DNA from: Tillus elongatus
Lineage: Eukaryota > Arthropoda > Insecta > Coleoptera > Cleridae
DNA length: 64,000 nt
Assembly: GCA_964006375.1 (NCBI GenBank)
Contig: OZ023265.1
Span: 13,627,993-13,691,992, forward strand
Reading direction: 5' to 3'
Shown here: one piece after another, positions 1 through 64,000 of the stretch
Layout: every line of letters begins with the position of its first letter
Position numbering within the stretch: position 1 is the first letter of the stretch
Translations under genes and position numbers: made by a program
Notes under the pieces: model-generated
Told to the model about the DNA's origin: nothing
What the model saw: the letters and a program-made list of their open reading frames with translations, nothing else
The model's database searches: none

Positions 1-1834
1 TTACAAATGGAACATTTCCATATGGTTCTGTGGACATCTTTTGAAGTGCTACAGTTAGCACATCTTAGTGAACTACAACGTTCTGGCAAATGTGCACAAT
101 TATCATATCGTACTTCTAATGGCACAATTTTTTTGAATTTATTTGAAGATGTGCTGGACGATTTACGGCCACGTTTCTCATTTTCAGGTAAGGCACCAAT
201 CAAACCAAGAACAACTGACGAACGAAATTACTTACGACTCATAGTTTTTGCTGGTGTTCTCTGCTGGTACAAAATGAAGGCGTTTACTATACATGCGTCC
301 AGAAAATACCAAAAAATTCTGTGCCACCAATTATGCGATTTTTGGTCCATTTCATATAATGATTTGTATATGTCAAATTTATCGACATATCCCATATGTT
401 GATTGTATTCTTTCACGAGCAGAGGGCAGTTTATTTCCTCTACCAAACCATTCTTCCTTTTTCTTGAGGCTGTTTCTACTATGGAAGGATTTTGGTAATT
501 GCTCAACAACAAAACACTGCGTTTATCCATGCACTTCAAAACCGCTACACCGTCCCTGGAAACATGCCAATCTGACTCTCCTCGTTTCAGAATTTTGTCT
601 GCTTTGAAATCAGATAGATTTGTTCTGCCACGAAGAACTGTCCCACAAGAGTAAATTCTATCTTGAAGCAGATCTTGCTGAAGCTGCACAGAGTTGAAAA
701 AACCAGACCAACTAAGGTCAGGTCAGGTCTTTTACAACACGACTTCCTAAGTTTTTTCACTAACTCTACCCGTATATATTTGAAATTGGCACATATAACC
801 GGTAGAATCGGCTCGTACCCAAACTTTATATCCATAGGCCTGTTTCACGGACATGTACTGCCGGATGTTACTTCGTCCTTTGAATTTGATCATCGATTCA
901 TCGATTGATTGGAATTCACTTGGATGTAATGCTGCAGCGAAAGTCACTGATAATTTCGTCAGTAGTGTCCTTACTTTGTACAACTTATCAAACCCCACTT
1001 CGTATTTCTTGGGTTGCAAAGCATTATCATTCAGATGTAAGTTGGTAAGTAGCCATGAAAATCTGTTCCTTGAAATTGTAGAACTTATATAGAAGTCCTT
1101 CATTTCTTCTCTGGATGACCAGTAATCTCGATAGCTAGGCATCTTCTTCAAAGTCATGATCACATTTACTCCGAGGAATCTCTTGATTTCGTTGTTATTA
1201 GTAGGTACATAGGGTTTTTGGCAATTTTGCTGGACAGCGTACAAGTTAGTTTGAAACACAATATGATTTATAAGCTCTTCTGGGAACAGATAAAGAAACA
1301 TATCTTTTGGGGTCTCCACACTTTCTGGCACGTTAGGACCAGTTTGCTTCGAAAATGTTTGTACTATAGTAGTGAACTGAGGATCGTTTGTCCAGGAAAT
1401 TGAACCTCTACATAGTTTAGTACGTAGTGCAGATAATGGGATGTCATCATCAGGGTCATAGTCACTATTTTGTACATGTTCGTCTGATTTGTACCAGAAT
1501 TCCATTGATTTTATATCAAACCGTTCTTGGCTTGGGTCTCGCAGCTCTGCTTGATTTGAAAGTTCAGCTCCTTCGTCATCTACATCAGATGTGATAGATT
1601 CAATAACGCTGGGAATATCGTCTAAAATTGCCCAAATTTCTCTTTGAGACATTGCTTCTAAGTCTTCAAACGTCCATTTATCTTTACAACCTACAAAATA
1701 ATAGCGCGTTAGCCCGGTGGTTATCAGCAGTGACCACACATATTACATGTCATGCGAAGAAATTATAATCAGACACTGAAGCAATTACACTAATAATGTG
1801 CTTGTATGATAATATTTCATAACTTACCAGACAT
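1..1834 (-). pseudogene. piggyBac-like transposase, inactivated by in-frame stops
   Basis: Cut-and-paste transposase of the PGBD/DDE_Tnp_1_7 family. The main frame runs 1690 to 1. It shows the first catalytic Asp in the SIDESMIKFKGR motif (about residue 280 of the 747-1739 open stretch), the QAYGYKVWVRAD segment, the third Asp region MGYVDKFDIY, the WWHRIFWYFLDA helix and a C-terminal Cys-rich zinc-binding region (NC..H, C..C, C..C) continuing to base 1. The frame is never shifted. It is broken only by nonsense codons at 747-749, 732-734, 723-725 and 228-230. The second catalytic Asp (family DNFF motif) reads SGFF. A likely 5' exon at 1828-1834 (ATGTCTG) with donor GTAAGT joins in frame to exon 2 at 1690 after acceptor TTTTGTAG. 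It is a dead copy, but young enough that no frameshift is visible. Confidence 0.88.
1691..1827 (-). other. Predicted 137-bp phase-1 intron of the piggyBac-like gene
   Basis: Donor GTAAGT lies at 1822-1827 and acceptor TTTTGTAG ends at 1691, both on the minus strand. Removing the segment joins ATGTCTG to GTTGTAAAGATAAATGG and gives M-S-G-C-K-D-K-W in the transposase frame. Without splicing the frame lacks a convincing start. This is inferred from splice signals alone. Confidence 0.6.
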
Positions 1835-2060
1835 TTTCAGAATATTTTCCAATAAAAACACAAAAACTGGTATAACACAAACTTAACCTGCACACATGAA
1901 AAACGCGTGGGAAATAATGACTAATTCCAGACGCAGTGAGATTGAGCAATTGAATAAATGCCACTAACAGTTACTAGTGGACAAAGGCAACCCATTGTAC
2001 ATCATGGCAGCCATTGGAAACCAGTTGGTATTGCTACAACCGATTTCATAGAAGGTGATT

Positions 2061-2089
2061 TCTGTCACTAACCAGTTGTCCTCAAAGGG
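2061..2089 (-). repeat. piggyBac-like 5' terminal inverted repeat
   Basis: Read on the minus strand it begins CCCTTTGAGGACAACTGG directly inside TTAA. A CCCT-type start next to TTAA is the family signature. Only one end of the element is in the window, so the inverted partner cannot be shown. Confidence 0.7.
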
Positions 2090-2093
2090 TTAA

Positions 2094-2780
2094 TGAAAGC
2101 AGGAATCAAATTTGGCTAAATATTTTTTACACAAAATTTTGATAAAATAATACATAAAATTCAAGTTATATACCTTATCTGTAATTAAAATTGAAAATAA
2201 AATAATTTGTTTACACGAAAATCCATTAAAACCTCATTTTCGACGAATTTCGTTTAAAAAAATGTTCCATCAGTTGAATATTTTTTCATACAAAAATTTC
2301 CAACAAATGTTTTTTTCAAAGATAATTCATCAAATTCATTTATAAGAAAATTCGCTAATAAAGGACCATTTTGTACAAGAAAATTCGCTGATAAAATTAA
2401 ATGAGGTAAATAAAAAAAAACTGTCCCGATTTTCCTGGCTAAGGAACCATGTCAAGTTATTTACTCACCTACCAAAATATAATTTTCCACAAAACTTTTT
2501 CGACGACACACAAAAAATTCATTAAATTCATTTATAAGAAAATTTGCTAATAAAAGGACATTTTCTACAAGAAAATTAGCTAATAGAAATAAATTAAATA
2601 AATTAAAAAATATTCAAAATCTGATCTAAATACAGAACAAGATACTTTTTCTGTTGCTTCTCAGAGAAAATTATTTTGTCTGTGGATGCTGTACAAATTA
2701 AATCCGGTTGTAGAGAAGAAAACAAACGCTTTTGGTGTCATAAATCTCTACGTCTATGTTAACTGTGGAATGGAACCAAA
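2094..2780. other. AT-rich stretch without recognisable gene
   Basis: No coding frame stands out. Short degenerate pieces such as CCGATTTTCCTGGCTAAGGA near 2430-2450 match the 'fttcctggccaac' portion of the dispersed MITE and R-module repeats described elsewhere, in reverse orientation. Local direct repetition of segments like TTCATTTATAAGAAAATT (2335-2352 and 2527-2545) is visible. Confidence 0.5.
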
Positions 2781-3004
2781 GCTCCCATGATTAAAGGTAG
2801 GATGACGCAACTTTATAGCATGAAAGCCTCAGCCAATGTAATTATTTCACACTTATTAATTAAAAAAGCTCCGATACAACCCTCATTTCTTCTCGCTAAA
2901 GATCATTAAGCTCCCATGATTAAAGGTAGGGTGACGCAACTTTATAGTATGAAAGCCTTAGCCAATGTAATTATTTCACACATATTAATTAATAAAGCTC
3001 CGAT
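2781..3004 (+). repeat. Two direct copies of a 95-bp unit, offset 129 bp
   Basis: Copies at 2781-2875 and 2910-3004 align without gaps and differ at only a handful of bases. Both start GCTCCCATGATTAAAGGTAG and end AAAGCTCCGAT. The 34-bp spacer is unrelated. Looks like a local segmental duplication rather than a satellite, since only two units are present. Confidence 0.85.
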
Positions 3005-3019
3005 GTGCAAAATCTTTCC

Positions 3020-3260
3020 TTAGCTCTTTTGGCCTCGTATCGGGGGGAACGGGACCAGTTGGCGGGTGGGCGTGATTGATGAAGGGAGAAGCGCTCCCAT
3101 TGGCTAAACTGTTACAAAATGACGGTGTTTTGGGTGAAAAATGGCCACTTTCACCTCTAAAACGGTCTCTGTTTGTTTAATTTTATCTAAATGGGCGTGG
3201 CCACGCCCACAAAGTGGAGGTACTAAGGGGGGTGGTTTTCAAAAATGTGCATTTTGAAAG
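3020..3260. promoter_or_regulatory. GC-rich patch with a perfect GGGCGTGG palindrome (possible promoter-like sequence)
   Basis: This stretch is clearly richer in G and C than its surroundings. At 3193-3208 GGGCGTGGCCACGCCC is a perfect 16-bp palindrome of two GC-box/KLF-like sites. An inverted CCAAT box (CCATTGGC, about 3097-3104) lies upstream. No gene downstream is recognisable, so a promoter role is only a possibility. It could equally be the body of an unrecognised repeat. Confidence 0.3.
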
Positions 3261-3483
3261 GGGTGGTTTTTTTGTGGTCCCGTTTAGACATAGCTTATCT
3301 ACTCACGAACTAATACCAATAACAGCTGCTGTTAAACTTGAACTAAAAGTCTTAAAAGTGCTTGTCTTTCATTTTCAACAAAAAGTCGCTAAAAAATATT
3401 GAAATTACACAATCTGATCAGATAAGGTTGAAATTGAATCAAATATCAAGGAAGGTAAGAAAAAAAAGTTAAAAGAGAAATTC

Positions 3484-3575
3484 AGTCAGCGTGAGATTTG
3501 AACCGGCGTCCCTTCGATCATCAGCAATGCATCCAACAATTACACCACTATAACCCTTTTATCACAATCTGCAAT
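3484..3575 (-). repeat. tRNA-derived SINE head (family 1)
   Basis: On the minus strand the sequence contains an A-box-like TAGTGGTGTAATTGTTGG and, about 30 bases later, a B-box-like GGTTCAAATCTC. This is the arrangement of an RNA polymerase III internal promoter. The intervening stretch does not keep a clean tRNA cloverleaf, so this is a SINE head rather than a tRNA gene. Confidence 0.55.
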
Positions 3576-4027
3576 GAATGATAGATAACCGATAATGGTT
3601 TTAAGTTATTTATTTGTGATATGTAAGGTCTCTAGAGGTAGATTTAGCAACTATTTTAAAATAAGAAGTGTAGCATAAATCTAAAACATTAGAAGATACA
3701 TTTTTTGCAATATTTACAATTCATAAACCACAACACTTATACCCATTGTCACGTTTCAAATCTCCAGTTTGACATTTACAGGAGATAAATTATAAAAATT
3801 TCAAAGTAATCTTGCTGGTACTTCTTGAACTTTTTGCGCCATGAAAAGATAAACGTCTGTAATATTTAATAGATTTTGTTTAATACATACAATACTTTTG
3901 TATTGCGTCTTCTCTGACTCTTAGTGGCACTAAAATTTTGCTTTGTTAAGTGGCTATAACTTTTTTTCCTTTCAACTTAGAAGCCTAAATTTTGATGCAG
4001 ACTTTGTTTTTTACAACATAAACCAGC
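3576..4027. other. No recognisable feature
   Basis: AT-rich sequence with no coding frame, tandem repeat or terminal repeat that I can support. The final 80 bases resemble the degenerate end of the dispersed R module (an 'aacttttttcctttcaacttagaagcc' type stretch). Confidence 0.4.
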
Positions 4028-4039
4028 TTGCCAAATTTG

Positions 4040-4245
4040 GTTGCAACAGCTAAGACATATAAACAGATTGGTTCTCTGGACGATGGTAATGCACTCCAAG
4101 TTGAACTAAACAAGCTGCACAAATGGTGTGAAGATAATTATCGGGACATGAATATCACTAAGTGTAAAGTCATGTCATTTGCCAGGAAAAAGCAGCATTT
4201 TGTTTCTGACTACATATATTCCATAACTAATGTTCGAAGATGTAG
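4040..4245 (+). pseudogene. LINE reverse-transcriptase fragment (thumb-side region)
   Basis: About 65 codons read ...DDGNALQVELNKLHKWC and then NMNITKCKVMSFARKK-type sequence, the region just after the RT YADD box in jockey-superfamily LINEs (helix with LNKLHKWCEDN, then the conserved ITKCKVM strand). Neither the upstream RT core nor the downstream part is present, so it is a short relic. It abuts the transposase relic at 4260, probably by insertion or deletion. Confidence 0.6.
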
Positions 4246-4259
4246 CCGATAACAGCATC

Positions 4260-4900
4260 CAGGGCAGCATCCTCGTCTGCAGTTCCCGGTCGTCCAGTTC
4301 TATCAACAGGATCGATGCCAGGCATTCTAACAGCGTTGTCATCGAAGAACCTGATACCTCGACGCAGAAAGTACAGAGACGAACTGGTGTCTCAACGTCT
4401 ACTACTCATAGAATTTTAAAAAGGTATGGGTACCATATTCAGAGGGTCCAAATTTTGAAACTGCGTGAATACGCAAGGCGCAAGCGATTTTACGAAATTA
4501 TGTTAAGAAAAATCATACAAGATCCTAATTTCTTCGATAAAGTTTTATGGAGTGGCGAGTCAGCATGTACAAATGATTTGTTACATGAACCTCCATAACT
4601 TTCATAGTTGGAAAATTGAAGATCCACATGAGTTCAGAGAGGATAGGTCCCAACATCAATTTAAGATAAATCTCTGGGTCGGTATTTTGAACGGAACACT
4701 TTTGGGACCAGTGGAACTGCGCCCTACGTTCAATGGCCAAATATATTTGGCGTTTTTACAAAACAGTTTGCCAGAACTGCTGCAAGACACCCCATTAGAA
4801 CTTCGAAAAACAATGTGGCTTCAAAATGATGGATGCTCAGCCCACTCTGCCTTAGCAGTAAGGCAATACTTGAAGCAGACATACCCGGGCAGGTGGACGT
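4260..4900 (+). pseudogene. Tc1/mariner-type (DDE_3) transposase relic
   Basis: Two overlapping frames encode one transposase. The first (to about 4590) carries the helix-turn-helix region TGVSTSTTHRILKRYG and the first catalytic motif, degraded to LWSGESACT (Asp to Gly). The second (from about 4600) carries EFREDRSQHQFKINLWVG, RPTFNGQIYLAFLQ and the second catalytic motif WLQNDGCSAHSALAVR. A +1 frameshift near 4585-4600 separates them. The third motif (SPDLxPxD) is missing, since similarity stops after about 4895. It is inactive on three counts: lost first Asp, frameshift and missing C-terminus. Confidence 0.8.
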
Positions 4901-5043
4901 CAAAGAATCAGAACGGCACCTCAAGAAATTTCACGAAGCAGTCCAGGAAGACTAAGAGGATCGTTCCTAAGACGATGTCGTTTATGTATAAGACAGAATG
5001 GCCGTCAAATAGAGCATCTGTTATGAATAGAATATTTTTGTAA

Positions 5044-5400
5044 ATGTCACAATCTGTTTATTTTTATTTATTAGCTACCTGATTTCACTTCCAAATTACT
5101 TTCAATCGTCGACAGTGAATTACTTTTAAAATATATCGACAATGTTTTATACCATTTTAGAATCTCCATAAAACTGGGAAGTTTTTAAAATTATGTGCCA
5201 GTAAATTTTACTAACATTAATTTAAAAAACATTGAGGACGGAAAGTCCGATTTTTATTTTTTCTTCTTCAGATTTTCTGGATAATAATACAAGATATTTC
5301 AGACTGGTTCGATCACGCTATTATCGAGGATTAACAGGCACAAGAATCACATTATGGAAATGTTTTTTCTGCGTTGGGGGGAGGGGGGATGGTGGTCAAA
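5044..5400. other. No recognisable feature
   Basis: AT-rich sequence between a transposase relic and a duplicated repeat. It contains a short G-rich run (GGGGGGAGGGGGGATGG near 5376-5392) but no coding or repeat structure I can name. Confidence 0.4.
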
Positions 5401-5732
5401 ATACGTTAAAATTTGACAATTTTAATTTTTTTCATAAAAATGTCAATATCTTGAGAACCGTAAACTTTTTGATAAGATCATATAGGGTTTTTCTGAAAGG
5501 GCTTGAGCTAGCCTATCTTCATGTGACGTTTGATTTACGACTTTTGGGACACTTCTAAACATATAAAAATTAAAACTGACCCTGGATACGTTGAGATATG
5601 ACAATTTTCATTTTTATTATAAAATTGTCAGTATCTTGAAAACCGTAAACTTTTTGATAAGATCATATTGGGTTTTTCTGAAAGGGCCTGAGCCGGCCTA
5701 TCTTCATTTGACGTTTGATTTACGACTTTTGG
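5401..5732 (+). repeat. Tandem duplication of a 148-bp unit (offset about 185 bp)
   Basis: Copies at 5401-5548 and 5586-5732 share ATACGTT, ACAATTTT, ACCGTAAACTTTTTGATAAG, GGGTTTTTCTGAAAGGG and TTTGATTTACGACTTTTGG in the same order with scattered substitutions. The spacer contains the ACATATAAAAATT..CTGACCCTGGATA edge of the dispersed left module, so the duplication took place inside that repeat family. Confidence 0.8.
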
Positions 5733-5737
5733 TATAC

Positions 5738-5740
<3 letters not shown>

Positions 5741-5814
<74 letters not shown>
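5741..5814. repeat. (TA)n array, 74 bp
   Basis: Uninterrupted TA dinucleotides joining the duplicated unit to an inverted left module at 5815. Confidence 0.97.
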
Positions 5815-5817
<3 letters not shown>

Positions 5818-5960
5818 GAAACGGACCCTGGATATGGGTCCTAGGGGGGCTAGTTCGCGCTCATTTGAAGAAAATTTTTTTTAATTCAAAAGTCTGGATC
5901 TCCTAAATGATTACCTTTTTTTTTTAAGAAAATTCACTAAAAGCAAACTAAGTTTTAGAA
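5815..5960 (-). repeat. Dispersed left (L) module, inverted
   Basis: Read on the minus strand: hairpin remnant (AGAAAATTCACT side only), GGAGATCC.., TTCAAATGAGCGCGAACTAG, CCCTAGGACCCATATCCAGG, then the TA array. This is the same order as in the forward copies at 17795, 21215, 24660 and 28895. Confidence 0.75.
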
Positions 5961-6399
5961 TGTAAATCTCTAAATTATAAGACAAAACAAGCCATTAATA
6001 AAAAAATTCACTAATAGTATAGCAGTAAGCGTAAGCAAAGCGACATGTTAAGAGTTAAGACTGTAATAGCGGTAGAAGCAGAAGTCAATGGAAGCCATGT
6101 GTGTTCGGTAAGAGCAAATTTTGGGAAGAAACTATTGACTATTAATAACAACAATGGAACAATGGACTAAAAACGATGCGAGTTGTAAGGAAAAAAATAA
6201 TTATACTACAGAGGTGATAAATGATGATAAGTTACAATAGGGTTATATATAATCGCAAATGCTGCCAATGATTAACAATCAGTGAATTCAGTATTATTGA
6301 CATTTCTTTCAATCTTAAAAATGAATTTCATGAGTCAATGACAATAATAGCAGCTGTCATTGACTAATCAACGGCAACCACATACTTGATCTCATATAA
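5961..6399. other. No recognisable gene
   Basis: AT-rich with no open frame or repeat structure. It contains the segment AGTCAATGACAATAATAGCAGCTGTCATTGACT around 6335-6367, whose ends form an inverted repeat (AGTCAATGACA / TGTCATTGACT), a possible small hairpin. Confidence 0.45.
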
Positions 6400-6679
6400 G
6401 CGGTGATTTAAACATAAATGTTTCAAATTTGAATAGCTCAATTTTCTGTAACCCTAGAAAGCTGAATTTTGGCACATAGTTAGGTCTTTTCCAAAGCAAT
6501 ATGTAGATCGAATTTTATCGAAATTTTCGGAGAATTTTTTTTTTTTGAAAGAAAACTCAAAATTTTCCCGGAAAACCCCGTCCGATTTTCTTGTTCAACG
6601 AACTCATCCAAGCCATTAATAAAAGAAAGGCACTTGCCTTTATCGAAATCGGTTAGTTATTTTTTGAGTTATCAGACGG

Positions 6680-6767
<88 letters not shown>

Positions 6768-6900
6768 CATATAAAAATTCAAACTGACCCTGGATATGGG
6801 TTCTAGGGGTCCTAATTCGCGCTCATTTGAAAAAATTTTTGCAAAGTCTCACCATCGATACCTCTCTATTAGTGAATTTTTTTAAATAAAAATTCACTTA
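6400..6900 (-). repeat. Complete inverted copy of the L-(TA)n-R dispersed repeat
   Basis: On the minus strand the order is L module (6900-6767, with hairpin arms around 6871-6900), TA array (6766-6684), then R module (6683-6400). The R module includes the diagnostic GATAACTCAAAAAATAACT, CGATTTCGATAAAGG and GGTTTTCCGGGAAAATTTT segments. No reading frame is conserved among copies, which points to a non-coding element. Confidence 0.8.
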
Positions 6901-7689
6901 AAGTTATAACCAAAAAACTAAACTTGGGTGGTGATCACAAAAACGCACAAGACCAAAATATTTTGCGTAAAAAGGTCAAGAAATATGAGAAAAATTAGTT
7001 TAAAATGTTTATAATTTTTTTTCTTTAAATGTCAAAGTCGTTATTTGAAACGTCAAAATTGGCAATTTTGAGGCACCCGAAACCAATAGTATGGGTCATG
7101 CAGAAGAAATTAATCCAATTAAAACACTGATTCCAAATAGTCTCATACCATTTTAAAGCTGACTTCACTTAAATACAATTTAGTAACAAAAAACTACGAA
7201 ATGTAACAATAAACTTTATAACAAGTACGCTATATAATACTCTCCATTGGTAGACATTCACAACTGGTTATGTAGTCTGCTAAGCTTTCTCAATTATTAC
7301 GATAACAGCAACTCTCAACTCTGTCTTATTAGATGATAATACTAGGTCATCTTTGTATCAGCAATCAGGATAATACCAGCCGCGAAGTCTTGGGCAGACA
7401 GCAATCTGTTCACGTGCAGGCCCAGCACGTGTGCCTGAAGCCTGAATCATTAGATAATATTATATTGCGACAAGATATATAGGCCAGTAATGCCACTGGA
7501 CGTAGAAAGTCTCAAACCGAGTTAGTTCTAAATAAGGAGGCAATTTATTAGGTTACGGACTTCTGGCACCTATTGAGTTATTTAAAGTAAATTACTGCTT
7601 TCAAGGATGCGGATTTATGATATTATTTTAACAAGTCTGATACTAATAATAATTGGTAATATTAATAATAGTAAATATATATTTTTTTG
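6901..7689. other. No recognisable gene
   Basis: AT-rich. The first 230 bases retain R-module-like text (AAAGTCGTTATTTGAAACGTCAAAATTGGC), matching 15795-15835 and 29465-29500, so the dispersed repeat probably extends here. The remainder shows nothing I can assign. Confidence 0.45.
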
Positions 7690-7806
7690 ATTAGAGTTTT
7701 GACTTTGAGAACTGGCTCATTCAATCACTGTCAATCTTCAAAATGACCAAAGATGCATCTGACCTTGCTTTTCACAATGGCAAAACCTGTCGTAAGAATG
7801 TTAATT
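7690..7806 (+). repeat. 115-bp segment shared with 34520-34636
   Basis: Both copies contain AGTTTTGACTTTGAGA, TGGCTCATTCA and CTTGCTTTTCACAATGGC and stay in register. Each is open in one frame (FDFENWLIQSLSIFKM-like), which suggests a piece of a LINE open reading frame upstream of the RT domain. Similarity ends where the RT pseudogene begins. Confidence 0.7.
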
Positions 7807-9190
7807 TAACATCCCTAGTAACTGGAAAACTGCTCGAGTACAACCCGTCCCCAAGAAAGGACCAAAGCGCTTCATAGCAACTACAGATCTATTTCTCTCC
7901 TTTCAGTCGTCTCTAAAGTGATGGAAAAGTATACAAACACCGAATTACTCAAATTTCTTGAAAAACATAGTCTAATCCACGATAGGCAGTATGGATTCCG
8001 TCAGCGCAGATCAACCGCCGACCTCAAGTCTGTGGAACTACACGGTGAATCCTAGATTGTCGCTCTAGACATATCCAAAGCATTAGACCAGGTCTGGCAC
8101 GCAGCGCTGCTTAATAAACGTCCGGCCTATGGCCTACCACCAAAACTCTGTACCTGAACAGCAAATTTCCTCTCCAACCGGAGCACTTCTGTTGTCGTGG
8201 ATGGCCATTCCTCTAAACTGTATTCAATTAATGCAGGGATTCCTCAGGGTTCAGCTTTAGCCACTACTTTGTTTCTTCCCCACACCAATGACCTCCTCTT
8301 TAGCACATCCAACCCAGTTCACAGTTACGCGCACGACAGCATCCTCCACTCAAATATACTCTAAGCCTGTCTCTTTAGCCCAATTAGACGAGGATCGCAG
8401 ACTCATGGAGAATTCTGTCTCCGTGGATCTCCAAAAAATATTAGACTGGGGAAGTAGAAATCTTGCATAATTCAACCCCATCAAATCACAGTCTTGCTTT
8501 CTTTTTCATAAGAGATACACTAGCCCTAGACCCATCACAATGAACAACCAAATTATTCAAAGTAATGAGTCCTTTTCACTTGCTGGCATTTCTGTGGATC
8601 GAAATTTGAATAGGCATCAACATGTCACATGAATTGCAGAAGCGGCTGCTAAGAAATTAGGTTTCCTCTTCCGGGCTCGCAAATACTTTTCATAAGCTAA
8701 TCTCTATACCGTATATAATTCACAAATAAGACCAAACCTCGAATACTGCTCCCACATCTGGGGTGCTGCTGCCGCTTCTACACTAGCTATCCTGGACTCC
8801 ATTCAGAAGAGAGCTATACCTCTCATCGGTGACCCTACCCTCACCCAAAGGCTGCCATACCTTACCCACCGACGTGCCGTTGGTGACCTCTCTCTCTCTC
8901 TCTCTTTTGTAGATATCTGCACGGGCACTGCTCAGATGAGCTTTCTTCCATAGTTCCGACACCTGCTCCCCCCAACAGATCTACCAGGGGAACAGAGCGA
9001 ATGCACCCTTTTACAGTCCAGGTCACTAGACAGAGAACATCTTGTTACGCCCGCTCTTTTGTCCCGAGGACTTCCAAGTTGTGGAAATCCTTGCCGGCAT
9101 GTTTTCCTTCTCCTCCGAACCGCCAAACCTTGAAGTCCAGAATTAACAAGTTGCCTCTTTCCTCCTTGTCGACACCCACGGTACGATAGT
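7807..9190 (+). pseudogene. Jockey/CR1-superfamily LINE, RT to C-terminus, heavily mutated
   Basis: Reverse transcriptase of a non-LTR retrotransposon, read across several stops and frame changes: NWKTARVQPVPKK, SNYRSISLLSVVSKVMEK, DRQYGFRQRRSTADL, VALDISKALDQVWH (palm Asp), INAGIPQGSALATT, and SYAHDSILH where the catalytic YADD has become YAHD. Downstream are RPNLEYCSHIWGAAA, LDSIQKRAIPLIG, LTHRRAVGDLSL and the C-terminal SFVPRTSKLWKSLP. There is no endonuclease domain, so the copy is 5'-truncated. A (CT)n run at 8889-8906 lies within it. Dead copy. Confidence 0.85.
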
Positions 9191-9885
9191 ATTTAGGCTG
9201 TAAGCCCTCGTGGTATGTGAAATAAAAAATCCAGTCGTTCAAGATATTGGTGAAGAACCTCACGAACTTCAAATAATAAGAAAGAAAATAGAAATACTTT
9301 TAAAATGCGGAATGCACCATCACGGTAAAATAATTAATCTTAAGGCTCATGGTAATGAGGCAACAGTAAGGCAGAAAATGACTAAATAAATGTTATTCAG
9401 AAACTGCTAAGTACCTGCTCTAACTAGAGTATACTGTATTTTAATACGTTGTTTCAATATAATATGCACTGAGCTATATTGTTTCTTTAATACTGTGAAT
9501 TTCATACCCACAAAGCTTCACCTTACCTTTTTCCTGTGATTTCTCCTCAGACAAAATTTTATTTTCAATCTGAGGATTTCTCTCTACTAAAACACATTAT
9601 TACAGCCTATCAGTATGAAAACATGTAATATTATATGCCTAAACTACTTTATTAAGGATAAGGTAAATATATGTAAATATATGTAAATATTGAAATGCAA
9701 ATTTTCATAATTTCCTTCCAAATTATTTGAAAAATGTAAATTATTAGAGGATTTGAGGAAAACTCTCCATTAAAAACAATGAGCTAAACAAGGACGGGGA
9801 TACTACGTCACTGCGGGTTGCATACCTACGAGAAAGTGCCTCAAGCTGTGCTTATGGAGTGGCCATTCCAGTTACGGAACGTATA
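9191..9885. other. No recognisable gene; LINE 3' flank and AT-rich sequence
   Basis: The first bases (TATTTAGGCTGTAAGCCCTC) follow the LINE stop and may be its 3' UTR. The rest is AT-rich, with a short triple repeat ATGTAAATAT near 9669-9690, and runs up to the TA target site at 9884-9885. Confidence 0.4.
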
Positions 9886-10374
9886 CAGGATGATTCATAA
9901 GTGGTGACCAAAAATGAAGCCCCATGTTCTCTGAACAATTTTAGAGAGGGTATGTTCTATAAAAATTTTTCCTATAATGCTTCATTAAAAAGATACAGGG
10001 TGTTGAAGTTGAATTTCAAAAAATAAAATTTCCCAATTTTTTAAAAAGTAGTTCATATATTTTGCTGAAACTTCGCATGTGTAGGCTGTTATGGAAAGCG
10101 CGTATTCTTATCAATTGAATCGGCTAATCCAGCAGTGGCGCGCGTACCCATATGTCATTGATTATCCCTCAAGAAAAAAACGGGTATGCCAATGATATCT
10201 TTTTTTAATTTTTTATATTTTGAATCTTATTTTCATTCGTGAACAAAATGACTCTCTTGATAATTTTCTGTACGACGCTTATTTGTCGAGTAAGCAATGA
10301 ATCAGGTAAGTGTTTAAGAGCACAGTTCATGATTTTTAACCAGTCGTTGTTTGCTAGAAAATCGCATTGAAACA
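9886..10374 (+). repeat. Left long terminal inverted repeat of the Tc1/mariner-type element
   Basis: Matches 11707-12195 in reverse complement, including GTGGCGCGCGTACCCATATG, TTCATGATTTTTAACCAGTC and the terminal TTCATAAGTGGTGACC. A partial internal echo of TTGATAATTTTCTGTACGACG occurs again just inside the repeat at about 10438-10460. Confidence 0.9.
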
Positions 10375-10614
10375 CTTTTATGCCTCCATTGACCTAAATA
10401 CACGCACGACATCTTTTTGATATGAAAAATTTAATGTCTTGATAATTTTTTATACGACGATTATCTTTGTTGTATTTTAGTAAGTAGTAGTCTGGTTTGC
10501 CAAAGTTGTCATTAAGTGTCACTTGACGTTTAGGTTAACAAGTTATTATTTTGAATAGGTGTAAGTGGTACACTTTATAAAATTGCAAAATTTTTTACTC
10601 TTTTACTTCTTATA

Positions 10615-11679
10615 ATGGAGTACACCTCAGAAGAGTATGCCGATATAATTTTTATCTACGGATATGCTGATGGAAATGCTCTAGCTGCTTGTCGGGAATA
10701 TCAACGTAGGTTTCCCACTCGCCGTCAACCTACACCAAGGGTTTTTTCTCGATCGTTTTCAAGACTTCGGCAGTGCCGTATTGGACAACGTCCTGACGCT
10801 AGAGCTAATGGTAGAAGACAACATCAACTTGAAGACGAAGAGAGAGTGGTGGATGCAGTGATGGATCAACCTTCTACAAGTACTCGGAGGATTGCCACGC
10901 AGTTACAATATTCTCAAAGCTTTGTTTGGAGAACTTTACATCGAGAAGCCTTACATCCATATCATCGACAGAATGTTCATTGCCTTTTACCTGGAGATAA
11001 TGTGCATCGACGAGTCTTTTGTGAATGGATGATGGAAATGAACAATCAAAATATCTTATTCCCTAATCTAATCTTCTGGTCTGACGAATCAACATTTACA
11101 AGAAATGGTATTTATAATTCTCATAATGAGCATGTCTGGTCATTGGAAAATCCACATGCAACAAGGACTCGCACATTTCAACATAGATTTTCCATTAATT
11201 TATGGTGTGGTTTTTTTAACGGCTCACTTTTCATAGAAGTCTTGCCACAACGTTTAAATGGATCTTCGTACTTAGCGCTCCTAGAAAACCGTGTAGAAAA
11301 CATTCTAGATGGCATTCCACTAGCAACAAAAGGTATAATTTGGTACCAGCATGACGGTGCGCCAGCGCATCATAGTATAAACGTTGTTACATGGCTACAT
11401 GAACATTATAATGAAATATGGATTGGCAGAACTGGACCAAGACATTGGCCTGCAAGATCACCGGACTTAAACCCACTTGACTTCTATCTTTGGGGTGCTT
11501 TTAAGCGACTGATCTACAGTGAACAAATAAATACACCAGAGCAGCTACAACAACTTATAAATAATGTTTTTCGTCATATTCAAGCAACAATGAATCCTCA
11601 AGACATTAAATTTTCCATATTAAAAAGATGCCGTGCGTGTATTCAGGCCAATGGAGGCATTTTTGAACATTTATTGTAA
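10615..11679 (+). CDS. Tc1/mariner-type transposase (DUF4817 + DDE_3), intact
   Basis: A 354-residue uninterrupted transposase expected to cut and reinsert its own element in the nucleus. Residues about 1-55 match the DUF4817 DNA-binding region (EYADIIFIYGYADGNA, then YQRRFPTRRQPTPRVF). A second helix-turn-helix region lies at about 85-110 (TSTRRIATQLQYSQSFVWR). The DDE_3 core runs from about 150: D157 in FWSDESTFTR, D247 in WYQHDGAPAHH, D284 in ARSPDLNPLDFYLWG, with 36 residues between the last two Asp. All three are present. Position 10615 is chosen because it is the first ATG of the open frame and is preceded about 35 bp upstream by TTTATAAAA, a TATA-like box. AATAAATAAA overlaps the stop. 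Good candidate for a recently active copy. Confidence 0.93.
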   Translation: MEYTSEEYADIIFIYGYADGNALAACREYQRRFPTRRQPTPRVFSRSFSRLRQCRIGQRPDARANGRRQHQLEDEERVVDAVMDQPSTSTRRIATQLQYSQSFVWRTLHREALHPYHRQNVHCLLPGDNVHRRVFCEWMMEMNNQNILFPNLIFWSDESTFTRNGIYNSHNEHVWSLENPHATRTRTFQHRFSINLWCGFFNGSLFIEVLPQRLNGSSYLALLENRVENILDGIPLATKGIIWYQHDGAPAHHSINVVTWLHEHYNEIWIGRTGPRHWPARSPDLNPLDFYLWGAFKRLIYSEQINTPEQLQQLINNVFRHIQATMNPQDIKFSILKRCRACIQANGGIFEHLL

Positions 11680-11706
11680 TAAATAAATTACTATAAGCCT
11701 GATAAA

Positions 11707-12195
11707 AGTGTATCATTGCGATTTTCTACCAAACAACGACTGGTTAAAAATCATGAACTGTGCTCTAAAACACTTACCTGCTTCATTGCTTACTCGTAAA
11801 ATAAGCGTCGTACAGAAAATTATCAGGAGAGTCATTTTGTTCACGAATGAAAGTAAGATTCAAAAAATAAAAATAAAAAAATCATTGGCGTACCCGTTTT
11901 TTTCTTGAGGGATAACCAATGACATGTGGGTACGCGCGCCACTGCTGAATTAGCCGATTCAATTGTTACGGTAGAATACGCGCCTTCCATAACAGCCTAC
12001 ACATGCGAAGTTTCAGCAAAATATATGTACTACTTTTTAAAAAATTGGGAAATTTTATTTTTTGAAATTCAACTTCAACACCCTGTATCTTTTTAATGAA
12101 GCATTATAGAAAAAAAAATTATAGGACATACCCTCTCTAAAATTGTTCAAAGAACATGGAGATTCATTTTTGGTCACCACTTATGAATAACTCTG
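11707..12195 (-). repeat. Right long terminal inverted repeat of the Tc1/mariner-type element
   Basis: Reverse complement of 9886-10374 with scattered differences. It ends ...CACTTATGAATAACTCTG next to TA. Confidence 0.9.
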
Positions 12196-12197
12196 TA

Positions 12198-12469
12198 GAG
12201 TGCAATGATCTTAGCAGGTGTGTAAATAGCTTGAAGAGGTTTGTTGCCCAGGAAAATCGGACCAGTCTTTTTGGGAACATTTTAAGTTTATTTTCGGAAA
12301 ATTATTGTACTTTTTCAAACAATAAAGTGATTTTGATTAAATAAGGTACATTGTTTTTACTATATGCAGGTTATACCAAATTCCATGTCTTTAATTAAAA
12401 AAAAGACATGTTTGCCATTAAATTTTTATTTAAGAAAATTCACTACCATAACGCACTTGCTGCGTCCAG
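12198..12469 (+). repeat. Truncated copy of the CTGGACGCAG MITE (right end)
   Basis: Contains the MITE interior (GGAACATTTTAAGTTTATTT, ACAATAAAGTGATTTTGATT, a GGTTATACCAAATTCCATG-like stretch) and the right terminus CATAACGCACTTGCTGCGTCCAG at 12447-12469. The left terminus is missing; the sequence instead abuts the Tc1/mariner-type element at 12197. Confidence 0.75.
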
Positions 12470-13079
12470 ACTTTTATTATAAATGTCTATATTAAAATGG
12501 TAATAGATTTTTATGTTTTAGGTACTTTCTATACCTGGCATAATATAGTCCAGAAAATGATCCTTATCCTGTTTTTTCTCGTTTTGAATTATTAAGGTTA
12601 GACCTAATTAAATTGTAGCTCATGACATTTAGAGCCACCAAAGTGAATTGCTAATTAGCTGTCTATACCATACGGAATGTATGTTTGAATTTAATAAGCA
12701 TGTATGTATAATCTATACACAGTGTGATACTTTGTGTAGGATGCCTACTTTCCATTTCGCATTTATAAACTAAGTACATATTTTACATGTTTTGTAAAGT
12801 GATTTTGAAGCCACAATACGTGGAAGCAGTTATTTGTTGAGAGTTAACCGAATTGGATTGTGTCAACAGATACCTCAACCTTCGACCTTACATTTATTAC
12901 ATCACAGTGTAAACACCTGAAAACCTACCAGAATATATAACTTTACCATTATTCCAGTAAGTTGCCCCTACTTCATTTGAATAATACATTCACTTTTACA
13001 TACCTACAAGGGTTAAATGGAAATTTGTCTAACATAATCAAAATATATATTTGTTTTCATTATGAAGTTTAGAAGATAC
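12470..13079. other. No recognisable feature
   Basis: AT-rich. No coding frame, repeat or RNA structure I can support. Confidence 0.4.
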
Positions 13080-14033
<954 letters not shown>

Positions 14034-14652
14034 ATGGTTAGATTAACGGAAATGCATAAAATAACAGTTATACAAATGATTGGTTACGGTGATAAAACCC
14101 GAACACAACACGAAGTAACTCGCCTATTTCATGAGAAATTTCCTGATTTACCGCCTATATCCCCAGGAACAATTAGTAAAATAGAGAAGAAATTTCGCGA
14201 GTTTGGTCATGTAAGGCAGATAAAAAAAGCAACCGATGCACTGAGTGATGAAATCAAATTATATGTGATGCTTAAATTTGTGGAAAACCCACATACATCG
14301 GCTAGACAGGCATCCACTACATTTAATGTTAGCCATGCATCGATAGTTAACATATTAAAAGAAAATAAAATGCATCCCTATAAAATGATATCTACTCAGG
14401 TGCCCATGGAAGACGATTATGATAGGAGAACTTATTTTTGTGAGCGAATGATGGACATGTTGTATAACAATATTATCCAATTAGGAGACGTTATGTTTTC
14501 TGATGAGTGCACTTTTTCACTTAACGGTCATGCTAATCGGCAAAATTGTCGCTACTGGCAACGACAAATCTTCACTGGATGATAGAAGAACACACGCAAT
14601 ACCCTCAGAAGGTTAATGTTTGGACAGGGATTGTTGAAAACCATATCATTGG

Positions 14653-14656
<4 letters not shown>
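14034..14656 (+). pseudogene. Tc1/mariner-type transposase, C-terminus lost at a TA array
   Basis: An open frame of 182 codons gives an N-terminal helix-turn-helix domain (TEMHKITVIQMIGYGD, ISPGTISKIEKKFREFG), a second DNA-binding segment (TSARQASTTFNVSHASIVNIL), and the first catalytic Asp, D157, in VMFSDECTFSLNGHANRQNCRYW. A frameshift near 14556 moves the reading to WMIEEHTQYPQKVNVWTGIVENHIIG, the expected continuation. The frame then runs into a (TA)n array at 14657. The second and third catalytic motifs are missing. Start codon chosen because the alignable domain begins there (MVRLTEMHK). Related to, but distinct from, the 10615 and 22026 transposases. Confidence 0.85.

Positions 14657-14732
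<76 letters not shown>
14657..14732. repeat. (TA)n array, 76 bp, at the break of a transposase gene
   Basis: Pure TA repeat beginning immediately after the codons for GIVENHIIG of the transposase and ending at one arm of a large inverted repeat. Confidence 0.97.
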
Positions 14733-14734
<2 letters not shown>

Positions 14735-14738
<4 letters not shown>

Positions 14739-15399
14739 TGCCAGTAGAGGTAAGAGAAAAAAAATGTTTGCTTCAATAAATTCACAGTAGAAAGGTAAAA
14801 TTTGTTAAAGATATTCTGGAACATAATAACTTTCCTAAACATTTTTTGTGGAACACATACTTAGAAAAATGGCAAGCGTTATTAGACCAATAGGAAAACG
14901 TCTGAAAAAGCTGTCCTGATTTATAAAGTGTGGAACATTGAAATGAAAAAAAAACCTTTAGACTGTATTGATAATGACTATTTCACGCTACTGTCATTTT
15001 AAGGACTTCTCGTGAAACCTAAAAAAATCGTTTCTTATGTCAAGCATATTTATATTTATTTGTTGCTTCAAAGTAATTTTTTTAGCTCCTTGAACTTTCG
15101 TTTGATTATATGCAAATTCCGCCTCCACTTTATGATGCAAATTTCCCGGTATTTGTGTCTTCTTTGTATGAGCATACATATATAAAGGCTATACTTATTT
15201 TCCCTTAACAAACAGTGAGTTCGATTGTATATCGCGAAACGTATTCTACTGTTTTTTTTTTCTACTCAGTGTTCCCGGAGCTGGTAGATAATTTTTCCAT
15301 AATGATTATATCTGTGAGCGATTCTGGGAGATAACAGGATCGACATTTATGATGACGAATTTTGATGTCAACGACTTTTATTAAACACGTAAAACAAAA

Positions 15400-15401
<2 letters not shown>
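14735..15401 (+). repeat. Arm 1 of a 0.65-kb inverted duplication
   Basis: Reverse complement of 17060-17702 over nearly the full length. Shared text includes GAACACATACTTAGAAAAAT, CTATTGGTCTAATAACGC in the partner, and GATTATATGCAAATTCCGCC. A few small indels are visible. One frame reads NNFPKHFLW then TYLEKWQ with stops, hinting at a decayed coding segment. Confidence 0.88.

Positions 15402-15484
<83 letters not shown>
15402..15484. repeat. (TA)n array, 83 bp
   Basis: Sits exactly between the inner end of inverted-repeat arm 1 and the start of an R module at 15485. Confidence 0.97.
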
Positions 15485-15488
<4 letters not shown>

Positions 15489-16273
15489 CACACCGATAAC
15501 TCAAAAAATAATGGGCCGATTTTACTTGAATTTGGTGAATACCTTCCTTTTGCAAATGGCTTGGATAAGTTCGTTAGCCAGAAAAATCGGCCCAGGTTTT
15601 CCCGGAAAATTTTGTGTTTTCTTTCAAAAAAAAATAATATCCCCGGAATTAACAAAAAAAGGAAGGGCAACCAAATTTGGTAGACGGGTTAACATCCTTA
15701 TAGGTAAGTAACCTACCAAAACTTAGCTCTGTAGGTCAAAAGACAAAAAAGTTATAGGCATTTAAAGAAAAATAAATTGGGGTTTTCTTCAAAACGTCTA
15801 AGTTGCGATTTAAAATGTCAAAATTGGCAACATTTAGGCAAATAACTTGAATCTAATACGGGCTATGGAAATAAAATGTCTCAAGAAGAACGTTTTACAA
15901 ACCCTGAAGTCTTAGTTTCAACCGTCATTGTCCTTCATTTTACTAAAATATTTTCAGAAAATTCATTTCAGATAGACCCTTTCTCTGATGCTTGGCAGTA
16001 GTCTTAGCTATAGAGTTTATCGTTTAATGGTATATAATTTTTGTCGAATTTTCGTAAAAAATCAATAAAGCTTAATATATCCGTTATTATACAACATATG
16101 AAAATTTTTAATAATTATAGGGTGTCTTAAAAAATTATTTCTACAATCACAGAGTGGCCCATAAGTCGTTGGTGATACAAATTTTCTTTTTTTTTTTAAT
16201 CAAACACGCCTTATGTTATTGCATTTTTACATTTTTCATCGAAATATAATGCATGTTTGTAAGAAAAGAAATT
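15485..16273 (+). repeat. Dispersed R module, long copy
   Basis: Starts GTATCACACCGATAACTC and continues with GGATAAGTTCGTTAGCC, CCCAGGTTTTCCCGGAAAAT and AAACGTCTAAGTTGCGATTT. It runs on through AGGGTGTCTTA and GGCCCATAAGTCGTTGGTG to the MITE at 16274. Collinear with 29149-29978. Confidence 0.85.
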
Positions 16274-16586
16274 CTGGACGCAGTAAGTGCGTTATGTGAT
16301 CGAATTTTGATCAAATGCTTCATATTTGAATAGCTCAATTTGCTATTAACCTATAAGGTTGACCAAGAAACGAGTTTTTTCGGGAACACTTTAAGTTTAC
16401 TTTCGGAAATTTTTGTACATTTTCAAACAATAAAGTTATTTTGATGAAACATGGCACTTTGTTTTTACTATATAGGTTATACTGGTAACCAAATCTGATG
16501 CCTGCTTTCTTAAAGAAACACACATATTTGCTATTAAAAAAGATTTTAATCAAAATTCACTACCATAACGCACTTGCTGCGTCCAG
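16274..16586 (+). mobile_element. MITE, about 313 bp, termini CTGGACGCAG
   Basis: Non-coding. Left end CTGGACGCAGTAAGTGCGTT; right end is the inverse, CATAACGCACTTGCTGCGTC plus CAG. Interior text (TTTCGGAAATTTTTGTAC, CAAACAATAAAGTTATTTTG, GGTTATACTGGTAACC) is shared with the copies at 29979 and 48035. It encodes no transposase, so it would be mobilised in trans. Superfamily not assigned; these ends do not match the common insect families I know. Confidence 0.8.
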
Positions 16587-17059
16587 GGTTTTTTAAGGTT
16601 TCATTAACTTTAAAATCTGCATTTCAGCAGACAAATAATCTCTGAGTATAATAACAATTTACCAAATATGACGTTCGATATCTGCTGTTTGTTTCTATAA
16701 AAATAGTCAATCATTCTCTAGTCTAATATTTCTCTGAATCTTTAAAGCTCAAAATCTGAGAACGGTTAAGGTCATTGAACCAAGCTTAAAATATTAGAGG
16801 CAATGTGTATTTAAAACTACCTGATTTTGTTCATGTATTAAATTTCTCATCCAATATTGTGAACCTTTTTACTATCGATCAGAAACTGTTTACCTAAAAC
16901 TTATCCCTCTGGCATTTGCAAAAATGTCATCGTAAAACAACAATAACCAAATGATGGAAGTGAAAACTTGCGTATAATATATTTGACGATATTTTGATTT
17001 CTGGCCAATAACAACAACTGAAGTGCTTTGAAACGAATGCCGTACACCCTCCGTTAAGT
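16587..17059. other. No recognisable gene
   Basis: AT-rich spacer between the MITE and the second arm of the inverted duplication. No coding or repeat structure I can support. Confidence 0.4.
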
Positions 17060-17702
17060 TTTGTTTTACGTGTTTAATAAAAGTCGTTGACATCAAAATT
17101 CGTCATCATAAATATCGATCCTATTATCTTCCAGCATCGCTCACAGATATAATCATTATGGAAAAATTATCTACCAGCTCCGGGAACACCGAGTGGAAAA
17201 AAAACAGTAGAATACGTTTCGCGATATACAATCGAACTCACTGTTTGTTAAAGGAAAATAAGTATAGCCTTTATATATGTATGCTCATACAAAGAAGACA
17301 CAAATACCGGGAAATTTGCATCATAAAGTGGAGGCGGAATTTGCATATAATCAAACGAAAGTTCAAGGAGCTAAAAAAATTACTTTGAAGCAACAAATAA
17401 ATACAACGATTTTTTTAGGTTTCACGAGAAGTCCTTAAAATGACAGTAGCGTGAAATGGTCATTATCAATACAGTCTAAAGGTTTTTTTTCATTTCAATG
17501 TTCCACACTTCATAAATCAGGACAGCTTTTTCAGACGTTTTCCTATTGGTCTAATAACGCTTGCTATTTTTCTAAGTATGTGTTCCACAAAAAATGTTTA
17601 GGAAAGTTATTACGTTCCAGAATATGTTTAACAAATTTTACCTTTCTACTGTGAATTTATTGAAGCAAACATTTTTTTCTCTTACCTCTACTGACATATT
17701 TT
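17060..17702 (-). repeat. Arm 2 of the 0.65-kb inverted duplication
   Basis: Reverse complement of 14735-15401. It contains an open stretch from 17158 (76 codons, basic and cysteine-poor, starting MEKLSTSSGNTEWKK) that is largely kept in arm 1 in reverse, but I recognise no family for it. An inner boundary lies at GTTAAGTTTTGTTTTACG. Confidence 0.85.
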
Positions 17703-17794
17703 AAAAACATTTTCTAGGTGTACCATTTTCTTGTCAGTTTTCTTCATATCTACATTGTCAAAGCTTCTAACTTTTTCATTTTCTGCTAATTAGA

Positions 17795-18058
<264 letters not shown>

Positions 18059-18120
18059 TGATATTAAGGGCAATTACGACCAAAAAACGAGGGCTATATC
18101 TTAAAGAAAGTCACTCTACT

Positions 18121-18167
18121 AAAACTCGATATATTTCGCTAGGAGTTCCTAGCATCTTCAGGAGCAC
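18121..18167 (-). ncRNA. Hammerhead-ribozyme-like motif 3' of a Penelope-like element
   Basis: On the minus strand: helix I strand GCTC, core CTGAAGA (18155-18161), one unpaired T, a perfect 6-bp helix II (GCTAGG-AACT-CCTAGC), core GAAA (18134-18137), a minimal helix III (A-TATA-T), the cleavage-type UH position (TC), then GAGT closing helix I by Watson-Crick and one wobble pair. Penelope-like elements are known to carry small hammerhead motifs. The extra T at the base of helix II is a departure from the textbook core. No cleavage has been shown. Confidence 0.6.
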
Positions 18168-18578
18168 TAAAAATGAATAAAATCAGCACAAACATCTAGA
18201 TTATGCATTAAAAAACACTTACAGCACTGTAACTAATTAAAAAAGCAAGGCCTAAACATTGAAAACAGGGTAATTCTGCCACAAGACATGCTAAAAAACA
18301 ACAATGCAAAAAACATCCTTACATTTCATGTGAAACTCACGCGAACATTTCTACTTTCAAAACATTCAAAGCTAGTCATGAAAAAGTATAAAAAGTCGTC
18401 TTTAATGTTAAAAAACTAAAAAAGCTTTGAAAAATTCGCGTGTAACAAAATGGACACCTAACCCTTATTTTTCACGTTAGGAATGTCAACCAAAAATATA
18501 AATGACAGTTGAAGACCTCAATGATCATAGACTATTATGTTTCTCTATTGATGAATTATGTGAACAAGTTTTCTTATT

Positions 18579-19000
18579 CTAAGTTATGGAACCGACCAAC
18601 ACAGAGGCGCCATCAGACCTATCAAAAAGTATTACATAGCTATAAATGCTACTTAGATTTTGAACATCTGTTTTTGAGCTCATAGTGTCATTTTCAAGAA
18701 TATGACACATTTCAAGAAGGGAACTTTTTTTAAATTTTTCTCGCTGTCTAATATTTTAACATTTTCAAAATCCATATTGTGGCCTAAAGTAGACACATGA
18801 TGTGCCAATGCACACCTGTCAGGTCTCAGTCTGGAGTCACTCTTATGTTGACTGATCCTCCTACCAACAGACTGTGAGGTCTGACCTATATAAGCAAGAG
18901 AACAATTTTTACAATCTAGCTTATAAACCACATCACGTAGTTTATGAACCGAAATTTTGTCCTTATTGTTGGTGAAAAAATTCTTGTTAGTCAGAACATT
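18579..19000 (-). pseudogene. Penelope-like retroelement, C-terminal GIY-YIG endonuclease
   Basis: 3' end of a Penelope-like element, whose protein is RT followed by a GIY-YIG nuclease. Visible text: SVHKLRDVVYKLDCKNC, then LAYIGQTSQSVGRRISQHKSD (GIY-like Tyr, YIG, catalytic-type Arg, H), CALAHHVSTLGHNMDF, FENVKILDSEKNLKK. A frameshift in a T-run near 18727-18733 diverts the frame; in the other frame LLEMCHILENDTMSS continues to a TAG at 18579-18581. The RT domain upstream is missing, with stops before about 19000. A hammerhead-like motif lies about 410 bp downstream, consistent with the element's terminal repeat. Confidence 0.82.
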
Positions 19001-19387
19001 GTATTTTGCTTTCTCTCATTACACAATTTTGTAAAAGACCTGGATGATTTGTACCTTGAACATTTACTTTCGAATTTGTTTGGTTATTTTTCTTTATTTC
19101 TTTTATTGTTGATTATTTTTATTAATAGGATTCAAGTCGTAATACTAGAATAAACATTTTGAGGCGTACTGACCACGTTTTTCATTACCACCTCGCGTAT
19201 TTTATATTTCAGTGGCAACCCTACAATACCCGTGAAAATATTTTTATTTGTTGTTTTCCGTGCATAAGGCTTATATGTGTTACTATTAGTTTTATCAATA
19301 TATGTAATGCAATAATTAAAGGGGCGATGTCTGCGTAATCATAGAATTTGGGCAGAGGGTATCTTATTCTTCTTCTTCGAGTGCCTT

Positions 19388-20320
19388 ATCCTATCGAAGA
19401 TCGGCAACAATTTTGGCGGATTCTTCTCTGTCTTGGGCCCTTTTCAGCAAAGTGTTTGAACCCAAGCCTGTCCAATCTCGTATGTTCTTAATCCAGGAGC
19501 ACTGCCTGCGTCCCGGTCCACGTCTACCTTCGACCTTACCCTCTATCATGAGTTGTAGAAATTCATATCTATTGTGTCTCATTACATGACAGAGATATGC
19601 AGTTTTTCGCTTTTTTATGATTTCGATGAGTTCACTTTCTCTGCCCATACGATGCAAAACCTCCAAATTTGTGGTGTGAGCAGTCCAAAAAACTCGCAAC
19701 CTTCGTCGATACAACCACATTTCGAATGCCTCGAGTTTGTTTAGACCGCCAACCTTTAGCGTCCACGCCTCAACCCAATAACGAAGCGTGGAATATATGT
19801 GGAACTTCACAAAATTGTATCTAATTTGTATATCAAGTGACCTATCGCTTAACAGGTCTCGCATTTTTATGAAATTTGCCCTTGCCATTTCAATCCGAGC
19901 TCTGATTTTCAAATCAGGACTCAAATCTTCGCCGATCCAAATGCCCAAGTATGTTTATATCCCGCATACGTTTATATGTATTGGTTGATTTGGATTCCGG
20001 TTTACCGCCAATATATTTGTTTTTGCGGTGTTGATTTTTAAGCCTAATAGATCTCCTTCGGCTGATATCTTGTTAAGTAGCCGCTGCAAGCCCTCAGGAC
20101 TATCTGCGGTTATAACTGTGTCGCCGGCATATCGTAGATTATTTATCAAGGTTTTATTCACTTTTATGCTATCTTCTGCACCTTCAAGTGCGTTTTGGAA
20201 TACCATTTCGGAGTACATGTTAAAAAACATAGCGCTCAGTACACAGCCTTGTATGACTCCACGTTTAATTGGTACAGTTTTTGTTTGGGTTAATCTAGAG
20301 ATCGAAAGGATTCATAAAGT
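19388..20320 (-). pseudogene. RTE-type LINE, RT palm to C-terminus
   Basis: Continuous frame with one internal TAA (19955-19957). Motifs: TKTVPIKRGVIQGCVLSAMF (RT motif 4), then LRYAGDTVI, where catalytic YADD has become YAGD, GLQRLLNKISAEGDLLGLK, INTAKTN, YLGIWIGED, NKLEAFEMWLYRR, GHVMRHNRYEFLQ-like region, GRRGPGRRQCSWIKNIRDW, the C-terminal signature of RTE-like elements. Upstream RT and the endonuclease are absent. The stop and the lost Asp make it inactive. Confidence 0.85.
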
Positions 20321-20479
20321 GATATAATATGCAGGCTGTTCCATTTAACAAATCAATCATTACAACCACTACGCTTGTGAGGACCAGCCTGTATGTTTTG
20401 TCGTAACGTGAAAATATGCACCTACGGCAACCTTGCAACATGTGTCAAAATCATATTCTTATCGTTTTCCGTTACATGT

Positions 20480-20630
20480 ATATAAACATATAAACATTGA
20501 AACTGACACTGAATGGGGTTTAAGGGGGCCTAGTTCGCGCTCATTTGAAGAAATGTTTACAAAATTCAAAGGTCGGGATCCCCTCATTAGTGATTTTCTT
20601 TAAGAAAATTCACCAAAATGCAGGTTCAAA
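20480..20630 (-). repeat. Inverted L module without a TA array
   Basis: On the minus strand: GTGAATTTTCTTAAAGAAAATC-like hairpin (20591-20614), GGGGATCCCGACCTTTGAAT, TTCAAATGAGCGCGAACTAG, then CAGTTTCAATGTTTATATG. The expected TA array is reduced to ATGTATATAAACATATAAAC. Confidence 0.8.
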
Positions 20631-21214
20631 GAATTGCGAAGAGAAAGGCTGGACATACATTGTGATATAATAACTTCCTGGTGACATTATTTGGAGGACA
20701 CATACTTGGAAAAAAGAGGCAGGCCAAGACGAAGGCTTCTAGAAAACCTTCTCCTATTGACAAGGGGCGGAATAAAATAAAAAGTGCTGCTGGGAACAGA
20801 AAGCCGTGGTTGCGACGAGAATGCGACCTTGCGTTTAGACTGTAGTGATTACTATCCCAAAGTGTTTGTGTTATTTATGACATAAGGCATTTAGAAACTG
20901 TAAGTTAACAAATGAACCAATGTGAGTGACACATTATAATATGATAGAGGCATTAGCACTCAATTTCATTAGGGCCGCTAGACACTAGATACCAATGTGA
21001 ATACATAGACCTATGTCATTGCTACTTGTGCTTATAGAAATGTTGAGAACAGTGATATCAATGTGTCTAATAAGACAATACAATTGTACCTCAAGGAAAT
21101 AAACGATACATTCATGTCATGTTGTTAGCTATTCCTTTAATAGATAATAGCTTAATGTATGTATATAACCGTAGGTTGTGGTCAAAATACGTATATAGCG
21201 TATAAATCTTTGTT
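20631..21214. other. Degenerate sequence, no gene called
   Basis: A weak coding echo at about 20640-20860 (plus strand) reads EDTYLEKRGRPRRRLLENLL then, after stops, TLRLDCSDYYPKVFV. It resembles the frame in inverted-repeat arm 1 at about 14820-14980 (LWNTYLEKWQ.., RLY). The family is unknown. The remaining bases are AT-rich without structure. Confidence 0.35.
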
Positions 21215-23523
<2,309 letters not shown>

Positions 23524-23529
23524 TTTCAA

Positions 23530-24000
23530 AAAACATTTATGTATGTATCGCACCGATAACTCAAAAAATAATGGGGCGATTTTGATCGAATTCGGTAAAT
23601 ACCTTCCTTCTGCAAGTGGCTTGGATAAGTTCGTTAGTCGGTAAAATCGGCCCAGGTTTTCCTGGAAAATGTTGTGCTTCCTTTCGAAAAAATTTATATC
23701 TCCGGAAATAACAAAGTAAGGGCAACCTAATTTGGTGCGCTGGTTTGCGTCATAAAGAGTATCCCATGTACCAAAATTCAGATCTTCATGTTAAAAGACA
23801 AAACAGCTAGAGGTAAATTAATTTTTAATTAATTAATTCTGATTCAAGAAAGTTAAAAACTCAAAATTGATAATTAGGTGCGAGTACGAATGTGAGTGAA
23901 AAGTAAGACAAGAAATGACTAACAAGCTTCTAGATATGTGTCTAAGTCGTCATTTTCCTTGATTTTGTGAAAATTGACTAATTGAATCTAATTTCCTTGA
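23530..24000 (+). repeat. R module followed by the tail shared with 57250 and 63330
   Basis: Starts GTATCGCACCGATAACTC. Includes GGCTTGGATAAGTTCGTTAG, GTAAGGGCAACCTAATTTGG, GTTAAAAGACAAAACAGC and TTTTTAATTAATTAATTCTG. Its tail (GTGCGAGTACGAATGTGAGT, GACTAACAAGCTTCTAGATA) matches the tails at 57340-57420 and 63420-63480, which end in a tRNA-derived SINE. Confidence 0.8.
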
Positions 24001-24659
24001 CAATTATTTAAAGCAACAGCTTGCAATAAGAATGTTACATAAGAAAATCCGACAACGTTAGTAAATCAGGGGAAATGAATTATAGCCTATAGCACCATTA
24101 TTACACAAAATCTTGTTCCCCGACTCCCTTGTCCCTTGGATACACAATCATCAGTCACAATCGATTGGTCCCAATGTCAACAATGTTAAGAGGCTTGAAA
24201 TGTGTACATAGATTCATGTAATGTGTCTTACTTTTTATCGTATCAGATTTTTGACCTATACTAACACGATCCTAGTGACCTTTTACTACGCAATAAGTGA
24301 AATACCGAGTATCGTATGACATCACTTAATATTGATTGATTGGTATCATTGCTGACATGATGTAAACAGAAACATTTAACAGTGGAGACCCTTTAGCAAA
24401 AGCTTGAGGAGTTCTGATATTTTGAAGCTTTTAACCTTAAACAATGTCTATCCTGAAAGTGTCTACTTAGCTCTTGTGAATATATAACAAAGCATTTTTG
24501 CTTGTATCACTACTTATTCGTGGGAGTAGTAAGTGAGAGTACATAGTAATTAAATTACTTCAGAAAGTTTAACTGCCTTTAAAAACACTGTAATTAAAAT
24601 AATAGCTCGATGAATTCTAAACGTATCAATATAGAGTTTTTTGGTTTAACTTGCCCCAA
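24001..24659. other. No recognisable feature
   Basis: AT-rich; no coding frame, terminal repeats or tandem structure I can support. Confidence 0.4.
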
Positions 24660-24792
24660 TTTTAGTGAATTTTCTTTAAAAACTTCACTAATGAGGAGAT
24701 CCCGACTGTTGAATTTTAAAGAAATTTCTTCAAATGAGCGCTATTTAGGACCTCTGGAAGCCAAATCCGAGGTCAGTTTCAGATTTTATATG

Positions 24793-24868
<76 letters not shown>

Positions 24869-25400
24869 GTGTGTGTGTCACACCAATAACTCAAAAAATA
24901 ATGGAGATTTTGATAAAATTTGATGAATATCTTCCTTTCGCATGTGGCTTGGATAAGTTTGTTGTTTGTTAGCCAGGAAAATCGGACTAGTTTTTCCCGG
25001 CATATTTTGCCTTTTCTTTCGGAAATGTTGTAAATCTCCGGAAATAACAAAGTTAGGGCAAGCATATTAGGTGCGAGGGTTTATATCATAAAAAGAAAAC
25101 GATGCACCAAAATTTGAACCTCTACGGTAAAACAAAAAAATATATAAGCTTTTCACTTTTTATTCTTAAAACATCAAAAAAGTCGCGATTCAAAACGTCA
25201 AAATTGACATGTTCTAAATAGGGAACCTACATGAACAGCTATGCTGCATAAATGTCGTAAGAAGTTAAAAAGCCTTAAGTTTCAGCTAAAATCTTCATTG
25301 TTCTTTATTTTATAAAATTATTTGCAGACAATTAATTTAAAATAGACCCTTTATGTAATGCTTTGGTAGCAGTTTCAGTTATTTATTTAATTTTAAAGAA
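24660..25400 (+). repeat. Complete forward copy of the L-(TA)n-R dispersed repeat
   Basis: L module 24660-24793 (hairpin AGTGAATTTTCTTT / AAAACTTCACT, GAGGAGATCCCGACTGTTGA, TTCTTCAAATGAGCGC). TA array 24794-24865 ending in (TG)n. R module from 24876 (GTCACACCAATAACTCAAAA, GGCTTGGATAAGTTTG, TCCGGAAATAACAAAGTTAG, AAAACGTCAAAATTGACATG). Confidence 0.85.
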
Positions 25401-25663
25401 TCAGATTACGCTTATTATTTATTCAATTGGGCAAAGTGGAAGTTGTTCATGGAGAAACTGTTTTGATAAGTAGTTTCTCCTTTCTATAGGCTTCTGTAAG
25501 GTGGGTTTTTACAGTTTGCATTTCTAGCTCTGTTGTAGCATGTTTACCTTGCACAGAACCTCAAATTTACTTTAGGTCTCTTAGCTGTATTGTGGAGTTG
25601 AGATCACAGCAATTGTCCGATGGTTAATGCTGTCCTCTAAGTATGTTTCTGATTTTTTTTTTT
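25401..25663. other. No recognisable feature
   Basis: Short AT-rich linker between two repeat copies. Confidence 0.4.
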
Positions 25664-26482
25664 CAAAAAACGAACAATACGCTAATCTGCTAATTTAACT
25701 ATAAATGTTATTAATATTAAAAAAAGTGGAAACAACGCTCGTGCCTCGAATAAAGTCTTCCTTGTCATTTTATTTTAAATGAAATTTCCTTCTCCCGTTT
25801 CGCACCCGTTGAACACATTGGGCATAGAAAATATACGAATTTACTTAAAATTGTCATTTATAATGGAAGGAAAACAAAACTTGTTCTAGGTATGTCACGA
25901 AAAATTCACACAAAATAGAATAATTTCTAGATTCTAAAACCTACTGTGACTCTATAATGAAACAACGTTAAATGAGACGAAAACCATTTCAGGTTAAGCG
26001 ATCGAAGAATGTTTAAACAGTAAAATAAGCTTTCGTACTTAAAAAAAAAAGATTATTATAAGGCGTAATACAATAGTTTATAATAGTCCACGGCAACAGT
26101 ACATGTCATATTCAACTGACAAATTAATTTGGTAAATGTCAGATCTACTTTCAAAGTGACATGTAAATAAGTATTTTGTTTTCTGACATTTGTAATACAA
26201 ATGTAGGCATGCTCTTCTTCTTACATTCATATTTATTTGTGACCATCACAATTTTACCCATAGAGTTGGATACAATTTTAGTGACTTTTGAATTTTGAAA
26301 AGATTTCTTCAAATGCGCGTGGACTAGGCACCATAGAACCCATATCCGGGTTAGTTTCAGTTTTTATCTGTTTTCACATATACAGGGCGACGCGTTTCTA
26401 GGGAAAAGCTCAATATATCCGTTATTATGCAAGATATGAGAAAAATTTTTATATGTTAATTATACGATGTCTGGCGCTGCAT

Positions 26483-26549
<67 letters not shown>
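25664..26549 (+). repeat. Dispersed repeat carrying the uninterrupted (empty) target site, then L module and (TA)n
   Basis: From about 25845 to 26071 it matches 42465-42679; from 26072 to about 26487 it matches 47484-47905. It therefore shows the sequence that existed before the 4800-bp element inserted, with a single AATA at 26072-26075. The right part contains an L-like stretch (TTTTAGTGACTTTTGAATTT, GAACCCATATCCGGGTTAGT) and CAGGGCGACGCGTTTCT. The TA array occupies 26488-26549. A poly-A run lies at 26041-26050. Confidence 0.88.
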
Positions 26550-26551
<2 letters not shown>

Positions 26552-28840
26552 TACTGATAACACAAAATATATAAAACCGATCTTGATCAAATTTGGTGAG
26601 TAGCAGTTGCAGCAAGCCACCTGATTCTCTGCAATGACACACTTCGAGAGGCAGAATTATCGATCTTTACAAGGTACTCTAAACACACGCATAAGAAATT
26701 GCCTCTCAACATCTACCTTAGTTTAGTTACTCTTTATACTCTAATTCCCATAGCGAGGCCATCAGACAATGACATCATTCTCTGGTAATTTACAACGATG
26801 CTGGTACATCTCTAAAAAATTATTTTTCACGAAATATTTATTACAGTAACAATATTCCCTTATGTTCAGATATTTTCCTCTATAAAATATCTAATGTCTG
26901 AGAGGAATATTCGAGAAAGGTCAGCAGTGTTTTACGATGGTGAGGATAAAAGCGAAATTCCATACAATCTTTTAACCCTTAGATCTTTGCTGTGCATTAT
27001 TAAAGCGATGCAAAAATTATTAAAGCTTCCCTTGATGTTCTGTTTCGTCAGTAAGAATAGTACCGTAGCAAAAAATTTGACCGTAACAAAATCTATATAT
27101 CGTTATAAAATTGATCAAAAATGTTTTGATGAATAGGGTAGGTCCGGTTCTATGTACTCCACTGTCCGAACTGTTATCTTAATTACCAGCGTGTCCTTCG
27201 TAGATGTAATATTTGATAACGACGCACAGTATAACAAAGGCAGGTATGCAGTTTTAATTACTGCGAGTTCAGATTCAACAGTGGGGGTCTGTCGGTATAC
27301 CTTCCTAGAGACGCTGTTCGCAGCTGCTTGGCATTTAACATAAAAATAGTAGTTCTCGTTTTTATTGACTTGGTTTATTCATCCTTCTGATGACGCTAAC
27401 TTTGCTGACGAAACGATGGCGAGGTCTAAAAGCTATATTATGATGAACTGGGCTCTCCAAATTGTATAAATACAATTTACAATCTTTACAGTTAAGACTG
27501 TAAAGAACAGAAAAGGGCTCGTACGTTAAAACGTTCTAAGTAAATATAACATCAAAGATGTCAATCTTTACAATAACGAAGTTAGTTGGTAGATGGCAGC
27601 ACTAGGTTTTCCCAATCCCGAAATATACAAGGCAACCCTCATAACTTAAACCTGAAAATATCAAAAGTATTTCGGATTACTTCTTTGCATACTCTAGACG
27701 TAATAAATATCTTCTCGCGTGGTTGTTAATCAATATTTTGAGACATAATTAATGTTTCTGCAAGTGTGGAGTTTGCTACGACTTTTTGTTCGGTTTTTGT
27801 AACAAGCAAAATAAATTCTCATTATGTTATCGCAAACCGTAACGGCGGGAGGACGCGATTCAAGAATTCATGGGTAAACCAATAAATCAATGAAAATTAG
27901 GACAATACGTCTCATGGTCTAGTTGAAACTGAAAGTGGGTTATAATTATCACGTTGCAAACATGCAATTTGAGCAATTCCACGTGTTCAGTTTGGATCCT
28001 CGTAAGAAAATGGTTACATAAATAAATGTCAATAATGTAAGGCATTTCTAAGTCTTTATGTAACCCTAACCCTTGATTACAATTAAGATGGAGCATAATC
28101 ACTGAAACGGGATTATTTATCTGTTAATCTCATTAAAGTCTCATTTAGTATAAATTAAGTTCTTCAACTAATTATCCTGTCAACAAAATAATCATCTGGT
28201 CCAAAACTCTTTCGCGATATGCTATTGTTAAAACATACCCATTAGTATTAATTTTTGCTTTGTATTTAAACTAGCTGGTTATTCAGCGTTGCCCAAGCCT
28301 AATAGTTCGGGATGTATTACTGTCGCAATATTTTTGGACCCCGGAAACTATGGAGTCGATAGTAATAACGGTATTTCAAGATGCCATCTCTTCCGCGCTG
28401 CCCCTAGAGGTGCTATGGGTTTGTAACGGTTTACACGTTTTTATTTTCATTTCTATTATTATATTTGAAACATAGACCTATTTGTCGCCTATGACGTCAT
28501 TACCTACGTCCATCGAGAAACTGCCTACTCTCTGGGTCGATACAGCAAACTATGACACCTGAAAGTCAACGTGAAATATGTAAATAAAAAATGTCACTCG
28601 TCTCCGACGACTATAGAGGCGAAGGAAATCTGGCTAAACATTCCTCTGTCTTTAATTTTTATATTAACCACTTAAAAGTGCACAGCCAAGAAATGGTGAC
28701 GTAGAAAATAAGAATATTAGTTCCATTCCGGTATGATGTGCCTACTTTAATTTCACAATATGTAAAATCTGCCTATCATGAAAATATTTTGCCCTTTTTT
28801 CAGCATTAGAGATGTTCCTAATTAATTAATTTTATAAAGT
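26550..28840. other. 2.3 kb without a recognisable gene
   Basis: The first 60 bases are an R-module start (ACTGATAACACAAAATATAT, GATCTTGATCAAATTTGGTG). The rest holds only short open stretches with no similarity I recognise and no clear repeat boundaries. If a host gene fragment or an unknown repeat is hidden here I cannot see it. Confidence 0.45.
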
Positions 28841-29028
28841 CTGGACGCATTATGGTAATAAATTTTCATAAAAATATTTTTAATAGCAAATCTGTCTTTT
28901 AGTGAATTTTCTTAAAAAAATTCACTAATGAGGAGATCTCGACTTTTGAATTTTGAAAAAATTTCTTCAAATGAGCGCTATTTAGGACCCCTGGAACCCA
29001 AATCCGAGGTCGGTTTCAGACTTTATAT

Positions 29029-29151
<123 letters not shown>

Positions 29152-29978
29152 TATATATTTATGTGTCACACCTATAACAAAAAAAATAATGGACCGATTT
29201 TGATAAAATTTGGTGAGTACCTTCCTTTCGCGAGTGGCTTGGATAAGTTCGTTATCCAGGAAAATCCGCCGAGGTTTTCCCGGAAAATTTTGTGTTTTTT
29301 TTCGAAAAAAATCGACAAAAATTTATATCTCCGGAATTAACAAAGTAAGGGCAACGAAATTTGGTACACGCGTTATATGTAAGCTACCTACCAAAATTTA
29401 GCGCTGTCGGTTAAAGGACAAAAAAGTTACAGGCATTTAAAGAAAAATAAATTTGGGTTTTCCTCAAAACGTCAAAGTCGCGATTTTAAACGTCAAAATT
29501 GTTAATATTTAGGCAATGAACCTGAAATTAATATGATCTATGGAAGGAAAATGTCTCAAGAATAATGTTTTACAAAGCCTGAGCTCTTAGTTTCAATCGT
29601 CATTGTCCTTCATTTTACTAAAATATTCCCAGAAAATTCATTTCAAATAGACCCTTTCTCTGATACTTTAGCAGTAGTGTTTGCTATAGAGTTTATCGTT
29701 TAATGGTATATCATTTTTGTCGAATTATCTTAAAAAATCATTAAAGCGCAATATTTCCGTTATTATTCAAGTTATGAAAAAAAAGTTGTATACATTAATT
29801 ATAGGGTGTCTTAAGCTACATCTTAAAAATATTTCCACAATTACAGGGTGGCCCATAAGTCGTTGGTGATTCAAATTTTCTTTTTTTTTAGTGAATTTTT
29901 TTAATCGAACACGCCCTATGTTATTGCATTTTTGTATTTTCCATCGAAATATAATACATCTTTGTAAGAAAAGAAATT

Positions 29979-30283
29979 CGGGACGCAGCAAGTGCGTTAT
30001 GGTAGCGAATTTTCATTAAATGCTTCAAATTGTGAATCAATTTGCTATTAACCTATAAGGTTGACCAGAAAACCAGTTTTTTCGGGAAAAATTTAAGTTT
30101 ACTTTCGGAAATTTTTGTACATTTTCAAACAATAAAGTTATTTTGATGAAATATGGTACATTGTTTCTAATATATAAATTATACTGGTAACCAAATTTGG
30201 TGCCTGCTTTCTTAAAAAAACATATTTGCTATTAGAAACATTTTTATGAAAATTCACTACCATAACGCACTTGCTGCGTCCAG
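29979..30283 (+). mobile_element. MITE, about 305 bp, termini GGGACGCAG / CTGCGTCCAG
   Basis: Left end GGGACGCAGCAAGTGCGTTA (family CTGGACGCAG), right end CATAACGCACTTGCTGCGTC. Interior collinear with 16274-16586. The bases just left of all three full copies (AAGAAAAGAAATTC or similar) are the same, so these copies moved or were duplicated together with the R module. Confidence 0.8.
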
Positions 30284-30299
30284 AGTTTTTTAATAAAAG

Positions 30300-30486
30300 C
30301 AGGCATCGAGTTTGTTACCAATATGACTTACATAGTGGAAAAAATGTACCATATTTTCTCGAAATAAAGTTATTATTTGAAAATGTACAAAAAGTTTCCA
30401 AAAGTAAACTTAAAATGTTCCCGAAAAAACTGGTCTGATTTTCCTGGCCAACTAACTTCTTCAAGCTATTCACCCACCGCCAATAT
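30300..30486 (-). repeat. Inverted fragment of the MITE interior
   Basis: On the minus strand GGTGAATAGCTTGAAGAAGT, GGCCAGGAAAATCAGACCAG, GGGAACATTTTAAGTTTAC and CAAATAATAACTTTATTTCG follow the same order as 12220-12340. It ends at the TA target site of mariner copy 2. Confidence 0.75.
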
Positions 30487-30929
30487 ATAGGGTGGCGCAT
30501 TGAAAACGAAACAGGCCGATTTGCGTCCAGAGAATTTTTTTTAAGAAACGCTGAAACAACTCAATTTTAATATTGAGAGGGACATGTTTTGACATAAATC
30601 TCAACTTTGTCACATCAACTCCTTTAGGGTGGTAAAAACAACCCTTATATTTTAAATAGGGAACATCGGTCGAGTGTTACATCATTCCAAAGCTCTTTCT
30701 TTTCTGAATTCAGCACACTTTTTTTGTGGAAGTTTTATTAACTCGTTTAAAAATTATTCACAGTTGAAGATGCAAAAACGCATTTCACTCATTCTAATAA
30801 GAAATGTGCTGATAGTCAATGTTTTGTTGGTTTGTAAAAAAAAATTGATTATCAGAGAAATGCGGTTTATTATTTCAGTTTATCGGTCGGTTTAATACTT
30901 GATAGTACTACCAAAAATTAATTTCACAA

Positions 30930-31880
30930 TGGTGTATTCTGTAGAAGAAAGAGTTGAAATAATTACTATTTTTCTCAAAAACGATAACTGTGACAACCGT
31001 AATTAGTTGCAAAATTTCGGCAGAGTGGTTCAGTAGCAAACAAAAAACGGGATCCTGAACGTGAATATCCGGTTAGAAATGGGACTACTGATATTGAAGT
31101 TTTAGGACAAATTTAGGCAGAGTGGTTCAGTAGCAAACAAAAAACGGGATCCTGAACGTGAATATCCGGTTAGAAATGGGACTACTGATATTGAAGTTTT
31201 AGGACAAATTGCCGCAGGCCCAACAACAGCTGAATTAAGATGATTTGGATCGGCGGCTGGAGTTTTGTAAAGTTATGACTGCACGAATAGCTGATAACGG
31301 GAACTTTCTGTTCAATATCTGTTTTTCAGACGAGTGTACGTTTTTATTAAACTCTACAGTCAATGGTCATAATTGTCGTTATTGGGCAGATAATAATCCA
31401 TAAATTTTCACGAAGTCCACACTCAAACTCCACAGAAATTGAATGTCTGGACTGGTATTTTTGGAGACCGTTTAATCAGACCAATTTTTTTATGGCAATT
31501 TGAGTGGCGAAACGAATTTGGAATTACTAGAAGATATCGTTTACCCTCTACTAATTGGCATTGTTGGAAATGATGATCGCTATCAAGAAAATCAATTAGT
31601 GTTTCAACAAGATGGAGGTTCTCCGCATTTTTTACAACGGGAGTTTTTGAACAGAGAGTTTCCAGAGTAATGGATTGGGCGTGGATGTGCTATTGAGTGG
31701 CGCCCTAGATCACCGGATTTAACTCCTTTAGATTTCTTTCTATGAGGCCATTTAAAGAGTAGAATTTACGCAACAGAACCGGAGTCTCTGGAAGAATTAC
31801 GACGACGCATTGTTGAAGAATGCCGTATAATAACTCCACAAATGCTCCAGAATGTCAGAAGCTGGTGGTCAACAATTTGA
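30930..31880 (+). pseudogene. Tc1/mariner-type transposase, second family, copy 2
   Basis: Pieces in order: MVYSVEERVEIITIFLKND, then a deletion replacing the HPNRHVNRKY region, RQSGSVANKK-like text twice because of the duplication, EDDLDRRLEFCKVMTARIAD, first catalytic [33 protein letters not shown], second catalytic LVFQQDGGSPHF and third motif RSPDLTPLDFFL with the Asp intact. Several stops and frame breaks. The C-terminus ends near RSWWSTI at about 31880. Confidence 0.8.
31021..31214 (+). repeat. 97-bp near-perfect tandem duplication inside mariner copy 2
   Basis: Units at about 31021-31117 and 31118-31214 both begin CAGAGTGGTTCAGTAGCAAA and pass through GGGATCCTGAACGTGAATAT and TATTGAAGTTTTAGGACAAA. 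They differ hardly at all, so the duplication is younger than the other damage in this copy. Confidence 0.9.
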
Positions 31881-32279
31881 ACACTTACTTAACTTATTAA
31901 ACATTTTTGAACGTTTGGTTTTGTTTTTTAGTTTTTTTAACGAAAAATTGATTAATTAGTGTATTTATTATCACAGTGAATGAAATACGTTCTTGCAAAT
32001 CCAATGTTGAATAATTTTTAAACGAGTTGATAAAACTCCCAAAAAAATTAGTTTGCTGATTTCAGAAAAGAAAGAGCTTTCAAATTATGTAACACTCGAC
32101 CCATGTTCCCTATTTAAAATATAAGGGTTGTTATCACCACCCTTAAGGGGTTGATGTGACAAAGTTGAGTTTTATGTCAAAACATGTCGCCCTCAATATT
32201 AAAATTGACGTGTTTCAGCGTTTCTTAAAACAAATTCTCTGGGTGCAAATTGGTGTTTTGTTTTCAATGCGCCACCCTG

Positions 32280-32630
32280 TATAATTATTCGCAAAAGGCT
32301 TTTAGACAAAGCTAACAAAAAAATATTTTCGTGAAAATTTGCAAACAATTTTTTCACGAGAATCCGAAAACATTTTTCTTTAATAACTTATTAAACATTT
32401 GTTATTGATTATCAAAATTTCACAAAAATTACAAACTATTTCTACGGAAACACAAAAAAAATAATATTTGTGTGTCCCATATATCAATTTTTTCACCAAT
32501 AATATAAACAAAAACCTCTCTGAATGCGTCATTTTCCGGGGACTCTGCTCTATATTGGTAAAAACGCCCTATCATAATTTTTGATATGTGCGAAAAATGT
32601 GTGTGTGTGTGTGTTTTGTTTCTTTAACGT
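32280..32630. other. No recognisable gene
   Basis: AT-rich, with a short (TG)n run at about 32597-32613. Nothing coding. Confidence 0.4.
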
Positions 32631-32985
32631 CGGCCTATTTCCGCTACTATGGCCAATCACCGACGCCAGGAAGCAGTTTCACCTCACTATCCTGGAAATT
32701 TTTCCGAACCCCTGTCTTTCTGTAAGGAGGATAGAAATCTTTAACGTGCCCAACATCGCATGGACACGGGACCGACGGCTTTACGCCCCCTCCGAAGGGC
32801 GGAACGTGCAGACATTCAACTTGCTCAAATACAATGCCAGAACCTCGGTTGATGTTAATTGTACAGTCTGTACTGAAAAAGTGAACGGAGTACGCCGGGA
32901 TCGAACCCAGTACCCTTCGGTTCAAAGGCACACGTTCTTACCTCTGAACCGCCGAGATCCTTGTGCCAAAAATGTGAAACAATTG
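32631..32985 (-). repeat. tRNA-derived SINE (family 2), about 350 bp
   Basis: On the minus strand the head reads GGATCTCGGCGGTTCAGAGG (A-box region), then GGGTTCGATCCCGGCG (B box GTTCGATCC), about 60 bp apart. The body includes TTCGGAGGGGGCGTAAAGCC, GTCGGTCCCGTG and GGGCACGTTAAAGATTTC, text common in arthropod SINE bodies. The long open frame on the plus strand over this region is an accident of the GC-rich SINE. Confidence 0.75.
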
Positions 32986-33094
32986 AAATAAATCGAAAAC
33001 GATGAACGCTATCATTTTTTTTACAAACATGCATTATATTGCGATAGAAAGTGCAAAAATGCAATAATATAAGGATGTTCGATTTAAAAAAAGT

Positions 33095-33345
33095 CTGGAC
33101 GCAGCAAATGTGTTATGGTAGCGAATTTTCAAAAATATGTTTTTAATTGCAAATAAGTGTTGTTTTTAAAAGAAAGACATTGGTTGGCAGTATAAGCTAT
33201 ATATTAGTAACAATGTACTATATTTCATTAAAATAGCTTTGTTGTTTCAAAAAGACAAACATTTTCCGAAAATGAACTTAAAAAGTTCCAGAAAAAACTG
33301 GTCCGATTTTCCTGGCCAACGAACCTCTCCAAGTTATTTAGGTAA
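33095..33345 (+). repeat. Half MITE: left terminus joined to inverted interior
   Basis: Begins CTGGACGCAGCAAATGTGTT, then ATGGTAGCGAATTTTC, GGCAGTATAAGCTATATATT, TCATTAAAATAGCTTTGTTG and CCAGAAAAAACTGGTCCGAT. This is the 30300-30486 text in the same orientation. The opposite terminus is missing. Confidence 0.75.
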
Positions 33346-33379
33346 GATGCTTACTGGCAATTAGACCATTGCTGACCGT

Positions 33380-33545
33380 TTTTGCTCATCTAAACTAACC
33401 TACCCTCCACCTTGAGTTCGATCTCAACGACGACAGTGATTTTGAAAAATCATCCGGCGCCGGTGAGTCTCGAACCGTCGTCCCCCGAGTCCGTATTGGA
33501 AAGTCTGAATTGACTTTCCCGCACGGCCACGGAGGCGCTTCTCCC
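33380..33545 (-). repeat. tRNA-derived SINE head (family 3)
   Basis: On the minus strand GCGCCTCCGTGGCCGTGCGG (A-box region TGGCCGTGCGGG) is followed by GACGACGGTTCGAGACTCAC (B box GGTTCGAGACTC). The body continues CGGCGCCGGATGATTTTTC. The A and B boxes are spaced as in a class II tRNA, but acceptor pairing is not preserved, so a SINE rather than a tRNA gene. Confidence 0.65.
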
Positions 33546-34089
33546 TGCTATTTACACACCTCCCAAGATATAATTATTCACAAACAGCTTTGGGATCAAA
33601 ATTGAAAAAAAATCACCATTTTTTTTACAGGAATAGCTTTCAGTAATGTTACACTAAATTGTCTTTTTCACAAAAATTCGACAACTTTTTTTTACAATAA
33701 CTTACTAAACATTTATTATTAATTACCAACATATCACAAAAATCTTCCAAAGAATAATTCCTATGGAAACACTAAAAACATTTCATCGAAAACTTTTCAA
33801 ATTCAGACACTATTCGAGAGTACCTGTATACGGCAGGTTTTTTCGACCAGTAATCCAAACAAAAAGCTCTCTGAATGCGTCAATTCCATGAGACAGTTTC
33901 AATAGTTCTTTTAGTTTGCACAACATAAATAAGTACACAATCCTTACAACCTATTTCATAGATTTGCGACACGTCTGTGGTTTTATCTTTTTGTTTTGGG
34001 TAACTGGCACATTTTTAATGTGTGGCATCCAATTTTTTAATGCCTATAACTTTTTTCTTTTAACCCAGAGGTCTAAGTTTTGGTACGTG
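33546..34089. other. No recognisable gene
   Basis: AT-rich. The part after 33960 contains R-module-like text (TTTTAACCCAGAGGTCTAAG). Confidence 0.4.
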
Positions 34090-34395
34090 GTATATTCTTT
34101 ATGATGTAACCCAGCGTATCAAATTCCCTGTTATTTCCGGAGCTATAAAAATTGTTCAAAAGGAGAAAAACTGGGTGGATTTTTGGGGCTAATAAACTTA
34201 TCCAATCCTATTTGAAAAAGCAAGGTGCTCACCAAATTCTATCAAAATTGGCCTACGTATTAATATAAAACATATAAAAATTCAAATTGACCTCCGATAT
34301 GAGTTCTAATGGTACTAGTTTGCGCTCATTTAAAGAAATTTTTCTAAAGGCGAGATCTCCTCAATAGTGAATTTTTTTAAAGAAAATTCACTAAA
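34090..34395 (-). repeat. Inverted L-R dispersed repeat with its TA array collapsed
   Basis: The R module (TCCGGAAATAACAGGGAATT, GGATAAGTTTATTAGCC, CCAATTTTGATAGAATTTGG on the minus strand) joins the L module (CATATCGGAGGTCAATTTGA, TTTAAATGAGCGCAAACTAG, hairpin arms at 34369-34393) through only TATTAATATAAAACATATA. Other copies have 60-170 bp of TA here. Confidence 0.8.
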
Positions 34396-34519
34396 ACTAC
34401 CAAATTGGATCGGCATAAAAACTAGTTTTCAAAAGTCGCGATCTCATAGTGAATTTTTTAAAAGAAAATTTACTAAAACTACTAAATAGGATCGGTATAA
34501 AAACTAGTTTTTTTTCTTT
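34396..34519 (+). repeat. Second partial hairpin and duplicated ACTAGTTTT segment
   Basis: ATCGGCATAAAAACTAGTTT and ATCGGTATAAAAACTAGTTT recur 85 bp apart, with a second AGTGAATTTTTTA / AAGAAAATTTACT hairpin between them: a local duplication of the L-module end. Confidence 0.6.
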
Positions 34520-34640
34520 TTTAGAGTTTTGACTTTGAGAGCTGGCTCATTCAGTCACTGTCAATCTTTAAAATGAACTACGATGCATTTAACCTTGCTT
34601 TTCACAATGGCAAAACCTGTCTTAATAATGCTAATCTAAC
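34520..34640 (+). repeat. Copy of the 115-bp segment at 7690-7806
   Basis: AGAGTTTTGACTTTGAGAGC through CACAATGGCAAAACCTGTCT. Open in the same frame as the first copy (FDFESWLIQSLSIFKM). No RT sequence follows. Confidence 0.7.
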
Positions 34641-35270
34641 GATCTCTTTTAACTTTCTTTTTTTATCACCCTATACACTTGCTGTTTACTAAAAATAGAT
34701 ATTAAAATTAAAGCTTACATACATATCCACTCACACACATACGCGAGCGCTTATACACTCATGTATATGCACTCACGTCAACATGATTTATACGTCCAGT
34801 AGCTAACACTAGATGCAGGACAGAAATTGCACATTACATCTTCATGTGCACATATACACACATTCATATAAATGCACACATCTAGGCTATAAGTTGCTGT
34901 AGGAGAAACACAGGGACACTTTTCACACCATTGGAGCCTGTCATGGTGACTGTTTAACATACTGGAGATGCTGCGGTCAAAATAGGTTAACACAAGGAAA
35001 GACACAAAGGAACTTACTTTACTTACTACTGATCTCTCTGATTATACCCTAACCTGCTAAATTTATTTATTATCGCTTGAGACTATATAGTATATTGCCA
35101 CTAGTACAATATCTATAGGAACAGTCCAGTTTTCAAAATATCATCTTTTACTAAGTGCTATATAAACCTGGATAACTTAGAGTCTTCAACAAAACACATG
35201 AAGGCTACCATGTCACTTTTATTATATACAGCTTCATACATAAGTGATGTCACATCAAGTGGAAAAGAAA
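34641..35270. other. No recognisable gene
   Basis: Contains a degenerate CA/TA-rich stretch with TACACACA-type repeats (34715-34880) but no coding sequence. Confidence 0.4.
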
Positions 35271-37069
35271 CATTTCATTCTATCAAATTACAAAATAATA
35301 TTTTTCTTTGTTCATGATGCATGATACAGAAAAAAATCAAATGATTTAAATCCGCTGGACTGGGATTGTTACATGACGAAAATGGATTGTCTTCAACTTT
35401 TATTTTATACAAATGAGACTTAAAAGCCCCATGACCTATGATAATTCTGTTAAGTGTCGTAGAAAAGTATCTAGGAAGCAACAGTTCTTTGTAAATTGTC
35501 TATTTTCTTAGATTAGGGATGATACTACTGAAGTGCTTGTTACAACAACTTGTCACATTATTCCAATGATCCTTCCATCTTATATTACATACATGTTTTA
35601 CTTGCGGAAGTAGATCTCTGTTACTGTAAAAGTCATGTTTACAACCTGTTATCGTTGCTTTATTTAGCAAAATGTCCACCTTTTCATTACCCTCAAGCTT
35701 TGAGTACCCTTTTACACATATGAAAGTAACTCTTTTGTGCTATTGTTCCAAGGCCTCTAATTTATATGCAATATCACATATTACCCTGGACCGATATATA
35801 GCATTTTGAAGATTCGATAGATTTCTTAACAGTGGTAGGGTACCGGTCAAAACTACAAAGCTACTCATATTTTGGTTACAGGCTAGTACTAACGCTTCTT
35901 GTATGGCAACAGCTTCAGTAGTATAAATTGAAGTGAACTTTAGCAGACTAAATAGCTTAACATAATCTGATTGTTTAATGTACACTGCGCATCCCACTGA
36001 ATCTTGAATTTTTGACCCATCAGTAGAAATTTTGACCTCTTCTTTATATGGTTTTAACGCTTGTTTCAATATGCAAGTATTTATATCTGGTATGTTAGTA
36101 AATATGCGTATAATAATGTGATGTTTTATCAGTTGTATGTTATAAGAAAAATGAAATATAAAATTAAGGATTTCTTTCGCATGCCATTGAGATTTTTCAA
36201 TGTCCAAAGGAGCGCCAAATAATGGTGGTGAAGTTTTGTTTTTCCAATATTTGGCGTAAGATGGATCACAGCTAGCTGTTGAATTTTCATGAACGTGTCC
36301 TTGGAGTCTGACATAAGTTTTTTACAAGACATTTACAGGATAATAACAATCTTCTAACAAAAAGTGGTTGTTCGTTTGTTAAAACTAAAAGAGATTGTAC
36401 AGGAGAAGTTTTGATTGCTCCTGTTATGATTCTAAGAGCTTTATATTTTATTCTCTCAATTTTTGTTAATAACGTGTTAGAAGCTGATCCATAAAATATA
36501 GGGCTATAGCCTAAGATAGACCTAGTGTATGCTCGATAAAATGTCATTGCAGTTGACATGTCTACACCATGATTTCTGCGTGTAATGTACTTTAAAATAT
36601 TTAAGCTTGTCTCTGCTCTATCTTTTAGTGAATCTGTATGATTTTTCTATCCCGGTTTCTGGTCAAGAGTAATTTCTAAGTACTTGACAAAGGATCGCAA
36701 TGGAAAATTAGTCCCAACACGAGACCTGGATGTAATTGGCACATTATGCTCTTTGGTTCTATGTCTTGTGAAGAAAGTTAGCACTGTTTTATCTACAGAT
36801 AGAGTAAAACCGTTAGTGAAATTAAAAAGAATTATGCTTGACATAGCTATAGAGAGCTCAGTTAGGCATTGATTATAATTGCTTTGAGTACTGTTCACGT
36901 AGAAATCATCAGCATACTGTAAACATTGTATTTCTTTAGGCAGTATTTTGTGAAGATCGTGAGTATAAATTTTGAAGAGAACAGGGCACAAAACTGAACC
37001 CTGTAGAATGCCAACATTAACTAGCCTAGATCCAATAATACCATTTCTTGTTCAAACATACTCCCTTCT

Positions 37070-37083
37070 ATTTCCAAATATTT
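37070..37083. repeat. Target-site duplication, left copy (14 bp)
   Basis: ATTTCCAAATATTT, identical to 39816-39829. The two copies bound the inserted LINE. Confidence 0.9.
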
Positions 37084-39731
37084 GGGGACGAATTAAGGAC
37101 TGCCAGAAGGGAGTTTAAGAAGGAACTGCGACGGAGTAAACGAGCTAGTTGGAGCGCGTACTGCGGGGAAGTCAACTCTCTGCCGGACGCAGCCAGGCTG
37201 GTAAGGGTACTCAAACAGGAGGTAGGCAGTAATGTAGGATCCTTAAGGAAACCGGACGGGAGCTGGACAAGCACCGGTGAGGAGACCCTACGTCATCTCG
37301 CCGAAGTTCACCTCGCGGGCGGTGGAGCCGTCACAGGGGTTGCTGACCTGGGTCGGTGGACGGACGCGAATGTGGACTGGCAGCTGGTAGAGGGGGTTGT
37401 CACGGATGGCTCTATAGCCTGGGCGGTGGGTGAGTTAGCTCCTTTCAAGTCCGCAGGCTGTGATGGGATTTTTCCGGCCCTACTCTAGAGGGGCCTGGAT
37501 ATACTGCTTCCTTACATAAGGGAGGTTTTTCAGGCCAGCCTGGCGTGGGGCTAAGTCCCAAAGGCCTGGCACCGGGTTAGCGGGGTCTTCATTCCCAAGC
37601 CGGGAAGGGAGGACTACATGCTGGCCAACGCGTACAGGCTACTCAGCCTTACATTATTCCTGCTTAGGGCACTCGAAAAGATAGTAGATAGGTTTATGTT
37701 GGGAGGTATCCTAAAGGATCACCCCTTCCATAAAGGTCAGCACGCGTACCGGCGGGGGAAGTCGACGGAAACCGCGCTCCATGCTGTGCCACGGAAGGTG
37801 GAAAGGGCCGTACACTACGGGGAGAGCGCATTAGCTGTGTTCTTCGATGTGGAGGGGGCCTTCGATAAGGCAAGGACGAATACGGTCTGTACCGCCCTAC
37901 ACGATAGGGGAACGCCGAGGTCCCTAATAAGCTGGGTGGCGAGCATGCTGGAGGACAGGAGAGTTTCGCTGACCTTGAGGGGCCGGGGGCTGTCCTCAGG
38001 GCAGCTGCCTTTCGCTCCATCTATGGTGTCTGGTCATGGACGGCCTCTTGGAGCGGCTCTCTGAGAATGGCTGCGACGCCCAGGCGTACGCTGATGATGG
38101 GCTGGTCTTAGTCACCGGCAAATTCCTCGGCGTCGTCTGTGAGTGCATGCAAGCTGCCTGTAGCATAATCGAAAGGTGGTGTGGTGAGCAGGAACTCTCC
38201 GTAAACCCGGCGAAGACGGAGATGATCCTATTTACCAAGAAGAGGAAGGTACAGGGGTTCAGGGTGCCCGTGATGTTTGGAAAACCTTTAGATTTAGTGC
38301 GGGAGGTCAAATATCTGGGGGTGATCCTAGACCCCAAACTAACATGGGGGTCGCAAATAGAACGAGTAGTGAGGAAGGGAGTAGCGACCCTCTGGCAACT
38401 GCATCGTGTGATAGGGAGGACCTGGGGACTTAATCCTCGGATCCTTCATTGGATCTACACTGCGATCGTCAGGCCGAGAATCCTCTATGGGGCGTTGGTC
38501 TGGTGGTGTGGTGTGAACCAAACTACCAGCAGGAAGCGTGCCAAACTCCAAAGGCTGGCATGTCTGGGTATCATAGGCGCCATGAGGATGACACCCTCAG
38601 CCGCGCTAGAAGTCCTGTTGATGCTGCCACCGCTTCCCATCTGCATCAGAAGGGAGGCTATGGCGTCGCATCTTAGAATGCGAGACTCGGGAAACTGGTG
38701 CGGAGAGGGAGCAGTAATAGGGCATGCAAGAGTCGCCAAGGAGGTGGAAAAGGAAATTCCGATTTCCGCCATAAAGGTGCGGGATGCCGAGGACTATATT
38801 AAGTTGACTAGGCCATACACCCTCAGGATCCCCAGTAAGGATCAGTGGAGGGAAAATGAGGTTGCATTACAGGCCGCAAGCCTGGTCTTTTTCACCGACG
38901 GATCGCGGCTGGAGGACCAACAATCCTCCGGTGCAGGAATATATATATCGTGGGCCTGGGGGTGCGCGAGAGCTATGCTCTTGGCGTATATACCACGGCA
39001 TTCGAAACAGAGGTGTATGCTATCCTGTCTGTGGCCAATAGACAGGATGTGAAGAGGAGTCCAGAGAAATGTCTGCTCGGGTAGCCAGGCGATCCTCCGG
39101 GCAGTCTGCGCGCCAGAATCAGGTCAACACTGGTTCAGGAGTGCGCTGAGGCCCTCAATGGACGAGCCAGGACGAAGGAGGTGCAACTGGTTTGGGTTCC
39201 GGGACACTGTGGCGTAGCGACAATGAGGTGGCGAATAATCTCGCAAGACTCGGTTCCCGGCGGCCGTTCTGTGGACCGGAGCCTGCAATAGGCATAAGTA
39301 GGAAGACAGTCTCTGTCGTCTTTCACAGGTGGACCGAGGAAGCAATGGAGAGGCACTGGGGGTCCGTTGGTGGCTGCAGGCGGGCGAGGGACTTCGTGGA
39401 GGGGCCGGACATAAATAAAGCTATCTGGCTACTCGGAAGGAGTCGACCTACGCTTCGCCGCATCCTTGGGGTGCTGACAGGCCACTGCGCCCTTAGAAGA
39501 CACCTCACATTGATAGGCGTAAAGAGGGATCCCATTTGCCAGGAATGCGTCGAGGATGAAGAAACGTCCTACCACTACCTGTGTGAATGCGAGGCTTTTG
39601 AGAGTCTTCGAGCAGAATTGTTCGGATCGAGGACTCTGCAGGGGACTCAGGTAAGTACCGTCCAATTGAAGACCGTCACGGTCTTCATCTCGAGGTCGAG
39701 GCGGTTTGGCGACGGAACCGAGGAAGAGTAG
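37084..39731 (+). pseudogene. LOA/R1-like LINE polyprotein: RT, RNase H, zinc knuckle
   Basis: Frame 1 (37084-37985): VRVLKQEVGSNVGSLRKPDG, FKSAGCDGIFPALL, SLTLFLLRALEKIVDRFM, HAYRRGKSTETALH, AVFFDVEGAFDKA (palm Asp). TAG at 37486 and TAA near 37552 interrupt it. A 1-base shift near 37985 moves to the frame with GCPQGSCLSLHLW-type motif, AQAYADDGLVLV (YADD intact), KTEMILFTKKRK, YLGVILDPKLTW, then RNase H beginning LVFFTDGSRLED. A further shift near 39210 leads to NEVANNLARLGSR, where the last RNase H Asp is Asn, and to a C-terminal CQEC...H....C knuckle. Dead copy. Confidence 0.88.
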
Positions 39732-39815
39732 ATCATGATATCTGGGTTGCTGGGGTTGGCAAAAAGGGCCCATTGTGGCCTACTTGCTTGGCGTTGGCCT
39801 CCCCACCACTGCTAC
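37084..39815 (+). mobile_element. 5'-truncated LOA/R1-like LINE inserted into the I-type LINE
   Basis: A 2732-bp insertion between identical 14-bp target duplications, as expected from target-primed reverse transcription. It is far richer in G and C than its host sequence, an immediate visual contrast. It lacks the endonuclease and 5' RT region, and has no poly-A tail; the 3' UTR of about 80 bp ends ...CACCACTGCTAC. Confidence 0.92.
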
Positions 39816-39829
39816 ATTTCCAAATATTT
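39816..39829. repeat. Target-site duplication, right copy (14 bp)
   Basis: ATTTCCAAATATTT, identical to 37070-37083. Confidence 0.9.
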
Positions 39830-40190
39830 TAACAAGATTAATTGATATACCTCTGGGAATCTTCAAACTACACAGTTTTTCAACTAAAATTGCTAAGATT
39901 ACGCTGTCGTTCGCTCCCTTCAGATCGATGAAAATAGCACCCAAATAATGATTTTTTGTCAAGTTGTTTTGAATGTCCACGACCAAGCTGGCAACACATT
40001 CGTCACCCTTTCTGTAACCACACTGAGTGAAAGGTAGCACCTTGTTGTATTCTAAGTACCATTCCAACCGCTGTTTCATGATTCTCTAAAATGTGTTAAG
40101 AATACAAGACAATAATGCGATTGCTCTATAAGAGCCTGCCACAGCAGGATCTTTATGTGGCTTTAATAAAAAAATCCTAAGAGTCCGTAA

Positions 40191-41149
40191 GGGTAAAAAC
40201 TAATATTACATTGTGTTGAATTAAAATGGTTTGTGTTAACACTATTAAATGAATTGGACGATGGAATGAAGCTGAAAGTAAAGCTCCTTAATATGACGTT
40301 AATCAATAGTCAAATACAGAAAATTTACGTAGATAGTTAAATTATTTGTCGTACATTAACGTCGCTATCATCATTACATATAAAATTTTAATATTTTCTC
40401 TTATATTTAATTCATAAAAACTTCCTACCCATGGAGTAGACAGTTACGTAGGATGTGATGAAGCATGTTACGTCATTAACTACGTCACTTTTCCATATGT
40501 AGTCAGAACTGCCTGGGGATTATTATTTCAAACCTTGCGAAATACACTGGATGCAAATTCGCTTGTTTGCCTTTAAGCGTATCATACGAGAAATGGATGG
40601 CTGAATTTCAACATTTTATGTAAATGTCAGGAGTGTATAAGAAACGCTTTTATAATTACATGTTTTCCTCCTAGCGAAATGGAAAAACTTACGAAAACAT
40701 CCGGAGTACCGAATTTACGGGAGTAAAAGAAAAAACGTAAGTATATCGTCTAATGTACAACGTAAAGTTTTAATTTATTTTGCCAAAGGTCGACTTCTGT
40801 TAAATTGTGAATAAATTTGTTTGAGTAATCTATCAGAAAAAAATACTAACGAATATATTTCAGGCAAATGTAGAGACTTCTTCTCTGGCTTCTAAATTAC
40901 TCAACACTCAAAGCGTTGCGCTCAAAAATTTTACCCTTTTTAAATTTGATGTAACATTCGATTGCAACGACCAAACTAAAATCTATTGAAACAGTTTACA
41001 AGCACGGTCCTTTTAATATAAGTTTGCTCTTTAAAAAAACATCAGGTAGTTAACATAACTTTTGTACAGGATGTTGTGTAGAACGTTGAACATTTTCTAG
41101 ACTGTCAAGACCCTCCCTTTGGAAAAAATATTTTTCTTTTTTTGAATTT
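40191..41149. other. No recognisable gene
   Basis: AT-rich. No coding, RNA or repeat structure I can support. Confidence 0.4.
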
Positions 41150-41640
<491 letters not shown>

Positions 41641-42414
41641 TACCCTTTGATCAAAGACAAAGGTATTCAGAATTAAAAATAAACAATCCTAGACATCACT
41701 TCAAATTTCGGAATGAAATATCAACAGTGTTTAGCAAAGAGATATGACGTTACTTGAGTGAGCGTCTGGTAATCTGCTGTTTAAATAGATCGTAGATAAA
41801 AATATAACAATGGCCGTTATAATTATTAATGGAAGATGAAGTTTTTTCTTACCGTGGATGTCAGATGTTTAGAAATTTCATGTATATAAACGTTTCGAAT
41901 GTTCATAACTTTTGACAATTAGTAAAAAAATATACAAAAGTTAATTTTATCAGTAATCTGTAACTCGATTTAATGTAATTCCTGCAAATTTCGATTTACC
42001 AATTTCTCATGACTTTTAGTTCATCACTAGAATCACAATTTATTCTATCTGACAACGCGGTAGAACACAATCGTGTGACATCGCTGCAGTCTTTGATGCT
42101 TTGATCAGAATCTGACGCGCAGCTGTCATTCTGCATTCCGTTGTAATGGTGCATTTACAACCACGGCGATATATGCCAGCGAGCTAAAACATGAAAATAA
42201 ACGGTGTTTACATCTAGTGGCAGAAATGTGTCGACCTTAATGCTGAATATTGAAATATTTATCTCTCGGGCAGGAATTGCTTAGCGTTTACATTTATATA
42301 TAGGTACGTCTGCCTCACATAAATATAACGTAATAAGTGACAGATATAAACGCACTATTAGTTGTATTATAATGTCATCTTCATTTGTCATAATATCAAA
42401 TTAAACGTTTACAT
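41641..42414. other. No recognisable gene
   Basis: AT-rich linker before the host repeat of the DUF7869 transposon; nothing supported. Confidence 0.4.
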
Positions 42415-42683
42415 TTTTTTCGAAAAACGAACAATACGCCAATCTGCTAATTTACCTATAAATTGTCATTTATAATTGAAGGAAAATAAAACTTGTTCTA
42501 GGTATGCCAGGAAAAATTCACACAAAATAGAATAATATCTAGATTCTAAAACCTACTGTGACTCCATAATGAAACAACGTTAAATGAGACGAAAACCATT
42601 TAAGGTTAGGGGATCGAAAAATGTTTAAACAGTAAAATAAGCTTTCGTAAAAAAACAAGATTCCTATAGGGCGTAATACAATA
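42415..42683 (+). repeat. Left half of the repeat that hosts the 4800-bp transposon
   Basis: Collinear with 25668-25700 and 25845-26075 (AAAACTTGTTCTAGGTATG, AGATTCTAAAACCTACTGTG, GAGACGAAAACCATTT). Ends with AATA at 42680-42683, the left target duplication. Confidence 0.88.
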
Positions 42684-42715
42684 CTGCCCTGCTATCTATA
42701 AATACCGTATCTCCA
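42684..42715 (+). repeat. Left terminal inverted repeat of the 4800-bp transposon
   Basis: Outer 11 bases CTGCCCTGCTA and inner 13 bases TACCGTATCTCCA, separated by 8 bases that differ from the other end. The bipartite pattern suggests an outer cleavage site and an inner binding site. Confidence 0.88.
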
Positions 42716-43429
42716 GTTAAAGTAGTTTTGAGAAATTCGCCATTGAAGTTTTACCAAACTAAATGACGTGTATCTTTTGCACTGTACTATATATTGACTT
42801 AATTTTTTTTGCATCAGTTCTAGATAGTGTTACACTATAGGTTCTGCTACAAGAAATAATAATAAATTAACGATTTCAGTATTTTTTATGGACATACGAC
42901 TTTTTTGTTAAATAAATTTAATTTTTTACTTGAAAGAAGTAACGTAAGTCCATGTTTTGAAAGCTGTTTAAACTAAATGAAATGCCTTTATAGAATAAAT
43001 GTTTTATTTATGTAAAATAAACATTGACACAACATATTATAACATATTATAACATATTATAAGTACGATACATTATTTTTTTCATGTACTCAGGTTTTCG
43101 TAGATAGCTAACAACAAAGTAAATACTAATCGAATGAAAGTTAACAAGAGTAGACACATGCTTGATCTAGAAAGAACTAACTATACTAATTTGACTAACA
43201 CAAGAAAAACAAAAAAATTAGTTAAGTTTAGATTAGTGTGATAGTATTATATAGTGATTTAGATTCAATCATTAGACTTTGCATGATTAGGAACAGTAAA
43301 GTAGTGGAAAATAGTGCATTTCACTTGACTCGTCGTAAGTTTAATAAATATAGAATCATATGTTTCACATATAAAAATGCCAAACTAAATTTAAGTTTAA
43401 CTAAATGAAACTCAAATAGAATACCATAT
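42716..43429. other. Non-coding 3' part of the transposon
   Basis: AT-rich. Includes three tandem AACATATTAT units (about 43035-43064). No coding. Confidence 0.5.
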
Positions 43430-44270
43430 TAAGGTCTAAATAGCCGCAAAGGAGGGCAGCAGCTCCTAAAATACGATACGCGTATTACTGCGGTGCAGAA
43501 AGCAACGGGAAGCTACTGCACTACATTCCCTAGTAGCGCAATCTCCATGGCCAACTTATGATTAAATAATGACAGACTATACAATCAAACCTGACATTTC
43601 ACGAGTCGGAGCGTGGAATGTCAGAACAATGAAACAACCGGGAAAACTAGAAAATCTTAAATTAGAGATGGATAGGTTGCAACTAGACGTAGTCGGTCTT
43701 AGCGAGGTGCGATGGCCTGAAATAGGTGACTTCTGGAGTGGTAACTACAGGATAATCCACACAGCAGCAAATGAGGGAAATGCAGGGGTAGCCATTATTA
43801 TGAACAAAACGGTAGGACGGAGTATGGAGAATTATGTGCAGAAAAACGAAAGAATCATTATGGCCAGGTTCAATACTAAGCCTGTGAAAACCGTAATCAT
43901 ACAGGTATACATGCCCACAACAAGACATGACGATGACGAAGTGGAAGAAATATATAGCGAAATAGAAGAAGTTTTAAAAATGGTAAAAAATCACGAGAAT
44001 GTGGTTATAACAGGCGACTTCAACGCAGTGGTTGGGGAAGGAAGATATGAAAATATTGTAGGACCCTTCGGTACCGGTAACAGGAAGCGCATATTGATCT
44101 CCGAGACTGGTACGAAGAGAAAGAGGGGTAGACCAAGACTGGACTATTGCTCTCAGATCGTGAGGGATGTTCGACGTTTAGGGAGATGTACTGGAAGGCC
44201 CAGGACAGACAGGCATGGAGAAGTGCGTCCAACCAGTCTTTAGGACTGATGACCCAATGATGATGTACGT
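43430..44270 (+). mobile_element. Internally deleted RTE-type LINE inserted in the transposon
   Basis: The 5' part resembles RTE leaders (GCAGAAAGCAACGGGAAGCT), followed by an endonuclease frame. The 3' end reads ACTGATGACCCAATGATGAT, the ATGATG-type simple tail usual for RTE elements. The RT is missing. Confidence 0.75.
43569..44243 (+). CDS. Truncated RTE endonuclease fused to the element's C-terminal tail
   Basis: A 224-codon open frame. Residues about 14-175 are the apurinic-type endonuclease of RTE LINEs: GAWNVRTMKQPGKLENL, LDVVGLSEVRWP (catalytic Glu), GNAGVAIIMNK, VIIQVYMPTTRHDDDE, NVVITGDFNAVVG (GDFN motif). From about 180 it jumps to GTKRKRGRPRLDYCSQIVRD and a C-terminal-like sequence that normally follows RT. 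So most of the RT has been removed while the frame stayed open. The start ATG at 43569 directly follows the leader. It could still make a nicking-type protein but not a retrotransposase. The 3' histidine motif of the endonuclease is missing, so activity is doubtful. Confidence 0.75.
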   Translation: MTDYTIKPDISRVGAWNVRTMKQPGKLENLKLEMDRLQLDVVGLSEVRWPEIGDFWSGNYRIIHTAANEGNAGVAIIMNKTVGRSMENYVQKNERIIMARFNTKPVKTVIIQVYMPTTRHDDDEVEEIYSEIEEVLKMVKNHENVVITGDFNAVVGEGRYENIVGPFGTGNRKRILISETGTKRKRGRPRLDYCSQIVRDVRRLGRCTGRPRTDRHGEVRPTSL

Positions 44271-44369
44271 ATAAAAAAAATACTGAAAACCAAACTCAAA
44301 CTCCCGTTTTTACAGAAAATAGGTCAATAAAGTCCAGTTTAATATCATAATATATTATAATAAAGTAAT

Positions 44370-46827
44370 TTACAGATCTTCTATATCAGTTATCAAGTTA
44401 GCAGCATCATCATTGACTGGCATGTTTTTCCAAAATTCTAATTTGTGTGCCGGAATGATGTCTGATAAATTATTTATGATGGCTTTTTTCCGGTTAGTCG
44501 TTATACCGCGGTTAGCACTTGAAGCCTCAGCCACTGGTAATTCATTCTTCTTGTATTTTGAAGATATGAAGTGAAACTCTTTTTCTTCTTGTTCTGAAAA
44601 ATGAGTCTTGTAAAAAAGATGCCTGTAACCCCTTTTTACTTTAACAAGACAAATATCTTTCAGCAAAGGTCTCTCATTGGTTTTGTTTAACTTCTGTAGC
44701 TGGTATGCGGAAGTCAAATCCAAGAAATTTCGAAAATCAGAATGTCTCATTTCCTTTATTATATTTTTTTTAGAGTTGCAATCCCGAACAATATTTACAA
44801 AATCCTGGAAATCGTAGACTTTAGGATTTTTTTTCAAGGCAAGCTCTACTTGGTGATGGAAGCTATCTGCCGACATGAATGTGTGCCCTGCCTCAAAATA
44901 TTTTAGGGTGATTGTGTTCGTACAAATTTCTTTGGAAGATATAATACTAATCAGCATCGAAAACAAACACCAGTTCTTATTCTGGCCCGCACAGTTATCG
45001 AGCCAGAGGGTAACTTCAGCAGCATCGCGGTTAAAAAGAAAAAACTGATAGAAGGTACTAGCCACATCTTCACGTTTCCGCCCAGAAATGCCCTCGTGCC
45101 ATAAAACTATGTAAGGTGGATTTTTTTTCATGTCTCCAACAGGAACAAAGGATTCATTGAATGCAATAATTCTCGTCGTAAATATTGCACTTTTGAACAT
45201 TTCTATTCTCGGAAGCATTATGACTTTTTGCATATCTGCCGAATAAATAGGATTTTTGCACTGTTGATTCTCACAATCCTTTCTATATTCACCTCGAGAA
45301 ATCTTTGCTTTCTGAATGTGTTCGTTCCATTTAACACATTTTTCACAATCTGGTAAGTGCAAATTTTGTTTAGTATGCTCTGAATTATGGAGGCGGAAAG
45401 CCTCACACTTTTCACACTCTTCTTGTCCTAAACGAGTAAAAGATATATTTATTGTGTCAGTTACTTCTTTTCTGTATACTTCATACGATACTTGTATGTT
45501 TGGATGCTTATCCAGGAAGTCTTTGTGCATTTGGGTTATCGTAATGTCACTAGGTAAGTAGAGTTTGTTAGGAGCGTGCTCCCTTCTGTAATGAGAGACA
45601 CAAGGAGAGAAAGACTTTATGTGAGTATGAAGTAAGTCACGGTTAATTTTCTTCTCTTTTGTTTTGGCTCCTCTTTGATCGTTTTTTGTGTAAAATTTCT
45701 CATCAGATATATTTTTCAATACACTGTCATTGTTAAATGCAAAACCTAACGTCGTCAAGAAAAACTTCTTACACACGCACTGAACTGCCTTATTCTCGTC
45801 TTTCAGCTTGTAACAGATGCTATTTTGTCTTTTGGAGTCGTTTCCTTTTTCACTTCGTCTTCTTTCTATAACTTTTACTTCACAATGGTTGCTGATAAAC
45901 AGTCGCTGTTCTTTCAGATTTAAATTCCAATAGTAATTGTTTAGCTCTTTTCTTCTCTCTTCATTAATTTTTGTAGTACATGCTTTCTTACACTGGTCAC
46001 AGGGAAGCTTGACTACATGTCTTTGTCTTTTTTTCTCAACTAAAAACTGGGTTCGTTCGTGCTTGGGTTTTAGATATTTCTGCCGTTTTCTCTTATTTCC
46101 AGATTTAGTATTTGTGGTATCTGTTAAAAAAACATCTGCTTCTAATAGCATAGTCGTGGTATCTTCATCGTTATTTTCACCATTTAGATTTTCATCATTA
46201 TTTGTTTCTGTTTTATTGAGCAATAATAACGAATTTTCCTCATTGACACTACTAGTGTTATTATTATTAGTTGTGTTTTCATTGATATCAATAACTATTT
46301 CTATTGAAACATCTTCAACGTTGTCTGGCAGCACCAATGGTTGAAAATCTTCGTCTAGAATAGGAATTTTATTTATGTCTAATTCTGAAATGTCAATCGC
46401 TATTGTTACGATTCCATTTAATATTTTTCTTATAAAATCGGACACTTTTTCGGTTTCCAAAAACTGTTCTCTTAATAATTCAAAATTAATTTCATGTGAG
46501 TGTACTTCAATAAAAAAGTAGCATTTGGTGATAGATTGACTAGCCAAAAAATACTTTAAAATTCCCTCGTAGTTCTCAGACGCATCATTTTTCCTTGTTT
46601 TCTTTTCAACATTTAAGGTAGTACTGTTCATTGGCGGTTCAGATTCAGATTGGAGTTTCAAAGAATTCCCCGAGTCATGACCGAGTTTCTGATTAACGTT
46701 TGCAGCCATAATTGCAAGCTTCTTTCCCCTCGGGATATTGATTATGTCTGCACGAAAATAATATAAATTATTAATACTCAAGTATGCTTGTTTATCAGAT
46801 TGTCTGCATCTTACCTTTGGAATTCAT
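44370..46827 (-). CDS. DUF7869-like putative transposase, 796 aa, one intron
   Basis: Function not proven; its place in a complete transposon argues for a transposase. Main exon 46747-44370 is uninterrupted, 13-nt 5' exon 46815-46827. Using the main frame's first ATG (803 aa) for numbering: acidic, Asn-rich N-terminus (160-220); basic NLS-like KSGNKRKRQKYLKPK (226-240); Cys cluster CDQCKKAC (261-268) and later CVCKKFF; zinc-type CX2C...H...CX2C (456-482); then a C-terminal domain with SADMQKVIMLPR (514-525), VLWHEGISGRKREDV (559-573), TLWLDNCAGQNKNW (591-604) and AGHTFMSADSFHHQVE (631-646). Conserved D516, D595 and D639/E646 are candidate acidic residues of an RNase H-type fold; this is inference. 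No frame break in 2.4 kb implies recent activity. Confidence 0.82.
46748..46814 (-). other. Predicted 67-bp phase-1 intron
   Basis: Donor GTAAGA at 46809-46814, acceptor TTTTCGTGCAG ending at 46748 (minus strand). Joining ATGAATTCCAAAG to ACATAATC gives M-N-S-K-D-I-I in the main frame. The alternative is the unspliced ATG giving MSINNLYYFR. Confidence 0.65.
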
Positions 46828-47210
46828 TATAAGTACAGTTAAATATTAAACGTATTTTGCATGCAATACCTAATAACAATAACAATATGTACATGTAGGT
46901 ACGTATTATATAAAACTTATTTCGTCTACTTTTAACACAATTGTGTGCAGCCACTAACAGCTTAAACGATACTGAGAGACGAGTCGAGACTGGAGAAACG
47001 ATGCAATTTCTATAGAAGATATTACAAAATGGAGGGGGAATGCTTGAATAAATCACCGCATGTTGGTTATTACGATATCATTTTGTAAACAAACCAATTC
47101 AGTCTTAGCTTTACATGTAAAATAAACCGTATGTCCGAGTATACAGCACATTTCACATGTATTTAACCACCTCTTGTACGATCAGTGCTTGTTAAAAGTA
47201 CCGTAAGTCC
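46828..47210 (-). other. 5' flank / untranslated region of the DUF7869-like gene
   Basis: Non-coding upstream sequence between the start codon and the iterated motifs. TACCGTAAGTCC at 47199-47210 sits head-to-head with the first GGAGATACGGTA, forming an imperfect 24-bp palindrome. The promoter must lie here or in the motif block. Confidence 0.5.
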
Positions 47211-47283
47211 GGAGATACGGTATTTCTCTTTAATGAATGATGGAGATACGGTAGTTCTCTTAAAATTAATGGTAGATACGGTA
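47199..47283 (+). promoter_or_regulatory. Iterated GGAGATACGGTA motif block next to the right end
   Basis: GGAGATACGGTA at 47211-47222 and 47242-47253 and GGTAGATACGGTA at 47271-47283, plus the terminal copy at 47453-47464. It is the inverse of the inner TIR motif TACCGTATCTCC. Such subterminal iterations usually bind the transposase; here they lie upstream of its gene, so autoregulation is possible. Only one copy exists at the left end. Confidence 0.75.
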
Positions 47284-47451
47284 AATCTTATAAGCATGTC
47301 GACTGAAATTTAAGTGTCTACACAAACCGATGAATATAAAATTGCATGTTTTGAAGCTTTTCCCTGCATATACGGCAATTTTACTATGTATCTTAGTAGT
47401 AAACATCTGTTAGAAGCCTAAGACACCCCTCAACTCAATTTTCATAAAATG

Positions 47452-47483
47452 TGGAGATACGGTAGTCTTGCTTAGCACGGCAG
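47452..47483 (-). repeat. Right terminal inverted repeat of the 4800-bp transposon
   Basis: TGGAGATACGGTA, 8 bases, TAGCACGGCAG; inverse of 42684-42715 with one mismatch in the outer 11 bases and none in the inner 13. Confidence 0.88.
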
Positions 47484-48034
47484 AATAGTGCATAATAGTC
47501 CACGGCAACAGTACATGTCATATTCAACTGACTAATTATTTTGATAAATGTCTGATCTACTTTCAAAGTGACATGTAAATAAGTATTTTGTTTTCTGACA
47601 TTTGTAGTACAAACGTTGGCATGCTCTTCTTCTTACATTCATGTTTATTTTTGGCCATCACAATTTTACTCATAGGGTTGGATACAATTTTAGTGACTTT
47701 TGAATTAGGAAAAGATTTCTTCAAATGAGCGCGAACTAGGCCCCATAGAACCCATATCCGGGTTATTTTTAGTTTTTATCTGTTTGCATATATACAAGGT
47801 GACGCGCTTCTGGGGTAAAGCTCAATATATCCATTACTTTACAAGATATGAGAAAAATTTTTATATGTTAATTATACGATGTCTGGAGCTGCATCTTATA
47901 AAATTATTTTTACAATCACAGGTGGCCCATAAGACGCTGGTGCTGCAATTTTTTTCCTAATCAAACACGCCTTATATTATTGCAATTTTTGCATTTTTTA
48001 TCGAAGGATAATGCATGTTTCTAAGAAAATAAAT
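47484..48034 (+). repeat. Right half of the host repeat, with L- and R-like text
   Basis: AATA at 47484-47487 is the right target duplication. Collinear with 26072-26487 (TAATAGTCCACGGCAACAGT, GGCATGCTCTTCTTCTTACA, GCTGCATCTTATA). It then continues with GGTGGCCCATAAGACGCTGG as at 16150 and 29850. Confidence 0.88.
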
Positions 48035-48345
48035 TCGGGACTCAGCTAGTGCGTTATGGTAGCGATTTTTCATAAAATGTTTCTTTCGACAGGTTAATTT
48101 GCTATTAACCTAAGGTTCGTTGGCCAGGAAACCAGTTTTTTGAGCACATTTTAAATTTATTTTCGGAAGATTTTTGTACATTTTCAAACAATAAAGTTGT
48201 TTTAATGAAATATTGTTCATTGTTTCTCGTATATAGGTTATACTGCTAACCAATTTTGATGCGATCTTTCTTAAAAAATATATATATTTCCTATTAAAAA
48301 CATTTTAATGAAAATTTACTACAATAACGCCCTTTCTGCATCCAG
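48035..48345 (+). mobile_element. MITE, about 311 bp, diverged CTGGACGCAG family copy
   Basis: Left GGGACTCAGCTAGTGCGTTA, right CAATAACGCCCTTTCTGCAT plus CCAG. Interior collinear with 16274-16586. More mutated ends than the other two full copies. Confidence 0.75.
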
Positions 48346-48479
48346 ACTTTTTTTGATAATACAGGGATATCGATGGTAACATTTTTGGGAAAATCTTTCA
48401 AATTAGCACGTATTAGGAACTCTAAAATCCATTTTCAAAGTCTGTGTAAATTTTAAGTATATATTTCACTATTAGTGTA

Positions 48480-48524
48480 CAATTTTTATGGTAATTCACT
48501 GTTATAACTCACTTGCTGCGTCCC
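48480..48524 (+). repeat. Isolated right terminus of the MITE family
   Basis: TTTTTATGGTAATTCACT followed by GTTATAACTCACTTGCTGCG and TCC. No left partner is visible within 150 bp. Confidence 0.65.
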
Positions 48525-49579
48525 GAAATTTTAACCTTAGACGGTGCCCTACAAACGACTAACAAACTTTCTTGATTAACCTTCAGCCCTCTCGATACAT
48601 TACTGTGAGAACACTATAGAAATAGATAATGCAAGGTTGAATATATTTCGACCATTATTATTAATTTATAATGTCAGAAATATAATGTCAAATTTTTGTC
48701 CTAGAAGAATTTAAATTTTTGGAGAGATATAGTTGCAGAAAAGTAATTATTTTTATTACAAAGTAAATTTAAATATAAAATGCTACAGTGGATATATTGG
48801 TGAACTTTGGGATTGCAGGGGAGAGAAGTTCAGAGGAAATTTGGAAAGTGACAGAAGAAAACCGTTTGACAGTTTGATTTTTTTGGAAGAAGTTTAAAAT
48901 TATGTAATTTGCAAGCACAAGCTAAGCTTTTTTGTGAGACATGCTGTATAATTAAGATAACAATAAATAAGTATGAGTATTATTGGATCTGACTCTTTTT
49001 TTTTTGAAAGGAAAAATGTTAGAGTAGTGTAATAGGCAACAATATAATGGGATATATATGTCATTTATTTCGGCATTCCAATTTGACATGCTACACTCAG
49101 GGAAGCTTATTTCTCAGCTGAGTCACGTAATCTAACTAACAATGACCCCGATATAACGCTGTTACCTTGAACTTTATTTGTTACATATCTCCCCAGAAGC
49201 CGTGTTATTACAGCTTTAGGTTATCCGAACAGCCATCAAAACAGTTTTTGTCGAAACTCGTCTGCCTTTTCTAATACATATAAGATCGAATAAGGGTCAA
49301 TAACGAATCAGAATTTATTACGTCTAAATGTCTAATAGATTAAATAACGAACAGAAAAGCCCAAGAGCTTTTATCGCAAAAAAATTTGTTTAGAGAATCA
49401 CTTCTCATATAAACTAGTACACTATCTCTTATTTTATTTCTGATTTTGCTCAAATATATAGCTTGGTCTGTAATAATTGGACCATAGAATAACTGGGCAT
49501 AAAAATAATGAGATTTAGCGAAATATGCCTGAATAAAATAATACTCGTCTAAGAGACACAGTATGTTAAAGAATGATAT
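48525..49579. other. About 1 kb without a recognisable gene
   Basis: AT-rich. Nothing coding or repetitive that I can support. Confidence 0.4.
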
Positions 49580-51740
49580 AGTGCGGGTAGACTCAACGTG
49601 CTCGACATAGTAATCATGTCGAACACCACCCTTCTCCATGAAATATCAACCCAAAACGACCTCTCGTCGGACCATAACCCAGTCACATTGAAGCTCGGCG
49701 ACGTCATCGACGAACCCGCCCTCCCAAGGAAAAAGGTAGTGTGGCCAGTTTTTACAGATCACCTTAAAAACAGCCTTGGCAATATTCCGTTTATCCGCAG
49801 TATCCCCGAACTCGAGGGTGCAGTGGATAATCTACTGTCCAAAATTCAATGTTCTATCGAATATGCATCAAGGACGTACCCCGTCCCGAGCAATCTGCCA
49901 CCATTTCCGCCCAGTATCAGAGAAATGACACTCGAAAAAACCGCGTGCGTAGACTAGCTCAACGCACCGGAAACCCCACCGACAAACGAGACGCAAACAG
50001 ACTCATCAAACAAGTACGATCCGCCCTACAAGAACTCCGCAACAATCGTTGGGAGGAGCGCCTGCAAACCCTGTCTACCCAAGACAATTCCATCTGGCAA
50101 ATGGCTAAAGCCCTGCGCTCCAAAAAACTTCCGATATCCCCACTTCACGGCCGTAACGGTGTCGTATACATGGATGTGGAGAAAGGTACTGCATTCGCAG
50201 ATCATCTGGAGTTGCAATTCAGCCCGAATTATAACAACGTTGATTTGTCGCATGTAGCAAGAACGCACGGCTACGCCAGGAGTGCGCTTGGCGCCACCCC
50301 AGGCACAACTATCGAGCCCACAACTTTCGAACAAGTTGCCCAAATAATCAAATCATTAAAAAATAGAAAAGCTCCGGGATACGATGGAATCTCCAACGTA
50401 GCCCTGAAAAACTTCCCCCGCAAAGCTGTGGTATTCCTAGTTACGATTATGAATGCCATGCTGCGATTTCAACATTTTTTTTCCATGTGGAAACTTGCCG
50501 ACATTATCAACATCCCAAAACCCAGCATAGATCCGCTGTTCCCTTAGAACTATAGGCCCATTAGCCTACTACCAGCCATCGGCAAAATCGCCGAAAAACT
50601 GAACCGAAATAGCTAGCTTCATTCACCTCAGAAAATCATATTCTCCCGGATGAGCAATTCGGTTTCAGACACCAGCACTCCACCACAAGTCCTTTGTGTG
50701 GTGGAAAACATCACCGACGGATTTAATAAAAACAAGTCAACTGGTGCAATATTTCTTGACATTGCTCAAGCCTGCGATAGGGTTTGGCATGCGGGCCTCC
50801 TAAACAAACTTCTATCATTTAATTAGCTTCTCCCTCTGATTCTGCTAATCAGGTCATACCTGCAATAGAGGAAGTACCAGGTCAAACATCTGGGAGCCAG
50901 ATCTAGAACGTATCCAGCCACGGTTGGTCTCCCGCAGGGTTCTGCTATCTCCCCTCTGCTGTACAATATATTTGTCGCAGACATTCCGACAGCACCCCTA
51001 AACGTGACATACCCACTGTAAGCAGACGACACTACCATCCTCAGCAGCTTCACTCAGCCGAGGATAATAACCGAACGACTTCAGACCACCGTAGTCGAGC
51101 TGCAAGTATGGTATAAGAAATCCCTTCTAGCCATAAACCCCGATAAATGTTCAGCAGTCCTATTTTTCAAGAGGAGACACACACCTCATGAACACGTATC
51201 ATTAGACAACCGTCTAATTCCCTGGCAGGATTCCGCCAAATACCTCGGGGTTTGTCTCGACAAACACTTAACATGGCGCCCTTATGTCGAACACGCCCGA
51301 CGAAAAGCCTCGATCTTTATCTCGAAGCTGTTCCCACTATAAATTCCAAATTGCCCATGAACAATAAATTGCTCATGTACAAAGTCGTCATCCGGCCAGC
51401 CTTGACATGCATCCCCTGCATGGGCCACCGCGGCCGCCACATATCAAGACCCTTCAAATCATCCAGAATAAAATTCTGAAAATTGTTACTGGAGCGCCAT
51501 GGTTTGTCAGAAACAGTCAGATTCATTCTGAACTGGAAATGCCTTCGATACTTGAGTTTATAGCTCCACTATCCACAACTTAGTTCGCAAAAGCCCCTTC
51601 TCACCCAAATGCTCTTTGTAGCGCCACCGACTACGACGAGCAACTTCCATATAAACATAAGCGTCCAAAGCTTATACTTACCCGCTAAACGCCGCCGCGG
51701 CCAAATCAGAATGGAAACATTCAAACCCAAAAGTCATTGT
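49580..51740 (+). pseudogene. Jockey-clade LINE, end of endonuclease through RT
   Basis: 49598-49957: last endonuclease strand LSSDHNPVTLKLG (SDH motif). 49849-50547: linker RLAQRTGNPTDKRDANRLIK, NRKAPGYDGISNVALKNFPR, WKLADIINIPKPS. Further, in broken frames: YRPISLLPAIGKIAEKL, AIFLDIAQACDRVWHAGLLN, TVGLPQGSAISPLLYNIFVA, and ADDTTILSSF, where the Tyr codon of YADD has become a stop. Then NPDKCSAVLFFKRR, KYLGVCLDKHLTWRPYVEH. At least eight stops. Jockey placement rests on the overall motif spacing. Confidence 0.85.
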
Positions 51741-51900
51741 ATGTATTCTTTCCAACGGAGGCATGGACTAAGGTCCGGTACTCCTAGTGAGGGAGTTTTA
51801 GTGAGTAGGTGTACTAAGAGTACGAGTCTCACAGTACCTCGATATCCCACGGCACTACGGTGTCGTGAATGAGGTCTGCATGAGGCATATCTCACTCCTG
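51741..51900 (+). other. GC-richer tail, probably LINE 3' UTR
   Basis: Contiguous with the jockey relic: CATGGACTAAGGTCCGGTAC, GTGAGTAGGTGTACTAAGAG, TGAGGTCTGCATGAGGCATA. Not coding and not recognised as a structured RNA. Its base composition matches the LINE rather than the AT-rich flank. Confidence 0.4.
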
Positions 51901-52095
51901 TATCCAAAAAAAGAGATATTCCATTTAATATCGATTTCATAATTTAAACAATCTTAGAGAAAATTGCCTAAAAACTGAAGTGGGGGGCTTTGAAATTAGT
52001 TTTCATTGCGCCTCCGCCATTTGTGTACTAAGAACTTCAATAGTTTAAAGAACTTTTCATAGAAATATTTTTAGTAACCGCATTGAGACATTAAT

Positions 52096-52226
52096 GCCCA
52101 GTTTCACAAAGCTCAAAATATTTGGTTGTCATGGCAATAACCCAAATTATAGTCTGTGATTGGTCGTCTAAATCGCTGATTAACTAACCGGCCGTTAAAT
52201 ATTTAATCAAGCTTTGTGAAATCGAG
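52096..52226. mobile_element. Short MITE-like element with TTTCACAAAGCT ends
   Basis: About 130 bp. GTTTCACAAAGCTCAAAATA at the left and AATCAAGCTTTGTGAAATCG at the right are inverted repeats of about 15-25 bp. Non-coding interior with GATTGGTCGTCTAAATCGC. Target duplication not clear. Confidence 0.6.
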
Positions 52227-52442
52227 CAAATAACTTTTGTCCTAAGGTAAGTTTGACCTATTTGTAATATGTCAATGACAAAAATCTAATACTGCTCTGG
52301 GTACAATAATTTTCGAACCAGTCTTTATTATAAATACATATATTTATGACCTGCGTGTAATCAGTGTTCTTCCGGTATTGTTAAACGATGGATTGTAAAA
52401 TTAGTATCAATAAACTAATAATAATAATAGTAATAATTTCAG

Positions 52443-52810
52443 TAATAACGATTTGCTACCGGACAGTCAGTGTGGATTTGAGCGGGGATTTTCGACGGCT
52501 ATTTCTTTCGCGTGTATTGTAGATAATATTATTTCTGTGGATAGAGGTTTGACGGGTGAACTTGTGCTCCTTGACTATACGAAAGCTTTCGATACAATAA
52601 ACCATTGCTTACTTTGTGCTAAACTGGCATATTATGGGGTCGGTGACAAGGCTTATGCTCTTTTAAAGTCGTATCTGTCCCAGAGAAAACAAGCCATACG
52701 TTGTCATAATAAAATGTGAAATTTTTTAGGTGTCGGCTCAGGTGTTCCTCGGCGTCAATTTTAGTGCCCCTTCTGTTTGTTATTTACACCTCCACCAAAT
52801 TTTACTAAAA
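52443..52810 (+). pseudogene. LINE RT fragment (fingers and palm)
   Basis: 88 open codons: LPDSQCGFERGFSTAISFAC, LVLLDYTKAFDTINH (palm Asp), AYALLKSYLSQRKQAIR. After a stop the next frame gives GSGVPRR and LVPLLFVIYTSTKF, the GVPQGS region in decayed form. YADD is absent. Jockey/CR1 superfamily; both ends truncated. Confidence 0.78.
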
Positions 52811-53265
52811 GTATCTATAAATGTTCCTTATTAAACATTTATTATTAATACCAAAATGTCACAATAATCTTACAAACAATGATCTCTACAGAAACACAAA
52901 AAACTTCCGGGAAAACTGTTGTCTTACAAGAAGATTTGCTAAAACAATACATGGAAATGTTTTTTTAACTTTACACGGAATTTTGAAACAGTGGAAGGAA
53001 AGGAAAATGTACGTAAGCGGAAAAATACTCATATTTTTATGTCAGAGATAAGAACATTCTTAAAGTCTGTTACTTTAAAGTTTCGTTTGACGTTTGTGAA
53101 CACAATTTATCAACTACTCACATATTATGAAAATGTAAACGTAGATACTAAATTAATTATTTCATACAGTTTTGTACCAAAGTTGACTTAAATATTTTAA
53201 TATCTTCAAAAATTCTATAATAACCGCTATTTGGGGCTTTACCGTAGAAATATTTTATGTATGTG

Positions 53266-54627
<1,362 letters not shown>

Positions 54628-54691
<64 letters not shown>
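54628..54691. repeat. (TA)n array, 64 bp
   Basis: Directly precedes the decayed R4/Dong-type LINE. Confidence 0.95.
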
Positions 54692-57099
<2,408 letters not shown>

Positions 57100-57764
57100 T
57101 TTAGTAAATTTTCTTTAAAAAAAAATCACTAACGAGGAGATCCCGACTATTGAATCCAGAAAAAAATTATATCTCCGCAAATAGCAAAGTAAGGACAACC
57201 AAATTTGCTTTGGCTTCTGTCATTAAGAGTATCCTAGGTAATGATATTCATATCTATATGTTAAAAGACAAAAAAGTTATAGGTAAATTAACTTTTAATT
57301 AATTAAGTCTGATTAAAAAAAGTTAGAACGTCAAAATAGATAATTATGGTAAAAGTAAATGCGACACAAAATGACCAACAAGCTGCTAGATCTATGTCTA
57401 ACTCGTTATTTTCCTTCATTTTGTTAAAATATTAGCACAAAATCCATTGTAAATAAAAATTGTTTGGTATAAATAGTAAAGATGTTAAACAATTAACATA
57501 CTACCGGATATACCTGCTAGTACATACACATGCCATATCGACCGTCGTAGAGTGTGCTAACCGCCTAAATCAGATAGTCGACGAGTTCTAATCCTAGTTA
57601 GTGACTTCACTTTTTATCAATTTTTGTTAGTCGTATTTCATATTATCGTTATCTGATCAGATTGTTGTTTTTGTATGAAAAATATTTAATAAAGAGGAGA
57701 TAATATTTTTAAATTCAATTTGAATAGCATATCTGACTGTTTTTTCCCCTGGCTTCAAAAGTGT
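57100..57764 (+). repeat. L/R-module remnants and SINE-containing tail
   Basis: Hairpin AGTAAATTTTCTTT / AAAAAATCACT (57102-57130), then TATCTCCGCAAATAGCAAAG, GTTAAAAGACAAAAAAGTTA, TTAACTTTTAATTAATTAAG, and a tail collinear with 63330-63870. L is fused to R without a TA array. Confidence 0.75.
57535..57605 (+). repeat. tRNA-derived SINE head (family 4), degraded
   Basis: ACCGTCGTAGAGTGTGCTAA .. CGAGTTCTAATCCTAGTTAG. Same position and flank as the better copy at 63608; the A box here is damaged. Confidence 0.55.

Positions 57765-59017
<1,253 letters not shown>

Positions 59018-59068
<51 letters not shown>
59018..59068. repeat. (TA)n array, 51 bp
   Basis: Begins at the terminal TA of mariner copy 3. 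Confidence 0.95.
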
Positions 59069-59070
<2 letters not shown>

Positions 59071-60030
59071 GAAACAACAAAACATAAAAAAAAATTAAAG
59101 TACTTTATGAGTTTATGAAGCTTTAATTCGCCATTATTTGAAGAATATTTGGGTAAGTCTTGAAGTGGTCCTGGTATATTTGCATATTTTTTTCTCAATA
59201 TGTGTTCAAAAATATCTAATAAAGTTTTTGTTTGTTCTTTTTTTGCCTAATAGGGTATCATATTTAAAATTTTACAATGTTCTGTTTCCTAGATGAAATG
59301 TTAATGCTAACAATAATTTCACACTTAGCTGATCTGTATTCATACACAGCATAAACACAAATTTAAAACAGAATCAGAGTTAAATGATCCTAAATTAGCA
59401 AATCCAGCAGGCAATTAATTATCCAACCCAGTCGCCTTAAAATCAATAACAATTAAATGGAAAATTCTTACATAAATATTTATAAGCCAAGACATTTCAC
59501 TCGTTGCAGAGGAGAAATCCAGTTGTTTTCGACGTAGTGTTTACCATATTCTAGAATAACTTTTATGCCTTCTGTTTCTTTTGCACTTCTTACGCAACTG
59601 TCACATCTTGAAGGGTACGAGACATGCTACAGTGACGATAAATGTCACTTTTCTCATCTAAGCGCCGAGTTTGCGTAACCGTCCGTCGTTAGAATTTCGT
59701 CAATTTTAACATGTGTACACCTAAGACCAAAACTTTCCATTGTTCATTTAGAGGTTTTGGCGCATAACTCATAGGAACCTACGCGATGGACGTTGGATTG
59801 TTTAGTTTATTATTTCAGTTCTTAAACGGGGGTGTTTAAGATTTAACACGCATTAAGTGGGTGTATATTGTATATTAGGGGAAAGTATAAGACGTTAAAG
59901 TTGTAAGTCAGCTAGAAGGAATAACTCATGTTAAACACGTCTAGAATATCTCATACTTTTACTACCTACATACTATTAGTTACCAAGGTAAAAAAGAACA
60001 GAACAAGGCTATATTCCAGACTAAATTTAT
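59069..60030. other. No recognisable gene
   Basis: AT-rich; nothing coding. ACACGTCTAGAATATCTC and similar short words show no repeated structure. Confidence 0.4.
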
Positions 60031-60035
60031 TTAGT

Positions 60036-60084
60036 AAAAGCCCTACGCGTTTCGGCCCATATATCTGCTAATCTTCAGGGGCTT
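60036..60084 (-). ncRNA. Hammerhead-ribozyme-like motif, helix II degraded
   Basis: On the minus strand: AAGCCC, core CTGAAGA (60072-60078), a 18-base insert, core GAAA (60050-60053), minimal helix III ACGCGT, cleavage-type UA, then GGGCTT. AAGCCC and GGGCTT pair perfectly as helix I (60079-60084 with 60038-60043). The helix II segment TTAGC..GGGCC does not pair. The GAAACGCGTA wording is typical of Penelope-associated hammerheads, but no Penelope coding sequence lies nearby. Confidence 0.5.
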
Positions 60085-60089
60085 CCTGA

Positions 60090-60860
60090 AACATTACAAA
60101 GGTGGTTGTGTCAGAAACAAAGTTTCTGGTAGGTCGGCAAGTATCACACGATACAAGCAGTTTCCAAACAGTCTTAAAAGCAAAGTCTAAACACAAACTA
60201 AAGTCAAAGCTAACATGCTCTACAATAGTTATATTAATAAAATCAAAGCTAAAAGCTAAAAGTTGAGGAACTAAAAACATAAAAATTTCCAAAGCTCCGT
60301 CAAGGCACCTCCAAGCAGCAGAAGCAACAATGCAAAAGCAGTAAAAGTTGCTAAAACAGGTAGAAACCCGTGTAAATTAAGATTTAAAAGTGCACTGACA
60401 CACCACAATCTAAGGTCTCTAAACAAATAGATAGAGAAGCTGCAAAGACAGGCTGCACAACCAGAGCAGAACTTTCAGAGAAAACACTGAATTAAACCTA
60501 TGATACCTATAAAAAGTAAAACCAAAATGGCCAAAAATACTTACGTTCTGTTTTTATATAACAGGAACTGAACTTTACAAGAAATCTATCATAGTGGCTA
60601 TTTTCATCGACTGTCGCTTTTGTTTCCTTGAACTATATGGGTGAAGGCAGAATTATAAGCATTAAAACCTCAAATCACAGCAATGGGCAAACGGCGATAT
60701 AAATAAATTTTCTCATTTGAAATGGAGGACAGTTAAAAGCCGAATATCTGGAATTGAATTAAGTGGTCTGAAAACCAACCCAAACAGACCACTTAATTCC
60801 ATATAGATCATGTCATCACGTCTCTCATAAACTGGCGTCCTTGAGGTTTTTGATACAGGC
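60090..60860. other. No recognisable gene
   Basis: Possible Penelope-type terminal sequence next to the ribozyme-like motif, but nothing coding. An inverted pair TAAGTGGTCTG / CAGACCACTTA (60759-60769 and 60786-60796) could form a hairpin. Confidence 0.45.
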
Positions 60861-60965
60861 TTTTTAGATTTTTTTAAAGAAAATTCACTAAAAGTAAGGG
60901 CAACCAAATCGGTACTCTAATTGCCGTCATTAAGAGCATCCTATGTACTTAACTTCAGATGTTTA
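60861..60965 (+). repeat. L/R-module piece, left side of a copy split by a LINE
   Basis: TTAAAGAAAATTCACTAAAA, GTAAGGGCAACCAAATCGGT, GAGCATCCTATGTACTTAAC. The text is interrupted at 60965 by the LINE and resumes near 63323 (TGTTATGTTAAAAGACAAAA). Confidence 0.75.
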
Positions 60966-61350
60966 TAATAATAATAATAATAATAATAATTTATTGAACA
61001 ATATACCTCTTTTTACAAAACAACTTACAAGATTAATCAAGAGCCTAATTGAACAAAATTGAACAAATATACATTTCTCACAAAATAACTTACAAGGCTA
61101 ATCAAGAGCCTGATTGTTCAATAACGTTAAAAGTCACCTAAGTCGAAGACTTGTTGGTGATACTTGTAACATCATTCTCTCTAAAGATAAGCTAGTGCAC
61201 ACTCTGACACTGTAAAGAAATACAAACAAAAACCAAAACTGCAGACGAACTCCAGCGAATCGCGGAAAATATAAAAAAAAACATAACTATGCTTTCTGAC
61301 TATAGATAAAATCTCTTTTACCAAATGTCTTAAGCCACACTATGGGTAAC

Positions 61351-61374
61351 CTACACACACACACACACACACAC
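61351..61374. repeat. (AC)n microsatellite, 24 bp, in the LINE 3' UTR
   Basis: Uninterrupted AC repeat next to GCGCGGGCCCC. Confidence 0.95.
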
Positions 61375-61437
61375 ATGCGCGGGCCCCACAGGTCAGACGC
61401 CAGGCACAAGAAACAACAAAATACAAAGGAAAGACCA

Positions 61438-63057
61438 CTACACCAGCATATTAACCTCCACGACCCTGTGGATTACTTCACGATCTAGTCCAACTATCCA
61501 CTTTTTTAAACCGACTTTAAAACCTCGAAGTCCATGCTGCTGGCGAATTTGGGCTGGTATAGAATTATATATTCTTACGCAAAGGTAAGCATAGGAACGC
61601 TGTGCAATTGTCTTCCTAGCTCTTTCTGTTTTAGATGCGTGTGCGCAGTGTCTCGTATTATAGTTGTGACTCAACTCCTTCAATTCACATCGATGAATAT
61701 GCTGGTATACAGCAGCATTAAAGTAGAAAAGCTGCCTAATACCCAGCAGCTTTGTCTCAGTGTATAAAACATCCGTAGCATATGTGCGTTCTTTATCATA
61801 AATCACCTTGATGAGACAATTTTGAGCAATCTGTAATTGAGATATATGACACCTTGCAGCACCACCCCAAGCTATTATAGCATATCGTAAATGACTCTCC
61901 ACTAAAGAATAATATAGAGTCCGCAGGTGTTTGATGTGCAGCATCTCTCTCAATACTGCAAATTTTACCATCACAGAGCGAATCTTTTTAGTTACATTTA
62001 AAATGTGGTGCTCCCATTTCATGTGTGAATCTATAGTAACACCCAAATACACCGCATGCTTCACACTTTTTATCTTCATGCCATCACATATTTCCAAGGT
62101 GGTAAAAGTTGGCAAGTTCCTTTCGTAGCATGAAAATGGTAGATACACTGTCTTCGCCGCATTTACAGTCAACAATCGGTTTTGAAACCATTCCAGGATT
62201 TTTCGAAAATCCGATTCAACTGTAGATTTGAGTATATCCCACGATTCTGCGTTATAAAATATAGCAGCATCATCCGCGTATCCAACTATCTTTCCTAACG
62301 ATCTAACATAAAAAAGGTCGTTTATATAAATATTAAATAATAAGGGTCCTAGAATGGTTCCTTGCGGAACACCACAGTTCATTTTTACCACACCACTCAG
62401 AACACCATTCACACACATCACCTGATATCTGTCAGACAAATAGCTTTGTAAGAGCTGTTGTTGTCTTCCCCTAAACCCAATTTTCTCCAGTATTTCAAGC
62501 AATCTTGTGTGATCAACCGTATCGAATGCCTTTTTTAGATCCACCAAGACACACAATGAAGATCTGGTGTTATCCAGACTGTGATATATATTACTCGTCA
62601 GTTCAATTATGGCATCCTGCGTAGATGTCTTGGTCCTGAAGCTATACTGCCTCTCAGATAATAATCCATATTTATCGAGATAACCATCGAAGCGTTTTTT
62701 CAGGAGACACTCAAAGACTTTAGCAATACTGGAAATCAGTGATATCGGTCTATAGTTAGCGGTATCCAGCACATCTCCTTTCTTAAATAAAGGTTTGATA
62801 ACACCCATTTTAAAAGCCCTAGGGAATATGCCCTCGTCTATACACCGATTTATAATAAAAGTCAGAGGAGTGACAATCTCATCTATTATTCCTTTCAGTG
62901 TCTCTGCCCTTATTCCGTCGTACCCGGGTGCCTTGTGGTCCTTCAGTGTCTTCACAATTGATTTAATCTCATCCTCTCCTGTTCGCAATATCACCAAAGA
63001 CTGACTCACCCGCGCAGACGACACCAACTTATTGGAGACAGATATCCTGCTTGCCAA
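61438..63057 (-). CDS. LINE reverse transcriptase, 539 aa, uninterrupted
   Basis: RNA-directed DNA polymerase of a CR1/jockey-superfamily LINE. Visible motifs: DHKAPGYDGIRAETLK (40-55), AFKMGVIKPLFKKGD (81-95), NYRPISLISSIAKVFE (101-116), ERQYSFRTKTSTQDAI (135-150, usually QFGFR), VLVDLKKAFDTVDH (palm D173), GVPQGTILGPLLFNIYIND (229-247), VGYADDAAIF (catalytic D262-D263), LTVNAAKTVYLPF, YLGVTIDSHMKWEHHI, SHLRYAIIAWGG, and C-terminal HNYNTRHC..., RSYAYLCVRIYNSIPAQIR. No RNase H. The endonuclease that would precede it is lacking, and upstream codons hit stops, so it cannot move alone. The intact frame implies recent insertion. Confidence 0.88.
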   Translation of the reverse strand: MASRISVSNKLVSSARVSQSLVILRTGEDEIKSIVKTLKDHKAPGYDGIRAETLKGIIDEIVTPLTFIINRCIDEGIFPRAFKMGVIKPLFKKGDVLDTANYRPISLISSIAKVFECLLKKRFDGYLDKYGLLSERQYSFRTKTSTQDAIIELTSNIYHSLDNTRSSLCVLVDLKKAFDTVDHTRLLEILEKIGFRGRQQQLLQSYLSDRYQVMCVNGVLSGVVKMNCGVPQGTILGPLLFNIYINDLFYVRSLGKIVGYADDAAIFYNAESWDILKSTVESDFRKILEWFQNRLLTVNAAKTVYLPFSCYERNLPTFTTLEICDGMKIKSVKHAVYLGVTIDSHMKWEHHILNVTKKIRSVMVKFAVLREMLHIKHLRTLYYSLVESHLRYAIIAWGGAARCHISQLQIAQNCLIKVIYDKERTYATDVLYTETKLLGIRQLFYFNAAVYQHIHRCELKELSHNYNTRHCAHASKTERARKTIAQRSYAYLCVRIYNSIPAQIRQQHGLRGFKVGLKKWIVGLDREVIHRVVEVNMLV

Positions 63058-63322
63058 ATCATTATCCGTCCAAATAATTACCTCTCACAAAATCATCCAT
63101 TCTAAACAAGAATACAGGCACCTCACAAATCAATACTCACACAGACTAATGGACAAGAAGTGAACACAAGTTCGATGTTATACAAATAAAATCTACAAAT
63201 AACCGCCACTTATCTCTGAAACAAAAGCGGCAGCACAAAAATACACAGAGTATACAATCCTATAAATAACGAACATACAATTTTTTTTTAATAATAAGAA
63301 ACTTATACAGAAAACAAAGCTT

Positions 63323-63607
63323 GTTATGTTAAAAGACAAAAAAAAGTTAGGGGTAAACTAATTTTTAATTAATTAAATCTGATGAGACAAAGTTAAAACG
63401 TCCAAATTGCTAATTATGGCAGGTGTAGGTACGAACGTGAGTGAAAAATACGACACGAAATGATTAACAAGCTCCTAGATATGTCGTTGTTTTCCTTCAG
63501 TTCGTACAAATATGAGCAAAAAATGCATTCTAAATAAAAATTGTTTGGTGAAAATAGAGATGACCTTAATACAATCAACGTACTACTGGATATACTTGCC
63601 AGTCTTC
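63323..63607 (+). repeat. Right side of the split repeat copy (R-module tail)
   Basis: GTTAAAAGACAAAAAAAAGT, TTTTTAATTAATTAAATCTG, GTACGAACGTGAGTGAAAAA, collinear with 23780-23960 and 57260-57500. Confidence 0.75.
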
Positions 63608-63690
63608 CATATCGAGCCTGGCCGAGTCGGTTAAGTCCTGTACATCTCCGATAGTCGAGTCCTGCATGACAAGTTCTAATCCTAGTTAGT
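63608..63690 (+). repeat. tRNA-derived SINE head (family 4)
   Basis: GAGCCTGGCCGAGTCGGTTA (A box TGGCCGAGTCGG, class II tRNA-like), then CAAGTTCTAATCCTAGTTAG (B-box-like AGTTCTAATCC), 50 bp apart. Followed by TGACTTCACTTTTTAT. Also present at 57535 in the same repeat context. Confidence 0.65.
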
Positions 63691-63929
63691 GACTTCACTT
63701 TTTATGATTTTTTTAAATCTCCTTTCACTCTACCGTTGCCTGATCAGATTGTTGTTATTCCGCAGAATTGTTTAGCAAGTTTTCGTAAAAACATAATTTA
63801 ATAAAGAAGAGATGAAAACTTAATTCAATGCGAATAACATATCTGGTTGTTTGTTCTTGTCCTAACTTATTGAAACCGTTCCATATTTAATACAGTCGTA
63901 GACTTTCCCGTGTCTTCGCAAGTGCTTGT
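63691..63929 (+). repeat. SINE-linked tail shared with 57600-57745
   Basis: CTGATCAGATTGTTGTTATT, ATTTAATAAAGAAGAGATGA, AATAACATATCTGGTTGTTT match 57652-57740 in order. Confidence 0.7.
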
Positions 63930-64000
63930 TTTAGTGAATTTTCTTTGAAAAATTCAGTAATGAGGACACATCGACTTTTGAATTTAGAAACTAGGTCCCC
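63930..64000 (+). repeat. L module, running off the window
   Basis: Hairpin AGTGAATTTTCTTT / AAAATTCAGTAATGAGG, then ACTTTTGAATTTAG and AACTAGGTCCCC at the last base. The TA array, if present, lies beyond the window. Confidence 0.8.

Follow-up and report, generated by a model that had tools for sequence, protein, structure and literature searches.

Results

The window, meaning the whole stretch of 64,000 nucleotides analysed here (Tillus elongatus, contig OZ023265.1, positions 13,627,993 to 13,691,992), contains at 42684..47483 a complete DUF7869 DNA transposon of 4800 bp, to which no strand is assigned and which is delimited by its inverted ends, its flanking duplications and its copies elsewhere in the genome. 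The left terminal inverted repeat (42684..42715, + strand) consists of CTGCCCTGCTA, 8 nt and TACCGTATCTCCA, and the right one (47452..47483, - strand), located by comparison of the ends, consists in reverse complement of CTGCCGTGCTA, 8 nt and TACCGTATCTCCA. The two are imperfect and pair at 25 of 32 positions (10/11 in the outer part, 2/8 in the middle and 13/13 in the inner part). A target duplication AATA adjoins the element on the left (42680..42683, + strand) and on the right (47484..47487, + strand). The host repeat that carries the insertion is present a second time in the window without the element (25830..26488, + strand), and the joined flanks of the occupied repeat align unbroken to this copy at 90.8% over 664 columns, across a single AATA at 26072-26075; in the one assembled genome examined, this empty site is a paralogue of the occupied repeat. 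The extent of the element, its inverted ends, the 4-bp duplication and the empty repeat copy were all found where an earlier note on this DNA had placed them.

The 11-bp outer end motif matches twice in the window with at most one mismatch, a count that 15 of 100 shuffles also reach; by itself it is unremarkable there, and it is the genome copies that settle the matter. The TACCGTATCTCCA motif, with up to two mismatches, has five matches in the window, all within the element (1.03 expected; one shuffle in 100 reaches five). These include three extra subterminal copies on the - strand at 47210-47222, 47241-47253 and 47271-47283 (span 47210..47283; 1, 0 and 2 mismatches, respectively), which from their sequence are probable additional binding sites for the transposase.

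The transposase gene lies on the - strand. Its exon 2 (44370..46747) holds a 779-aa ATG frame (44370-46709), and sequence prediction places upstream of it a 67-bp GT-AG intron (46748..46814) and an exon 1 (46815..46827) that encodes MNSK plus one base. The protein length of 796 aa given earlier holds if the intron (46814-46748) is spliced, whereas the unspliced ATG frame gives 779 aa. The N-terminal RGKKL, which depends on the intron, resembles RGRK[LM], seen in two further families of the host genome. Pfam DUF7869 (PF25273) matches residues 567-665 of the window protein with an E-value of 1.2e-7 and 32 bits, against a gathering score of 26 bits, and the one further Pfam match is sub-threshold, to DUF3654 (0.016). 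The 796-aa frame had been taken for the only intact gene of the element; it is intact, but a second open frame is nested in the element at 43569..44243 (+ strand), where an open frame of 224 aa with a Pfam match to Exo_endo_phos encodes a LINE-type endonuclease, a passenger.

Elsewhere, the window contains a piggyBac-like transposase fragment at 750-1742 (- strand; DDE_Tnp_1_7, E 2e-42) and two DUF4817 helix-turn-helix frames at 10555-11679 (+ strand) and 57941-58597 (- strand), remains of Tc1/mariner-like elements, one of which has a sub-threshold DDE_3 match and the other an HTH_Tnp_Tc3_2 match. Reverse transcriptase frames (RVT_1) at 37979-39052 (+ strand) and 61438-63084 (- strand) probably belong to non-LTR elements.

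The earlier note had called for a search of the source genome with the ends of the element, and this search bore out its expectation. In the host assembly (1.72 Gb, 30 contigs), the left end (757 bases) gave 39 matches at 99-100% identity and the right end likewise 39, one of them partial. All 39 paired elements, the window copy counted, have both ends, and 38 are flanked by perfect 4-bp target duplications; the sole exception, with TATA and AATA flanks, lies inside a TA array. Among the 38 duplications, TATA occurs 12 times, TATT five, AATA four and AGTA three times, and twelve other types together account for 14. Twenty copies measure 4807 bp and 37 of the 39 fall between 4794 and 4811 bp, lengths implying that the LINE-type endonuclease frame is present in nearly all copies, and that it entered the element ahead of the burst and multiplied with it as a passenger. 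The two remaining copies are one of 4146 bp (C1:160716746-160720891) with an internal loss, and one of 12,730 bp (C7:43304455-43317184) that probably carries about 7.9 kb of additional inserted DNA. The transposase gene is full-length and free of stop codons in 31 of the 39 copies, with the top score in 20. Dozens of dispersed, near-identical copies suggest a very recent burst.

A search of the same genome for DUF7869 gave 1776 candidates, of which 150 were scored, and all 150 exceed the Pfam cut-off. At least about 40 of these scored rows share a 773-aa frame and represent a sister family, from which 20 copies were fetched. Every one of the 20 measures 3705-3708 bp, shares the CTGCC start of the window element's ends (here CTGCCG...CGGCAG) and is flanked by a 4-bp duplication without mismatch; the inverted repeat of the reference copy is 26 bp long, and identity to this copy is 99.84-99.97% among 13 of 19 full-length comparisons. 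The sister protein is 44% identical to the window protein over 752 residues, and the sister element has no second frame longer than 150 aa. Differing ends, missing duplications or a DUF7869 homologue set in a syntenic host gene, the observations that the earlier note had named as speaking against its reading, were seen in neither the window family nor the sister family. Another lineage, more distantly related and about 2.3 kb long (L015, L018, L021), has GAAGGGGTCAGTGC-type ends with AATT adjoining on both sides; since AATT is palindromic, a target duplication is indistinguishable there from the last bases of the repeat. Two more multi-copy DUF7869 families have frames of 854 and 531 aa (L105, L106), and in one fetched copy of each no ends were found. 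Seven proteins, chosen as representatives of families in this genome, each match DUF7869 at an E-value of 0.01 in Pfam, and at this threshold none has any other Pfam match, including to the rve integrase domain.

The catalytic residues were assigned on an alignment of 18 proteins, seven from this genome and 11 from bacterial contigs. Three aspartates are invariant in it: D492 of the 779-aa frame (D509 in the 796-aa model; codon 45234..45236, - strand) in 17 of 17 rows, one row lacking this first region; D571 (D588; codon 44997..44999, - strand), within DNCxGQNKN, in 18 of 18; and D615 (D632; codon 44865..44867, - strand), within GHT-x(4)-D, in 18 of 18. The earlier note had described D516, D595 and D639/E646 as lying in conserved-looking contexts. 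Its numbering was 7 too high, the 796-aa model having D509, D588, D632 and E639; its three aspartates are conserved among the aligned relatives, but its glutamate is not. E622 (E639 in the 796-aa model) is Glu in all seven rows of this genome and Lys or Arg in all 11 bacterial rows, while D632 is kept in 18 of 18, and E639 was discarded as the third acid. With the glutamate replaced in the bacterial set and the aspartate invariant, the triad is DDD. The predicted model of one bacterial relative has RNase H topology, although its third Asp sits in a low-confidence stretch, and among the structural matches listed for this model, 50 of 50 are DDE-type recombinases. Alignment and model together predict an RNase H-like core with three acids in the DUF7869 protein.

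The bacterial relatives were found with a DNA pattern for DNCxGQNKN in a genome collection, which returned 12 stretches. Eleven of them code for proteins related to the window protein (E 2e-9 to 7.5e-4 in tblastn), and in the twelfth (L006) the pattern fits a 41-aa frame by chance. Used as query, the window protein gave no matches in contigs of the genome collection or in viral contigs; the strict motif was absent from viral contigs, the bacterial proteins as query found none in plasmids or phages, and the alignment as query found none in viral contigs. A looser motif matched two viral contigs, whose large frames show no similarity, and these contigs were set aside. A DUF7869 match above cut-off is present in all 11 bacterial genomes. 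Nine bacterial-contig proteins compared with Pfam all pass, eight at 52.8-88.9 bits and L004 at 37.2, and on these nine no NCBIfam model reaches its cut-off. In profile-profile comparison of the seven proteins of this genome with eight of the 11 bacterial ones (the fragments L004, L008 and L011 being left out), the match has a probability of 99.9 and an E-value of 4.9e-33, covering 474 columns that span the N-terminal Cys cluster and the core. The 18 proteins were also placed in a FastTree tree, where the seven of this genome form one clade with support 1.0; the tree is unrooted, and the direction of transfer is not readable from it.

Of the 11 bacterial frames, seven run uninterrupted for 635-668 aa; the other four are either shorter or truncated. 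Inverted repeats of 36-61 bp, mostly with TGGGG... ends, flank seven of the 11 genes and delimit elements of 2.0-2.7 kb, and for this reason the bacterial elements look like insertion sequences; the repeats are perfect in two of the seven (43/43 and 36/36). In none of these seven elements do the four bases immediately beyond the TGG end agree on the two sides, which leaves their outer boundary uncertain. In L009, TTATGA occurs 2-3 bases beyond the element end and was not counted as a duplication. The terminal repeats of bacteria (ACGTACCTATC) and host (TACCGTATCTCCA) are alike by eye, and local alignment gave shuffle fractions of 0.008-0.968 in 28 comparisons, in view of which we make no claim of homology between them.

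The family is rare in bacteria. In the phylum to which the genome of L007 belongs, it was found in 1 of 395 genomes drawn, namely that of L007 itself, and in the order in 7 of 389, two of them new. The contig that carries L007, 147,846 bp in length, is titled Desulfocicer vacuolatum DSM 3385, and L014 is found on a 48,122-bp contig, where it adjoins GAF-domain and ParA/response-regulator genes. By eye, the left end of the Desulfocicer element breaks into an integrase-like frame that belongs to another insertion sequence (L007, 4065-4595); this frame is not obviously continued in the right flank. More divergent bacterial DUF7869 proteins, L145 (G720) with MDNGPTNKN and L147 (G541) with ADNCRGHNKN, widen the family; no usable element ends were found for either, and both were left out of the alignment and tree, as was L146, which is the same gene as L003.

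Discussion

Inverted repeats and a target duplication of fixed 4-bp length, the marks of a TIR DNA transposon with a DDE/D transposase, are both present in the element. We hold it to be highly probable that 42684-47483 is an autonomous cut-and-paste DNA transposon whose own gene encodes its 796-aa DDD transposase. The earlier note's reading of the DUF7869 protein as the transposase is now well supported by the copies, the exact ends and the 4-bp duplications, both of which are found in the window family and its sister, the intact frames, the RNase H model of a relative and the DDD triad. Its broader suggestion, a transposon superfamily marked by DUF7869, is well supported on the same evidence. 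Overall, its observations stood and its inference largely did; the bacterial relatives had not been foreseen and the glutamate as third acid fell.

We propose that the N-terminal Cys clusters would bind the element ends and that a transposase multimer would assemble on the CTGCC...TACCGTATCTCCA ends and on the subterminal copies. Catalysis would be carried out by the RNase H-like core filed as DUF7869, with D492, D571 and D615 of the 779-aa frame as its triad. Both ends would be cut and then joined to the target strands at positions staggered by 4 bp, within a W-A-T-W site that is AT-rich and palindrome-like; gap repair would then produce the 4-bp duplication. From the sequence we infer that the element may be active at present and capable of excision.

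It can be asked whether the DUF7869 protein might instead be a passenger or second protein, in an element moved in trans by another transposase. The LINE endonuclease frame demonstrates that passengers do occur in this element; however, the sister element offers no other frame longer than 150 aa, and the bacterial elements, at 2.0-2.7 kb with frames of 635-668 aa, leave little room for a second gene. In addition, the protein has the acids of a transposase, a relative has the predicted fold, and 31 of 39 copies have kept the frame intact, so that we regard this explanation as extremely improbable. A further objection concerns the link between domains, which would be false if the bacterial matches were animal contamination in metagenome bins. 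Such an origin would suit the shortness of nine of the 11 matching contigs, at just 3.1-8.1 kb (for instance L004, from a sponge-symbiont bin), and the rarity of the family in the phylum and order sampled. It does not suit the position of L007 on the long Desulfocicer contig or that of L014 among bacterial genes on a 48-kb contig, nor the seven uninterrupted frames, nor the tree, in which the seven proteins of this genome form a clade apart from all 11 bacterial ones. Contamination, which may apply to any of the nine short contigs, is in our estimation a very unlikely explanation of the bacterial matches as a whole.

DUF7869 has so far been listed as a domain of unknown function. It very likely forms the catalytic core of a DDD transposase that was active recently and perhaps still is, and animal proteins annotated with DUF7869 should for that reason be suspected of being transposon-derived. 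The present analysis contributes sequence evidence placing DUF7869 in a transposon family that has been active recently and has IS-like relatives in bacteria, and it corrects the triad to DDD. With 31 intact and near-identical copies, exact ends and a known target rule, the window family is a good candidate for experiment, and the bacterial elements with their related enzyme constitute a small system for the study of the mechanism and of a possible cross-domain origin.

The element was compared with known transposons in its target duplications and its domains. Sola3 elements have TTAA as their target, and Ginger and other integrase-like elements are defined by the rve integrase domain. The latter assignment was rejected, given that none of the seven proteins matches rve at an E-value of 0.01. 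TTAA is also the target of Kolobok and of piggyBac (PMC9587614, in the part available) and is found in none of the 38 duplications of the window family, which sets it apart from piggyBac, Kolobok and Sola3 alike. piggyBac and IS1380 share with the present element the 4-bp length of the duplication and differ in their CC..GG ends (PMC10045372, text available in part), and DDE_Tnp_1_7, the piggyBac domain, matches neither the window protein nor the seven family proteins. Tc1/mariner elements such as Mos1 generally make 2-bp TA duplications (the same source, PMC10045372, likewise in part), whereas those here are 4 bp and the protein is larger; in Pfam the window protein has no match to Tc1/mariner. 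The accessible text of this source names as prokaryote-eukaryote pairs mariner/IS630, piggyBac/IS1380, Merlin/IS1016, Zator/ISAzo13, MuDR/IS256 and Harbinger/IS5 (PMC10045372). Zator and ISAzo13 (PF07592) resemble the present family in being such a pair and in having a DDE-type recombinase, but their duplications are 3-bp (PMC10045372, same portion) and not 4-bp. PF07592 matches two of nine bacterial-contig proteins below threshold (E 0.018 and 0.13; 14.5 against a cut-off of 26.9 bits) and in Pfam does not match the window protein; membership in Zator/ISAzo13 was rejected on the grounds of duplication length and of these scores.

It is possible, though in our opinion not probable, that the element belongs to a DNA transposon superfamily so far unnamed in animals, with an equally unnamed insertion-sequence counterpart in bacteria. 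Besides DUF7869, no Pfam DDE model reaches its cut-off, nor does any NCBIfam model on the nine bacterial-contig proteins; DUF7869 goes unmentioned in the open-licence papers searched, and in such papers the letters GQNKN occur in five works, all of which by title and abstract are on other subjects. Against this, the features of the element coincide with those of Sola, and the literature check covers open-licence papers alone. The fuller proposition, namely that DUF7869 defines a DDD superfamily of animals and bacteria present in neither Repbase nor ISfinder and represented in this host by several families, of which two or more would have undergone a very recent burst, is one that we regard as doubtful. 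Were it true, it would add a new prokaryote-eukaryote pair, turn 'uncharacterised' proteins into transposases and provide a candidate vector for gene transfer.

From printed descriptions of Sola, we consider it rather probable that the element falls within this known superfamily as a Sola1- or Sola2-like element and that DUF7869 is the Sola transposase core under another name; the mechanism would then be the one proposed above, and the classification alone would change. The 2009 paper that named Sola reportedly attributes to it a DDD transposase, 4-bp duplications, a distribution over bacteria and metazoans and a length of 2-9 kb. The same features are printed in the available part of a later source, which gives 2-9 kb for most elements and inverted repeats of 11-1124 bp (PMC10741241), and a slime-mould Sola2 is described with AT-rich 4-bp duplications, inverted repeats of 12-21 bp and an 888-aa transposase (PMC3627910, also in part). 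These printed features agree with the DDD triad, the duplications and the ends found here, although the descriptions, in the portions available, come without Sola termini or motifs. Sola is also absent from the prokaryote-eukaryote pairs named in the accessible text of PMC10045372, and the AWWT target of the slime-mould Sola2 is similar but not identical to the WATW seen here. On the side of the element, the DDD triad is found, and the 4-bp duplication is found in the host genome but at none of the seven bacterial elements. As described in the available portions of PMC10741241 and PMC3627910, Sola nevertheless resembles the present family in its DDD triad, its AT-rich 4-bp duplications, its range of lengths, its variable inverted ends and its occurrence in both bacteria and animals.
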